Shown: piece after piece, positions 1-64,000 of the stretch
How the letters are laid out: each line of letters opens with the position of its first letter
Position numbering within the stretch: position 1 is the stretch's first letter
NCBI RefSeq assembly: GCF_000877395.1
Contig: NZ_JYFE01000060.1
Coordinates: 62,001-126,000, forward strand
Length of the DNA stretch: 64,000 nt
Direction: 5' to 3'
From: Jannaschia aquimarina
GTDB lineage: Bacteria; Pseudomonadota; Alphaproteobacteria; Rhodobacterales; Rhodobacteraceae
The notes under the pieces: model-generated
The model's database searches: none
What the model was told of the DNA's origin: nothing
What the model saw: only the letters and a program-made list of their open reading frames with translations
Made by a program: the position numbers and the translations under genes

Positions 1-786
1 TGGAACGATGACGCGCCCACCTTCCTGGTGAACGCGCTGCAACCGGCCGAGGTCTCGAAGGTCGTGCTCGACGACGATGCCGAGCGGATCGAGGTCGTCG
101 TTCCCGAAGAGCAGCTTTCGCTCGCCATCGGTCGGCGCGGCCAGAACGTGCGCCTCGCCTCGCAACTCACCGGGCTGGAAATCGACATCCTCACCGAGGA
201 GGAGGAGTCGAAGCGCCGTCAGGCCGAGTTCGAAGAGCGCACCAAGTTGTTCATGGACACGCTCGACCTGGACGAGTTCTTCGCCCAGCTTCTTGTCTCC
301 GAAGGGTTCACCAACCTCGAAGAGGTCGCCTATGTCGAAGTCGATGAGCTTCTTGTGATCGACGGCGTCGACGAGGACACGGCCAACGAGCTTCAGGCCC
401 GGGCCCGCGACCACATCGAGGAGCAGAACCGCAAGGCGATGGAGCATGCCCGCGAGCTTGGCTTGCAGGACGACCTCGCCAATTTCGAGGGTCTGTCGCC
501 ACAGATGCTGGAGGCATTGACTGAGGACGGCGTCAAAACGCTGGAAGAGTTCGCCACCTGCGCCGACTGGGAACTGGCGGGCGGCTGGACGACGATCGAC
601 GGCGAGCGCGTCAAGGATGACGGCTTGCTTGAGAAGTTCGGTCTGGAACTGGAAGAAGCTCGCGAACTTGTAATGACCGCCCGAGTCATGCTGGGCTGGG
701 TCACCCCCGAAGAGGCACTGGGCCAGGGCGACGAAGAAGCCGCCGAAGGCGAGGAAGCCACCGAGACCGAGGAGGCCGGGGCGTGA
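1..786 (+). CDS. nusA: Transcription termination/antitermination protein NusA, C-terminal part
   Basis: The reading frame is open from base 1, so the 5' part lies outside the window; 261 codons plus stop are visible. The visible protein starts near the end of the KH RNA-binding region, with the hallmark [16 protein letters not shown] at residues about 40-55. It continues into two acidic helix-hairpin-helix (AR-type) repeats and ends in a Glu/Ala-rich tail, as in alphaproteobacterial NusA. NusA binds RNA polymerase and nascent RNA and modulates pausing, termination and antitermination in the cytoplasm. It is followed by ylxR and infB, the conserved nusA-ylxR-infB order, which supports the call. 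Confidence 0.96.
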
Positions 787-804
787 TCGCCCCGGATCGT
801 CTCC

Positions 805-1437
805 CTGAGCCGCGGCGGCAGGACGAAACATAGCAGCGAGCCAGAACGGCGCTGCATCGTCACCGGAGAGACCGGCCCCAAGGCGGGGCTGATCCGCTTC
901 GTGGTCGGGCCGGACGACATGATCGTCCCGGACCTGTCGGGCAAGTTGCCCGGCCGGGGCATTTACGTCTCGGCCGAGCGCGAGGCCTTGGAAAAAGCGG
1001 TCGAAAAGCGCATATTCTCGAAAGGGGCGAAGCGGCAGGTCGTCATTCCGGACGGTCTGGTGGGCGGGCTCGAAGCGGGGCTTCTGCGCCGGGTTCAGGA
1101 CACGATCGCATTGGCTCGAAAGGCGGGCGACGCTGTCTGTGGCTACGAGAAGGTGAAATCCGCCCTTGGAGATTGGCGCGTCGCGGCGCTGTTGCAGGCC
1201 GCCGACGGATCCGAGCGCGGCAAGGGAAAGCTGTGGACGCCCGAGGGTGCCCGCTGGATCGGCCATCTGAGTGCCGACGAACTTGGCCGCGCCTTCGGGC
1301 GCGACCGTGTGATCCATGCCGTTGTCGCGGCTGGCACACTTGGAAGAAGAGTTGTAGAGGAAGCCGCGAAGCTGAAAGGCATACGCGGATTTGACGGGGG
1401 CGATACGGCCTCCGGGAAGGACGATAGAAGCGCATGA
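805..1437 (+). CDS. ylxR: YlxR (DUF448) family RNA-binding protein, probable CTG start
   Basis: The YlxR signature RRCIVTGE is encoded at 847-870 and LPGRGIYVS at 946-972, so the family's conserved N-terminus starts well upstream of the first GTG at 901. Between the nusA stop (784-786) and that motif the frame holds no ATG, GTG or TTG. The best fit to family length is CTG at 805, giving SRGGRTK as the first residues, a typical YlxR start. The second half (from about 1060) resembles an L7Ae-like domain, as in long alphaproteobacterial forms of about 210 residues. It lies in the nusA-ylxR-infB operon and its stop overlaps the infB start as ATGA. The exact start is uncertain. Confidence 0.85.
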
Positions 1438-3899
1438 GCGATACGGACGGCAAGAAACCCCTCGGCCTCTCGGGCGGCGCCCGCTCGGGCCAGGTGAAGC
1501 AGAGCTTCGCGCGTGGCCGGACGAAGAACGTTGTGGTCGAAACGAAGCGCAAGCGCGTGGTCGCCCCCAAACCGGGGACGCAGACCGCCGCACAGCAATC
1601 GGCGTCAGGCTCCAAGGGCAAGGCGGGCGTCACCGACGCCGAGATGGAGCGTCGCCTCAAGGCCCTCCAGGCCGCGAAGGCCCGCGAGGCCGAAGAGGAT
1701 GAGCGCCGCAAGCGTGAGGAAGAGGAGCGCGCGCAGGAGCGCGAGCGCCGTCGCGCCGAGTTGGAGGCCAAGGAGCGCGAGGAACGCGAGCGCGAAGAGT
1801 TGCTCCGTCAGAAGGCCGAGGAAGACGAGCGTCGCAAGCGCGAAGCCGAAGAGGCGCGCAACCGTCCCGCGGCTGCCGTCGCCGATGCGCCGGCTGCCGA
1901 CAAGCCGGACCGGTCCCGCAATCTGGGCCCCGACGCCAAGCCGGGCGGGCGGGATGCTCCGCGTCGGCGTGACGACGATTCGGGCAAGCCGAAGGGCGGC
2001 GACAGCCGTCGCAGCGGAAAGCTGACGGTGAACCAGGCCTTGCGGGGCGGCGAAGGCCGCCAGCGCAGCCTCGCCTCGATGCGCCGCAAGCAAGAGCGTC
2101 AGCGCCAGAAGGGCGGCAGTTCCGGACCGCAGGAAAAGGTGATCCGGACCGTTCAGCTTCCCGAGGCCATCACAGTCAGCGAGCTGGCGAACCGCATGAC
2201 CGAGCGTGTCGCCGACGTGGTCAAGGCGCTGATGCAGAACGGCATCATGGCGACCCAGACCCAGTCGATCGACGCCGACACCGCCGAACTCATCATCGAG
2301 GAATTCGGCCACAAGGTGCAGCGCGTCTCTGATGCGGATGTCGAACAGGTGATCGACGTCGCCGAGGACAAGGACGAGGATCTGAAGGCCCGCGCACCCG
2401 TGATCACGATCATGGGCCATGTCGACCACGGCAAGACGTCGCTGCTGGACGCGATCCGCAACGCGCGCGTCGTCGCGGGCGAAGCGGGCGGCATCACGCA
2501 GCATATCGGCGCCTATCAGGTGAAGCAGGGCGACGCGACGCTGACCTTCCTCGACACACCGGGCCACGCGGCCTTTACGTCGATGCGGGCGCGCGGCGCG
2601 CAGGTGACGGATATCGTCGTGCTCGTCGTGGCCGCGGACGATGCGGTGATGCCGCAGACGGTCGAGGCGATCAACCACGCCAAGGCGGCTGAAGTCCCGA
2701 TGATCGTCGCGATCAACAAGGTCGACCTGCCGGCGGCAGATCCCGACAAGGTGCGGACGGATCTGCTGCAGCACGAGGTCATCGTCGAGAAGATGTCCGG
2801 CGAAGTGCAGGACGTCGAGGTCTCGGCCCAGACCGGACAGGGTCTGGACCAGTTGCTGGAAGCGATCGCGCTGCAGGCCGAGATCCTCGAACTCAAGGCC
2901 AATCCCGACCGGGCCGCCCAAGGCGCCGTGATCGAGGCGCAGCTCGACGTGGGCCGCGGCCCAGTCGCCACCGTCCTCGTCCAGAACGGCACCCTGAAGC
3001 AAGGCGACATCTTCGTCGTCGGCGAGCAGTGGGGCAAGGTTCGCGCGATGGAAAACGACCAGGGCAAGCGCGTCAATGAAGCCGGTCCGTCCGTTCCGGT
3101 CGAGGTGCTGGGCATCAACGGCACGCCCGAGGCGGGCGACGTCCTGAACGTCGTGCAGTCCGAGGCGCAGGCCCGCGAAATCGCCGAGTTCCGCGCCCAG
3201 CAGGCCAAGGACAAGCGCGCCGCGCTCGGTGCCGCGACGACACTGGACCAGCTTCTGGCGCAGGCGAAGGCCGACGAGGACGTCAGCGAGTTGCCGGTTC
3301 TGGTCAAGGCCGACGTGCAGGGCTCGGCCGAGGCGATCATCCAGGCGATGGAGAAGATCGGCAACGACGAGGTGCGCGTCCGCGTGCTCCATTCCGGCGT
3401 CGGCGCGATCACCGAAAGCGATATCGGCCTTGCCGAGGCGTCGAAGGCGCCCGTCATCGGCTTCAATGTCCGTGCCAACGCGCCCGCGCGGGCCGCGGCG
3501 AACCAGAAGGGCGTGGAGATCCGCTACTACTCGGTGATCTACGACCTGGTGGACGACGTGAAGGCGGCCGCCAGCGGCCTGCTCTCGGCGGAGATCAAGG
3601 AAAACTTCATCGGCTACGCCGAGATCAAGGAAACGTTCCGCGTCACCGGCGTCGGAAACGTGGCGGGCTGTCTCGTTACCGAAGGCGTCGCGCGCCGCTC
3701 GGCCGGGGTGCGCTTGCTGCGCGACAACGTCGTGATCCACGAAGGCACGTTGAAGACGCTCAAGCGCTTCAAGGACGAAGTGAAGGAAGTCCAGTCGGGC
3801 CAGGAATGCGGTATGGCGTTCGAGAATTACGACGACATCCGTCAGGGCGACGTGATCGAGATCTTCGAGCGCGAGGAAGTCGAACGCTCGTTGGCCTGA
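1434..3899 (+). CDS. infB: Translation initiation factor IF-2
   Basis: An 821-residue protein that places initiator fMet-tRNA on the 30S subunit and hydrolyses GTP on subunit joining. Residues about 70-150 form a highly charged Arg/Glu coiled-coil region. The IF2_N fold lies near 240-300. The GTPase domain begins with G1 GHVDHGKT at 328-335, followed by DTPGHAAF (G3) and NKVD (G4). C-terminal beta-barrel domains end in the IF2-specific region near the stop. The ATG overlaps the ylxR stop by ATGA, so the two are probably translationally coupled. A hairpin follows 22 bases after the stop. Length and domain order are normal. Confidence 0.98.
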
Positions 3900-3920
3900 T
3901 CCGGGTCGAACGAAAGCAAG

Positions 3921-3947
3921 AGGGGCGTCCCGCGGGGCGCCCCTTCT
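3921..3947 (+). terminator. Probable rho-independent terminator of infB
   Basis: A GC-rich inverted repeat (arms AGGGGCG and CGCCCCT, with a further CCC/GGG pairing inside) starts 22 bases after the infB stop and is followed by a T-rich stretch TTCTTCATT. It separates infB from the convergent tspO. Confidence 0.7.
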
Positions 3948-3978
3948 TCATTCCGCGCCGCTTGCGGCACGGTCCAGA

Positions 3979-4027
3979 GCGAGGGGCCAGCCCCTCGCGC
4001 GCCACGGGATATTTCGAGCAGGATGAG
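3979..4027 (+). repeat. Dispersed hairpin repeat, copy 1
   Basis: A perfect 8-base hairpin (GCGAGGGG, loop CCAG, CCCCTCGC, 3979-3998) is followed by a GGGATATTTCGAG-type tail ending AGGATGAG. The same arrangement, hairpin then GGAGTATTT then GAAGAAG, recurs at 25940-25991 and, inverted, at 40866-40912. This copy lies in the convergent infB/tspO gap, where it could also act as a terminator. Confidence 0.55.
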
Positions 4028-4038
4028 AGAGCCGGTGC

Positions 4039-4509
4039 TTACCGCGCGACCGGCACGAAGCCCCTGTTGCGTCTCCAGATATCGGCGTTGAGCGCGGCCG
4101 CGTAGCTGACCCATATGAGGTAGGGCACCGTGAGCCAGAACGCGAGCGTGTCGAGCGGCCAGAGCGACCAGACGAGGCCGAGGACAGCGATCCAGAGACC
4201 CGCGATGACGATCAGCGCAGGGCCGATCTTGCGCAGGCCGAAGAAAATCGGCGTCCAGAGCGTGTTGAAGGCGATCTGCATCGCCCAGAAGGCCAATGCG
4301 TAGGCGGCCCCCTCCTGCGTCGCGATCCGGGCGCCCACGTAAGCGAGAGACAGGTAGAGCAAGGTCCAGGCCACGGGAAACAGCCAGTCGGGCGGCGTCC
4401 AGGACGGCTTGTCGAGGCGTTTGTACCAGTCGCCCGGCGGAAAGACCGCCCCGGTCGTGGCGGCCGCCCCACAGGCGGCAAGAAAGATGAGAAACAGAAC
4501 CCAGTCCAT
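4039..4509 (-). CDS. tspO: TspO/MBR-family tryptophan-rich sensory protein
   Basis: A 156-residue membrane protein with five predicted hydrophobic helices and the Trp/Pro-rich family block KPSWTPPDWLFPVAWTLLYL near residues 34-53. TspO proteins bind porphyrins. In Rhodobacter the outer-membrane TspO (CrtK) sits in the carotenoid cluster and dampens photosynthesis gene expression in response to oxygen. It lies 9 bases downstream of crtB, as in Rhodobacter, consistent with a crtI-crtB-tspO operon. Length is typical. Confidence 0.95.
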   Translation of the reverse strand: MDWVLFLIFLAACGAAATTGAVFPPGDWYKRLDKPSWTPPDWLFPVAWTLLYLSLAYVGARIATQEGAAYALAFWAMQIAFNTLWTPIFFGLRKIGPALIVIAGLWIAVLGLVWSLWPLDTLAFWLTVPYLIWVSYAAALNADIWRRNRGFVPVAR

Positions 4510-4518
4510 GAAGATCAG

Positions 4519-5544
4519 TTAGGGCGCTGCAACATCCGGACCATGTTCCCGATCCGTCGCTTCGAGCTGAGCGAGAGCAGAGATCAGGCTCTCACCCCAG
4601 CCACTGCGCGCTGGGCGCGGATCCGCGGCGGCTTCGACGAGGAAAGCTGTCTCGGCCAAAGGTGCCGCATGGAGGATCGGCGATCGCGGCATCGTCGTGA
4701 TCCAGGCGGATTGGACTAGCGAAAGACCCAGCCACCGCAGCTTGGCTGCCGATGAAGTGACAGCCCGGCTGGTTACGCTGTCATGGCCGGACCGGGCCAC
4801 GGCCGTACCGATCCCGGCATAGGCGTGCCGCGCAGCGAGGATGCCGGGCCGGGCCGCGAGCGGCAGCGCCGCGACCCCCGCCTCTGAACGATGATAAAGC
4901 CGCGTTGCCTCGCCCAGCAGGCGCCGCGTCATCGCGCGGACGGCAGGCGAGGCTGTCGGCTCGGACAGGAACGCGTCTGACGCCAATCCGGCTTCGTCCA
5001 GCCACTCGGTCGGCAGGTAGAGCCGTCCTGCCCGCGCGTCCTCCCCGACATCGCGGGCGATGTTCGTCAGTTGCATCGCGACGCCCAGATCGCAGGCGCG
5101 GGCGAGCGCGTCGCGATCCCGCACTTCCATCAGGACGCACATCATGGCGCCGACGGTACTGGCGACCCGGGCCGAATAGGCGCGCAGGTCCGACAGGGTG
5201 GCGTACCGCCGATCCTGCGCATCCCAGGCAAAGCCTTCGAGCAGCGCCTCGGGCAGAGCGCGGGGCATGTCGAAGCGCTCTACCACGCGGGCAAAGGCCC
5301 GATCGGCAGGCGCATCGAAGGGGAAGCCGTTGTAGATCGCCGCCAGCCGGTCGCGCAGGCGCAGCACGGCCGGACCCTTGTCGGCCACCTCGTCCACGGC
5401 GTCGTCGGCCAGCCGGCAGAACGCATAGAGCGCGAGCGCCGGATCCCGGACCCGTGCCGGCAAGAGACGCGATGCCGCATGAAACGAGTGAGACCCCGTC
5501 CGGATCGCCGCGCGGCATGCTTCCAGATCCGTCTCAGCGTTCAC
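4519..5544 (-). CDS. crtB: 15-cis-phytoene synthase
   Basis: A 341-residue enzyme condensing two geranylgeranyl diphosphates to phytoene. Both Asp-rich Mg-diphosphate motifs of the squalene/phytoene synthase family are visible: DDAVDEVAD near residue 46 and LTNIARDVGEDARAGRLYLP in mid-protein. The start is GTG and overlaps the crtI stop as GTGA (5541-5544), so it is coupled to crtI. The product feeds crtI directly. Confidence 0.97.
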   Translation of the reverse strand: MNAETDLEACRAAIRTGSHSFHAASRLLPARVRDPALALYAFCRLADDAVDEVADKGPAVLRLRDRLAAIYNGFPFDAPADRAFARVVERFDMPRALPEALLEGFAWDAQDRRYATLSDLRAYSARVASTVGAMMCVLMEVRDRDALARACDLGVAMQLTNIARDVGEDARAGRLYLPTEWLDEAGLASDAFLSEPTASPAVRAMTRRLLGEATRLYHRSEAGVAALPLAARPGILAARHAYAGIGTAVARSGHDSVTSRAVTSSAAKLRWLGLSLVQSAWITTMPRSPILHAAPLAETAFLVEAAADPRPARSGWGESLISALAQLEATDREHGPDVAAP

Positions 5545-7100
5545 TCGGCCGCCTGCTGCATTGGATCGGCCGTCACGACCGGAAGGGGCGGAACGACCCT
5601 TTCCAGCACCTCGGCCGAGGCGACGACGCCCGGAAGCCCGGCCCCGGGATGGGTGCCGGCGCCCACGAGAAACAGGCCCGGAACTTCTTCGGAGACGTTA
5701 TGCGGACGGAACCAGGCCGATTGCAGGATGCGAGGCTCGATCGAAAACCCGGCCCCATAGGGCGAGAGATACCGGTCGCGGAAATCCTCGGGCGTGAAGC
5801 ACATCGAGGCCGTGACGTGGTCGCCCAGACCCGGCAGCAACCGCTCTTCGAGGACCGCCTGAACGCGGGCCCTATAGCTTTCGGCGATCTCGGACCAGCG
5901 GACCGGGTCGCGATGTCCCAGATGCGGCACCGGCGACAACGCATAGAACGTATCTCCTCCCGCCGGTGCGCAACTCGGATCCGTGACCGAGGGACGGTGG
6001 ACGTAGAGACTCATGTCGTCGGCCAGATGGCCTTTGCGGAAGACGTCGGCCAGAAGCCCCTCGTACCGCGGCCCGGACAGAATCGTGTGGTGGCCGACCT
6101 CGGGCCAAATGTGCCGGGTCTCCTCGGTGCCGAAATACCAGACGAAGAGTCCCATCGACAGACGCGTCCGGCTTAGCTTCCGCTTGGTCCAGCGCCTTCG
6201 CCCGGGCAGGAGTCGCGAATAGGTATGCCCGGCATCCGCATTGGAGACGACTATGTCGGCAGGGATCTTCTCTCCGTCGCTGAGCCGGACGCCTGCGGCG
6301 CGCTTTCCCCTCGTCAGGACTTCGGCGACCTCGGTCCGCTGGCGGATCTGTCCGCCCTGCCGCTCGACGATCCGGGCCATCTCTTCGGCCATCGCGCCGA
6401 CGCCGCCCATCGCGTAATGAACGCCTTCCTTCGCCTCCAGGTGACTGACGAGCGCGTACATCGACGTGACCCGCGCCGGATCGCCGCCGATGAAGAGCGG
6501 ATGGAAAGACAGAGCCATGCGCAGCCGTTCGTCCTTTACCCTGGCGCGGGCCAGCGACAGGATCGACCGGTCGGCCCGCAGCATCGCGAAGCGCGGAAGG
6601 ACGCGGATCGTCGACCAGGCCCGGTGCATCGGCTCGATCAGCATCCCCTCGTAGCCGGTGACATAGCGCGCGTGGGCATCCCGCAGGAAGCGGTGCCATC
6701 CCTTGACGTCGTCCGGCGCCAGCCGCGCGATCTCGGCTTCGGCGGCGTCGTGCTGCGCGAACGCGTCGAAATGGGATCCGTCGGGCCAGGTGATGCGATA
6801 GAACGGATCGAGCGGGCGCAGGTCGACATCGCGGTCGAAGTCCTCACCACAATCGGACCAGAGCCGCCGGAACACGCTGGGCGCGGTGACGATGGTGGGG
6901 CCCAGATCGAATCGGTGCCCCCGCGACGTGATCGACGACGCCCGGCCGCCGGGCATGTCGAGACGGTCCAGAACGGTGACGTTCCAGCCCTTGGCTCCAA
7001 GGCGCATTGCAGCTGCCAGACCACCGAGGCCCGCGCCGATGACCACTGCGCGGCCGGACTGGCCGGAATGGGTGTCGTATTCGTTCTGAAGATCTCGCAT
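5541..7100 (-). CDS. crtI: Phytoene desaturase
   Basis: A 519-residue FAD enzyme that desaturates phytoene, to neurosporene in spheroidene-pathway bacteria. The N-terminal dinucleotide fold has GAGLGG at residues 22-27 followed by a PGGRASS motif. The C-terminal FAD/carotenoid motif GAGTHPGAGLPG is intact. It is first in the crtI-crtB-tspO operon, divergent from crtA. A TGT-N12-ACA palindrome abuts the ATG and no clear Shine-Dalgarno sequence is visible, so initiation may be unusual. PpsR repression is inferred from the operator. Confidence 0.97.
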   Translation of the reverse strand: MRDLQNEYDTHSGQSGRAVVIGAGLGGLAAAMRLGAKGWNVTVLDRLDMPGGRASSITSRGHRFDLGPTIVTAPSVFRRLWSDCGEDFDRDVDLRPLDPFYRITWPDGSHFDAFAQHDAAEAEIARLAPDDVKGWHRFLRDAHARYVTGYEGMLIEPMHRAWSTIRVLPRFAMLRADRSILSLARARVKDERLRMALSFHPLFIGGDPARVTSMYALVSHLEAKEGVHYAMGGVGAMAEEMARIVERQGGQIRQRTEVAEVLTRGKRAAGVRLSDGEKIPADIVVSNADAGHTYSRLLPGRRRWTKRKLSRTRLSMGLFVWYFGTEETRHIWPEVGHHTILSGPRYEGLLADVFRKGHLADDMSLYVHRPSVTDPSCAPAGGDTFYALSPVPHLGHRDPVRWSEIAESYRARVQAVLEERLLPGLGDHVTASMCFTPEDFRDRYLSPYGAGFSIEPRILQSAWFRPHNVSEEVPGLFLVGAGTHPGAGLPGVVASAEVLERVVPPLPVVTADPMQQAAE

Positions 7101-7117
7101 GTCCAGTCTAGTTTACA
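7100..7117. promoter_or_regulatory. PpsR/CrtJ operator, crtI-proximal
   Basis: A perfect TGT-N12-ACA palindrome, the established PpsR/CrtJ recognition form. Its first base is the base paired to the A of the crtI start codon, so the site directly abuts translation initiation. With the site at 7170-7187 it forms a pair in the crtI/crtA divergent region. Confidence 0.8.
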
Positions 7118-7169
7118 CAGGGTGCGTCGTCATGGCTATTCCAATGTAAGGATATCCGTGCAAACTTAG

Positions 7170-7187
7170 TGTCAGGAGGATAGGACA
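7170..7187. promoter_or_regulatory. PpsR/CrtJ operator, crtA-proximal, containing the crtA ribosome-binding site
   Basis: A perfect TGT-N12-ACA palindrome ending one base before the proposed crtA start at 7188. The 12-base spacer contains AGGAGG (7174-7179), the evident Shine-Dalgarno of crtA, so operator and ribosome-binding site coincide. Confidence 0.8.
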
Positions 7188-7886
7188 ATCCAGACCGTCA
7201 CCCTCACCCTCTGCCGTTTCGACGGGATACGCGACCGTGCCTGGGCCTTTGCCCAAATGGGCCTTGCACGTCCGTCTCTGCGTGCGACGCCCGGTCTGGA
7301 ATTCTTTCGCCTAATGGGTAGCGGCACGGGCGAAGGGTTTACGCCCTTCCCGAACACGGCCGTCTGGGCGATACTCGCAGTGTGGCACGATGCCGACTCG
7401 GCGGCGAAAGGTTTGCAGAACGGCGTCCATGCGACCTGGACGGCACGGGCGGCGGAAAGCTGCCGCCTGTCGCTGACGACGATCTCTGCGCGCGGAGCCT
7501 GGGGCGGCGTGGCGCCCTTCCTTCCCGGCGCCCGACCCGTGCCGGGCCCGGTCGCGGTCCTGACGCGGGCGACGCTCCATCCGGCGAAGGCGCTTCGATT
7601 CTGGAAGCGTGTGCCCGACATCTCTTCGCGGATCGGCGCCGACCCCCATGTCATGCTCAAGATCGGCGTGGGCGAGGTGCCCTGGCTGCATCAGGTCACC
7701 TTTTCGATCTGGCCGGACACGGCGGCCATGACGCGTTTCGCGCGCGAGGCGGGACCCCACGCCGAAGCCATCCGCGCCGTGCGCGAGGAAGACTGGTTCC
7801 GGGAAGAACTCTACGCCCGCTTCGAAGTGCGGGAAGCCGCGGGAACCTGGCACGGACGACCCATGCAGGAGGCTCTGGCCGCATGA
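7188..7886 (+). CDS. crtA: Spheroidene monooxygenase, apparent ATC start
   Basis: CrtA converts spheroidene to spheroidenone with O2. The family N-terminus (QTVTL, FDG, AWAFAQMGLARP, then SGTGEGFTP) is encoded from 7191 on. The first ATG, at 7257, would remove 23 of these residues. An in-frame TAG at 7167-7169 limits the upstream extent, and no ATG, GTG, TTG or CTG lies between it and 7257. ATC at 7188 precedes QTVTL exactly where family members have Met, and AGGAGG ends 8 bases before it. I therefore place the start at ATC 7188, giving 232 residues. The stop overlaps bchI as ATGA. Confidence 0.9.
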   Translation: MQTVTLTLCRFDGIRDRAWAFAQMGLARPSLRATPGLEFFRLMGSGTGEGFTPFPNTAVWAILAVWHDADSAAKGLQNGVHATWTARAAESCRLSLTTISARGAWGGVAPFLPGARPVPGPVAVLTRATLHPAKALRFWKRVPDISSRIGADPHVMLKIGVGEVPWLHQVTFSIWPDTAAMTRFAREAGPHAEAIRAVREEDWFREELYARFEVREAAGTWHGRPMQEALAA

Positions 7887-8881
7887 CCTATCCCTTTGCC
7901 GCCATCGTCGGACAGGACGAGATGAAGCTGGCCATGATCCTGACCGCGGTCGATCCGGGGATCGGCGGGGTCCTGGTGTTCGGCGACCGTGGAACGGGAA
8001 AGTCCACCGCCGTGCGTGCGTTGGGCGCCCTGCTGCCCCCTCTGAACATGGTCGCCGGCTGCCCCTGCAACTCGGCCAGCGCAGACGCGGTCCCCGATTG
8101 GGTGACGCTGGCGGACGACAAGATCGTTTCCCGGCCGACGCCCGTGGTCGATCTGCCCCTGGGTGTGACCGAGGATCGCGTGACCGGCGCGCTGGATATC
8201 GAGACGGCGCTTACCCGCGGCGAGAAGGCGTTCCAGCCCGGCCTGCTGGCCCGCGCCAACCGGGGCTACCTCTATATCGACGAGATCAACCTGCTGGAGG
8301 ATCACGTCGTCGACCTGCTGCTCGATGTCGCGCAATCCGGCGAGAACGTGGTCGAACGGGAGGGGCTGTCGATCCGACATCCCGCCCGCTTCGTCCTCGT
8401 CGGCTCCGGCAACCCAGAAGAAGGGGAGTTGCGGCCCCAGCTTCTGGATCGCTTCGGCCTGTCGGTCGAGGTCGGCTCTCCGTCCGAGATCTCCGACCGG
8501 ATCGAGGTCATCCGCCGGCGCGACGCCTACGACCGCGACCCGGCGGCGTTCGCCGACAAGTGGGCCGATGCCCAGAACGACCTGCGCGCCCGGATCGTCG
8601 CCGGCCGCTCGGCCCTGCCTGCGACCGAGGCGGGGGACGACGTTCTGCACGATTGTGCCGCCCTCTGCCTTGCGCTCGGCTCGGACGGGCTGCGGGGCGA
8701 ACTGACGCTGCTGCGCGCATCCCGCGCCTTGGCTGCCTTCGAGGGCGCGGCCCAGGCCACGCGGGACCAACTGCGCCGCGTCGCGCCCCTTGCGCTCCGC
8801 CATCGCCTCCGTCGCGACCCCCTGGACGAGGCCGGATCGACGATCCGCGTTGGCCGCGCGGTGGAGGAGGTGCTCGCGTGA
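7883..8881 (+). CDS. bchI: Magnesium chelatase subunit I
   Basis: A 332-residue AAA+ ATPase subunit that, with BchD and BchH, inserts Mg into protoporphyrin IX. The P-loop GDRGTGKST lies near residues 34-42, Walker B LYIDEINLLEDH is visible, and the conserved SGENVVEREGLSIRHPARFV block follows. The C-terminus (HRLRRDPLDEAGST) matches the family. The start is the ATG overlapping the crtA stop. Longer versions of this frame upstream are only crtA read out of frame. Coupled to crtA and bchD. Confidence 0.97.
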   Translation: MTYPFAAIVGQDEMKLAMILTAVDPGIGGVLVFGDRGTGKSTAVRALGALLPPLNMVAGCPCNSASADAVPDWVTLADDKIVSRPTPVVDLPLGVTEDRVTGALDIETALTRGEKAFQPGLLARANRGYLYIDEINLLEDHVVDLLLDVAQSGENVVEREGLSIRHPARFVLVGSGNPEEGELRPQLLDRFGLSVEVGSPSEISDRIEVIRRRDAYDRDPAAFADKWADAQNDLRARIVAGRSALPATEAGDDVLHDCAALCLALGSDGLRGELTLLRASRALAAFEGAAQATRDQLRRVAPLALRHRLRRDPLDEAGSTIRVGRAVEEVLA

Positions 8882-10422
8882 CGCCGTGGCCCGTCGCCGT
8901 CCTTGCGGCGCGCGCGTTCCGCGACGATCCCACGCTCTGCGTCTGGCTCCGCGCCCGCGCCGGGCCCGTGCGGGATGCCTGGCTGGAACTGGTGGGGCCC
9001 CTGCGCAAGATCCCGGTCGGGGCCGATGATGACGCCCTGTTCGGCGGACTCGACGTCGCGGCCACGCTTGCGGGCGGACGGCCGGTTTACCACGCCGGTC
9101 TGGTGGCGGACACGTCGCCGCTGATCCTCCCTTCCGCCGAGCGATGCCCCCCCGACCAGGCGGGCCGGTTGGCGCAGGTGCTGGATGCGGGGCGCCACGG
9201 CCTGATCGCCCTCGACGAGGGTCTGGAGGGCGAGGCGCCGCCCGCCGTCCTGACAGACAGGCTGGGCCTCGTCGTCGATCTGGACGGCATCGCGCTCGCC
9301 GACATGACTGGCTCGGCAGAGACGGCAGGCGACACGGTCGGGGATCCCGCGCCCGCGCTGATCGCTTTGGCCGACAGTCTCGGTGTGCCCGGGTCCCGCG
9401 CGCCCCTCGCGGCCCTGCGGCTGACCCGGACCCTCGGATCGACCGAGGCAAGTCTGACCCGCGCCGTCGAGCTGACGCTTGCCCCCCGTGCGACCCGCCT
9501 CCCCGCCCCTCCGGAGGAAGAGGAGGACACGCGGCGCGAGAGCACGACGCCCGATCCGACCGATGGCAAAGGCCAGCTCGAGGATCGCGTGCTGGATGCC
9601 GTGCGCCCCGCCCTTCCGGCCGACCTGTTGGCCGGTCTCGGACGCGCGGCGAAGGCGGGCGGCGACGGCGCGGGCGACAAGACGCGCGGCAACCGGCGCG
9701 GCCGCCCACTGCCCGCACGTCCCGGACGGCCCGGCGGACGGGCGCGCGTGGATCTGGTGGCCACCCTGCGAACCGCCGCGCCGTGGCAGAGGCTGCGCGG
9801 CGCCGAACCCGGCATGCGCCCGCGCCTGCGGGTTTCGGATATCCGCCTGCGCCGCCACGAGCATCGCTCCGACCGGCTGGTGATCTTTGCCGTCGATGCC
9901 AGCGGGTCCGCTGCCGCCGCCCGACTGGCCGAAGCCAAGGGCGCCGTTGAGATTCTGCTGGGCGAGGCCTATGCCCGCCGCGACCACGTCGCCCTCATCG
10001 GATTTCGCGGAACCGGCGCCGAGATCCTGCTCGAGCCGACGCGCAGCCTGGTCCGCACGAAACGGCAGCTCGCCGGCCTTCCCGGCGGCGGTGGGACCCC
10101 GCTTGCCGCCGGACTTCATGCCGGGGCGGCGATGGCCCACCGCGCACGGCTGCACGGCATGGCCCCGGCTCTTGTCGTTCTGACCGATGGCCGACCGAAT
10201 ATCACGCTGGCTGGCCAGCCCGGCCGTCAACAGGCCCGGAGCGACGCAGAAGCCATGGCCCGCCGTCTGCGCGCCGACCGGATCGACGGGCTGGTCATCG
10301 ACACCGGCAATCGTGCGTCCCCGGCGCTTGCCGATCTCGCACGCGACATGGGGGCGACCTGCCTGGCCCTGCCCCGCGCCGACGCCCACGCTCTGGGCCG
10401 CGCCGTGGCCGCCGCGCTTTGA
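8878..10422 (+). CDS. bchD: Magnesium chelatase subunit D
   Basis: A 514-residue partner of BchI. It has an inactive AAA-like N-terminal half, an acidic Pro/Glu linker near residues 205-230, and a C-terminal von Willebrand A domain with MIDAS motif DASGS starting at residue 340. It starts at GTG overlapping the bchI stop (GTGA) and ends overlapping the bchO start (TTGA). It is somewhat shorter than Rhodobacter BchD (about 560), mostly in the N-terminal half. Confidence 0.95.
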   Translation: MTPWPVAVLAARAFRDDPTLCVWLRARAGPVRDAWLELVGPLRKIPVGADDDALFGGLDVAATLAGGRPVYHAGLVADTSPLILPSAERCPPDQAGRLAQVLDAGRHGLIALDEGLEGEAPPAVLTDRLGLVVDLDGIALADMTGSAETAGDTVGDPAPALIALADSLGVPGSRAPLAALRLTRTLGSTEASLTRAVELTLAPRATRLPAPPEEEEDTRRESTTPDPTDGKGQLEDRVLDAVRPALPADLLAGLGRAAKAGGDGAGDKTRGNRRGRPLPARPGRPGGRARVDLVATLRTAAPWQRLRGAEPGMRPRLRVSDIRLRRHEHRSDRLVIFAVDASGSAAAARLAEAKGAVEILLGEAYARRDHVALIGFRGTGAEILLEPTRSLVRTKRQLAGLPGGGGTPLAAGLHAGAAMAHRARLHGMAPALVVLTDGRPNITLAGQPGRQQARSDAEAMARRLRADRIDGLVIDTGNRASPALADLARDMGATCLALPRADAHALGRAVAAAL

Positions 10423-11270
10423 ACTGGGCGCAATGGTCGGACCGCTGGCCTCAGGCCGAGCATTCGCGCTTCGTCGATGTGCGCCCCTATCGCTGGCACG
10501 TTCAGCAATACGGGCAAGGGCCCGATCTCGTCCTGCTCCATGGTGCCGGGGCTGCGACACATAGCTGGCGCGGATTGGGCCCGCTCCTGGCGCAGAACCA
10601 CCGCATCACAGCGATGGACCTGCCGGGTCACGGGTTCACGTCGCGCGTTGCGGGCCGGTCCACGCTCGACGCGATGCGCGACGACGTCCACGCGTTGCTG
10701 GACGCGCTCGAAATCGTCCCCGCCGCGATGATCGGCCATTCCGCCGGGGCGGCGATCGCGCTGCGCATGGCGCAGGAGAGACCCCGACCCGTGGTGTCGA
10801 TCAACGGGGCCTTCGCCATGTTCGAGGGCTTTGCCGGATGGCTCTTCCCGGTCATGGCCAAGGCGCTCGCCCTGAACCCGCTGACCGTGCCGTTCTTCAC
10901 CGCGACGGCAACCGACACTCGCATCCGCCGCCTCCTGGAACAGACCGGCAGCCGCATCGACGACGACACGCTGCGCTGGTACGGCCCGCTGATCCGCGAC
11001 GGAGAGCATGTGGCGGGCACCCTTGCCAAGATGGCGAACTGGCGCCTGGAACGGCTGAACCGGGCCGCCCCCGAGACCCACGCCCCGGTCCTGCTGCTCG
11101 CCGGGTCGAAGGACGGCACCGTCCCGCCCCGCGTCAGCCGCGACATGGCCGGGCGTTTGCCCGACGCTCGGCTCGAAATGCTGGACGGCTTGGGCCACCT
11201 CGCACATGAAGAGGCCCCCGACCGGGTGGCGGGGGCCATCGAGAGCTTTCTGAAGAAACACGGTGCCTGA
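10419..11270 (+). CDS. bchO: Alpha/beta-hydrolase BchO of the magnesium chelatase operon
   Basis: A 283-residue alpha/beta-hydrolase with oxyanion loop HGAGAATHSW near residue 41, nucleophile elbow GHSAGAA, and a C-terminal catalytic His in GLGHLAHEE. BchO is genetically tied to bchID in purple bacteria and is proposed to act in magnesium chelation; its reaction is unproven. The start is TTG overlapping the bchD stop. A hairpin at 11261-11279 overlaps its end. Confidence 0.92.
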   Translation: MNWAQWSDRWPQAEHSRFVDVRPYRWHVQQYGQGPDLVLLHGAGAATHSWRGLGPLLAQNHRITAMDLPGHGFTSRVAGRSTLDAMRDDVHALLDALEIVPAAMIGHSAGAAIALRMAQERPRPVVSINGAFAMFEGFAGWLFPVMAKALALNPLTVPFFTATATDTRIRRLLEQTGSRIDDDTLRWYGPLIRDGEHVAGTLAKMANWRLERLNRAAPETHAPVLLLAGSKDGTVPPRVSRDMAGRLPDARLEMLDGLGHLAHEEAPDRVAGAIESFLKKHGA

Positions 11271-11279
11271 GCGGCACCG
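11261..11279. terminator. Hairpin between convergent bchO and cytochrome c genes
   Basis: Seven-base inverted repeat CGGTGCC/GGCACCG spanning the bchO stop, in the 15-base convergent gap. No T-run is visible, so termination is only suggested. Confidence 0.4.
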
Positions 11280-11285
11280 CCGGCT

Positions 11286-11759
11286 TCAGTTAGTTTCTTC
11301 GCCAGTGCCCTCGGGCGCGGTGAACTGCGCGAGGAAGGCATAGAGGTTCAGGGCGTCATCCTCGGCGCGGACACGGTAGGACATCTTGCCGCGACCGTTC
11401 TCGCCGGTGACTTCCTGCAGATGGCCGGTTGGATCGAGCAGGTACGCGACCATGTTGGCTTCGTCCCAGACGAGGCCGCCCTCACCCGCCGTCACGATGA
11501 TGTCCGAATACCGGAAATCCTCGACCACGCCGGCAACGCGGCCGACGACGCCATAGAGGTTCGGCCCGGTGCGCGCCGCGCGGCCGGCCAAGACCTCGCC
11601 GTCAGGGTCGGCGACCACGTGGCAGGACTGGCACTGACGGAACGCGCTTTCGCCCGCGGCGGCGTCGCCGGTCGCGGTCAGGTCGATTTCGGTGTGGGCA
11701 TCCGCAAAGGCGGGTCCCGCGGCCAGCAAAGCCGCTGCGATGGCTGTTGTGCGGATCAT
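11286..11759 (-). CDS. Periplasmic class I c-type cytochrome, cytochrome c2-like
   Basis: A 157-residue preprotein. Residues 1-19 form a signal peptide ending AFA. Haem attaches at CQSCH (C43, C46, H47), with a conserved GPNLYGVVGR block and the probable sixth ligand Met126 in GKMSYR. This is the layout of cytochrome c2/c550 proteins that shuttle electrons between the bc1 complex and the reaction centre or PufC. The ATG at 11759 was chosen over an upstream in-frame start because AGGAGG precedes it and the signal peptide begins there. It could be the main reaction-centre donor or an isocytochrome. Confidence 0.88.
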   Translation of the reverse strand: MIRTTAIAAALLAAGPAFADAHTEIDLTATGDAAAGESAFRQCQSCHVVADPDGEVLAGRAARTGPNLYGVVGRVAGVVEDFRYSDIIVTAGEGGLVWDEANMVAYLLDPTGHLQEVTGENGRGKMSYRVRAEDDALNLYAFLAQFTAPEGTGEETN

Positions 11760-11857
11760 GCAGTTTACTCCTCCTGAGTCCGGATCAGATGATAGCTTCA
11801 CCACCCGGGAGGTCCAGCCGGCAGAGGCGGTCATGCAATAACCGGAAGGTCCGGAAG

Positions 11858-12510
11858 ATGAATGCGGAAGCAGAAGACACCCGCAGTGGAGATGCGGCGT
11901 GGCTCGACGGCACCATCGGGACCGCAGATTGCGTGAGCCCGGACCCCGCAGCGGGCAACGTGGTTCTGCGTATCCGCCGGCACCCAGAGCCCGACGCTTA
12001 CGTCAGACGGTTCGTCGGGCCTGCCGCGGACCGGCGGTTCCACCGCGAGCGTCCGGCACTGAAGCGGCTGTCCGCGAGGCCTCGACTGACCCGCAGTTTC
12101 TTCGTTCCGCGTCTCCTCCGGGAAGACAGCCCGTCGCAACGTCTCGCGATGACGATGGTCGAGGGGCAGTGCCTGACCGACGTGCTGGACGGGGCCGAGC
12201 GGCCACGCGCGCCCGGATCATCACGGCGACCGGGGCCGCGGCCCGGACGATCCGATCCACGATCCGCGTGACGTCGCGGCCTTCGCCCGCGGATTTGGTT
12301 CGGACCCGACATGGGATCCGTGCTTTCGGATCCTGATTCTCGAAGGGATCGTCCGCGACATGACGCGAGAGCTGAGCGATCTCCGCCATGGCCAGCCGCG
12401 ATCGAACCTCCTGCACGCGAGCGCGCTGGCCGTGCCGGAATGGGAGCCGGAATTTCCCGGCCCGGACCGGGCCCCGCCTGAAGCGGGGACGATCCCGCTA
12501 CGCCGTCAGG
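11858..12510 (+). pseudogene. Frameshifted phosphotransferase/kinase-like remnant
   Basis: From ATG 11858 (preceded by AAGG) one frame encodes a protein-like segment containing LRIRRHPEPDAYVRRF and LAMTMVEGQCLTDVL, resembling the ATP-binding lobe of aminoglycoside-phosphotransferase or protein-kinase folds. It then stops at 12269-12271. A second coherent segment (DDPIHDPRDVAAFARGFGSD, later FRILILEGIVRDMTREL) continues in another frame from about 12205 to about 12510. A short middle part reads best in the third frame. The family assignment is weak. It may be a decayed gene or an assembly error. Confidence 0.5.
12459..12488 (-). terminator. Tandem hairpins downstream of hemA
   Basis: Two adjacent GC hairpins (CCCCGC/GCGGGG at 12472-12488 and GGCCCG/CGGGCC at 12459-12473) follow the hemA stop by about 23 bases on the minus strand. 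There is no clear T-run. They also lie within the kinase-like remnant. Confidence 0.4.
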
Positions 12511-13725
12511 TCAGGCGCTGGCCCGTGCGAGGGCGCACTGCTTCCACAATGACGACAGCGCGCGCACCAGATGGTCGATATCGTCGACGGTATGGCGCGG
12601 GCCCGGGGTGAAGCGCAGGCGCTCCGTCCCCTTGGGCACCGTGGGATAGTTGATCGGCTGCACGTAGATCCCGAACTGATCCATCAGGTAGTCCGACAGC
12701 ATCCGGCATTTGACCGGGTCCTTCACCATCACCGGGATGATGTGGCTCGGATTGCGCTCGTGCGGGATGCCCTCGGCATCGAGGCGGGCGCGCAGGCGGG
12801 CGACCTGCCGGCGCTGCTGCGCGCGTTCGATATCGCTGACCTTCAAGTGCCGGATCGACGTCGTCGCGGCGGCCGCGATAGCGGGCGGCAGAGCGGTGGT
12901 GAAGATGAAGCCGCTGGCGAAGCTGCGCACGAAGTCGCACATCGCGGCCGAACCGGCGATATAGCCGCCCATCGTGCCATAGGCCTTGCCCAGCGTCCCC
13001 TCGATGATGGTGACGCGGTCCATAAGCCCCATCTCCTCGGCGACGCCGCCGCCGCGGGGTCCGTACATGCCGACCGCATGGACCTCGTCGAGATAGGTCA
13101 GCGCGCCATGCTTCTCGGCGACGTCGCAGATCTCGTCGATGGGGGCGATGTCGCCGTCCATGGAATAGACGCTCTCGAAGGCGACGATCTTGGTCGCATT
13201 TGCCGGCAGACGGGACAGCTTGGCGTCGAGATCCGCTGGGTCGTTGTGCTTCCAGATGGTCTTGTCGCAGCGGGCGTGGCGGATGCCCTCGATCATGGAG
13301 GCGTGGTTCAGCGCATCCGACAGGATCACGGCGTTGGGCAACCGTGCTCCCAGCGTGCTGAGAGTCGCCCAGTTCGAGACGTAGCCCGAGGAGAAGACCA
13401 GGGCCGCTTCCTTGCCGTGCAGGTCGGCGAGTTCCGCCTCCAGTTCCAGATGCTGATGCTGGGTGCCGCTGATGTTGCGCGTCCCGCCCGCCCCGGTGCC
13501 GCATTCGCGCGCCGTCGAGGCCATCGCCTCGACCACGTCGGGATGCTGGCCCATGCCCAGATAATCGTTCGAACACCAGACGGTGATCTCGCGGGTCTCT
13601 CCGTCGTGGTGGTTCAGCGCGCGGGGATGCTGACCGCAGCGCCGCGTCAGGTCGGCGAAGTAACGGTAGTTGCCCTCGTCCTTGAGAGCCTGCAACTGGC
13701 TCTCGAACATCTTATCGAACGGCAT
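12511..13725 (-). CDS. hemA: 5-aminolevulinate synthase
   Basis: A 404-residue PLP enzyme condensing glycine and succinyl-CoA, the first step of tetrapyrrole synthesis in alphaproteobacteria. The PLP lysine is K247 in [17 protein letters not shown]. The N-terminal CSNDYLGMG block and the glycine-rich [12 protein letters not shown] are typical. The start overlaps the last 14 bases of puhE. Its place at the end of the puh-acsF series links ALA supply to pigment assembly. Confidence 0.97.
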
Positions 13726-14503
13726 CCGTTCCCTCCTCCTGCTTGTCAGGCAGCATCCACCGCCAGAGTTTTTCGTCCGGCAGCGGGACGACCATGAACC
13801 AGTGTTCCAATAACGCGAGCGCGGTCAGGGCCGCCAGTAAGGCGAACCCCACCTCTTGCGCCGGGGCGGGGGCGGCGATCAGACGCTCCAGCCAGCAGGC
13901 CACGGCGAATGTCAGCGCCGTGACCGATGTCGGGAACAGCCAGTTCATCCGCGCCGCGCCGAAATGGCTGGGCAGATGACGCAGGCTGCTCGGGATGAAC
14001 TCGGTGTTCACCTTACGCACGCCCAGATAGAGGTTCAGCTTGGCGCTGATCCGCGCGGCGTAGAGCACCGCGAAGATCCACAAGCCGAACGTGTTGGCCG
14101 CGTCATGCGTCAACGCGATGATGGCGATCAGCGCCGCCGTCAGCGTCATCTCGTGATAGGCGACCGTGCCCCAGGCGCGGATGAACCGCTCCCAACCCGG
14201 GACGCCCGGCCGCGCGGGCCGGGTGTTGGGGCCGGTGATCATGCCGGTCAGAAAGGCCAGCTCGATCCAGCCCCACACCGCCAGCGCCGAAGCTGCGGCG
14301 AGGTAGACCTCCGCCGGATCCAGAACGCCCCGCGTGGCCCAGAGACCCCAGAAGCCCAGCCCCAGTATCGGCAGCGTCCCCAACGTCAGCGCCACGTGCC
14401 GGCCCCGCAGGTCGGCGCGGCGCACGGCCCAGAGGATCGCCCCGGTGGAGACCCACCAGGCGACCAGCGCGACCGCGCCCGCTATCCAGGGGCTCAGTAG
14501 CAC
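13712..14503 (-). CDS. puhE: Photosynthetic complex assembly protein PuhE
   Basis: A 263-residue polytopic membrane protein with about seven hydrophobic segments, matching PuhE (DUF3623). It contains a short hydrophilic loop [19 protein letters not shown]. PuhE influences reaction centre and bacteriochlorophyll accumulation in R. capsulatus; its molecular role is unknown. It overlaps acsF upstream by 10 bases and hemA downstream by 14 bases. Confidence 0.93.
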
Positions 14504-15618
14504 GGCTCCAAACGGGTCTGGACGGGCACCTCGTGCCGCTTGGCCGGGATCGCGTAGAGCCGGGCGAAGGCCGCGGCGGCCTTGGCCGACCCGGCCAGCC
14601 GCTTGAGCCTGCCGCCCAGACCTCCCTGCCGATCACCCTCGGCGATCTGCTCGTTGGCGGCCTGCAGCTTGCGCAGCGTCGGCAGCCAGGCGGGATGGTC
14701 GATGTCCAGCGTGATCGGGAAGACCTGCTCGGACAGGGCCGAGGTCTTCTCGAAGACGGACTGGGCATATTCCTCGGGATCGACGCCCAGCGCGGCGTGG
14801 AAGGCCGGCCGCTGGTGGTCGCGCACGAACATCGTGCCGTAGACCGCCGTCAGGAAGAACTTGATCCACCAGACGTTGCGCCCGCTGGTCAGCTTGGGAT
14901 CGGTCTTCATCAGCAGGGCGAAGGCCTCGCCATGGCTGAACTCGTCGTTGCACCATTCCTTGAACCACTTGAAGATCGGGTGGAACCGATGTTCCGGATG
15001 CTTCTCCAGGTGGCGGTAGATGGTGATGTACCGGGCGTAACCGATCTTCTCGGACAGGTAGGTCGCGTAGTAGATGAACTTGGGACGGAAGTAGGTGTAC
15101 TTCTTCTTCTGCGTCAGGAAGCCCAGGTTCACCGCGATCCCCGCTTCGCGCAGCGCGTCGTTGATGAAGCCCGCATGACGCGCCTCGTCCCGCGCCATCA
15201 GCTGGAACAGCGTGGTGATGTCGCTGTTGGACCCGCGGCGCTTCATCTCCTTGTAGAGGACGCAGCCGGAGAACTCGGCCGTGCAGGACGAGATCAGGAA
15301 GTCGATGAACTCGGCGCGAAGCTCAGGCTCCATGCCGTCCCAGTCGATGTGGTCCCAATCCTCGTTCTTGCGGAAATGACCCTTGTTGGGATCCGCCTTC
15401 ATCTGTGCGATCAACTCGTCCCAGTCCTTGCGCACGGGGGTCACGTCGATCGCGTCCATCTCGTCGAAATCGGTAGTGTAGAAGCGCGGTGTCAGCAGCG
15501 TGTTGCGCATCGCCACCTCGGTGGCGGTCTTGCTGTCAACGGGCGCGTGCATGTTCTCGGCGGCGAGGCCTTCCTCGGCCGTCGTGGCGTCGGCGGTGTG
15601 CTTGAGAGGCGCGTTCAT
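14494..15618 (-). CDS. acsF: Aerobic Mg-protoporphyrin IX monomethyl ester oxidative cyclase
   Basis: A 374-residue membrane-associated diiron enzyme forming the isocyclic ring E with O2. The paired diiron motifs are evident: an AEFSGCVLYKE helix, ARDEARHAGF, and a late NDEFSHGEAF. ATG 15618 was chosen because it overlaps the preceding gene's stop (ATGA) and gives family length; the open frame further upstream is out-of-frame reading of that gene. No anaerobic cyclase (bchE) is seen in the window, which fits an aerobic phototroph. Confidence 0.97.
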   Translation of the reverse strand: MNAPLKHTADATTAEEGLAAENMHAPVDSKTATEVAMRNTLLTPRFYTTDFDEMDAIDVTPVRKDWDELIAQMKADPNKGHFRKNEDWDHIDWDGMEPELRAEFIDFLISSCTAEFSGCVLYKEMKRRGSNSDITTLFQLMARDEARHAGFINDALREAGIAVNLGFLTQKKKYTYFRPKFIYYATYLSEKIGYARYITIYRHLEKHPEHRFHPIFKWFKEWCNDEFSHGEAFALLMKTDPKLTSGRNVWWIKFFLTAVYGTMFVRDHQRPAFHAALGVDPEEYAQSVFEKTSALSEQVFPITLDIDHPAWLPTLRKLQAANEQIAEGDRQGGLGGRLKRLAGSAKAAAAFARLYAIPAKRHEVPVQTRLEPCY

Positions 15619-15920
15619 GGCCGCACCTCCAGCGGCTCGCCCGAGAAGCTGAACTCGCAGAGCTCCATGAATTCGGCATCTCCGGTCATCCGCGTCCACC
15701 ACCGCTCGAGTCCGCTCGCCCGCGTGATGACCGCCTCGCGGTTCTCGCAGACGACCTCGCCGAAGGGGGCCATGATCTCCGGCCCCAGCACCTCGACGAC
15801 GTCGCCGGGATGTACGACCGATCCGTCGTCGAAGCGCACATGCGCCGACAACTCTTCGAAACGGTGACTGACCTCGACGGTACAGGGCACGCGTTCTGTG
15901 GTTTTCGTGAAGATGGGCAT
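15615..15920 (-). CDS. Small uncharacterised protein between puhC and acsF
   Basis: A 101-residue soluble protein without signal peptide or membrane segment. Visible features are an HRFEELSAHVRFDDG stretch, PGDVVEVLGPEIMAPFGE in the middle and an acidic, Phe-rich end EFMELCEFSFSGEPLEV. From general knowledge a gene of this size occupies this slot in other Rhodobacterales clusters, but I know of no function. It overlaps acsF as ATGA and lies 15 bases after puhC, so co-translation with the cyclase is likely. A role as a cyclase accessory is only a guess from position. Confidence 0.8.
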   Translation of the reverse strand: MPIFTKTTERVPCTVEVSHRFEELSAHVRFDDGSVVHPGDVVEVLGPEIMAPFGEVVCENREAVITRASGLERWWTRMTGDAEFMELCEFSFSGEPLEVRP

Positions 15921-15935
15921 TGGTCGTTCCCCCTC

Positions 15936-16403
15936 TCAGTTGAGCAGCGCCGCGAAGGCGGCTGCGTTCTTGGCGCCGAACCCGATCAGCTCGGCACGCC
16001 ATCCGGTCACGTCGTCCCGTAGGCTAAGCTGCCCCGTCTCGAACTCGATCAGGCGGACGGGTTGGGACATGTCTGCCCCCCGCCGCTCCCGCTCGAACTT
16101 CAGAGCACGATGCACGCCCGCGACGAAACCGCCCTGAGATGGATCAAGCTGCGCGATCACCGTCCCGTTCGTATCCAGCACACGCGCTGCCCCGGTCGAG
16201 CCGTCCGCATCCAGAAAGATCGTCCGCTCGCGCAGGATGCCGGCCTCGCCCTCCATGACCGGCATCGCTTCCAACGGCCGATCGGTGAGGCGGGCATAGG
16301 TCACGATAAAGAGCGCGCAGACCACCAGCACCCCAAGGGCGCGGATCAGCGTCGTGGGCACCATCTCACGGTCACGGGCCGCAAGGCGTTGTTCTGGCAT
16401 CAT
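15936..16403 (-). CDS. puhC: Photosynthetic complex assembly protein PuhC
   Basis: A 155-residue protein with one N-terminal transmembrane helix (IRALGVLVVCALFIVTYARL) and a periplasmic domain ending GFGAKNAAAFAALLN. It matches PuhC (orf162b of R. capsulatus), needed for full RC-LH1 levels. The start is the first of two adjacent ATG codons, 5 bases after the puhB stop. The much longer upstream frame is puhB read out of frame. Confidence 0.92.
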   Translation of the reverse strand: MMPEQRLAARDREMVPTTLIRALGVLVVCALFIVTYARLTDRPLEAMPVMEGEAGILRERTIFLDADGSTGAARVLDTNGTVIAQLDPSQGGFVAGVHRALKFERERRGADMSQPVRLIEFETGQLSLRDDVTGWRAELIGFGAKNAAAFAALLN

Positions 16404-16408
16404 CGCGT

Positions 16409-17053
16409 CTACTCCGCCGGGACGGGCGTGGCGCCCGTGGGTTGCGTCTGCGCGATTTCGACCTGCGGTAGGCTCGCCTGGACCTGCGCGGCCTCTGCCA
16501 GCATCCGCGCGACCGAGGCCGCGTCCGGGATGCAGCGCAACGCAGGCTGCGGCGGGTTGAAGCGCCACGGCCGCGCATGGGGCCAGAGCAGCAGATAGCT
16601 GAACCGCGTCTTGCCCAGCGTCCGCAGCGCGATCGTGCCGGTGCCGTCCCCCGCCAGTGTCAGATCGGCGGCGCCGATCCAGCGATAGGGGAATTGCAGC
16701 GACATCGTCAGCGCCGCGCCCACGCGCAGCACCACGCGCGCATCGGTGATCGTGTAGACCGTCGCCTTGGCCTGGCACCACGCGATCACCCAGAGCAGGG
16801 CGCAGGCCGCAGCGCCCAACACCAGATAGAACGCCGCGCCCCCAAAGGCGGCCAAAACCCCCATTTCGGTCAGCCGCGCCGTGCCGGACCCCAGGAAGAA
16901 CAGGACGAAATAGGCCGCGACCCATCGCACCTTCAGCGCGTCGCGCGCCAGCGCCCATACCGAAGGCGCCCCCTGCCACAGGATCCGCTCTCCTGCGGGT
17001 AGGGCCTGCGGCAGGCCGCGGATCGGTTCCTGGTCGAAGTCGTCGTGGTCCAT
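16409..17053 (-). CDS. puhB: Reaction centre assembly factor PuhB
   Basis: A 214-residue membrane protein with an N-terminal LPAGERILWQGAPS motif and about three transmembrane helices within residues 40-120, followed by a cytoplasmic PH-like part. PuhB is a dimeric assembly factor for the reaction centre in R. capsulatus. It lies between puhA and puhC, the standard order. Confidence 0.94.
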   Translation of the reverse strand: MDHDDFDQEPIRGLPQALPAGERILWQGAPSVWALARDALKVRWVAAYFVLFFLGSGTARLTEMGVLAAFGGAAFYLVLGAAACALLWVIAWCQAKATVYTITDARVVLRVGAALTMSLQFPYRWIGAADLTLAGDGTGTIALRTLGKTRFSYLLLWPHARPWRFNPPQPALRCIPDAASVARMLAEAAQVQASLPQVEIAQTQPTGATPVPAE

Positions 17054-17095
17054 CTGGTCCTCCTCGGGCCGGGTCTGGCGGCCCTCATCGCGTCT

Positions 17096-17860
17096 TCAGA
17101 GTTGCGGCTCCTGCCGGTCGGGCGCGGCATAGAGCTTGCCGCCGCCGACGAAGGCCATGATCTTCTCTTCCTCCAGCAGGGTGACCTGGCTGTCGGACTT
17201 GGTGGTCGGGATCATCGGGAAGTGCCGCTGGTACAGAGCCTTGACCTCCACATGGTCCTCGAAGATGCGGACCAGCTGGATCGGGATCAGGTGCTTGCTG
17301 CCACCGGGCGCCTCGACTTCCAGAAAGCGGACGAGCTGTTCGGGCGCGTCCAGCCACATGTCGGTCACGACGGCGCCCGGCAGATCGTCGCCGCCGCGCA
17401 CCTCCAGGCCGCGCGGATCGCGTCCGGCGGTCACGCGGAAGTCGGGCTTGCCGCGCATCGGCACGATCTTCGGATGGCCGTGACCGTCCAGTTCCGGCAC
17501 GTCGCGGCGCGGCGCCCAACTGGCGGCCCCCACCCCGTCCACCATGGGATCCCCCGTCGGCTCGAACGGAAAGCCGTTGGGCGTCGCGGTCTTGAACATC
17601 GCGATCTCCCGCCCCTCCGGCGACATGTTGGGCACCGTGACCGTGCCGCGCCCGTGGGGCAGCACGAAGGTCTTCTGTCCCGGCAGCGGGAACGGCCCCT
17701 GGTTCGGCGCCAGCGTCCCGTCGTCGTTCTCCAGCGGGTAGCCTTCGCGCATGTTTTCCGTCTGCAGATAGAAGATCAGCAGCGCGAAGAAGAGGTAGAA
17801 GAGCCAGAGACTGAGGCTGGCCAGATCGAATTGCGCGAAGAAGGCTTCCGTCTGTTGCAT
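17096..17860 (-). CDS. puhA: Photosynthetic reaction centre H subunit
   Basis: A 254-residue subunit with a single N-terminal membrane helix ([20 protein letters not shown], residues about 12-31) and a cytoplasmic PRC-barrel domain that caps L and M near the QB site. The domain includes the [19 protein letters not shown] and [17 protein letters not shown] regions. Length is normal. It lies between lhaA and puhB. Confidence 0.97.
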
Positions 17861-17873
17861 GGGATGCTCCTGT

Positions 17874-19292
17874 TCAGGTCGGGAAGTCGGCCAGTCCGAT
17901 CCTGGCCTCCTTCGATTGCGTTGTGTCTGTGCGCCGCACCAACGGGCCGAGGGCCACGAGGGTGAGGAAGAGAAGGCCGATCTCGACGTGGTAGACGACC
18001 GAGTAGCCGGTAGAGGGATCGTTCAGCGCAGGCCCCAGCGCGCCCGACATGGCCGCCGCGTCAACGGCATCGCGCAGGCCGCCGCCCAGCGCGGTCGCCA
18101 ACCCCTGCGCCGTCGCCTGCGCGGCGCCCCAGGCGCCCAGCGCGAGGCCGCGCCCGGCGATGTCGGTGACTGGCAGCGTCATGGCCGTGGTCAGCGTCGC
18201 CACTGCGAACAGCCCACCGCCGAAGCCAATGCCGAAGCTGCCCGCGAAGAACAGCGCGGCGTTGTCGAAGGGCGCGGCGAAGATCACCGCGCAGAAAGAG
18301 GCAACCCCGGCCAGCACGCCGGCCGCCGCCATCCGGGTCGGATTCATGCCCCGCGCCAGCCACCGCGCCGCCAGAGCGAAGGCGCCCAGCGCGCCCAGCG
18401 CCCATGTCGCCGTCAGATAGGTCGTGGACGACACGCTCAGGCCCAGGATCTCGCCGCCATAGGGCTCCAGCAGGACGTCCTGCATGGCGAAGGCCATCGT
18501 GCCCAGAAAGACCGCCGCCAGCAGGCGGCCGGCGGTGCCGCCCCGCGCCAGATCGGCCCAGGCCTCCGCGAAAGGGGGACGCGGCCGAGCGCGCTCCTCG
18601 GCCGAGAGACTGCGCAGCCCCTCCTGCCGCCAGAGCGCGATGACGTTCAGCGCCAGCGTGGCGACCGCGGTGCCCTGCACCACCTGGATCAGCTTGACCG
18701 GCGTGAAGTCCCGCAGCAGCCACCCGATCAGCACCGCGCTGACCAGCATCCCCATCAGGAACGCCACATAGAGCAGCGCGACCACCCTCGGACGGGTCTC
18801 GTCGTCCGCCCGGTCGGCGGCCAGCGCCAGCCCGGCCGTCTGGGTCATGTGCATCCCAAGCCCCGTCATCACGAAGGCCAGCGCGGCGAACAGCTCGCCG
18901 ACGAAGGGGATGTGGATCCGGTCGTAGCCCGACAGGATCAGCAGGGCGAAGGGCATGATCGCCAACCCGCCGAACTGCCAGAGCGCGCCGAACCACAGAT
19001 AGGGCAATCGCCGCCAGCCCAGTGCCGACTTGTGCGTATCGCTGCGGAATCCCAGCAGCGCCCGGAACGGCGCCACCAGCACCGGCAGCGCGATCATCGT
19101 CGCGACCAGCGCCGCCGACAGGCCCAGCTCGACGATCATGACGCGGTTCAGCGTCCCCAGCAGCATCACCGCCGCCATGCCGACCGAGACCTGGAACAGC
19201 GACAGCCGCAGCAGCTGACGCAGCGGCAGGCCTTCGGACCCCGCATCGCCGAACGGCAGAAGCCGCAGCGCGATATGGCGCAAGGCCGTCAC
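17874..19292 (-). CDS. lhaA: LH1 assembly protein LhaA, PucC-type BCD-family carrier
   Basis: A 472-residue protein with about 12 transmembrane segments, of the PucC/LhaA branch of the major facilitator superfamily. Family blocks [21 protein letters not shown] and [20 protein letters not shown] are near the N-terminus. LhaA supports LH1 assembly, probably by delivering bacteriochlorophyll. The GTG start overlaps the bchM stop (GTGA), and puhA follows, the conserved bchM-lhaA-puhA order. A second, shorter family member is at 30964. Confidence 0.94.
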
Positions 19293-19944
19293 GCCCGCAG
19301 CTCCATCGCGGTCGAGATGTAGAACCCGCTCGTGACCCGCTCGATCACGGAGCCGTCCAGATCCCGCGCCATCCGATCGACGTCATGAGGCACCATCGCC
19401 GGGCTACGGTCGGAGCGGGGAAAGGCCTTGCCCGCCAGGAACATCACCGTCAGCAGGCGCGTGCGCGGCGCCAGGCTGGTCACGATCAGCGGCGCGCGGC
19501 CGCGCAGCGCATCCAGCTTCGCCTTCAGATCGCCCGCGCCGTAATAGATCATCGAATCCTGTGCCACGATCGCGTCGAACCGGCCCAGGCCGCCATCGAA
19601 CATGTCGCGCGCTGCGAACGTCACCCGTCCGCGTAGCGCAGGGTCCAGCCGCTGGGCCGCGATCTCGAGCAGTTTCGGGGCCACGTCCACCGCAACCACC
19701 TCGGCACCCCGGGCGGCCATGGCGGCCGCCTTGGCCCCGGTGCCGCAGCCCGCATCCAGCACCCGCATGCCCGACAGATCGTCCGGCAGGCGCGACAGGA
19801 TCACGTCGCGCATCCGCTCCCGTCCGGCGCGCACGGTGGCGCGCACCCGGCTGACCGGCGCGTCGGAGGTCAGATCCGCCCAGACCTTTGTGGCCGAGCG
19901 GTCGAAATAGCCTTCGACGCGGGAACGGGTGGCGGCGTAGTCCA

Positions 19945-19945
<1 letters not shown>
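19289..19945 (-). CDS. bchM: Mg-protoporphyrin IX O-methyltransferase
   Basis: A 218-residue SAM-dependent methyltransferase making Mg-protoporphyrin monomethyl ester, the AcsF substrate. SAM motif I VLDAGCGTGAKAAAMAARGA lies near residues 64-83 and motif II EVVAVDVAP follows. The ATG shares one base with the bchL stop (TGATG). The long upstream frame is out-of-frame bchL. Confidence 0.97.
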
Positions 19946-27760
<7,815 letters not shown>

Positions 27761-27799
27761 CCTGCTCTGGGCGGCGTGTCGCTGGATCTGCAATCCGAA

Positions 27800-27817
27800 T
27801 GTCAATCTGAGTTGACA
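27800..27817. promoter_or_regulatory. PpsR/CrtJ operator, ppaA side
   Basis: Perfect TGT-N12-ACA palindrome 57 bases from the bchF-side site. It contains TTGACA (27812-27817) in the ppaA direction, a candidate -35. Autoregulation of the ppaA-ppsR unit is inferred. Confidence 0.82.
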
Positions 27818-27869
27818 TTTTACTGGATATCACCAATCGTTCACGCAGCCGATGTGGGAGGTCCGGACG

Positions 27870-28595
27870 ATGTACGACCTGACTTGGGACGACCGACCGC
27901 CACCGATCGCGCTGCGCTCTCTCGCTGCCCTTCGTGAAAATATCCGCGGTGCGCGCGCCGACGCGCGCCTCGCGGTCGAATTCAGACCGCTTCTTTTGGA
28001 CGAGAGCGAGATGCCATGGCGCGCTTTCGTGCGGCAGGCGGCGCGCGAAGGGTTCGGTGATCGGCTGCTCGACGCGATCGCGCCTGCCGCCGCCGATCTC
28101 GGCGACGATTGGATGCAGGACCGGCTCTCCTTCGTGGACGTATCCATCGGGTCATCGCGCCTGCAGGATGCGCTGCGGCAGCTTGCCGGCCAGACGATGC
28201 GCCGGGCCGCAGGGCCCGCGATCCCGATCCTGGTTCCGCCCTGGGAACAGCATGTCCTCGCCGCCCATCTCGCCGCGTTGCGGCTTGCGCGGCGCGGCCG
28301 ACGCGCCCCCGTCCTGACCGGTCTGTCTCCGGCGCAGGCTGCGGCGATGCCGGTCGTCAGGCAGGCCCCGGCCATCCTTGTCTCCTGCAGCGGCTCGCCT
28401 GGACGTGCCCGGCTGCCGGCATACGTTTCTTCCTTGGGGTCGTGTTTGCGCTCTCCTGTCCCCATCCTGACCGGGGGACCCGCAGAGATGGACACAGGTC
28501 CTAGGCCGCTCCATAGTCGCGAACGGAAGGACCCCGTCGCGGCGCTCGAGGCATGTGGCCTGCGATTCGACGACCTCGGAGACGCACCGGGCTGA
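27870..28595 (+). CDS. ppaA: PpsR-associated regulator PpaA/AerR
   Basis: A 241-residue cytoplasmic regulator of the PpaA/AerR family, which antagonises PpsR/CrtJ and in R. capsulatus binds cobalamin in a light-dependent manner. W81 followed by an SFVDVSIGSSRLQ stretch resembles the B12-binding W-x9 motif, and H128 in PPWEQHVLAAH is the likely axial ligand region. ATG 27870 is chosen because GGGAGG precedes it by 8 bases; an ATG 18 bases upstream lacks this. Directly upstream of ppsR. Confidence 0.9.
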   Translation: MYDLTWDDRPPPIALRSLAALRENIRGARADARLAVEFRPLLLDESEMPWRAFVRQAAREGFGDRLLDAIAPAAADLGDDWMQDRLSFVDVSIGSSRLQDALRQLAGQTMRRAAGPAIPILVPPWEQHVLAAHLAALRLARRGRRAPVLTGLSPAQAAAMPVVRQAPAILVSCSGSPGRARLPAYVSSLGSCLRSPVPILTGGPAEMDTGPRPLHSRERKDPVAALEACGLRFDDLGDAPG

Positions 28596-28631
28596 AAGAA
28601 CGACGGGGGTTGAGCAGGCGGAACGGGTAGC

Positions 28632-30014
28632 ATGGCCACGCGAGAGAAAGACTTCTGGAACGAACGGGCGGTCCCGCGGATCGCGCCCGAGCATCTCAGC
28701 CACATCCTCGCAACCGCCGCCGACCTTGCCCTGATCGTCGGCGAAAGCGGCACGATCCACGACGTCGTCGCCAACCCGCTCAACAGCAGCTTCGGCAAGG
28801 TCGATCACTGGGTCGGCCGGAATATCGGCGATTTCCTGGCCCTAGACAGCCGCGAGAAGGTGCTGCGCCGCTTGCAGGATCTCGATCCGGCAGTCCCGAC
28901 CCCTCCGATGGAAGTGAATCATGTCGACGGCGCGAACTGGACCGCGCCGATGCGGTATACGCTGCATCCGACCGGGCAGGACGGGCGCATCCTGCTGCTC
29001 GGGCGGGACCTGAGGCCGCTTGCCGACCTCCAACAGCGGCTGGTCCGCACGCAAGCCGCCCTCGAGCGCGACTTCGAGGCCCAGCGCGTGCACGAGACCC
29101 GCTTCCGCGTCCTTCTGGCCGAAATGTCCGAGGGTACCGTTCTGATCGACGCCACCACCGGGCGCGTGCAGGAGGCGAACGACCGCGCCGCCAGTCTTCT
29201 GGGCACCAGCCTCGACGCCCTGCGCGGCGCCGCCTTCACCGCCGAATTCGACGGTCGCCGCCGCAGCGAATTCCTGGACGAGCTTGCCCGTGCCGGCGCC
29301 GCCGGGACGTCAGTCGAGGTGCGGACGGCCCGTGGCGGCGCCATGCTGCGCCTTCTGCCGCACGCCTTCCGGGCGGGCGGGGACCGCGCGATCCTGTGCC
29401 GGATCGCGACGGACGAATCGCACCGGCCCGCCACATCCCCCCAAATGGCCGAGTTCTTCGACCACGCGCCCGATGCGATTGCGCTGATCGACACCGAGGG
29501 CCGGGTGACGCGGGCCAATGATGCCTTCCTGTCGCTGGTCGATATGGACAACCCGGGCGATCTGCGCGGACGAAGCCTGATCGACTTTCTGGGTCGCGGC
29601 GGCATCGACCTGAAGATGCTGACCGGCGAGGATCGCCCCCGCCTCCACGCGACGCGGCTGATCTCCGCTTACGGCACCCCCGTCCCGGTCGAGATCGCAC
29701 CGGTCGACCTCGCCGACGGGGGTACCGGCTTCGTCATCCGCGAAACGGCCATCGCGCAACCGCTCCGCGATGAAGCAGGGCCCGAACAGGCACCGGACCG
29801 CGCCGCGCAGAACGCGCGCGCCCTCGTCGGTGCGGCCCCGCTGCGCGACATCATCTCCTCCATGACCGACGTGGTCGAAAAGGAATGCATCGAGGCCGCG
29901 ATCGAACTCACCGACAACAACCGCGTCGCCGCCGCCGACATGCTCGGTCTGTCGCGGCAGAGCCTCTACGTCAAGCTCCGCAAGTTCGGGCTGCTCCAGA
30001 GGGACGAGTCGTAA
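28632..30014 (+). CDS. ppsR: Photosynthesis gene repressor PpsR/CrtJ
   Basis: A 460-residue repressor of bch, crt and puc genes under oxygen. It has three PAS-like regions (about 20-135, 150-255, 270-380) and a C-terminal Fis-type helix-turn-helix (NNRVAAADMLGLSRQSLYVK, residues about 429-448). Both cysteines equivalent by position to the redox pair of Rhodobacter PpsR are present: C256 and C419, the latter just before the HTH. Its operator pattern occurs at least nine times in this window. Confidence 0.97.
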   Translation: MATREKDFWNERAVPRIAPEHLSHILATAADLALIVGESGTIHDVVANPLNSSFGKVDHWVGRNIGDFLALDSREKVLRRLQDLDPAVPTPPMEVNHVDGANWTAPMRYTLHPTGQDGRILLLGRDLRPLADLQQRLVRTQAALERDFEAQRVHETRFRVLLAEMSEGTVLIDATTGRVQEANDRAASLLGTSLDALRGAAFTAEFDGRRRSEFLDELARAGAAGTSVEVRTARGGAMLRLLPHAFRAGGDRAILCRIATDESHRPATSPQMAEFFDHAPDAIALIDTEGRVTRANDAFLSLVDMDNPGDLRGRSLIDFLGRGGIDLKMLTGEDRPRLHATRLISAYGTPVPVEIAPVDLADGGTGFVIRETAIAQPLRDEAGPEQAPDRAAQNARALVGAAPLRDIISSMTDVVEKECIEAAIELTDNNRVAAADMLGLSRQSLYVKLRKFGLLQRDES

Positions 30015-30027
30015 ACTTCATCTGACA
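30010..30027. promoter_or_regulatory. Possible degenerate PpsR half-conserved site
   Basis: CGT-N12-ACA, one base off the consensus, overlapping the ppsR stop codon and 35 bases from the perfect bchG site. It could be the second member of a cooperative pair. Confidence 0.35.
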
Positions 30028-30044
30028 GTGCGTGACATGCGAAG

Positions 30045-30062
30045 TGTATCTGCTACGATACA
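30045..30062. promoter_or_regulatory. PpsR/CrtJ operator abutting bchG
   Basis: Perfect TGT-N12-ACA palindrome ending three bases before the bchG ATG at 30066. No Shine-Dalgarno is visible between, so the operator occupies the leader. Confidence 0.78.
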
Positions 30063-30065
30063 CCC

Positions 30066-30962
30066 ATGACGGCGACCGACCTTCTGCCATCCAGACGATT
30101 CCCGGAACCGGCGGCGCTTCTGCGCCTCATCAAGCCGGTGACGTGGTTCCCCCCGATGTGGGCCTATCTCTGCGGCGTGGTCTCTTCGGGCGTGGCGCTG
30201 TCGGCCGATCCGGTGGCCGTGGCGCTGGGTGTCCTGCTGGCCGGACCCATCGTCTGCGGCATGAGTCAGGCGGCCAACGATTGGTGCGACCGCCACGTGG
30301 ACGCGATCAACGAACCCGACCGGCCGATCCCGTCGGGGCGCGTGCCGGGCCGCTGGGGCCTGTGGGTCGCGCTGGCGATGACGGCGCTGGCGCTCCTGCT
30401 CGCCACCCGACTGGGTCCGTGGGGCTGGGGCGCGACCGCGCTGGCCTGCCTCGCCGCCTGGGCCTATTCCGCAGAGCCTGTGCGCCTGAAACGCTCTGGC
30501 CTCTGGGGCCCCGGCCTCGTCGGCCTGTCCTACGAGACGCTGCCCTGGATCACCGGGGCCGTCGTCCTATCGGCGGGCGCGCCGGATCCGCGCATCGTAC
30601 TGGTCGCGGTGCTCTACGGGATCGGGGCGCACGGGATCATGACCTTCAACGACTTCAAGGCGCTGGAAGGCGACCGGGCGATGGGCGTGAACTCGCTGCC
30701 GGTGACGCTGGGCCCGGAGCGCGCGGCGCGCGTCGCCTGCGCGGTGATGCTGGTGCCGCAACTGGGCGTGATCGCCGCGCTGCTGGCCTGGGGCCGACCG
30801 GTCCACGCCGCCGTGGTGGGCGCGCTGGTTCTGGCGCAGCTCTGGGCGATGGCGCGGGTGCTGCGCGATCCCAAGGGGCTGGCGCCGTGGTTCAACGGGA
30901 CGGGCGTCGCCCTGTCCGTCGGCGGCATGATGGTGGCCGCCCACGCGCTGAGGGGGCTGTAG
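30066..30962 (+). CDS. bchG: Bacteriochlorophyll synthase
   Basis: A 298-residue UbiA-type polytopic prenyltransferase that esterifies bacteriochlorophyllide with geranylgeranyl diphosphate. Both Asp motifs are present: NDWCDRHVDAINEPDRPIPS near residue 77 and NDFKALEGDRAMGVNSLP near 193. About eight membrane helices. It starts the bchG-carrier-bchP-idi unit, with a PpsR operator immediately upstream. Confidence 0.96.
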   Translation: MTATDLLPSRRFPEPAALLRLIKPVTWFPPMWAYLCGVVSSGVALSADPVAVALGVLLAGPIVCGMSQAANDWCDRHVDAINEPDRPIPSGRVPGRWGLWVALAMTALALLLATRLGPWGWGATALACLAAWAYSAEPVRLKRSGLWGPGLVGLSYETLPWITGAVVLSAGAPDPRIVLVAVLYGIGAHGIMTFNDFKALEGDRAMGVNSLPVTLGPERAARVACAVMLVPQLGVIAALLAWGRPVHAAVVGALVLAQLWAMARVLRDPKGLAPWFNGTGVALSVGGMMVAAHALRGL

Positions 30963-30963
30963 G

Positions 30964-32202
30964 ATGCTGGGCTGGGGGAACATCGCACGTCTCTGCCTCG
31001 TGAACGCGGCCATCGGCGGCATGGCCGCTCTGCCCGTGAACCTGTTCAACCGCCTGATGACTGTGGAATTGGCGTTGCCCGCGCTGCTGCCGGGCCTGCT
31101 GGTCGCGCTGCATTACGCGGTCCAGCTTACGCGCCCGGTCTGGGGCCACCGCTCCGACACGGCGGGCCGCCGGACGCCGGTGATCCTGTGGGGGATGGGC
31201 GTCCTGGGGTTCGGCACGGTGGCTGCGGCCTGGGCCGTCTCGCTGCCGACGCCGGCGGCGCTGGCGGTCTGGGTGATCGCCTATACGGTCATCGGGCTGG
31301 GGATCGGCGCCGCGGGTACTTCGTTCCTCGCGCTGCTGGCCACGGCCGCCCCGGACACGAAGCGCGGCGCCGCCGCGACGCTCGCCTGGCTGATGCTGAT
31401 CGCGGGCGCCATCGCCGCCTCCATCGGCACCGGCATCGCGCTGGAGCCCTATTCGCCACAACGTCTGACGCTGGTGGTGATCACCGTCGCCGCCATCGCC
31501 TGGCTTCTCTCCGCCATTGCCACCGTCGGGATCGAACGGCGGGCCCCGACCGTCGCGCCCTCCCGCCCGCAACCGCTCCGCGCGGCGCTGGCCGAAACCT
31601 GGGCCGATCCGGCCGCGCGGCGCTTCACCGGCTTCGTCTTCCTGTCGATCCTGGCCTTCTACCTGTCGGAGCTGATCTTCGAGCCCTTCGCCGGCCATGT
31701 CCACGGCCTGCCGCCCGAGGCATCGACCAAGCTGTCGGGCGCCAAGGACGGCGCCGCGCTGCTGGGCATGATCGCGGCCGGGGCGCTCGCAACGCTGCGG
31801 ATGGGCGATCTGCGCATGTGGGCCGTGACCGGCTGCGTCGTCTCGGCCCTCGGCCTCCTTGCGCTGGGCGCAGGCGCACCGCTGGTGCCCGCGACGGTGA
31901 CGCTGGGCCTCGGCAACGGTCTCTTCGTGGTTGGCGCCATCGGGTCGATGATGCGCCTCGCCTCGCAACGGGCGGGCGCCACGGGTACGCGCATGGGAGT
32001 GTTCGGCGCCGCGCAGGCCATCGCCGCGGGTCTCGCCGGTCTGCTGGCGACGGGCATGCTGGACCTGCTGCGCCTCGCCCTGCCCGACGCGACTGCCTAT
32101 GGGGCACTCTTCACGCTGGAAGCTGCGCTCTTCATCGCCGCCGCGCTGGTCGCGGCGCGCATCCTCGCGGGCCGCGCGCCCGCCGCCATTCCGGGGGAAT
32201 GA
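30964..32202 (+). CDS. PucC-like BCD-family carrier between bchG and bchP
   Basis: A 412-residue protein with about 12 transmembrane helices, the second PucC-type member here. The N-terminal FNRLMTVELALPALLPGLLVAL and HRSDTAGRRTPVILWGMG are family blocks. A homologue (about 430 residues) occupies the same bchG-bchP slot in Rhodobacter. A role in bacteriochlorophyll transfer or insertion is inferred. It starts one base after the bchG stop and overlaps bchP as ATGA. Confidence 0.9.
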   Translation: MLGWGNIARLCLVNAAIGGMAALPVNLFNRLMTVELALPALLPGLLVALHYAVQLTRPVWGHRSDTAGRRTPVILWGMGVLGFGTVAAAWAVSLPTPAALAVWVIAYTVIGLGIGAAGTSFLALLATAAPDTKRGAAATLAWLMLIAGAIAASIGTGIALEPYSPQRLTLVVITVAAIAWLLSAIATVGIERRAPTVAPSRPQPLRAALAETWADPAARRFTGFVFLSILAFYLSELIFEPFAGHVHGLPPEASTKLSGAKDGAALLGMIAAGALATLRMGDLRMWAVTGCVVSALGLLALGAGAPLVPATVTLGLGNGLFVVGAIGSMMRLASQRAGATGTRMGVFGAAQAIAAGLAGLLATGMLDLLRLALPDATAYGALFTLEAALFIAAALVAARILAGRAPAAIPGE

Positions 32203-33389
32203 CCATGGAACATGATGTCGTCGTCGTCGGAGGCGGCCCCTGCGGAGCGACCGCCGCCGAAGACCTGGCCCGCGCGGGCCTGTCGGTCGTCCTTCTGGAC
32301 AAGGCGGGCCGGATAAAGCCCTGCGGCGGTGCCGTGCCGCCCCGCCTGATCCGCGACTTCGACATCCCCGACGAGCAGCTCGTGGCCAAGATCGACACCG
32401 CGCGGATGATCTCTCCGACCGGGCGTCAGGTCGATATCCCCATCGAGAACGGCTATGTCGGCATGGTCGACCGGGAACATTTCGACGAGTTCCTGCGCGA
32501 TCGCGCCGCCCGCGCCGGGGCCACCCGCCTGACCGGCACCTTCCTCTCCATCGACCGCCCGGACGGCCGTCCTGTGGTCCGCTACCGCGACAAGGCCACC
32601 GGAGAGGAGCGCGCCCTCCGGACCCGCCTCGTGATCGGCGCCGACGGCGCCCGCTCCGCCGTTGCGCGGGCCGAGGTGCCCGGGGGGCGCGAGATCCCCT
32701 ACGTGATCGCCTACCACGAGATCATCGCAGCCCCCGGCCGCACCGCGACCTACGACCCCCATCGCTGCGACGTGGTCTATGACGGCCGCATCTCGCCGGA
32801 CTTCTACGGCTGGGTCTTCCCCCATGGGGCGCATTGCTCGGTGGGGATGGGCACGGGCGTCGACGGCGTCGACCTCAAGGCCGCAACCGCCGCCCTGCGC
32901 GAGGCGGCGGGCCTCGCCGACGCGCCGACCATCCGCAAGGAAGGCGCGCCGATCCCGCTGCGCCCGCTCGACCGCTGGGACAACGGCCGCGACGTGGTCC
33001 TGGCCGGCGATGCGGCGGGTGTGGTGGCGCCCTCCTCGGGCGAAGGGATCTTCTACGCCATGGCCGGGGGCAGGGCTGCGGCCGAGGCCTGCGAATGCGT
33101 CCTGCTGTCGGACAATCCGCGCGATCTGCGCATGGCGCGCAAGACGTTCATGAAGCAGCACAAGGCCGTGTTCCGCATCCTTGGCGCCATGCAGGACGCC
33201 TATTACAAGTCGGACGAGCGGCGCGAACGCTTCGTGACGCTCTGCCACGACATCGACGTCCAGCGCCTGACCTTCGAGGCCTACATGAACAAGGAACTGG
33301 TCCACGCCCGCCCGCTGGCCCACATCAAGATCGGGATCAAGAACGTCGCCCACCTGATGGGCCTCGTTCCGGCCCGTCCCGCCCTGTGA
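32199..33389 (+). CDS. bchP: Geranylgeranyl reductase
   Basis: A 396-residue FAD enzyme that reduces the geranylgeranyl tail of bacteriochlorophyll to phytyl. FAD motif GGGPCG is at residues 11-16, followed by KPCGGAVPPRL, and a late GDAAGVVAPSSGEGIFYAM binding block. ATG 32199 overlaps the carrier stop; a second ATG at 32205 is possible. Coupled to idi by GTGA. Confidence 0.96.
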   Translation: MTMEHDVVVVGGGPCGATAAEDLARAGLSVVLLDKAGRIKPCGGAVPPRLIRDFDIPDEQLVAKIDTARMISPTGRQVDIPIENGYVGMVDREHFDEFLRDRAARAGATRLTGTFLSIDRPDGRPVVRYRDKATGEERALRTRLVIGADGARSAVARAEVPGGREIPYVIAYHEIIAAPGRTATYDPHRCDVVYDGRISPDFYGWVFPHGAHCSVGMGTGVDGVDLKAATAALREAAGLADAPTIRKEGAPIPLRPLDRWDNGRDVVLAGDAAGVVAPSSGEGIFYAMAGGRAAAEACECVLLSDNPRDLRMARKTFMKQHKAVFRILGAMQDAYYKSDERRERFVTLCHDIDVQRLTFEAYMNKELVHARPLAHIKIGIKNVAHLMGLVPARPAL

Positions 33390-33910
33390 GCGTCCTGATC
33401 CCGGCCTGGGACGGCGGGATCCTGACGCCGGTCGAGAAGCTGGAGGTGCACCGCCGGGGCCTGCGCCACAAGGCGGTGTCGGTCTTCGTGATCCGCGACG
33501 GCGCGACGCTGATCCAGCAGCGCGCGGCGGGCAAGTATCACTCACCGGGCCTCTGGGCGAATACCTGCTGCACCCATCCCGAATGGGGCGAGGACGGCGC
33601 GGCCTGCGCCGCCCGCCGCCTGCAGCAGGAGTTGGGTATCGAGGGCCTGACCCTGACCCCCCGTCCGGGAATCGAGTACAAGGCCCGTGTCGGCCCCGAC
33701 ATGATCGAGCACGAGGTGGTCGAGGTCTTCACGGCACTTGCCCCGGCGACGCTGACGATCTCGCCCGACCCGGACGAGGTGCAGGCCACGCGCTGGGTGG
33801 ACCTGTCCGCCCTGCGCCGCGACGTGGCGGAGAACCCGGACAGCTTCACCGCCTGGATGCGCATCTATGTCGGCGACCATCTCGATCAGATCGTGGGCCT
33901 CGCCGCCTGA
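33386..33910 (+). CDS. idi: Isopentenyl-diphosphate isomerase, type I
   Basis: A 174-residue Nudix-fold enzyme interconverting IPP and DMAPP, raising precursor supply for carotenoids and the phytyl tail. The active Cys lies in NTCCTHPEWGED and the Nudix-like helix in CAARRLQQELGI. The GTG start overlaps the bchP stop. Last gene of its unit, as in Rhodobacter. Confidence 0.95.
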   Translation: MSVLIPAWDGGILTPVEKLEVHRRGLRHKAVSVFVIRDGATLIQQRAAGKYHSPGLWANTCCTHPEWGEDGAACAARRLQQELGIEGLTLTPRPGIEYKARVGPDMIEHEVVEVFTALAPATLTISPDPDEVQATRWVDLSALRRDVAENPDSFTAWMRIYVGDHLDQIVGLAA

Positions 33911-33929
33911 CGGCTGACCGGCTGCGGCG

Positions 33930-34625
33930 TCAGGGCCAGCCCAAGCAATGATGCGTCAGGTCCGCGTGGCCCGGACAACGCGGGTTGGCGCATCGCCCCT
34001 GCGCATCGCGCTCGACCGGAGGACGGCGCACGATCCGCCCGTCTCGCGCCCATTTCGCGAACACGTCATGGGGATCGACCGTCCCGTGCCCCTCGATCCT
34101 CATGCCCCGCAGGCCCATGCTCGGGAAAAGGGCGCCCGGTGTCATCGGTGACAGGCCCGACAGGTCGTTCGATGAAGCCCCGGCCGCGTAGACGGTGAAG
34201 CCGACGACCGTCCGGCCCGGCAACAGGCGCGAGATACCTTCGAGCAGCCGGTCTCCCGCGGCTTGGGCCCCTGCGGCGCAGGAATAGAAGATCAGCTCCG
34301 CCCGCGCGGTCAGGAAGTCCTGCAGATCGCCGATCTCCTTGGCGAAACTGTCCAGCGTCAGGACGGTCAGGTTACGCCGTTGTTCCTGTGGGTCCCGCTC
34401 GGGTCGGTCCGGGGAGACCCGCCCGAGCTGGATGACACCGCTCGTGTCGCCATGCGCCACGATGCCCAGCCGCGTGACGCTGCGCTCCAGGTTCCGCTCG
34501 GCCATCTGCCGGGTGAGATTGTAGAAACCGTGGTGATGGATCGTATGACTCCAACCCGACGCATAGGCCCGGTCGTGGTAGGTTCCGATCCCGTCCGCAT
34601 GATACGGCGCCCAGACGGTCGCCAT
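33930..34625 (-). CDS. Uncharacterised protein with caspase-like (DUF4347-type) His/Cys signature
   Basis: A 231-residue protein without signal peptide or membrane helices. Hydrophobic strands lead to H58 in GIVAHGDTSGVIQLG and C116 in LIFYSCAAGAQ, followed by VVGFTVYAAG. This resembles the His-Cys dyad layout of caspase-hemoglobinase-fold proteins such as DUF4347. The C-terminus carries C212, C217, H220, H225, H226 and C227, a possible metal site. ATG 34625 is chosen for its AAAGGG ribosome-binding site; a TTG 27 bases upstream is the alternative. It is convergent with idi and has no known photosynthesis role. Confidence 0.75.
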   Translation of the reverse strand: MATVWAPYHADGIGTYHDRAYASGWSHTIHHHGFYNLTRQMAERNLERSVTRLGIVAHGDTSGVIQLGRVSPDRPERDPQEQRRNLTVLTLDSFAKEIGDLQDFLTARAELIFYSCAAGAQAAGDRLLEGISRLLPGRTVVGFTVYAAGASSNDLSGLSPMTPGALFPSMGLRGMRIEGHGTVDPHDVFAKWARDGRIVRRPPVERDAQGRCANPRCPGHADLTHHCLGWP

Positions 34626-34702
34626 ATCGCACCCTTTCGAAGGCCGTGCCAATGCCCGGAAGCCTAGCCTGAGACGGCGATGCGCGAAGCTACGGGTTCC
34701 CT

Positions 34703-34731
34703 ACCCGACCGACAAATCGGCCCCGTCGGGT
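34703..34731 (-). terminator. Hairpin downstream of the membrane protein gene
   Basis: ACCCGAC (34703-34709) pairs with GTCGGGT (34725-34731), with an inner CCGA/TCGG stem, directly after the stop codon of the minus-strand gene at 34732. No T-run on the exit side. Confidence 0.4.
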
Positions 34732-35370
34732 TTACTCGGGTTCCGCGTCCGAGGCGTCCTGCCAGTGGCCGGCTTGCGGCGCGAGGATCAGGCACAGGAA
34801 GATCGCCGCGAACATCAGCGCCGTGTAGAAAGACAGGCCCGAGGCCTGCGGCAGATGGCGGATCGAGGTCGGGTCGAAGGAATGACCGAGAAGAAGCCCG
34901 CCGAAAAGCGACAGGCCGGCGATCGACGGATAGTAAGCAAGGTCGGGCGCGCGGTCCCGTTCGGCGTCTCTTGCACACTGGATTACGGAGATCCCCGCCA
35001 GAACGGCACCGGTGATCGTGATGTTCGACATCTTGTCGAACGTATCCAGCGAATAGGGAAGGAGCGACTCGAAGCCGCGATCATCGACCAGGGTCCGAAT
35101 CAGCAGATTGCCCAACGCAACGACGACTGCGACGACGGCCAGACGCTTGGCCATGCGGGCCTGTCCGAAGCCGGGACCGATGACGACGGCGGCAGCCAGA
35201 AGCGCGATGCAGAGGGCCGTGCTCGGCACCATCGCGGGCTGCCCGGGCCGGAAGCGGACCAATGCCTGAACGTCCAGATGCCATCCGAAGACCAGCGATC
35301 CGACCGAAAACAGCAACGCCGCAAGCCCGAAGACCAGGACGAGCGTGCGGATCTGAACCAGTGTCTTCAT
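34732..35370 (-). CDS. Uncharacterised polytopic membrane protein with sensor-type N-terminus
   Basis: A 212-residue protein with about six hydrophobic segments. Residues about 28-52 (FGWHLDVQALVRFRPGQPAM then PSTALCIALL) resemble the membrane sensor region of some bacterial histidine kinases, where a D-x-x-AL-x(n)-PG-x(3)-M-x-P-x-TAL pattern follows the first helix. Here no kinase or cyclase domain follows. Its role is unknown. It faces away from the puf operon, and no partner gene is adjacent. Confidence 0.65.
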   Translation of the reverse strand: MKTLVQIRTLVLVFGLAALLFSVGSLVFGWHLDVQALVRFRPGQPAMVPSTALCIALLAAAVVIGPGFGQARMAKRLAVVAVVVALGNLLIRTLVDDRGFESLLPYSLDTFDKMSNITITGAVLAGISVIQCARDAERDRAPDLAYYPSIAGLSLFGGLLLGHSFDPTSIRHLPQASGLSFYTALMFAAIFLCLILAPQAGHWQDASDAEPE

Positions 35371-35524
35371 CGCCTCGGCCTCGTCACGGAAGGAGAAGAG
35401 CCGATGGAAAGATGAACGGCTCTTTCACTAACGTTAACACGGGCTTGCAGCTATTGGCAACGGCAGGCGCCCGGCGCGCCGGTCCCAAATTTTTGTAATA
35501 CCGAAATAATTCGCGGCAACGACC

Positions 35525-35556
35525 GGAACCGGAGGCCGGTGTCGGCCCCCGGTCCC
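35525..35556 (-). terminator. Long hairpin downstream of pufC
   Basis: Nested inverted repeat beginning 15 bases after the pufC stop: outer arms GGGACCG/CGGTTCC, inner arms GGCCG/CGGCC with loop ACAC. It likely marks the 3' end, or an RNA-stabilising end, of the puf transcript; the T-run is absent. Confidence 0.5.
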
Positions 35557-35570
35557 GCGATGCCAGGCGG

Positions 35571-36692
35571 TCACTGCGTGACGGCGGAGTAGTCAGGCTC
35601 TCCGGTGGTCGCCAGTTCGGGCCAGTCCGCGATCACGTTCAGACCCTGCATGGGCTTGTTGTACCCCTTGTGGCAGGTCTTGCAGGCGCCCTTGGGGGCG
35701 TCGGCGTAGATCGGTCCCAGACGCTCCGGCGGGTAGACGTCGCGCAGCGGCTCCAGATGCAGGTTGTTCAGATCGCGCACCATCTCGATCGCGAGAGAGG
35801 CATTTGCCCATTGCGGCGTGAACTGGGTCGGATCGTAGAACGCCCGGCTGTTGTGGCAGAAGACGCAGTTCACCCCCAGCGAGTTCGAGAAGTAGTTCAT
35901 CAGGCTGTAGGTCCGCTCCGTGTCCTGCCAGGTCGGGCTCATCGGGTCCGACGGCACGTCGCCCACGCGGCTGGCCAGATCGTGAACGGTGATGCGGTTG
36001 TCCTCGTAGAGATAGCGGTAGAGCGCATCCGAGGGCAGCGAGGTGAACTGCGATTGCGGCGTCACCAGGTTCTGCACTCCGCCCCAGCCCTCCATGACCT
36101 CGACGGTCGGGTCGATCCTGAACCAGATCTCGCTGGGGACGTTCTGGCCGCGGTGGCAGGTGTAGCAGTTCACACCGACCTGGGCGTTGTAGTTGACGTG
36201 TGCGTCCCACTCCTCGTTGATGACCTGGGTCATCTGGATCATCCGGCGCCCGACGACCTTGGTATAGAGGCTGTCATCGGCATAGATGCCCTCGTCCGCG
36301 CCGGCATGGCAGTAGGCGCAACCCTCTTCCGGCGCGACCCAAAGCGTGATGGCGTTCATCAGCCGCAGGAAGTTGGCTTCGGTTACGTCGCCCAGCACCT
36401 GAACGTTCTCGTAGACCTCGCCGGCCAGCGGCTCCCCGGGTTCGGGGGCATAGGGCGCCTCGGTATAGTACTCGTCGATGGTGGGGTCGGCGGGACGGTT
36501 CTCCCGCTCGACCACGGCCATGCCGATCCCCGGAGGACCGGTCTGGATCGAGGTCAGCTGATAGGGCTGCCCCCAGGTCACCAGCATCGCGGCGACGAAG
36601 ACGGCGGCCCCCAGCGCTCCCACCAGGATGGCAGGCCCGAAGATGTTGGTCGGGTTGCCGTTGTTCCAGTCGTTGAACCACTTGGGCAACAT
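35571..36692 (-). CDS. pufC: Reaction centre tetrahaem cytochrome c subunit
   Basis: A 373-residue subunit that donates electrons to the special pair. Four CxxCH haem sites are visible: CAYCHAG, CYTCHRG, CVFCHNS and CKTCHKG. The N-terminal hydrophobic helix (ILVGALGAAVFVAAMLVTW) appears to be an uncleaved anchor; no lipobox cysteine is seen. It follows pufM by one base (TGAGATG), where Rhodobacter sphaeroides has pufX. This places the reaction centre in the cytochrome-bearing class. Confidence 0.97.
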   Translation of the reverse strand: MLPKWFNDWNNGNPTNIFGPAILVGALGAAVFVAAMLVTWGQPYQLTSIQTGPPGIGMAVVERENRPADPTIDEYYTEAPYAPEPGEPLAGEVYENVQVLGDVTEANFLRLMNAITLWVAPEEGCAYCHAGADEGIYADDSLYTKVVGRRMIQMTQVINEEWDAHVNYNAQVGVNCYTCHRGQNVPSEIWFRIDPTVEVMEGWGGVQNLVTPQSQFTSLPSDALYRYLYEDNRITVHDLASRVGDVPSDPMSPTWQDTERTYSLMNYFSNSLGVNCVFCHNSRAFYDPTQFTPQWANASLAIEMVRDLNNLHLEPLRDVYPPERLGPIYADAPKGACKTCHKGYNKPMQGLNVIADWPELATTGEPDYSAVTQ

Positions 36693-36693
36693 C

Positions 36694-37683
36694 TCATTGG
36701 CCTCCCGGATAGGTCCCGTCGCCGTAGGCTTCGTAGCCGTAGGGCTCCAGGTAGGTGGGGGCGAAGTTGTGCTCCTGCGCCCAGATGAACCAGTTGTCGA
36801 CGACCGTGCCGGTCAGCAGGATGCCGATGCCGCCCGTGATCGGGGTCAGCACGGCGAACCACCAGGCCCAGCGGTGGATGCCCTCCATCGTGGCGTTGAA
36901 CCCCATGGTCCAGCGCCAGAACAGCGAGGCGCGCTCGGTCGCGGTGCCGCGGTCGTAGATCTGCTCCAGTTCCCGGTCGCCGCCGTAGCGCGTGACCGCG
37001 AGGATCGTGCCGCCATGCATGGCGAAGAGCAGGACGGAGCCATACAGGAACACGATGCTCAGGCAGTGGAACGGGTTGTAGTAGAGGTTGCCGTAGCGGA
37101 TCGAGAAGGCCGTCGTCCAATCGAGGTGCGGGAAGATTCCGTAGGGCACCATCTCGGACCACGATCCCATCAGGATCGGGCGGAACAGGCCCAGCACCAG
37201 GAACAGCCAGATCGCGGCCAGGAAGGCCCAGGCGACGTGCTTGCCCATCTTGTGCTGCTTGGCGAGGCTGTAGGACCGGGCCCACCACGACATGACCGAG
37301 ACCAGCAGGAAGAAGCTGGCGATCATGAACCATCCGCCGTCATGCAGCGGCGGCATCGTCAGGCCGTATTCCGGCGACGGCGGCTCCAGCGACAGCCAGA
37401 AGAGCTGCCGGATGAATTCCGGGATGCTCCAGCCGACCTGGGCCAGCATGTTGAAGCCGATGATGTTCAGCCACAGCGTACCGGTGATCAGGCTGACCAC
37501 CCCGTAGGCGCCCAGATAGATCGGGCCCAGCTGCGCGTTGCCCAGGAGCCCCAGAAGGGTCGAGAACGACGCGCCCTTGGTCCGCTCGCGGGCCATGCGG
37601 TTTTCGTTGTCCATCCCCATCTCGGGCGGACCGGCCACCTGTACCTGGGTGAAGATGTTCTGGTATTCGGGAAGCCAGCTCAT
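36694..37683 (-). CDS. pufM: Photosynthetic reaction centre M subunit
   Basis: A 329-residue, five-helix subunit that with PufL binds the special pair, bacteriopheophytins, quinones and Fe. The N-terminal [13 protein letters not shown] and the conserved [20 protein letters not shown] stretch are typical. The C-terminus is a few residues longer than in R. sphaeroides, as is common where PufC is present. Fifteen bases after pufL. Confidence 0.98.
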
Positions 37684-37698
37684 GATCCCAATCCTCCC

Positions 37699-38529
37699 TC
37701 AGACGCCCGGCCAGATCGGCAGCTCGAGCCACCAGTTCCACCATTCGGGCCAGCCGCGGGTCCAGAGCGGACCCGAGATGATGATGCAGACCGCGCTCCA
37801 GAAGCCGGCATTGATCGCCAGCAGGTAGCCCAGGCGGTGGATGCCCAGAGTGCCGATCGAGTAGCCGATGAAGTCGCGGAAGAAGGTGTCCTCGTGATCC
37901 GGTGTCTTGGCTTCCTCGCCCTTCTCGGGGTTGGCGGCCGACAGGATCAGAGCTCCGTGCAGCGCCAGCGCCAGCGTGGTGGTGAAGAACAGCGTCACCG
38001 CCAGCATGTGCGCCGGGTTGTAGTGGAAGTGCAGGTAGGCGTAGCCCGTGTTCGACACCCAATCGAGGTGGCTGAAGATCCCGTAGGGAAAGGCGTGGCC
38101 CCAGGCCCCCATCAGGACCGGACGGAACACGTTCAGCGTCACGAACGCGAAGATCGCGACGCCGAAGGCGACAGGCACATGGTACCCCATGGCCAGCTTC
38201 CGGCAGATCTCGACCTCGCGCAGGGCCCAGCAGGTAAAGGACCCGACCGCACATATGGTGATGATCTGCCAGAGCCCGCCCTCGCGCAGGGGCGCCATGC
38301 CCAATCCGTAGGACAGGTCCGGCGCCTGGATGTGGATGATCCAGGGGTTGTAAGTCCCCTGCCACATCGCGCCGATGAAGATCAGGATCACGCCCAGCAG
38401 CGTGAAGAAGGCGCCGACGACGCCGAAGAACCCGACGTAGAATGGCCCGACCCAGAAGTCGAACAGGTCGCCCCCGATCAGCGTCCCGCCACGGACGCGG
38501 TATTTTCTCTCGAAGCTCAGAACCGCCAT
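37699..38529 (-). CDS. pufL: Photosynthetic reaction centre L subunit
   Basis: A 276-residue, five-helix subunit. The N-terminal [20 protein letters not shown] and [20 protein letters not shown] with [12 protein letters not shown] are diagnostic. It is preceded by a 113-base pufA-pufL gap containing a strong hairpin. Confidence 0.98.
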
Positions 38530-38596
38530 CAGTCGGCCTCCGCGTTTTCGGGACGGCGCGCAGCACAGGGGCGCGGGGGCCGTCGGGTGGAAGGTG

Positions 38597-38625
38597 GGCC
38601 GCGGGCAGGCATCCCGCCCGCGGCC
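38597..38625 (-). promoter_or_regulatory. Intercistronic pufA-pufL RNA hairpin
   Basis: Perfect 10-base stem GGCCGCGGGC/GCCCGCGGCC with a 9-base loop, 18 bases downstream of pufA. In Rhodobacter, hairpins at this position protect the pufBA message and make LH1 subunits exceed LM subunits. The same function is inferred. Confidence 0.75.
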
Positions 38626-38642
38626 AAGGCTCTACGTGCGGA

Positions 38643-38819
38643 TCACTCGCCGGCCCGAGCACCCGGCAGCGCGCCGTTGCTCAGTTCGAACCAGTTGAAT
38701 CCGTCATAGGAGAGCAGGACGAGGTGGATCATGACGGCGAGGAGGAACAGGAACACGCCCTGCGCCACGAAAACCCGCCGGGGGTCGAAGACCAGCCAGA
38801 TCTTATAGAACTTAGCCAT
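38643..38819 (-). CDS. pufA: Light-harvesting 1 alpha polypeptide
   Basis: A 58-residue one-helix polypeptide starting [19 protein letters not shown], with the bacteriochlorophyll-ligating His at 32 in [10 protein letters not shown], and ending [11 protein letters not shown]. The [12 protein letters not shown]-terminus is the LH1-alpha hallmark. Six bases after pufB. Confidence 0.97.
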
Positions 38820-38825
38820 CTGCGA

Positions 38826-38984
38826 TCACCCGAAGCTGAACCACGGGAACACGATATACGTGAGCAGATGAGCGACGACGGCCACGGCCGAAAACAGCCA
38901 GAGCCCGCTCAAATACACCGCATGCAGTTCCTGGGCCTGCTCGTCGGTCAAACCTGTAAAGGACAGGTCCGTTCTGTCAGCCAT
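38826..38984 (-). CDS. pufB: Light-harvesting 1 beta polypeptide
   Basis: A 52-residue one-helix polypeptide ([19 protein letters not shown]), with the ligand His in VVAHLLTY and C-terminal FPWFSFG. ATG 38984 is preceded by GGAGG at 8 bases; an upstream in-frame start would add ten atypical residues. Confidence 0.97.
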
Positions 38985-39160
38985 TGGAAAACCTCCGTAG
39001 GACTGACGCCGCACACCCTGCGGCCGGGCCCCGGTGCGGGCTCATTCCCCCACCGGCCATCCGTCCCCCGGCCCTGACGGACCTCGGTTGGGGAACGAAC
39101 CCTGCGGCACCTGCCCCCCGGCCAGGGGCGTCGTGCCTGATCTGATTACTGCGCGGCGGT

Positions 39161-39382
39161 CTAGACCGAGCAGATGGTCGCCGTGACCTCATGGGCGCGC
39201 GACCAGGCATCCCGCAGGACCCCCTGACGCGGCGCCGCCTCCGAGGTGACGACCGCCCGCGCCGCGCGCATCGCGGCCAAGGGCACGCTCAGCACGAAGA
39301 CGGGGGCGAAATAGGCCCAGTATTCCGGGCCACGCCCGCGCGATTGCCGCGTGGACGGAAGCTGTGAGGTGATGTCTGCCAT
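39161..39382 (-). CDS. pufQ: PufQ protein
   Basis: A 73-residue protein with one membrane helix (YWAYFAPVFVLSVPLAAMRAA, residues about 21-41). PufQ affects bacteriochlorophyll production and is placed at the head of puf. Its start shares bases with the bchZ stop (TGATG). The 176 bases from its stop to pufB contain GC-rich inverted repeats but no further gene that I can support. Confidence 0.93.
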   Translation of the reverse strand: MADITSQLPSTRQSRGRGPEYWAYFAPVFVLSVPLAAMRAARAVVTSEAAPRQGVLRDAWSRAHEVTATICSV

Positions 39383-40854
39383 CAGGCGTCCTCCTCTTTG
39401 GGCGCCAGGGGCGCGATGTGATCCGTGACGACCCGTTCGGCGCCGGCGTCCAGCGCGGCGCGCTCGGCGGCGTCGCGCAGCGACTTGGCGGCCGAGATAC
39501 GGGTCAGGATGGGGTGATCCGCGACGATGCGGTCCAGAAGGGCCTGGGCCTCCGGTTCCCATGGCATGTCGCGCTTGAGTTGCGCGGGCGTGGCGGCGGC
39601 GTCGTCCAGATCGCTGCCCAGGGGCAGGATGTGGAAGAGCGCGTCGAAAAGCCCGTTGCAGATCTCCTGCAGCAGGTAGGTCGCGCCTGCATAGCCCATG
39701 AAGGGCGTCCCCGTGGCCCGCCGGATCGCAGCGCCGGGGAACCCCGCGGGGATGAAGGCGGGCTTCGGCCCGTGGCCGCCGGCCATCTCGGCCAGGTACA
39801 TCTTCTCGTTGATCGAGCCCATCAGGATCAGCGGGCGCTTGGACTGGATATCCGCCCGCACGGCGTCGTTGTCCGTCTTGGTCCCGGCGACGCGCGCCGT
39901 CGCGATGACGCAGGGCAGGCCCAGATCGTCCTCGAGATATTTCCGGATCCCGCGCGTATAGGTCTCGTTCGCGACGATCCCGAAGCCGGCGGTGGCAAAG
40001 AAATCCTGCGTCACGCTGCGCCACAGGTCCCAGACCGGCTTGAGCGTGGAATGCTTCTCGCGCTCGATGAAGGGCTCGGGGTCCAGCCCGGTCAACTCGC
40101 CCAGCTTGCGCAGGAACAGCGTGGTGCTCTCCACCCCGATGGGGGCCTGCAGGTAGGGCTTACCCAGCACCTCGCACAGGCCGCGCCCGAACTCGCGGTA
40201 CAGGCACACATTCACATCCGCATTCACCAGGTTGCGCATCTCGGCCAGATGGGCGCCCAGCGGCATCACCATGTTGACCTCGGCGCCGATGCCTTCGATC
40301 AGACGCCGGATCTCGGCCAGGTCGCTGGGCATGTTGAAGGTGCCGTACATCGGCCCGAGGATGTTCACGCGGGGCTTCGCGCCGTCGGGCCGCTTGACCT
40401 CTTTCGGCATCCGGCCCTTGGTCATGCCCCATTCGGTGAAGAGCCAGGTAATCGCCCGGTCGGCGGCCTGCCACTGGTCCTCGTCGATGGTGCGCGGCAG
40501 GAATCTCTGGATACCGGTCCCTTCGGGCGTGACGCCCCCGCCGATCATCTCGGCGATGGATCCGGTGACGACCACGGCGGGCAGGGCCGGGTCCAATGTA
40601 CCCCAGGCGCGCTTCATCGCGCCTTCAGTCCCGTCGCGCCCCAACTCCTCTTCACCGAGGCCGGTCGTGACGATGGGCAATTCATGCGGTGGCAGTGCGT
40701 CGGTGTAATGCAACACGGAGGTCACGGGCAGGTTCTCGCATCCCACCGGCCCGTCGATGACCACCTGAAGTCCCTTCACGGCACAGAAGGCATAGACCGC
40801 CCCCCAATAGCCGCCAGCACGATCGTGATCCTGGATCAGCATGGGCGACCCCAC
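39382..40854 (-). CDS. bchZ: Chlorophyllide reductase subunit Z
   Basis: A 490-residue NifK-like subunit that with BchX and BchY reduces ring B of chlorophyllide. The N-terminus ([41 protein letters not shown]) holds conserved cluster-region cysteine GCEN. In most relatives bchY and bchZ are close or overlapping; here a 151-base gap with repeats separates them. Confidence 0.97.
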
Positions 40855-40865
40855 GAGTCTGCCTT

Positions 40866-40912
40866 CTTCTCGGCCGAAATACTCCGGGGAGCGCGAGGGG
40901 TCGGCCCCTCGC
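40866..40912 (-). repeat. Dispersed hairpin repeat, copy 3, between bchY and bchZ
   Basis: On the minus strand: hairpin GCGAGGGG/CCCCTCGC (40912-40893), then GGAGTATTTCGGCCGAGAAG, the same element as at 3979 and 25940 but inverted. It lies in the bchY-bchZ gap within an otherwise tightly coupled operon. Confidence 0.6.
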
Positions 40913-40947
40913 TCCTACGGTCTCCGCTGGCGCTCGCCGTGCAGACG

Positions 40948-40980
40948 GGGGGTGCACAGGGGGTGCACAGGGGGTGCATC
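40948..40980. repeat. Three 11-base tandem repeats in the bchY-bchZ gap
   Basis: GGGGGTGCACA occurs twice exactly and a third time as GGGGGTGCATC, head to tail. No gene is seen here. Together with the neighbouring hairpin element it accounts for most of the bchY-bchZ gap. Confidence 0.75.
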
Positions 40981-41005
40981 GGCATTTCTGCACGAAAGAG
41001 GCGCA

Positions 41006-42502
41006 TCAGATCATCGCCTCCGCATTTTTCGCACGTTCTCGCTTGCCCATCTTCTTGGCATTGGTCTCGCGGAAATCGGGTCTCAGATTGGGGTCCCCTT
41101 CCCAGATCCCGGCCGTGTCGCCATGCCCCACGCCGTCGAAGAACGCGCGCATCCGGCCCATCCGGTCCCGATTGCCCATGGCGGCAGAGACGACCTGTTG
41201 CAGGCTCCCGGCCCCGGCGATCCCCATCAGGGGTCGGGCGGAAATGAGGTTCGTGAAATAGAGGCTCGGCACCCCCAGCTCTTTGGCCTTCTGCACCACC
41301 GGCGTCGTTCCGATGGCGAGGTCAGGGCGGAGCCCTTCGACCACGGCCAGATCGTCCTCCAGCGACGCTCGGAACCGCACTTCGCAGTCATGGGCCGCCA
41401 GCCATTCCACATCAGGCGCGGACCAGGGCGTCTTGGCGCAAGCCGTTCCCACGTAAGGAACTTTCGCCCCGCTCTCGATCAGAAGCCGCGCCACCAGAAG
41501 CTCCGATCCCTCGTAGCCCGATACGGTGATCGTCCCGTCGATCCGGGCCGCGTCGAACGCTCCGCGCATGGCGGGGAGAACGGCGTTCTGCGCCGCTTCT
41601 ACCTTGCCTTGCGGCAACCCGAACGCGTCGCCTACCGCCTCCAGCCATGCGTTCGTCCCGTCCACGCCCACGGGCGCAGAGGGCAGGATCGGCCGCCCGG
41701 CGGCCTCGAACTCGCGGATGCTCGCGGTGTAGAACGGATGGATCGCGGCGACCGCCCCGCAATCCAGAGCGGAATATAGCTCGCGCCACTCACGGCAGGG
41801 AACGACCGGACCTGCCGCCAGACCGAGTGGCGCGAGCATCCCGCCTATCCCGATGGGATCGGCGGGAAACATCTCGCCCAACAGCGTAACCGTGGGACGA
41901 GCCTCGACACCCGAAGCAGGTGCGGGCACCGGACCGGCGGCCACCTCGCGACGGGCATAGGAGAGCATGGCGGATGCGAGGACGTCCTTCGCCTCCGCAT
42001 GGGTGGGGATGCCGAAGCCGGGCACGTCGATGCCCACGATCCGGACCCCGTCGATCTCGTCGGGCAAGAGCCGCAGCGGCACGCCCGACGCCGTGGGAAC
42101 GCACAGGTTCGTCACGACGATCGCATCGTATTTCGCCGGATCGGCCAACTTGTGGACCGCCTCCCGGATATCTTCGAAGAGCTTGCCGGTCACCAGCGTC
42201 TCACTGTCGAAGGGGACGTATCCAACCGACCGGCGCGCACCGTAGAAGTGGCTGACGAAGGTCAGGCCGTAGACGCAGCAAGCGCTGCCGGACAGGACGG
42301 TCGCGACCCTGCGCATCCGCAAACCCGTGCGCAGTGATCCGAAGGCGGGGCACATGCTCTGCGGCTTGTCATGAGGGCCGACCGGGTAATCCGCCTTGTA
42401 GCGGTCCAGCAAGGACCCCTGTCCCGCACGGCGCGCCGCCTCCTCCATCGTCTCGGCGGAGGAGCAGGCCGGAGCCTCCATATGCCCCAGGTCCTCAGGC
42501 AT
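41006..42502 (-). CDS. bchY: Chlorophyllide reductase subunit Y
   Basis: A 498-residue NifD-like subunit. Conserved blocks are QSMCPAFGSLRTGLRMRR and VLSGSACCVYGLTFVSHFYG near the N-terminus, with candidate cluster cysteines. ATG 42502 overlaps the end of bchX by 8 bases; a second ATG at 42481 is possible. It lies in the bchC-bchX-bchY-bchZ-puf series. Confidence 0.96.
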   Translation of the reverse strand: MPEDLGHMEAPACSSAETMEEAARRAGQGSLLDRYKADYPVGPHDKPQSMCPAFGSLRTGLRMRRVATVLSGSACCVYGLTFVSHFYGARRSVGYVPFDSETLVTGKLFEDIREAVHKLADPAKYDAIVVTNLCVPTASGVPLRLLPDEIDGVRIVGIDVPGFGIPTHAEAKDVLASAMLSYARREVAAGPVPAPASGVEARPTVTLLGEMFPADPIGIGGMLAPLGLAAGPVVPCREWRELYSALDCGAVAAIHPFYTASIREFEAAGRPILPSAPVGVDGTNAWLEAVGDAFGLPQGKVEAAQNAVLPAMRGAFDAARIDGTITVSGYEGSELLVARLLIESGAKVPYVGTACAKTPWSAPDVEWLAAHDCEVRFRASLEDDLAVVEGLRPDLAIGTTPVVQKAKELGVPSLYFTNLISARPLMGIAGAGSLQQVVSAAMGNRDRMGRMRAFFDGVGHGDTAGIWEGDPNLRPDFRETNAKKMGKRERAKNAEAMI

Positions 42503-43493
42503 CGTCGTAGACGACCTCCAGGGACGGAACGGGAGCATAGTGCTTGCCGCGCATGTCGGCATCGGTCGCGGGTTCCAGCGTCACGCTGGCGCCGGTCTCG
42601 GATCCGTCGAAGAGCTCCAACAAGCCGTCCTGATCGAGCGGCGTGGGCCGCACGGGTGGCGCGGCGGCGACCTCCTCGCCCAGTCCGGCGAACAAGGCGC
42701 CCCACTGGCTCTCGGCGGTGCCGACGATCTGATAGTTTGCGGACTTCTTGCGCAGGTCGTCATCCTGCGGAATCGAGGCCAGGATAGGGATGCCGGCCGC
42801 TTCGGCGAAGGCCTGCGCCTCGCCAGAGTCATCGTCCTTGTTCACCACGAGGCCCGCGACGCCGACATTGCCGCCCAACTTGCGGAAGTACTCCACCGCC
42901 GAGCAGACATTGTTGGCGACATACAGCGATTGCAGGTCGTTGGACGCCACAAGGATCACTTTCTGCGCCATGTCCCGCGCGATCGGCAGGCCGAAACCGC
43001 CGCAGACCACATCGCCCAGGAAGTCGAGCAGCACGTAGTCGAAATCCCAATCGTGGAAGCCCAGCTTCTCGAGCAGTTCGAATCCGTGGATGATGCCACG
43101 TCCGCCGCAACCGCGTCCGACTTCGGGGCCGCCCAGCTCCATCGCGAAGACGCCGCCACGCTTGAAGCAGACGTCGCCGATCTTCACCTCTTCGCCGGCC
43201 AGCTTCTTGCGGGTCGACGTCTCGATGATCGTCGGGCAGGCCTTGCCGCCGAAGAGCAAGCTGGTTGTGTCGGATTTCGGATCGCAGCCGATCAGCAGGA
43301 CGCGCTTGCCTTGCTCGGCCATCATGTGGCTCAGGTTGGCCAGCGTGAACGACTTGCCGATCCCGCCCTTGCCGTAGATCGCGATGATCTGCGTCTTCTT
43401 GGTGGCCTCGGTCGGAATGACGTCGGCTAGATCCTCGTTCGCCTCGTCGCGGAGGCGGTTCGAGAAGTCCCTGAGATCGGGGATATCCTTCAC
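42495..43493 (-). CDS. bchX: Chlorophyllide reductase iron protein BchX
   Basis: A 332-residue NifH-like ATPase donating electrons to BchY-BchZ. P-loop [18 protein letters not shown] is near residues 41-58. Cluster cysteines occur in [12 protein letters not shown] and [12 protein letters not shown]. The GTG start overlaps the bchC stop (GTGA); the longer frame is out-of-frame bchC. Confidence 0.97.
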
Positions 43494-44419
43494 TGGATGG
43501 TCTCCCAGTCCAAAATCATCTTGAGGCAGGCGGGATCGTCGAAGGCGGTGGCATAGGCCGCCGTCGCGTCGCCGGCATCCGCCCGGTGCGTGACCAGCCC
43601 GTCGAGCGACAGGATGCCCGCCTCGACCAGATCCCGCGTCGCTATGAGGTCGTCGCGGGTCCATTCCGCGCTGACGCGCAGACGGGCTTCGGCCATGAAT
43701 GCGGGGGGATAGGCGAAGGAGAGCGGCTTGGCGTAGAAGCCGGCCAGCACGATCTCTCCGCCCTTTGCGAGGCGGGGGATCACGGTGTTCAGGATGCCGT
43801 CGGCACCTGACGCGTCGTAGATCGCGGCATACTTCGCCTCGTCGCCCGCAGGGTCGATGACGGTATAGCCGTCCGCGCCGTCGCGACGAGCCGGGTCAAC
43901 TTCCCAGACCGTCGGAGCGCCCCCCGCAGCGACCGTCAGACGGGCCAGCAGTCGCCCGAAGGTCCCATGGCCAACGATCAAGTCAGGCAATGCGGTGTGG
44001 ATGCCGGCGATGGCGTGGCGGGCGGTGGCCGCGAGAGCCAGAAGCGCACCGTTCGCCCCATGGCCCGCATCGATTCGGGCCACGCGGTCGGCCGACGTGA
44101 CGACGTGGCTGGCGGCCGCGCCGAAAAGGCCCCGCGCGCCCTCGAACCCGTCCGACCCCGGAACGAAGACCGTCTCGCCGACCTTCAGGCCGCCCCCGTC
44201 CTCGACCACTTCGCCCACGGCCTCGTAACCGGGGACAAGCGGGTAACCCATGCCGGGAAAGGGCGGCATCTCGCCGGACCAGAGCAGACGCTCGGTCCCT
44301 GTCGAGATTGCGGAATGACGGATCGCGACCACGACATCGCCGGCCGTCGGGGCGGTCAATGTCAGGACCTTCGGCGCGATATCACGCGGACCTGACAATG
44401 TGATCGCAGTCGTCTGCAT
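43490..44419 (-). CDS. bchC: Bacteriochlorophyllide a dehydrogenase
   Basis: A 309-residue MDR-type dehydrogenase oxidising the 3-hydroxyethyl group. N-terminal [17 protein letters not shown] and [12 protein letters not shown], with nucleotide-fold [10 protein letters not shown], are family traits. ATG 44419 follows a GGGAGGCGG ribosome-binding site; a GTG 12 bases upstream is less likely. It heads the bchCXYZ-puf superoperon, behind two PpsR operators and a recognisable promoter. Confidence 0.96.
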
Positions 44420-44456
44420 TCCGCCTCCCACAAGCGGACGTTGCGTCCACCTTGCC

Positions 44457-44474
44457 TGTCACTCTATCGAGACA
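44457..44474. promoter_or_regulatory. PpsR/CrtJ operator over the bchC -10 region
   Basis: Perfect TGT-N12-ACA palindrome, 38 bases upstream of bchC, covering the proposed -10 hexamer (44466-44461). Starts 26 bases from the companion site. Confidence 0.82.
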
Positions 44475-44488
44475 AGCCTGATTGTCAA
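44461..44488 (-). promoter_or_regulatory. Putative sigma-70 promoter of bchC
   Basis: On the minus strand a consensus -35 TTGACA (44488-44483), 16-base spacer and -10-like TAGAGT (44466-44461). The -35 lies in one PpsR operator and the -10 in the other, the arrangement known for CrtJ/PpsR repression of bchC in Rhodobacter. Confidence 0.65.
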
Positions 44489-44500
44489 TTCAACCTTACA
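44483..44500. promoter_or_regulatory. PpsR/CrtJ operator over the bchC -35 region
   Basis: Perfect TGT-N12-ACA palindrome containing TTGACA toward bchC. It lies just before the crtF 3' end at 44510. Confidence 0.82.
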
Positions 44501-44509
44501 GTTTGATTG

Positions 44510-45625
44510 TCAGTCTTTGCGGCGGGCGGACAGGACGTGCGTCACGAATGGCCGTGACGTCCCATGATCGCGTACTGCTTCGAAACCCGCCGCTTTCAAA
44601 AGCTTGGCGATCTCGTCCGGGCTACGGGCCCGCCCCGTTCCCATCGCGAGCGTGTAGAAGGCGAAATACGCATTGCCCGATCGGTTCGGCGATACTCCGC
44701 CGGTCATGGGTTCGCTTACGACGACTCGGCCGCCGGGCGGCAGGGCGGCACGAATGGCGGAGAGGAGCGCCGCCACCGTCTCGTCCGCATGATCGTAGAG
44801 GACGCGGTTGAGGGTGATCGTATCGGCACCTTTCGGCAGCGGGTCGTCCCTGAAGCTGCCGGCGGTGACGTGCGCCCGGCCCGCCAGTCCTGCATGCGCC
44901 AGCCGTGCCTCTGCCTGCGCGACCACGGCCGGCAGATCGAAGAGGTGCAACCGGGGATGCGGATGCCGCTGCCCGAGGGCGGCCAGGAACGCGCCCGTAC
45001 CACCCCCGACATCCAGCACTTCGGTCGCATCGGACAGGTCGATCCGGGCCAGGGTTTCCTCGGCGACCAGGATCTGGCTGTCGGACATGAGGCGGCTATA
45101 CCGCTCGGCCGTGGCGGGATCCTCCGCGGCCCCCGCCCCGAAGACGTAGGGCCAGAAGCGGCTGAGTTCCGTCTCGCCCCCGCGCAGAAGCGCGAGCGGA
45201 TCGGCCATGTCCCGATAGAGGACGGGGTGATGACGTATCATCCCTTCCAGCCCGGGCACACCCAAGAGAGCCGCGCCGCGCCTTGCGATCCGATAGCCGC
45301 GACGGGCCCGCCGCATCAGACCGAGGGCCACCGCTCCGTCGCAGAGGATCGCGATGCGTCGCGCATCGATGCCCGTGCCGGCGGCCAGATCAGGGGCATC
45401 GGCCGGACCGTCCATCAGCCTGTGCAGCAACTGAAGCTCCACCACGGCGAGCAGGATCTGGGAGTGAACGAATCCCGCGACGAGATCCATAAGCGCATCG
45501 CCGTCGCGTCGCGCCAGTCGTCTGAGCACCGGGATGCGCGCCACACTGGACTGGAACCGGGGCGAGGCGATGAGATGCGCGATAGACCACCCGCGCTTCG
45601 GGGGCGCCGCGTCGGCCAGGGTCAC
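44510..45625 (-). CDS. crtF: Hydroxyneurosporene O-methyltransferase
   Basis: A 371-residue SAM-dependent methyltransferase making the methoxy group of spheroidene. It has an N-terminal dimerisation/winged-helix part and SAM motif VLDVGGGTGAFLAALGQR in the C-terminal half, followed by GADTITLNRVLYDH. GTG 45625 overlaps the crtE stop (GTGA). Transcription may read on into bchC. Confidence 0.95.
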   Translation of the reverse strand: MTLADAAPPKRGWSIAHLIASPRFQSSVARIPVLRRLARRDGDALMDLVAGFVHSQILLAVVELQLLHRLMDGPADAPDLAAGTGIDARRIAILCDGAVALGLMRRARRGYRIARRGAALLGVPGLEGMIRHHPVLYRDMADPLALLRGGETELSRFWPYVFGAGAAEDPATAERYSRLMSDSQILVAEETLARIDLSDATEVLDVGGGTGAFLAALGQRHPHPRLHLFDLPAVVAQAEARLAHAGLAGRAHVTAGSFRDDPLPKGADTITLNRVLYDHADETVAALLSAIRAALPPGGRVVVSEPMTGGVSPNRSGNAYFAFYTLAMGTGRARSPDEIAKLLKAAGFEAVRDHGTSRPFVTHVLSARRKD

Positions 45626-46482
45626 TCGGCCGGCGTCCTGTGATGGACGGGGGTCAGCCGTTCCGCCGTCTTCCGGACCATTGCCGCCAGCATCGCCTCG
45701 CCCGGACAGGCGGGAATAGAGGCGATGGCTCCCGACAGGATGTCCTCCAGCCGGCGGATGGCACCCGGAATGCCAAGCTGCCCGACGGCCGACGGGCGGT
45801 CGTGCAGGGCATCCTGCCCCATGGGCTTGCCGGTCTGCATCTCGGTCTGTGTCGCGTCCAGCAGGTCGTCGGCAACCTGGAACGCCTCGCCGATCCGCGC
45901 GCCGAGTTCCGTCCACGGCTCGGGGTCATGGCCGGCGGCGATCGCGCCCATGCGGGTCGCGGCGGTGAAGAGCGCCCCGGTCTTGGCCCGGTGGTAGGTC
46001 GCGAGGTCAATCTCATCCTCGCTCTCCCAACCCTGACCGGCACAGATCCCATGGGGCATACCCGTGAAGCGCGCGAGTTCGGCGACCAGGGGCAGACCTC
46101 GGGCGGGCGTCGCCCGGGACAGTTCCTCGAAGGCGAGGATGATCAGGCTGTCGCCGGCCAGCACCGCCAGCGGCTCTGAATAAGCGCGGTGCACGGTGAG
46201 CTTTCCACGCCGGATCGCGGCGTCGTCGAAACAGGGCAGATCGTCATGGACCAGCGATGCGCAGTGGATCAGCTCGATCGCCGCGGCGGCCCGGTCGGCC
46301 GTTCCGGGATCGTCATCCCCGCAGGCAAGCGCGACCGAAAGCGAGATCGTCGGGCGAATTCGGGCCCCACCGGGCTTGACCGCATGGTGCAGAGCGGAGG
46401 TCAGGCGGGGCGGCGGGGCGCCACCTCCGGCCCGGGCCAATGCGCCGTCGATGGCGCTTTCGATCCGGAATGTCAGCGGCAT
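45622..46482 (-). CDS. crtE: Geranylgeranyl diphosphate synthase
   Basis: A 286-residue prenyl synthase supplying GGPP for carotenoids and the bacteriochlorophyll tail. The first Asp-rich motif is HDDLPCFDD (CASLVHDDLPCFDDAAIRRG) and the second is FQVADDLLDAT. The ATG is divergent from crtD across two PpsR operators. Confidence 0.96.
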   Translation of the reverse strand: MPLTFRIESAIDGALARAGGGAPPPRLTSALHHAVKPGGARIRPTISLSVALACGDDDPGTADRAAAAIELIHCASLVHDDLPCFDDAAIRRGKLTVHRAYSEPLAVLAGDSLIILAFEELSRATPARGLPLVAELARFTGMPHGICAGQGWESEDEIDLATYHRAKTGALFTAATRMGAIAAGHDPEPWTELGARIGEAFQVADDLLDATQTEMQTGKPMGQDALHDRPSAVGQLGIPGAIRRLEDILSGAIASIPACPGEAMLAAMVRKTAERLTPVHHRTPAE

Positions 46483-46501
46483 TCGCCCTCCGATCCGTGT
46501 A

Positions 46502-46519
46502 TGTCATTGATAAATTACA
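46502..46519. promoter_or_regulatory. PpsR/CrtJ operator, crtE side
   Basis: Perfect TGT-N12-ACA palindrome, 20 bases upstream of the crtE ATG and 23 bases (start to start) from the next site. Confidence 0.82.
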
Positions 46520-46524
46520 CGCGG

Positions 46525-46542
46525 TGTATAGTCTGGTTGACA
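46525..46542. promoter_or_regulatory. PpsR/CrtJ operator, crtD side
   Basis: Perfect TGT-N12-ACA palindrome ending in TTGACA (46537-46542), a candidate crtD -35. Spacing to its partner is the shortest of the pairs here. Confidence 0.82.
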
Positions 46543-46572
46543 GTTGGGGTGTCTGTCAACACTGAGAGGGTC

Positions 46573-48132
46573 ATGGACGAGGTCGTCGTCATCGGAGCCG
46601 GGGTCGGTGGCTTGGCCGCCGCGATGCGGCTCAGCACGGCGGGCCTGCGCGTCACGGTCCTGGATCGCCACCCGGCGCCCGGCGGAAAGATGCGCGTCGT
46701 CGACAGCCTTGCCGGCCCGATCGACGCAGGTCCGACAGTGCTGACACTCCGGCACTTCTTCGAATCGATCTTCGAGGCCTGCGGCACGTCCCTCGATGCG
46801 CATGTCACACTGCGGCCGCTCGAAATCCTCGCGCGGCACCATTGGCAGGACGGATCTTCGCTGGATCTCTATGCGGATTACGACCGCTCCCGCGATGCCA
46901 TCGCCGCGTTCGCCGGTGCCGAAGCCGCGCGCCAGTTCGCCGCCTTCCACCGCAACGCCGCCGGCCTGTTCCGCGCATTCGAAGCCCCGATGATGCGCGC
47001 CGCCGAACCGTCGCAATTGGGCGCGGGTCTGTCGGTGGCCCGCCGGCCGTGGCTGGTACCGTCCCTGACGCCGGGGCGCAGCATGGCGACCGCGTTGCGA
47101 ACCCGGTTCCGGGACAAGCGATTGCGCCAGCTCTTCGGCCGCTACGCGACCTATGTCGGCGGCTACCCAGCGGCCACCCCCGCCCTCCTGTCCCTTATCT
47201 GGTATGCGGAATCCCAAGGCGTCTGGACCGTCGATGGCGGCATGCACGCGCTGGCTCAGGCCATGCAGGGCATTGCGGAACGGGCGGGTGCGGGGTTCCG
47301 CCTCGGGACCGCGGCAGAAAGCGTCGTGACGGAAGGCGGGCGCGTCACCGGCGTGCGGACTGCCGATGGGGTGATTCCGGCCGATGCGGTACTCTTCAAT
47401 GGCGACCCGAAGGCCCTGCGGGATGGCCGGCTGGGCGCGGATCTCGTGTCGGTCGTCCCTCAGGCCGCAGTCGCACGGCGCAGCCTGTCCGCCTATGTCT
47501 GGACGTTCGCCGCCCGACCGACCGCTCTGCAGCCCCACCGCCATTCCGTCTTCTTCGCCGCCGATCCGCAGGCGGAGTTCGATGATATCGCAGCCGGGCG
47601 CATGCCGAGTGACCCGACGCTTTACATCCACGCTCAGGACCGTGCCGAAGCCGCATCCCCGGAGGGGGCGGAGCGGTTCGAGATCATCGTGAACGGCCCC
47701 CCACGCCAGAACACGACACCGGACCCCGAGGAGGCCCGCCAATGCCGGAAGATCACGTTCGACATGCTGGACCGGATGGGACTGAGCTTCGATACCAGGC
47801 CGGAAGTGACGGCGTTGACGGCGCCGGAGGATTTCAACCGGATGTTCCCGGGATCGGACGGATCACTCTACGGGCTATCCCCCAACGGCCTGATGTCGGC
47901 GTTCCGTCGTCCGAGGGCGCGGACGGCGCTTCCGGGCCTGTACCTCTGCGGGGGCGGGGCGCATCCGGGGGCCGGGATTCCGATGGCGTCCACGTCAGGT
48001 CTGCACGCGGCCGAGGCGATCATGCAGGACCTCGCTTCGACCTCGCCGTCCCGCCGGACGGCTATGCCTGGTGGTATGTCGACGGCATCTCGGATGACGG
48101 CGAACGGGCGATCTCGATCATCGCATTCATAG
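46573..48132 (+). CDS. crtD: Hydroxyneurosporene/methoxyneurosporene desaturase
   Basis: A 519-residue FAD desaturase of the CrtI family acting at C-3,4. FAD motif GAGVGG is at residues 8-13, and the C-terminal block GGGAHPGAGIPMASTSG is intact near residue 460. Family members end soon after AAEAIM; here the frame runs about 30 residues further, through sequence that also encodes the start of crtC, so the tail ([14 protein letters not shown] and on) is probably not conserved. GAGAGGG precedes the ATG. Confidence 0.95.
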   Translation: MDEVVVIGAGVGGLAAAMRLSTAGLRVTVLDRHPAPGGKMRVVDSLAGPIDAGPTVLTLRHFFESIFEACGTSLDAHVTLRPLEILARHHWQDGSSLDLYADYDRSRDAIAAFAGAEAARQFAAFHRNAAGLFRAFEAPMMRAAEPSQLGAGLSVARRPWLVPSLTPGRSMATALRTRFRDKRLRQLFGRYATYVGGYPAATPALLSLIWYAESQGVWTVDGGMHALAQAMQGIAERAGAGFRLGTAAESVVTEGGRVTGVRTADGVIPADAVLFNGDPKALRDGRLGADLVSVVPQAAVARRSLSAYVWTFAARPTALQPHRHSVFFAADPQAEFDDIAAGRMPSDPTLYIHAQDRAEAASPEGAERFEIIVNGPPRQNTTPDPEEARQCRKITFDMLDRMGLSFDTRPEVTALTAPEDFNRMFPGSDGSLYGLSPNGLMSAFRRPRARTALPGLYLCGGGAHPGAGIPMASTSGLHAAEAIMQDLASTSPSRRTAMPGGMSTASRMTANGRSRSSHS

Positions 48133-48959
48133 GATCGGTCTTCTCGCCCTGGTATCGGTGGAGCGGGCGGCGAGATCCCGAGAACAACGTCTGCATCAAC
48201 GTCGTCACCTACGGGCGGGGCGGCCGCTGGTGCATGACCGACCGCGGGCGCGCGGCCCTGCGGCAGAGCGCCGAACGGCTGGAGGTCGGGCCGTCCTCTC
48301 TGCACTGGGAGGGGGACCGGCTGGTCATCGACATCGACGAGCTCTCCACGCCCCATGCGCAGCGGCTCGCCGGCCGGATCACGCTCACGCCGTCGGGGAT
48401 ATCGCCTGTCGAGGTCCCGCTGACAGCGGACGGCGCCCATGTCTGGCGTCCGGTCGCTCCGGTTGCGGATATCGAGGTGGACCTCAACCGGCCCGGCTGG
48501 CGCTGGTCCGGTCATGGCTATCTGGACAGCAACTTCGGGACCCGCGCCCTGGAAGCCGATTTCTCCTATTGGACCTGGGGGCGCTTTCCCACACCGGACG
48601 GCGCGGCCGCGTTCTACGATGCGGTTCGCCGCGACGGCTCCGAGCTGTCGGTCGCCTTGCGGTTCGGAGCCGACGGATCGGCCGAGGCGGTCGAACCTCC
48701 GCCGAAGGCCTCGTTCCGCCGGCCGGGCTGGATGGTCCGGCGCGAGACACGGTGCGACGCGGGCCACCGCCCGAGACAGGTGAAGGCGATGCTGGATGCT
48801 CCGTTCTACAACCGGTGCATCGTGGAAACGGTGATCGACGGGCACCGCACGGCCGGCGTGCATGAGTCGCTGGATCTCGACCGGTTCCGTGGCCCCTGGC
48901 TCATGCCGATGCTCGCCGTCCGGGTCCCGCGGCGTGCGGGGTGGCGCTGGCCCGATTGA
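48030..48959 (+). CDS. crtC: Hydroxyneurosporene synthase (carotenoid 1,2-hydratase), start codon unresolved
   Basis: The family N-terminus [20 protein letters not shown] and [14 protein letters not shown] are encoded from 48033, followed by the full hydratase to 48959 (about 309 residues). No ATG, GTG, TTG or CTG in this frame lies near 48030; the nearest in-frame ATG is at 47742 and would add about 96 residues that are merely crtD read out of frame. Translation may need an unusual start, re-initiation or frameshifting from crtD, or there may be an indel. The coordinate is set just before the conserved region. It overlaps the crtD tail by about 100 bases. Confidence 0.85.
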
Positions 48960-48993
48960 CGGCCCATATGCCCCCGGACAGGAGGCCCGACCC

Positions 48994-49551
48994 ATGAGCG
49001 AACATCCCGGCTGGCACGGAACCACCATCGTCGCGGTCAAGCGCGGCGGGCACGTCTGCGTGGCGGGCGACGGGCAGGTGACCCAGGGACAGGCCACGGT
49101 GATGAAGGGAAATGCCCGGAAGGTCCGCCGGCTGTCCCCCGGTGGCCACGACGTGGTGGCGGGGTTCGCGGGCTCCACGGCCGACGCGTTCACCTTGCTC
49201 GAACGGCTCGAAGCCAAGCTCGAAGCGACACCCGGACAGCTTGCCCGGGCCTGCGTGGATCTGGCCAAGGACTGGCGCACGGACAAGTACCTCCAGAAGT
49301 TGGAGGCGATGCTGATCGTGACGGATGGGGATACGCTGCTCGTCGTGACCGGAGCCGGCGACGTGCTGGAGCCTGAACACGACGTCGCCGCCATCGGGTC
49401 CGGAGGCAACTTCGCCCTCGCCGCCGCGCGTGGCCTCATGGAAACGGACGGCGATGCCGAGGCCATCGCCCGCGGGGCGATGGCTATCGCCGCAGAGATC
49501 TGCGTCTACACGAACGGCAATCTGACGGTGGAGACGATCGGCCGCTCCTGA
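48994..49551 (+). CDS. hslV: ATP-dependent protease peptidase subunit HslV
   Basis: A 185-residue proteasome-beta-type threonine peptidase. The catalytic N-terminal Thr is in GTTIVAVK, so nine leading residues (MSEHPGWHG) must be removed. [20 protein letters not shown] and the C-terminal [16 protein letters not shown] match HslV. CAGGAGG precedes the ATG. HslV normally pairs with the unfoldase HslU encoded next to it; no hslU follows here. Confidence 0.96.
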
Positions 49552-49593
49552 GGATTCATCACGGGTTAAGGCTTGGCCCCTAGACGGTGCGGG

Positions 49594-49905
49594 ATGATCA
49601 CGCGCCGCGCCTCCGGGGATTTCGTCGGACTTTTACTCATTCTGACCACGGTCCTGACCGCGCCCCTCCTGTCGCTCGCCGCGATGCCCCCTCGGGGGGG
49701 ACCGGTCCTGGTGATCGTCGCGCCTTGGGATAATCCCGATACTGTCGTCAGTCTGGCTGGGGGGCGCCCGGTCCTTCCCGTTCCGGCACTCATGGCAACG
49801 CTTGCGACGGGTGACGACGGCTTCGGTCGCCGGGCCGTTCAGCAGGGCGCGTGGATAGTGGCGGATGGCGGATGGCTCGCTGCGATCTGCGGCGCGGGGT
49901 CCTGA
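49594..49905 (+). CDS. Small uncharacterised membrane protein
   Basis: A 103-residue protein with an N-terminal hydrophobic helix (FVGLLLILTTVLTAPLLSLA, residues about 10-29) and a Gly/Val-rich rest with PVLVIVAPWDNPDTVVSLAG. It resembles no family I can name. It may be translated with the chemoreceptor gene that begins 4 bases after its stop. No clear ribosome-binding site is seen; codon use and its fit between neighbours suggest it is real. Confidence 0.6.
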   Translation: MITRRASGDFVGLLLILTTVLTAPLLSLAAMPPRGGPVLVIVAPWDNPDTVVSLAGGRPVLPVPALMATLATGDDGFGRRAVQQGAWIVADGGWLAAICGAGS

Positions 49906-49908
49906 CGG

Positions 49909-51633
49909 TTGGATCATCTCGACGCGATCCGATCCGCCCGCAATCGCGCGGCATGGGGTCTCGCGTTGCTCTGCTGGCCGCTTGCTGTGGCGAACGGACT
50001 GACCGCCTTCTTGGCTGGCAACGGCCCGTTGCCAATTCTGGCCTTTGCCGGTCTCCTCGCCGGGCTCGCCGTCTGGGGGGCGCGGTTGACCTCGCCGACG
50101 GGCCACATGCTCGTCGCATATGGCGTGATTGGGCAGGCGATGGCCTTCACGGCCGCGCTTGCGGGTCATCCATGGCAGTCGGACAGTCATATGCTGTTCT
50201 TCGCGCTGCTCGCGGCGATGATGGGGATGGGGACGCGCAGGCCGATCGTCGTGGCGGCCTCTGCCATCATCGCCCACCATCTCAGCCTGACCTTCGTTGC
50301 GCCCGCGCTCGTCTATCCCTCCGGCGAGTTCGCTCCGAATGTCGGGCGGACGATCATGCATGCCGTGATCGTCGCAATGGAAACGGCGGCCCTTCTGATC
50401 GCCGTCACCCGCCGGCACACGCTCGACCTCGCGGTCGCCGAGACGTCCCGAAACCTAGAAGCCGCCCTTTCGCAGAGCGAGCAGGCGGAAAAGGAAGCGC
50501 AGCAAGGACGCGAAGATGCCGAACGCGCCCGCGATGAGGCACAGGAAGCGACGGCCGCTGCCAAGGCCGCGCATGATCTGGCCGAGGGGGAGTCGAAGCG
50601 CGCACAAGAAGCCGATGACGCTGCACATGCGATCGCCCTGCGCGAAGCCGCCGCATTGGCCGAACTCAGCGTTTTGCGCGAGAGGGTGGTCATGGTGCTG
50701 AGCGAGGCACTCGAACGCCTTGCCGCCCGGGACTTGACGCACAGCCTGGACCTTTCGTTTTCGGACGACCATCGCGAACTTCAGGTGGACTACGACGCCG
50801 CGACCGGTGCCCTGCGCGACGCAATCGCCTCTGTCGCCACGGCATCGCACAGGATCCATGAGGATCTCGGCAGCATCGACACCGCTCTGAGAGACCTTAC
50901 CCGGCGGTTCCATGATCAAAGCGAAACCCTCACGCAGACCGCCAGGGGCGTGAGTGCAGTCGCAGGCCAGGTTCGCGGTGCTGCCGAGAATGCGCGCCGG
51001 ACGGACCAGATCGTGACCGCCGCGGAGGCGGCGACGCGAACGACCGGCGAACTCGCGACCGACGCGGTCGACGCCATGACCGGCATCGAGGCGGCCTCTC
51101 ATCAGATTGCTGGCATCGCGGAACTGATCGAGGACGTCGCGGCCCAGACGAACCTGCTCTCCCTCAACGCAAGGATCGAAGCCGCGAGGGCGGGCGAGGC
51201 GGGACGTGGCTTCGCCGTCGTCGCTGCGGAAGTCGGGAATCTGGCCAAACGCATCGCGCAAGCGGCGTCGGAGATCACCGACCTTGCCGAAGACAATGAC
51301 GCACGCGTCGCCACCGGAACGGTTTGCGTTCGCAACATGTCCGAGGCGGCCTCCCGCACGATCGGTGATATGGAACGCGCGCGGAGCGTCGTCTCAGGGA
51401 TCGTTGCGACGGCTCTCAACGTCTCCACCAAGCTGGACGAGGCGGAACACGCCATGGAAGCGCTCGATGGCCTGACTGCCGAAAATCTCGGGATGGTCGA
51501 GAGCGCTTGCAGCACCGGACAAGTCCTGCGGGAGGGGGCGCTTGCTCTGAAGCAATCGGTCGGGACCTTCCGGATCGCCCCACCCCAGAACGACGCAGAG
51601 GCGGAACCCATCAGGAACTCGCGCGCATCCTGA
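49909..51633 (+). CDS. Methyl-accepting chemotaxis protein with integral-membrane sensor
   Basis: A 574-residue receptor. Residues 1-165 hold about six membrane helices with [20 protein letters not shown] and [19 protein letters not shown], a known transmembrane sensor type lacking a large periplasmic domain. A long Ala/Glu coiled coil (about 175-250) leads to the signalling domain, with tip [20 protein letters not shown] then [17 protein letters not shown] near residues 408-445. Gly stands where most receptors have Arg in EVRxLA. TTG start, weak ribosome-binding site. The ligand is unknown. Confidence 0.9.
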
Positions 51634-51775
51634 GATCAGCCGGCCCGCCGGACGGGAGGATTCCCATCACCGGAATTCGGGAAACGACGAAATGGACCGG
51701 CCCCTTCGATCGGACCGGTCCGAGAGATGCCTCGCCATCGGTTCGGACCGGGGAAGGACCCCGATCCGGACAGGA
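51634..51775. other. Convergent gap with GC inverted repeats
   Basis: No gene seen. It holds GACCGG...CCGGTC near 51698-51724 and further CCGG/GATCCGGA-type repeats, which could end the convergent chemoreceptor and monooxygenase transcripts; no T-run terminator is evident. Confidence 0.35.
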
Positions 51776-53569
51776 TCACGACAGGTGGTGCACCTCCTGC
51801 AGACCGTAGACCGGCGTATCGATCCCGGCCTCCCGCGCTTTCAGTTGCAGCGCGAGGAACTGCGAATAATGCCGCGACTGGTGCAGGTTGCCGCCGTGGA
51901 ACCACAGCCCCTCCTGCTGGGTCGGCTTCCACATGTTGCGGAGCTCACCCTCCCACGGGCCGGGGTCCTTCGTCGTGTCGGAGCCGAGGCCCCAGACCTT
52001 GCCGACCTTGTCCGCAACATCCTGGCTGATCAATTGCGCCGCCCAGCCGTTCATCGAGCCATAGCCCGTCGCCAGGACGATCACGTCGGCCTCCAGCTCG
52101 GTGCCGTCATCCAGCTTGAGGCCGGTCTCGGTAATCTCTGTCACCTGACCGTGGGCCAGCTTGATCTTGCCGTCGGCGACAAGCTCCGACGCGCCGACGT
52201 CGATGTAGTAACCTGACCCCCGGCGGAGATACTTCATGAAGAGCCCGGTCTCGTCGTCGCCGAAATCCAGCTTGAACCCCGCCTTCTCCAACCGCTCGTA
52301 GAAGTCCTTGTCCCGCTCCTTCTGGCCGTCCGCGACGGCCTTCTGAACGGACGGCAACATGGCGTAAGGGATCGAAGCGAAGATCAGGTCGGCGGTATCG
52401 GTGTCGATCCCGTTGGCAACGGCCTCTTCGGAATAGAGCCCGCCCAGCGCCAGATCCATCAGCGTCTCGGACCGAGAGATATGGGTGGAGGACCGCTGCA
52501 CCATCGTGACGTCAGACCCCGCCTCGTAGAGCGCGGCCGAGATGTCATGGGCCGAGTTGTTCGATCCGACCACGACCACCTTCTTTCCGGCATAGGTATC
52601 AGGCCCCGGATGCTGGCTGGAATGATGGATGTCGCCCTTGAACCGGTCCATGCCGGGAAGGTCCGGGATGTTGGGAATACCGGACATGCCCGTGGCCAGC
52701 ACCAGATGCTTGGGCGTCAGGGTCATGGCCTCGCCGTCACGGTCGATCTCCACGACCCAATGGTCGGCCTTCTCGTCATAGCGGGCGGATCTGGCCTCGG
52801 TTCGCGCCCAGTAGGGCAACTCCATCACCTTGACGTAGCTTTCCAGCCAATCGCCCAGCTTGTCCTTGGGCGCGAAGACGGGCCAATGGTCGGGGAACGG
52901 GATGTAGGGCAGATGGTCATACCAGACCGGATCGTGCAGGCAGAGCGACTTGTACCGCCGCCGCCAGCTATCGCCCGCCCGGTCGTTCTTCTCGATCACG
53001 ACATGGGGCACCTCCAACCGGCGCAGACGGGCGCTGAGCGCGATACCGCCCTGTCCGCCCCCGACGATGACCACGAAGGGCTGTTCTTCCCGGCCAAGCC
53101 GCGCCTGTTCGTCGGCGCGCCGTTCGGACCAGGTCTTGCGGCCCGGATGACTGCCATGCTCCACGCCCGGTTCGCGTGTCGGACCGCGTTTCTCTTCGTA
53201 GCCCTTCAGTTCCTGCGCCGTGGTCAGCAGCGTGATCGCCCCATCGGGACCCAGTCGAAGATGGCCCTTGCCCCGCGCGACCTCGGTCTCGAAGGTCAGC
53301 CAGGCCTCGGCGGTTCCATCGGCTTCGGTCACATCGCCGTCGATCTGCCAGTTCCTCGGGCGGGCGTGATCGCGGGTCGCGCCCACCATGTCGGCGATGG
53401 CATCGCGCCCTTCCATCGTGCGGATGTTCCAGGTCAGCGCGATCAGGTCGCGCCAATAGCAGGTCGGCGCGAAGAGCTGGGCCACCTGATCCGGCGACCC
53501 GTTCTCGAGCGCATCGGCGAACTTGGCAAGCCAGGTCGAGACCCGGCCCTGCGGCGAAGCGATATCCAT
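51776..53569 (-). CDS. Flavin-containing monooxygenase with N-terminal NTF2-like domain
   Basis: A 597-residue FAD/NADPH oxygenase. Residues 1-125 look like an NTF2/SnoaL-type domain (WLAKFADALENGSPDQVAQL, FAPTCYWRDLIALTWNI). The FAD motif GGGQGG is at 170-175, an FMO-like FKGDIHHSSQHPG fingerprint near 314, and the NADPH motif VVVVGSNNSAHD near 335. ATG 53569 follows GGAGGAG; a start 15 bases upstream is possible. The substrate is unknown. It is transcribed alone. Confidence 0.88.
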   Translation of the reverse strand: MDIASPQGRVSTWLAKFADALENGSPDQVAQLFAPTCYWRDLIALTWNIRTMEGRDAIADMVGATRDHARPRNWQIDGDVTEADGTAEAWLTFETEVARGKGHLRLGPDGAITLLTTAQELKGYEEKRGPTREPGVEHGSHPGRKTWSERRADEQARLGREEQPFVVIVGGGQGGIALSARLRRLEVPHVVIEKNDRAGDSWRRRYKSLCLHDPVWYDHLPYIPFPDHWPVFAPKDKLGDWLESYVKVMELPYWARTEARSARYDEKADHWVVEIDRDGEAMTLTPKHLVLATGMSGIPNIPDLPGMDRFKGDIHHSSQHPGPDTYAGKKVVVVGSNNSAHDISAALYEAGSDVTMVQRSSTHISRSETLMDLALGGLYSEEAVANGIDTDTADLIFASIPYAMLPSVQKAVADGQKERDKDFYERLEKAGFKLDFGDDETGLFMKYLRRGSGYYIDVGASELVADGKIKLAHGQVTEITETGLKLDDGTELEADVIVLATGYGSMNGWAAQLISQDVADKVGKVWGLGSDTTKDPGPWEGELRNMWKPTQQEGLWFHGGNLHQSRHYSQFLALQLKAREAGIDTPVYGLQEVHHLS

Positions 53570-53678
53570 GTCGTCTCCTCCCAAAGACGGACCCCTTCCC
53601 CAAGCGGTCGGCCTCTCCTCCCGGAGGGTGACGGGTCGATGCTAGCAATGACGGCTCGACCTGCCAATCGGCCGGTTC

Positions 53679-54542
53679 CTAGTCGCCCGGTTGCCACAGA
53701 CCATATTGGATCGCCTTGTTGCGAAGAAACGGAAGGCCACGCTCCAGAACCACGTCGCGGCTTTCGGCGACCGGGCGCCAGACGGCAAGGCCGTGCGCGA
53801 TCTCGGGAGGCATGTCGATGAAGCTCTCCATCGCGAGCCCGCCCTCGAAGCCGATCGCGGCCAGGGCGCCATAGACCTCGTCCCACCGGACATTCCCGGC
53901 CCCCGGTGTCCCCCGGTCGGACTCCGAGAGATGAATATAGGCCAGATGCTCTCGGGCCTCGAGGATCCCGAGCGCCATACCGCGCTCCTCGATATTCATG
54001 TGATAGGTGTCGAGGTGAAGGAAAAGGTTCGGCGCTCCGACCCGCTCGATCATTTCGACGCCTTGGCGCGCCGTGTTCAGAAGATGGGTCTCGTATCGGT
54101 TCACCGGCTCGATGCCGAAGCGCATGTCCAGCTTGGCCGCGTGGGCCGCCGCCGCATCCAGGGTGCGGGCAGCGTTATCCAGTTCGACCGCGGTCGGGGG
54201 GGCGCCGGTCGTCTCGCCGATGCCGCCGAAGGTCACGCCGGACAGGGCCTCGGCCCCCATCGCATGGGCCACGTCCAATGCATTCGTCAGGAAAGCGACC
54301 GCCCCCTCGGGTCCATGACGCGAGGGCCAGACCGCTTGGGGCAGACCGAGAGAGCAGACCGCCCGAAGTCCGGCCTTCTGCAGCAGGCCACGAGAATGGG
54401 CCGGATCGACGTTATCCGGCGACAAGAGCGCGATCTCGATGAAGTCGAAGCCGTGATCAACGGCCGCCGCGACGGCACGTTCGGCGCCCGCCCGATCCCA
54501 GGACATGGTCCACATGCTCGTATGAACGCCGAAGCCCTTCAT
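53679..54542 (-). CDS. D-tagatose/D-psicose 3-epimerase-family TIM-barrel ketose epimerase
   Basis: A 287-residue protein with family motifs GIEPVNRYETHLLNT, HLDTYHMNIEE, IHLSESDRGTPGAGNV and AMESF. The metal ligands fall at E145, D178, H204 and E239, spacings 33, 26 and 35, matching the four metal-binding residues of characterised ketose 3-epimerases. It should interconvert C3 epimers of ketoses. Its start overlaps the SorC regulator stop (ATGA), and it lies beside the kinase/cleavage operon, so it probably acts on the same substrate. Confidence 0.88.
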   Translation of the reverse strand: MKGFGVHTSMWTMSWDRAGAERAVAAAVDHGFDFIEIALLSPDNVDPAHSRGLLQKAGLRAVCSLGLPQAVWPSRHGPEGAVAFLTNALDVAHAMGAEALSGVTFGGIGETTGAPPTAVELDNAARTLDAAAAHAAKLDMRFGIEPVNRYETHLLNTARQGVEMIERVGAPNLFLHLDTYHMNIEERGMALGILEAREHLAYIHLSESDRGTPGAGNVRWDEVYGALAAIGFEGGLAMESFIDMPPEIAHGLAVWRPVAESRDVVLERGLPFLRNKAIQYGLWQPGD

Positions 54543-55477
54543 GCGTCATCCTCCATCAATGCCGTTGCCAGTGTCTCGTCCGCGATCAGCCGGTCCACGA
54601 ACCCCGCGCGAAGGACGGCGCGGGTCGCCCGTCTCTTCGCCGTTCCCGCGGCGAGCATCGTCACCTCCGACCGGCGGAGGTCATCCAACCCGATCGAAGG
54701 CGCGCGCTCGTTGAGATCCACGGGCGCAAGCGTGCCGTCCTCCCGGAAGAACTTGCCCGTCGTATCCGCCACCGCCCCGGCCGCCGCCAGCCGCGCCAGA
54801 TCGCCGTCATCCAGAACGCCCGACATCGACAGAAGAGAGCCGGGGCCGCCCTCGCCGACCGAGATCACCATGCGGGACGCCGTCCGCGCGACGTCCAGCG
54901 CCTCGCGGACCAGCCGCTGTGACTGGATCCGCGCGGCGTCTTCGGGGGTGTCGGCGAGGAAGGGCGCGGGCAGGAACAGAGCCTGCCCTCCGGCCGAGGC
55001 CGCGATACGCGCGCAGACGTCGATCGGCCCGTCATCGCCGGTTCGGACCATGGCCCCCATCAGCGAGACGACGCGCAGATCGGGATTTCGGCCCCCGGGC
55101 CAGGCATCGGCCATCGCGGCGAGCGTTCGGCCCCAGCCGACCCCCAACACGCCGGCCTCTCCGACGATCGCGTCGTCCAGCCATCGCGCCGCCACCGTCC
55201 CCACCGCGCGCCGCACGGCAGCGGGATCAGAACCTGGATCGGGGGCGACAAGGGCGTCCGACAGGCCGAAGCGCTCTCTCAACTCCTCTGCCAAAGCCAG
55301 GGTCGTGGCATTCTCATGATCCAGCGTGACCCGCACGAGGCCCGCCTCGCGGGCTTCGGACAACAGCCGCAGAACCTTGAAACGCGACAGGCCGAGACGC
55401 TTGCCGACCTCGTCCTGACTCAGCCCGCCGACATGGTAGAGCCAGGCCACCCGGACGCGCGTCTCCTCCCCCGCCAT
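54539..55477 (-). CDS. SorC-family sugar-binding transcriptional regulator
   Basis: A 312-residue regulator. The N-terminal helix-turn-helix is GLSQDEVGKRLGLSRFKVLR near residues 18-37; the rest is the SorC/DeoR sugar-phosphate-binding fold (GVGWGRTLAAMADAW, VVSLMGAMVRTGDDG, MVISVGEGGPGS). ATG 55477 follows AAGGAG. It is divergent from the FGGY kinase, with operator-like palindromes between, so it probably controls both directions and senses a phosphorylated pathway intermediate, as LsrR does. Confidence 0.92.
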   Translation of the reverse strand: MAGEETRVRVAWLYHVGGLSQDEVGKRLGLSRFKVLRLLSEAREAGLVRVTLDHENATTLALAEELRERFGLSDALVAPDPGSDPAAVRRAVGTVAARWLDDAIVGEAGVLGVGWGRTLAAMADAWPGGRNPDLRVVSLMGAMVRTGDDGPIDVCARIAASAGGQALFLPAPFLADTPEDAARIQSQRLVREALDVARTASRMVISVGEGGPGSLLSMSGVLDDGDLARLAAAGAVADTTGKFFREDGTLAPVDLNERAPSIGLDDLRRSEVTMLAAGTAKRRATRAVLRAGFVDRLIADETLATALMEDDA

Positions 55478-55510
55478 CGCCGTCTCCTTGACTCGTCGCA
55501 GGTTCGAGAT

Positions 55511-55542
55511 ACACAAATGTGTGTTGTCTGCACAATTGTGCA
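55511..55542. promoter_or_regulatory. Putative SorC-regulator operator
   Basis: A perfect 14-base palindrome TGCACAATTGTGCA (55529-55542) preceded by an imperfect one, ACACAAATGTGTG (55511-55523), in the 101-base divergent region. The local AT content is unusually high for this window. Confidence 0.6.
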
Positions 55543-55578
55543 GTTGCAGCAGAGCAGTCGCAGCGAGGGGAGGCGCAT

Positions 55579-57072
55579 GTGACGGGAACCCATGTGATCG
55601 GCATCGACGGCGGGACGGAAGGCCTGCGCGCCCGCGTCTTCGACCTGACAGGCCGGTCGCTTGGGGACCACTCCGCGCCCTACGAGACCGACTTTCCCGC
55701 GCCCGGTCGCGCCGAGCAGGACCCCGACGCGTGGTGGCGTGCCTGTGGAGAGGCCGTGCGCGGCGCGGTCGCCGCTTCGGGCGTGGACACGGGCAGCATT
55801 GCCGCCCTCGCCTGCGACACCACAAGTTGCACCGTCGTCGCGCTGGACGAAGACGGCGCGCCGCTCAGGCCATGCCTGCTCTGGATGGACGTCCGCGCCC
55901 ACGAGGAGGCGGCGGATATCCTCGCCACGGGCGATCCGGCCTTGCGGGTCAATGGCGCCGGGGCGGGACCGCTCTCACCGGAATGGATGCTGCCCAAGGC
56001 CTTGTGGATCAAACGGAACCAGCCTGACATCTTGGCACGCGCGACAAAGGTCGGCGAATACCAGGATTTCCTGACATTCCGACTGACGGGTCGCTGGTGC
56101 GCCTCGTTGAACAACCTGACGATGCGCTGGCACTATCAGACGCAGCATGGCGGATGGCCCGATAGCCTGCTCGCCCGCCTGGATCTGTCGGATCTACGCG
56201 AGAAGTGGCCCTCGGATATCGCCGCACCGGGGGAAGTGGTGGGCCCCCTGACACCGGCGGCGGCGGATCATCTGGGATTGTCCACCGGCGTTCAGGTCGT
56301 TCAGGGCGGGGCGGATGCCTTTATCGGAATGATCGGTCTGGGCGTCACGCAGCCGGGCGACCTCGCGCTCATCACCGGGTCGTCGCACCTGCAATTGGGC
56401 ATCGCCGCCGGAGAGACCCACGCGGCCGGTGTCTGGGGCACCTATGCCGATTGCGTCTACCCTGGTCGCCCGGTGATCGAGGGGGGCCAGACCTCGACCG
56501 GGTCGATCATCGCGTGGTTCAAGCGCAACTTCGCGCCCGGTACGCCTTACGACGACTTGAACGCCGCGGCTGCCGCCCTGCCTCCGGGGGCCGAAGGCCT
56601 GCTGGCGGTCGATCATTTCCAGGGCAACCGCACACCTCACACGGATGCGCTGGCCCGTGGCGCGATCACCGGCCTGACCCTGAAGCACAGCCCCGCCCAC
56701 GTCTATCGAGCCCTGATCGAAGGGGTTTGCCTGGGGACCCGCGCCATCGTCGACGCTTTCGGCGATGCCTTCGAAGCCAAGCGCATCGTCGTCGCGGGCG
56801 GCGCCACCAACGCGCCGTTCTGGTTGCAGATCCACGCCGACACGCTGGGCCTGCCGCTTGAGATCACCGAACAGCCAGAGGCGCCGTGCCTGGGCTCGGC
56901 GATCCTGGCCGCTTATGGCGCCGGGGCCTTCGACAGCATCGACGCGGGCTGCGCCGCGATGGTCCGCACGGCTCGGGTGATCGAGCCGGACATGGACGCG
57001 CACGCGGCCTACGCCCCGATCTACGACCGCTACCGAACGGCCTATCACGCCCTGAAAGAAGTTCGCGAATGA
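55579..57072 (+). CDS. FGGY-family carbohydrate kinase
   Basis: A 497-residue kinase. N-terminal GIDGGTEGLRARVFDLTG is the ATP-phosphate loop; catalytic Asp is D246 in VVQGGADAFIGMIGLG; the C-terminal VVAGGATNAPFWLQIHAD and PEAPCLGSAILAAYGAG match FGGY signatures. It resembles ribulo-/xylulokinase and LsrK groups; the substrate is not readable. GTG 55579 follows GGGGAGG; an upstream ATG would add 20 residues from the operator region. It overlaps the E1 alpha start (ATGA). Confidence 0.9.
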   Translation: MTGTHVIGIDGGTEGLRARVFDLTGRSLGDHSAPYETDFPAPGRAEQDPDAWWRACGEAVRGAVAASGVDTGSIAALACDTTSCTVVALDEDGAPLRPCLLWMDVRAHEEAADILATGDPALRVNGAGAGPLSPEWMLPKALWIKRNQPDILARATKVGEYQDFLTFRLTGRWCASLNNLTMRWHYQTQHGGWPDSLLARLDLSDLREKWPSDIAAPGEVVGPLTPAAADHLGLSTGVQVVQGGADAFIGMIGLGVTQPGDLALITGSSHLQLGIAAGETHAAGVWGTYADCVYPGRPVIEGGQTSTGSIIAWFKRNFAPGTPYDDLNAAAAALPPGAEGLLAVDHFQGNRTPHTDALARGAITGLTLKHSPAHVYRALIEGVCLGTRAIVDAFGDAFEAKRIVVAGGATNAPFWLQIHADTLGLPLEITEQPEAPCLGSAILAAYGAGAFDSIDAGCAAMVRTARVIEPDMDAHAAYAPIYDRYRTAYHALKEVRE

Positions 57073-58073
57073 GCCGGGCCAACGACGCACATATCGCGCG
57101 CTACCGCACCATGCGCCGGATCCGCACCTTCGAAGAGCGGGTGGGCGAGTTGTTCCTCAAGGGCGAAAGCGCGGGCTCGATGCTGCACCTCTCCATCGGA
57201 GAGGAGGCCGTGGTCGGCCTGACCGACCATATGCGCGACGGCGACACGTTCACGACGCATCACCGCGGTCACGGGATCTTTCTGGCCCGCGGGGCAGATC
57301 CGGCGCGGATGCTGGCCGAGATCGGGGGGCGGGGGTCCGGCTATTGCCGGGGCAAGGGCGGCTCGATGCACATCGCGGATCGCGGTCTGGGCCATCTGGG
57401 CGCCAATGCCATCGTAGGCGGTGGAATCCCCCATGTCGTGGGGGCCGGCATCTCTGCGCGAAATGCCGGGTCCGACGCGGTGTCTGTCGCCTTCTTCGGG
57501 GACGGCGCGATGAGCCAGGGCATCCTGTACGAAGCGAAGAACATGGCCGCGCTCTGGAAGCTGCCGGTCGTGTTCTGCTGCATCAACAACCAGTACGGGA
57601 TGGGGACGCGGGTGGACCGTTCGGCCGGACATCGCGACTTCCCGGCGCGTGCAACCGCATTCGGTTTGAACGGTGCACGCGCCGACGGTGCAGAGGTCGA
57701 AGAGGTCTTCGAGGCCGCGCAGGATGTGATGGACGGCGCCCGGAACGGCCGCGCCGGATTTCTGGAGATCGACGCCTATCGCTTCCACGGGCACGCGCGG
57801 ATGGACAAGTCGCCCTACCGCAGCCCCGAAGAAGAGGAGGAGGGCCGTCAGCGCGACCCCCTTGCCCGCGCGCGGAACCGGATCGGCGACGATATCACGC
57901 TCGACCGGATCGACGACGAGGCGGAAGCGGAGATGGACAAGGCGATGGAAGACGCGATCGCGGCGGCTCCTCCGGACCATGCGAGCATGTTCGAGGACGT
58001 CTATGCCGAGGGGACGCCCCCGCCGCGCCCGCAACGCGAAAGACTGATGGACATTCTGGGAGAGAGCGCGTGA
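57069..58073 (+). CDS. Thiamine-diphosphate dehydrogenase E1 alpha subunit, acetoin dehydrogenase (AcoA)-like
   Basis: A 334-residue protein. ThDP motif GDG at 144-146 through NN at 173-174 (FFGDGAMSQG then CINNQYG), preceded by THHRGHG at 63-69. This is the E1 alpha fold of 2-oxoacid and acetoin dehydrogenases. Together with the hydrolase-type E2 it fits the acetoin-cleaving branch, which attacks a methyl-ketone carbonyl. Coupled to the kinase and to E1 beta. Confidence 0.9.
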   Translation: MSRANDAHIARYRTMRRIRTFEERVGELFLKGESAGSMLHLSIGEEAVVGLTDHMRDGDTFTTHHRGHGIFLARGADPARMLAEIGGRGSGYCRGKGGSMHIADRGLGHLGANAIVGGGIPHVVGAGISARNAGSDAVSVAFFGDGAMSQGILYEAKNMAALWKLPVVFCCINNQYGMGTRVDRSAGHRDFPARATAFGLNGARADGAEVEEVFEAAQDVMDGARNGRAGFLEIDAYRFHGHARMDKSPYRSPEEEEEGRQRDPLARARNRIGDDITLDRIDDEAEAEMDKAMEDAIAAAPPDHASMFEDVYAEGTPPPRPQRERLMDILGESA

Positions 58074-59059
58074 CGACGACCTATCGTGACGCGCTTAGAC
58101 AAGCGCTCGTCGACGCGATGGAGGACGACGATTCCGTCATCCTCTTGGGCGAGGAGGTGGGGCTTTACGGGGGGGCCTATGGCGTGACCAAGGGCCTGCT
58201 CGACCGCTTCGGAGAGACGAGAGTCATCGACACGCCGATCTCGGAGCCCGGGATCGTCGGCGCCGCCATCGGCGCGGCGATGACCGGACTGCGGCCCGTG
58301 GCCGAGATCATGTATGTCGACTTCGCGGGCCTCGTCATGGACCAGCTTGCCAATCAGGCGGCGAAATCGCGCTACATGTTCGGAGGTCAGATCGGCGTGC
58401 CGATGGTTCTGCGAACGCAAGGGGGAACCGGACGGTCCGCCGCCGCACAGCACTCGCAGAGCCTGGAGGCATGGATGATGCACGTCCCCGGCCTGCGCCT
58501 CGCCATGCCCGGCACGGTTTCCGACGCCTACCATCTTTTGCGCGACGCCCTGCGCCAGCCCGATCCGGTCTGCTTCATCGAGCACAAGGGGCTCTACACC
58601 CTGAAGGGAGAGATCGGACCCGAGCCCGACGCGCCCTGGGGCCAGCCCGCGATCCGCCGCAAGGGGACGGATCTCACGATCGCCACCTATTCCCGGATGC
58701 TGCAGGAGGTCCTGAAGGCCGCCGAAGCCCTCGCGCCCTCGGTCGAGGTCGAAGTGATCGACCTGCGGACCCTGAACCCGCTGGAGGACGAGGTCCTGAT
58801 GGACAGCGTCCGGCGCACCGGCCGATGCCTGATCGTGACCGAGGCCGTCACGACGGGGTCCGTCGCCTCGGAAATCGCGGCGCGGGTGACCGAGCAGTGC
58901 TTCGACTGGCTGGAAGAGCCGCCGCTGCGCCTTGGCGGAGAAGACATCCCCGTTCCCGTGGCGCCGGCGCTGGAAGCCGCGTCGATCCCGGATGCGACCC
59001 TGATCGGGGAGACCGCCCGCTGGCTGGTCACGCGAGAGGCACCGTCATGGGCCGCGTGA
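58070..59059 (+). CDS. Dehydrogenase E1 beta subunit, AcoB-like
   Basis: A 329-residue transketolase-like beta subunit with GEEVGLYGGAYGVTKGLL, TPISEPGIVGAAIGAAM, and C-terminal half VIDLRTLNPLEDE. It forms the E1 heterotetramer with the preceding gene. GTG start overlapping its stop (GTGA). Ends overlapping the E2 gene by 13 bases. Confidence 0.92.
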   Translation: MTTTYRDALRQALVDAMEDDDSVILLGEEVGLYGGAYGVTKGLLDRFGETRVIDTPISEPGIVGAAIGAAMTGLRPVAEIMYVDFAGLVMDQLANQAAKSRYMFGGQIGVPMVLRTQGGTGRSAAAQHSQSLEAWMMHVPGLRLAMPGTVSDAYHLLRDALRQPDPVCFIEHKGLYTLKGEIGPEPDAPWGQPAIRRKGTDLTIATYSRMLQEVLKAAEALAPSVEVEVIDLRTLNPLEDEVLMDSVRRTGRCLIVTEAVTTGSVASEIAARVTEQCFDWLEEPPLRLGGEDIPVPVAPALEAASIPDATLIGETARWLVTREAPSWAA

Positions 59060-60231
59060 TACTCAAGCTGCCCCGGCTTGGGGAGACGATGGAAGAGGCG
59101 CGCGTCACGGAGTGGATCGTCGCGCCGGGTGCATCCTATCGGCGAGGCGATGTTCTGCTGGAGGTGGAGACGGACAAGACCGTCGTCGAGGTTCCCGCCC
59201 TCGCAGCCGGAACCCTGCTGGAACGGCTGGTCTCCGAAGGGGACACGATCGAGCTGGATCAGCCGATCGCCGAGGTCGAACAGGAGGCCGACGAGACCAA
59301 ATCGGACGTGCCGTCACCTTCGGGGCCGACCAGAGAACCGACCGCACCGGACGCATCGCGTGCCCGACGCGCTCGCGCTCCACGGCCGTCGGCGGACCGC
59401 GTTCCCGCCTCGCCTGCCGCCCGGGCGGAAGCGCGGCGGTTGGGTGTGTCCCTGGACGGGATCCGCGGGACAGGCCGTCGCGGCCGTATCACGGCGGCAG
59501 ACGTCGCAGGCGGTGCATCGGACGGCACGGTCGTCCTGATCCATGGGCTCTACGACGACCCGTCCGGCTGGCGCGGGCTGCCTGCGCGGCTGGCGAAGCG
59601 CGGCCTGAAGACCACAGCGCTCGCACTACCCGGTCACGGCGCCGGGGCGCCGCCGGTCGACAGCTTCGCCGCCGCAGCCGAGCAACTCTTGGAGCATCTG
59701 CCCGCAGGGCCGATCCATCTGGTCGGCCATTCCCTTGGCGCGGCGCTGGCCGCGCGCCTCGCGACGCGGCTCGGGGACCGGGTGCGCAGTCTGACGCTGT
59801 TTGCGCCGGCCGGGCTTGGCGCGAAGATCGACGACGGGTTCCTGACCTCGATGGCGAAGGCCCGCGATCCCGAAGCCCTGCGCGCCGCGATCGAGCAGCT
59901 CGACGGCGGACCGATCTCGGATGTCGCCCTGAGAGACCGGCTGGAGCGTCATCTCGACGGTCTGGAGGGCCGCGTGCTCCTGGCGAATGCGGTCGCGCGG
60001 CACGGCGTCCAGCAGATCGACGTGACCGGAGATCTGGCGTCCGCACCCTGCCCGGTCTCGGTCGTTTTCGGCACCGCGGACCGCGTTCTGGACTGGCGCG
60101 ACGTCGCGCACCTGCCTGCCGAGGCGCGCATTCACCTGATCCCGGGCGCGGGGCATCTGCCCCATCTCGTCCGGCCCGACCTTGCCGCCGCGCTGATCGC
60201 GCCCCGGCCAGACCTTGCGGAAACCGCTTGA
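59047..60231 (+). CDS. Lipoyl E2 with C-terminal alpha/beta-hydrolase domain, AcoC-like
   Basis: A 394-residue protein. The lipoyl domain has the lipoylated Lys at 44 ([12 protein letters not shown]). A Pro/Arg linker leads to a peripheral-subunit-binding domain ([26 protein letters not shown], about 118-152). The rest is an alpha/beta-hydrolase with [10 protein letters not shown], nucleophile [16 protein letters not shown] and GAGHLPHL, replacing the classical HxxxDG acyltransferase. This layout is that of acetoin dehydrogenase AcoC. No E3 gene is adjacent. Confidence 0.9.
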
Positions 60232-60304
60232 ACGGCGGAGCCCGCAATTTACCGTGCGTCATGCACGCCCCCGGTGGAGGCCGGGGCGACACAGGGAGGA
60301 AGAC

Positions 60305-61285
60305 ATGAAGAACCTGACAGTCACCGCGGCCGCATTGGCCACGACGATGCTGGCCGCCCCGGCCTTCGCCGACGCCCATGCCAAGCAGATGGCCACCGTC
60401 GTCAAGATCGACGGAATCGCCTGGTTCAACCGGATGCGGGAAGGCGTCGACGAATGGGCCGAGGAGACGGGGAACAACGCCTTCCTCGTGGGACCTGCCC
60501 AGGCCGACCCACAGCAGCAGGTCGCGCTGATCGAAGACATGATCGCGCAGGGCGTCGATGCGCTCTTGGTCGTGCCGATGTCGCCCGAGGCGATCGAGCC
60601 CGTTCTGGGCCGCGCGATGGAGCAGGGCATCACCGTCATCACGCACGAGGCGGCGAGCCAGCAGAACACCCAATACGACATCGAAGCGTTCCGGAACGAG
60701 GATTTCGGCGCCAACCTGATGGACCGCCTCGCCGCCTGCATGGGCGAAGAGGGCGAATATGCCGTCTTCGTCGGCTCTCTGGGCAGCCAGACCCACAACC
60801 AATGGGTCGACGGCGCCATCGCCCGCCAGGAAGAAGCCTACCCGAACATGACGCTTGTCGGCGACCGCAACGAGACGGCGGACGACCAGCAGCAGGCCTA
60901 TGCCCGTGCTCAGGAAGTCCTGCGGGCGCATCCCAACATCAAGGGCATGCAGGGCTCGGCCTCGACCGACGTGGCGGGGATCGGCCTCGCCATCGAAGAA
61001 CGCGGACTGGAAGACGAGACCTGTGTCTTCGGCACGTCGCTTCCTTCGATCGCCGGTCAGTACATGGAGACGGGCGCCGTTGACGGAATCGGCTTCTGGG
61101 ATCCGAAGATTGCCGGCAAGGCCATGAACGCAGTCGCGATGATGGTCATGAATGGCGAAGAGATCACCGACGGCATGGATCTCGGGCTTGAGGGCTACGG
61201 GAACATCACGCTCGACGGAAAGGTCATCTACGGCGAAGCCTTCGTCGACGTGGATGCGTCCAACATGGCCGATTACGACTTCTGA
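60305..61285 (+). CDS. LsrB/RhaS-type sugar ABC transporter substrate-binding protein
   Basis: A 326-residue periplasmic binding protein with signal peptide (residues 1-22, ending AFA). Type I fold. Segments [45 protein letters not shown] and the end SNMADYDF align by eye with LsrB-like proteins. At positions that bind AI-2 in LsrB some residues differ (for example Glu for Asp in the strand THEAAS), so AI-2 itself is not assured. AGGGAGGA precedes the ATG. Confidence 0.88.
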
Positions 61286-61335
61286 TCGGCGCGCGGGGGG
61301 CGGCATCGGCCGTCCCCCGGCAAACGGGAAATCCC

Positions 61336-62832
61336 ATGACCGACACGTCCGCCCCCTTGGTGACGCTCGAAGGCGTGACCAAGAGATATGCCGCCATAAC
61401 CGCCCTGTCCGAGGTCGACCTGACCATCCGCGCCGGAGAGGCGGTCTGTCTCGCTGGAGAGAACGGATCCGGCAAATCGACTCTGATCAAGGTCCTCGTC
61501 GGCGTCGAACGTCCGAGCGCGGGGCGCATCCTCTTCGACGGGGTGCCGCAGACACGGCTGACGCCGACCGCCGCGACCCGGGCCGGGATGCAGGTGATCT
61601 TTCAGGATTTCAGCCTGTTTCCGAACCTGTCGGTGGCCGAGAACATCGCCATGACGGCCGAGCGGGCGACAGGCGCGCGTCTCGTCCATCGTCGCCGCGC
61701 CCGTGAACGTGCGCGGGAGGTGCTAGACCGGATCGGCGTCGATCTGGACCTCGACGCGCGGGTCGAACGCCTGCCCGTCGCGCACAAGCAACTCGTCGCA
61801 ATCTGCCGCGCGCTCGCCGCCGATGCGCGCCTCATCATCATGGACGAACCCACCACCGCTCTGACCGAGCGCGAGGTCGCCCGGCTGCTCGATCTGATCC
61901 GCAGGCTGAAGGCCGATGGCGTGGCCGTCCTGTTCGTCTCTCACAAGCTGGCCGAGGTCTTGGAAGTCTGCGAGCATGTCGTCGTCCTGCGCAACGGCGA
62001 AAAGGTCGCCGATGGCCCGGCAGAGACCTTCGATGCCGCCTCCCTGACCCGGGCGATGACCGGCCGCGACGTGGCCGAGACCCCGCCCGAGCCGCTCGAT
62101 CCCTCCGCGTCGGACCTTCTTAAGGTCGAAAACCTCACGAAGGACGGCGCGTTCCGCGATGTGTCGCTGACCCTGCGCGCGGGGGAGGTGCTTGGCGTGG
62201 CAGGCCTGCTCGGCTCCGGCCGGACATCGCTGGCCAAGGCGTTGTTCGGACTTGCCACCCCGGACAGCGGTCGCGTGACGCTTGACGGGACGGACGTGCC
62301 GTTGGGCGACCCCATCGCGGCGGCGGGGGCCGGGATCGGCTACGTGCCGGAAGACCGCCTGACCGAGGGCCTGTTCCTGGAACAATCGATCGCGCGCAAC
62401 ATCGCGGTCGGCCGGCTCGAAGCCCACGCATCCGGCGGCGTCCTGAACCTGCGCGACCTCTGGGAGGAGGCCGCCGAATGGCTGAAACGCCTGTCCGTGA
62501 AAGCGCCCGACCCGCAGGCGCCGGTACGATCACTGTCCGGCGGCAATCAACAGCGTGTCGTGCTCGCACGCTGGATGGCGCGTCAGCCCCGCGTCCTGAT
62601 CCTGAACGGACCGAGCGTCGGGGTGGATGTCGGCTCCAAGGCAGAGATCCACGCCATCATCTCAGACCTCGCCGCACGCGGTCTGGGCGTGATCGTCATC
62701 TCCGACGACCTGCCAGAGCTTCTGGGCACCTGCCACCGCATCCTCGTCATGAAGGCTGGCGTGATTACCGACGAGGTCGCCGGCGGCGAAGGCATCACCG
62801 AAGACGACCTGAGCCACAGGCTGGCCTCGTGA
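61336..62832 (+). CDS. Sugar ABC transporter ATPase, RbsA/LsrA type
   Basis: A 498-residue tandem nucleotide-binding protein. NBD1: Walker A GENGSGKST, Walker B LIIMDEPTTALTE. NBD2: degenerate Walker A GLLGSGRTSLAK, signature LSGGNQQRVVLARWM, and Walker B reading VLILNGPSVGVDVG, in which the usual Asp and catalytic Glu are Asn and Gly. NBD2 is therefore probably hydrolysis-deficient, a known trend in this family. Fifty bases after the binding protein. Confidence 0.93.
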   Translation: MTDTSAPLVTLEGVTKRYAAITALSEVDLTIRAGEAVCLAGENGSGKSTLIKVLVGVERPSAGRILFDGVPQTRLTPTAATRAGMQVIFQDFSLFPNLSVAENIAMTAERATGARLVHRRRARERAREVLDRIGVDLDLDARVERLPVAHKQLVAICRALAADARLIIMDEPTTALTEREVARLLDLIRRLKADGVAVLFVSHKLAEVLEVCEHVVVLRNGEKVADGPAETFDAASLTRAMTGRDVAETPPEPLDPSASDLLKVENLTKDGAFRDVSLTLRAGEVLGVAGLLGSGRTSLAKALFGLATPDSGRVTLDGTDVPLGDPIAAAGAGIGYVPEDRLTEGLFLEQSIARNIAVGRLEAHASGGVLNLRDLWEEAAEWLKRLSVKAPDPQAPVRSLSGGNQQRVVLARWMARQPRVLILNGPSVGVDVGSKAEIHAIISDLAARGLGVIVISDDLPELLGTCHRILVMKAGVITDEVAGGEGITEDDLSHRLAS

Positions 62833-62866
62833 GGATCGACATGGACCAGATACCATGGAGGCAGGC

Positions 62867-63856
62867 GTGAAATCATTCGACTGGGCCCGCAACGAAGTGC
62901 TCGTCTTCGGTGTGATCGTCGCCTTCTGCGTGCTCGCCGCCGTGTCCGATCCGAACTTCTTGTCGATCCCGACCCTGATCGACCTGATGCGAAACGGGAT
63001 CGTTCTGGGCATCCTGGCCGTCGCCGCCATGGTGGTGCTTGTCTCTGGGGGGATCGACGTCAGCTTCACCGCCGTCGCGGCCTTTGCCATGTACACGACC
63101 ACGGTGATCCTGCGTGACGTGGCGCCCGATCTGCCCTGGCCCGTGGCCTTTGCGGTGGCGACCGCGATCGGTGCGGCGCTGGGCGCGATCAACGGTGTCC
63201 TGATCGCCGTCTTCGGCCTGCCGACCCTCATCGTGACGCTGGGCACACTGTCGGTCTTTCGCGGTTTCCTTCTGACCTTCGTGGGCACGGTCCAGATTTC
63301 AAACCTGCCATCCGGGATGCGGGACTTCAGTCGCCTGATGATGATCCGGGGGACGAACTCGGACGGCAGCTTCTATTCGCTGCCCTGGGCCTTCGCTTTC
63401 CTTGTGGCGCTGGTCATCCTGACCTGGTTCATCCTGAACCGCACCATGCTGGGCCGGTCCATCTATGCCATCGGCGGCGCCCCCGAAAGCGCGCGCCGCA
63501 TCGGGATCGACGTCACGAAGACGCAGATGTTCATCTACATCTATGTCGGTGCGTTGGCCGGATTGGCCGGGATCATCCACGCCTCGACCGCGCGCATCGC
63601 CAACCCCTTCGACCTCGTGGGCCTGGAACTGAGCGTGATCGCCGCCGTCGTCCTGGGCGGCGCACGCCTGACCGGCGGCGTCGGCACGCTGACGGGGACA
63701 TTGCTGGGGGTCGCGCTGATCGTGCTGGTCCGGAACTCTCTGATCGTGATCGGCATCCCGTCGACCTGGCAATCGGTCACGATCGGCGCGCTGATCCTTC
63801 TGGGAACCGGCCTGCCCGCCTGGCAGGCGAAACGGGCGGAGGCACGCGCCGCATGA
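62867..63856 (+). CDS. Sugar ABC transporter permease, RbsC type, first copy
   Basis: A 329-residue permease with about ten hydrophobic segments, including LVSGGIDVSFTAVAAFAMYT and AVVLGGARLTGGVGTLTGTL, the BPD_transp_2 signatures. GTG 62867 follows GGAGG by 5 bases; an ATG at 62855 is the alternative. It overlaps the next permease as ATGA. Two separate permeases match the LsrC/LsrD and RhaP/RhaQ arrangement. Confidence 0.92.
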   Translation: MKSFDWARNEVLVFGVIVAFCVLAAVSDPNFLSIPTLIDLMRNGIVLGILAVAAMVVLVSGGIDVSFTAVAAFAMYTTTVILRDVAPDLPWPVAFAVATAIGAALGAINGVLIAVFGLPTLIVTLGTLSVFRGFLLTFVGTVQISNLPSGMRDFSRLMMIRGTNSDGSFYSLPWAFAFLVALVILTWFILNRTMLGRSIYAIGGAPESARRIGIDVTKTQMFIYIYVGALAGLAGIIHASTARIANPFDLVGLELSVIAAVVLGGARLTGGVGTLTGTLLGVALIVLVRNSLIVIGIPSTWQSVTIGALILLGTGLPAWQAKRAEARAA

Positions 63857-64000
63857 GCCGCATCCTGCATTCCACCGAAGGGCGCCTGGCCCTGATCACG
63901 ATAGTGGTCTTCGTGCTGATGGCGGCGCTTTCGCCCGAACGGTTCCTGTCGCCTCAGAACCTCACCTCTATGGCGTTCCAGTTTCCCGAATTCGCCATCC
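63853..64000 (+). CDS. Second sugar ABC transporter permease, 5' part only
   Basis: ATG overlapping the previous stop; 49 codons are visible before the window ends. The N-terminus (LHSTEGRLALITIVVFVLMA, then PERFLSPQNLTSMAFQFPEF) is that of an RbsC/LsrD-type permease with its first membrane helix. The rest lies beyond base 64000. Confidence 0.85.
   Translation, partial: MSRILHSTEGRLALITIVVFVLMAALSPERFLSPQNLTSMAFQFPEFAI

Follow-up and report, generated by a model that had tools for sequence, protein, structure and literature searches.

A candidate ketopentose utilisation operon with a ThDP–lipoyl enzyme complex in Jannaschia aquimarina and other Alphaproteobacteria

Introduction

The characterised Rbl system pairs a transporter resembling Aau with an FGGY D-ribulokinase (PMC12307932). 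AauA, the binding protein of the Aau transporter (PDB entry 9i1m), binds D-ribulose with a KD of 1.98 uM and contacts it through Lys37, Trp43, Glu118, His167, Glu196 and Ser223 (PMC12307932). Among the systems for other sugars, psicose is taken up by SupABCD in Sinorhizobium meliloti (PMC4961836), and a kinase–isomerase–aldolase route of 5-deoxyribose salvage yields DHAP and acetaldehyde (PMC6079011). Genes named 'lsrB' have been reported from three Rhodobacter genomes (PMC2561040).

We analysed a stretch of 64,000 nt (the window) of contig C60 in the 4.1 Mb genome of Jannaschia aquimarina; a position in the window plus 62000 gives the position on the contig. An earlier note on this DNA had pointed to a possible undescribed catabolic cluster at the end of the window. 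Our literature searches found no description of it, and the results confirm that the observation was right and that the cluster is larger than noted.

Results

Gene content of the cluster

Searches with Pfam and NCBIfam models recovered all of the gene families that had been claimed, each at its claimed position. Two genes lie on the minus strand, a ketose 3-epimerase resembling D-tagatose 3-epimerase (53679–54542; Pfam AP_endonuc_2) and a SorC/DeoR-family sugar-binding regulator (54539–55477; Pfam Sugar-bind, 180 bits). The plus strand carries an FGGY kinase, probably a pentulokinase (55579–57072; its GTG start codon is inferred), the ThDP-dependent E1 alpha (57069–58073; Pfam E1_dh, 201 bits) and E1 beta (58070–59059; Transket_pyr and Transketolase_C, with NF006667 at 341 bits against a cut-off of 321), and an AcoC-type E2 with lipoyl, E3-binding and alpha/beta hydrolase domains according to Pfam (59047–60231). 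These are followed by a periplasmic binding protein (SBP) of the Peripla_BP_4 family (60305–61285), a sugar ABC ATPase with two ABC domains in Pfam and NCBIfam models (61336–62832) and permease 1 (62855–63856; BPD_transp_2).

Only the 5' part of permease 2 lies in the window (63853–64000, plus strand), and the gene stops 812 bases beyond its end. It is followed on the contig by dhaK (126809–127810, plus strand; DhaK model run on the L048 orthologue), dhaL (127807–128409, plus strand; DhaL model on the protein itself) and, on the opposite strand, an aldo-keto reductase gene (128433–129506, minus strand; AKR model on the protein itself). No E3 gene was seen among the cluster genes, and we therefore assume that a housekeeping E3 would serve. 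Rfam gave no match at gathering score within the 64-kb window.

The palindrome TGCACAATTGTGCA lies between the regulator and the kinase (55529–55542) and is probably the operator of this divergent pair. It recurs exactly at the like place in three other loci (L044, L046 and L050), with near copies in L045 and L060, and it was not among the palindromes (at least 12 of 14 positions matching) found in the other 11 of the 16 divergent regulator pairs scanned. A whole-genome search for exact matches found one copy in J. aquimarina, at positions 117529–117542 of contig C60, so that the exact palindrome adds no regulon members.

Conservation of the cluster

The order epimerase–regulator, divergent from kinase–E1 alpha–E1 beta–E2–SBP–ATPase–permease 1–permease 2–dhaK–dhaL, recurs across several genera (e.g. 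L044, L045, L047–L050). Hence, the arrangement is not due to chance. Among 198 genomes of the family, seven besides J. aquimarina hold E1-alpha relatives at 60–75% identity, and the next of the matches listed has 47%. Because of this drop, we regard the E1-alpha orthologues as a distinct group among the matches listed.

In named genomes we located 49 loci, mostly in Rhodobacteraceae and other Alphaproteobacteria. Our census covered 60 loci, including six on plasmids; L036 and L055 were excluded because they duplicate L053 and L037, and the J. aquimarina paralogue L043 was left out. An E1-alpha orthologue (at least 55% identity) was present in 58 of the 60. Of these 58 loci, 38 had the kinase, 54 an E2 match (by identity threshold only, without a coverage filter), 19 the SBP of the cluster type, 21 DhaK and 21 DhaL. 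The marine loci all had an E2 match except L081, again without a coverage filter, such that a match may be to the lipoyl domain only.

The earlier note had called for a gene-neighbourhood check of whether the families occur together. All 19 loci with the cluster-type SBP also have kinase, E1 alpha, E1 beta and E2. DhaK was found in 14 of these 19, at 80–86% identity; in the other five (L054, L058, L060, L068 and L070) the stretch examined stops within or before the transporter genes. In Rhodobacteraceae, in rhizobia and elsewhere in the Alphaproteobacteria, the kinase–E1–E2 unit also occurs with several other transporters, which supports the view that kinase and E1/E2 are kept together. Since these genes stay together even beside other transporters and dehydrogenases, we take their products to act in sequence.

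A FastTree phylogeny of 64 E1 proteins, rooted on the J. aquimarina PDH, included only loci with both subunits called; the marine group is absent from it. The 38 orthologues separated from the acetoin dehydrogenase references and PDH, with a support of only 0.55 for the 38-member node. Two subclades each had a support of 1.0: one of S. meliloti type, with eight proteins, and the one that includes the window E1, with 21. Four loci (L038, L040, L042 and L068) combine the transporter genes of this cluster (permease 1 at 70–72% identity) with an S. meliloti-type kinase (58–59%) and E1 alpha (61–65%). The presence of one transporter module with both subclades implies that the kinase–E1–E2 unit was joined to the transporter more than once, or was replaced. 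That the coupling was kept while the enzyme module differs argues that it is functional.

One E1 group (L064, L065, L069, L086 and L089) had no kinase match; some or all of its members adjoin genes for a galactarate-dehydratase-like protein, an AKR and a hydroxyacyl-CoA-dehydrogenase-like protein. Thus, the substrate of E1 may not be a phosphorylated ketose in every case.

The binding protein and its ligand

Among proteins of solved structure, the SBP is most closely related to 5bra (282 bits), AauA (196 bits) and 3d02 (189 bits); entries that bind AI-2 scored 54–99 bits. The six D-ribulose contacts of AauA align to K34, W40, E115, H164, D193 and S220 of the SBP; five are identical, and Glu196 is replaced by Asp. 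All six residues are invariant across 11 aligned SBPs. The letters at these positions are K F D Q N A in two AI-2 proteins and K W E Q D M in 5bra. K W E H N A occurs in related SBPs of S. meliloti, Labrenzia, Paracoccus and Ponticoccus that lie in DhaKL clusters, and in one of Aureimonas with DhaKL not in view. A related SBP of Pacificitalea, whose gene adjoins rbsK and deoC, shares K W E Q D M with 5bra.

The AI-2 contacts of LsrB, which we take to be K35, D116, D166, Q167, P220 and A222 (the letters agree with 5gta), are largely changed: the SBP keeps only the lysine and has E, T, H, S and S elsewhere, so that five of six differ, one of them by Asp to Glu only. The LsrB model scored 118 bits against a cut-off of 384. 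The SBP does keep the acidic/Ser pair (D193, S220) that holds a terminal hydroxyl in AauA, where the two AI-2 proteins have Asn/Ala. Glu196 and Ser223 of AauA have been assigned to the C5 hydroxyl (PMC12307932). Given a ring form of the ligand, in which the C5 oxygen would close the furanose, their target may instead be the hydroxymethyl group at C1. AI-2 carries a methyl group at the position of that terminal hydroxyl. Hence, in either case, the retained polar pair favours an ordinary ketopentose and opposes AI-2, and is only suggestive with regard to a 1-deoxyketose.

Overall, the pocket points to an ordinary, D-ribulose-like ketopentose as ligand, with a 1-deoxyketose less likely. Since AauA is only distantly related (196 bits; 29% identical when aligned by Foldseek), the pocket match is no proof of the ligand. 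A predicted SBP structure (mean pLDDT 70.5) was used solely to reach PDB titles, and Foldseek ranked LsrB structures 4–7 among its best fold matches. Two other ligands were considered and set aside. For D-apiose or apulose, PDB entry 5ibq, which we take to be a D-apiose-binding SBP, matched with only 32.7 bits; for psicose, no result tied SupABCD-type uptake to this SBP family.

The enzymes and the regulator

The kinase scored 287 bits with XylB, 283 with ribulokinase and 172 of 528 with the AI-2 kinase (LsrK) model, all below cut-off, and is thus nearest to the pentulokinase (xylulokinase/ribulokinase) models. An epimerase of the ketose 3-epimerase kind is supported by the AP_endonuc_2 domain and by 408 bits with the D-tagatose 3-epimerase 7dz2; the NCBIfam D-psicose 3-epimerase model gave 145 bits (cut-off 300). 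The regulator reached 112 bits with the LsrR model, against a cut-off of 486. For E2 the best-scoring model was acetoin dehydrogenase E2 (PRK14875), at 273 bits and short of the cut-off of 307. E1 alpha is 44.7% identical to the acetoin dehydrogenase E1 alpha of P. versutus (L146), and, beyond the E1 orthologues, one of the closest groups is that of acetoin dehydrogenase E1.

Association with 5-deoxyribose salvage

MtnK was above its cut-off in 28 of the 198 family genomes, namely in all eight with the E1 orthologue versus 20 of the 190 others (one-sided Fisher p 6e-8; the test ignores relatedness, although each genome belongs to a separate genus). In the census, MtnK occurred in seven of the 58 stretches around E1 loci. 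MtnK, MtnA and a FucA-like aldolase directly follow the epimerase in L048 and L049, and in L068 mtnK–mtnA–fucA lies within the cluster; MtnK stands with MtnA in L052, L061 and L080, and alone at the end of the stretch in L059. J. aquimarina itself carries mtnK–mtnA–fucA with a transporter of its own on another contig (L106). Of 23 distinct carrier genomes (24 were searched; G205 repeats G111), 20 had MtnK. Neither MtnK nor MtnA was found at E 0.001 in G198, G199 and G201, two Jannaschia species and a MAG that carry the whole cluster. The cluster is thus tied to 5-deoxyribose salvage, for a reason that the ketopentose reading leaves unexplained.

A RuBisCO-like protein (RLP) is encoded near MtnK in five relatives. 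It was detected in seven of the 23 carriers (E 1e-10; one weak, at 29% identity) and was missing from 16, including J. aquimarina. Its model scores were 186 of 409 bits (L104) and 176 of 409 (L103) for MtnW, and 74.7 and 82.5 of 700 for OiaX. The RLP isomerase of R. rubrum reportedly makes 1-deoxyketose phosphates. We rejected RLP as a general source of such compounds for the cluster, given its distribution.

Discussion

Our preferred reading, which we put forward tentatively, is that the cluster scavenges a D-ribulose-like ketopentose by import, epimerisation, phosphorylation and CoA-dependent cleavage by E1/E2. It starts from the observed genes, layout, conservation and pocket residues, from which we infer the ligand and the order of the steps. 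The SBP and ABC transporter would import the ketopentose, the 3-epimerase would interconvert C3 epimers of the ribulose/xylulose type, and the kinase would phosphorylate C5. E1/E2 with a housekeeping E3 might then use CoA and NAD to break the C2–C3 bond of the ketose phosphate, giving a two-carbon acyl-CoA and glyceraldehyde 3-phosphate. The acyl-CoA would be glycolyl-CoA if C1 bears a hydroxyl; acetyl-CoA is the alternative. DhaKL could phosphorylate a small unphosphorylated fragment, e.g. glyceraldehyde.

This reading is supported by the retained AauA contacts, the Rbl precedent, the 7dz2 match, the pentulokinase scores, the co-occurrence of SBP, kinase, E1 and E2, and the coupling across subclades. 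It also has weaknesses. D-ribulose enters the pentose phosphate pathway with a kinase alone, so that a cleaving complex would seem superfluous, and no gene for the use of glycolyl-CoA was recognised in the cluster. Furthermore, E1/E2 resemble a complex that forms acetyl groups, DhaKL (with its well-conserved DhaK) is poorly explained and the MtnK/MtnA link not at all, and the best fold matches of the SBP include LsrB structures.

More broadly, it is possible, if somewhat doubtful, that E1–E2 is an oxidative, CoA-acylating counterpart of phosphoketolase in the sugar operons of several alphaproteobacterial groups. It would convert pentulose 5-phosphate to glycolyl-CoA (or acetyl-CoA from a 1-deoxypentulose), glyceraldehyde 3-phosphate and NADH.

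The earlier note had proposed a 1-deoxyketose as substrate. In that case, the epimerase and then the kinase would act on an imported 1-deoxypentulose (1-deoxy-D-ribulose or -xylulose), and E1/E2 would split the product into acetyl-CoA and glyceraldehyde 3-phosphate. The enzyme half of this proposal has some support, with acetoin dehydrogenase providing the best model for E2 and one of the nearest outgroups of E1, and acetyl-CoA as a product requires no extra genes. The substrate half is weakened, as the pocket matches AauA including the acidic/Ser pair rather than the Asn/Ala of AI-2 proteins. RLP, if acting like the R. rubrum isomerase, could supply 1-deoxyketose phosphates in the five relatives that have it near MtnK, but most carriers lack it. 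We therefore consider a 1-deoxypentulose an unlikely substrate.

Less probable still is a role of E1/E2 in 5-deoxyribose salvage, either turning the C2 aldehyde of the aldolase into an acyl-CoA or cleaving 7-deoxysedoheptulose to glycolyl-CoA and 5-deoxyribose. A cyanobacterium is described as excreting both 5-deoxyribose and 7-deoxysedoheptulose (PMC8261047), and the presence of MtnK in all eight family carriers and of mtnK–mtnA–fucA inside the L068 cluster fits such a role. However, three carriers of the whole cluster have neither MtnK nor MtnA, and the kinase accompanies E1 in loci with no mtn genes in view.

We think it very improbable that a plain acetoin dehydrogenase operon simply adjoins an unrelated sugar operon. 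The domain make-up does equal that of AcoABC, but the kinase accompanies E1 in 38 of 58 loci and across two E1 subclades, and the genuine aco cluster of P. versutus has other neighbours (see below). Finally, the suggestion of an AI-2-like ligand and an lsr-like operon, in which a ThDP complex takes the place of LsrF, hardly survives: SBP, kinase and regulator match the LsrB, LsrK and LsrR models, but all far below cut-off, and we rejected AI-2 on these scores and the five changed contacts.

If E1/E2 does act on a sugar or sugar phosphate, complexes of the 2-oxo-acid-dehydrogenase type would join aldolases, transketolases and phosphoketolases in sugar breakdown. The proteins of the kinase–E1–E2 unit lend themselves to direct tests, and comparing the residues makes D-ribulose a concrete first ligand.

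Compared with known systems, the cluster shares with Lsr the broad families of SBP, kinase and SorC regulator. It differs in that the AI-2 contacts are largely lost, the models stay below cut-off, and a ThDP complex and DhaKL are present; among its genes we recognised neither an LsrF thiolase nor LsrG. The clusters L129 and L130–L134, the former on pSymB of S. meliloti, likewise combine a SorC regulator, an ABC transporter, E1, E2 and an FGGY kinase; these are, as far as we found, uncharacterised. In contrast to our cluster, they have an RbsB-like SBP (L129), one or two SDR dehydrogenases (the polyol variant), and no epimerase or DhaKL match.

With AcoABC the cluster has E1 alpha, E1 beta and E2 in common, in the domain make-up of AcoA, AcoB and AcoC. 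The aco cluster of P. versutus (L146), with an E2 annotated as acetoin dehydrogenase E2, includes an AcoX-like gene, a sigma-54 regulator and a butanediol dehydrogenase. None of these three is among the genes of our cluster, which has a sugar transporter and a kinase in place of such neighbours. The likeness to Rbl of Citrobacter rodentium and Aau of EHEC lies in a related SBP (AauA) with the same contact positions, an ABC transporter and, in Rbl, an FGGY kinase. Besides the transporter, the parts of PMC12307932 that describe Rbl/Aau mention a kinase and an isomerase resembling KpsF, and do not name E1/E2, DhaKL or an enzyme of the tagatose-3-epimerase type. On its gene content and residues, the cluster is best read as a variant operon for ketopentose utilisation, undescribed within the literature searched, in which a ThDP–lipoyl complex has a part.

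Genomic surroundings of the putative ketopentose operon

Upstream of the putative ketopentose operon, a large part of the window (4519-48959) is occupied by what appears, by eye, to be a bacterial photosynthesis cluster with bch, crt and puf genes. The epimerase gene is adjoined by a flavin monooxygenase-like gene (51776-53569), for which all NCBIfam scores were far below the cut-off. On visual inspection, positions 51-1850 of locus L048, close to the aldolase end of the cluster in that locus, begin in a similar way. About 12 kb downstream of the operon (C60:140146-141511 of the same genome), a FucU/RbsD-like gene and a PfkB-like kinase gene were recognized by eye.

Related gene clusters

Contig C17 of the J. 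aquimarina genome carries another E1-E2 cluster, which includes a SorC regulator (L043, 8615-12918) and in which E1a is 43% related to the window E1a. The genes next to it look like those of an ABC transporter of the MalK type and a PfkB kinase. Orthologues of E1a-E1b (56-60%) were found in marine single-cell genomes and metagenome-assembled genomes (L072-L074, L076-L078, L083 and L085). The FGGY kinase of the ketopentose cluster had no match in these eight loci at the census threshold; PfkB, Gfo/Idh-type or SDR genes were seen by eye near the orthologues in several of them. In the Sinorhizobium meliloti locus L129 (13985-15303), the annotation splits the E2 position between a hypothetical protein and an alpha/beta hydrolase, which sets this locus apart from its relatives.

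The DHAP shunt is represented in J. aquimarina on contig C47 (L106, 5311-13037) by an mtnK-mtnA-fucA operon, which also includes a regulator of the SorC type and has an ABC transporter of its own. At five loci, 5-deoxyribose-type genes are adjoined by a split transketolase and a RuBisCO-like protein, with MtnK-MtnA in view in L120-L122 themselves and, for L110 and L111, in L103/L104. In L121, this island continues into the aldo-keto reductase, dhaL and dhaK of the ketopentose cluster.

Binding proteins 51-53% related to the window binding protein occur in L135, L136, L137 and L139, where DhaK/DhaL genes and a fusion of SorC and DhaK are also present. At the six positions that contact D-ribulose in AauA, these proteins carry K W E H N A. 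Their ligand is perhaps a shorter or 1-deoxy ketose, which would be imported and then phosphorylated by DhaKL.
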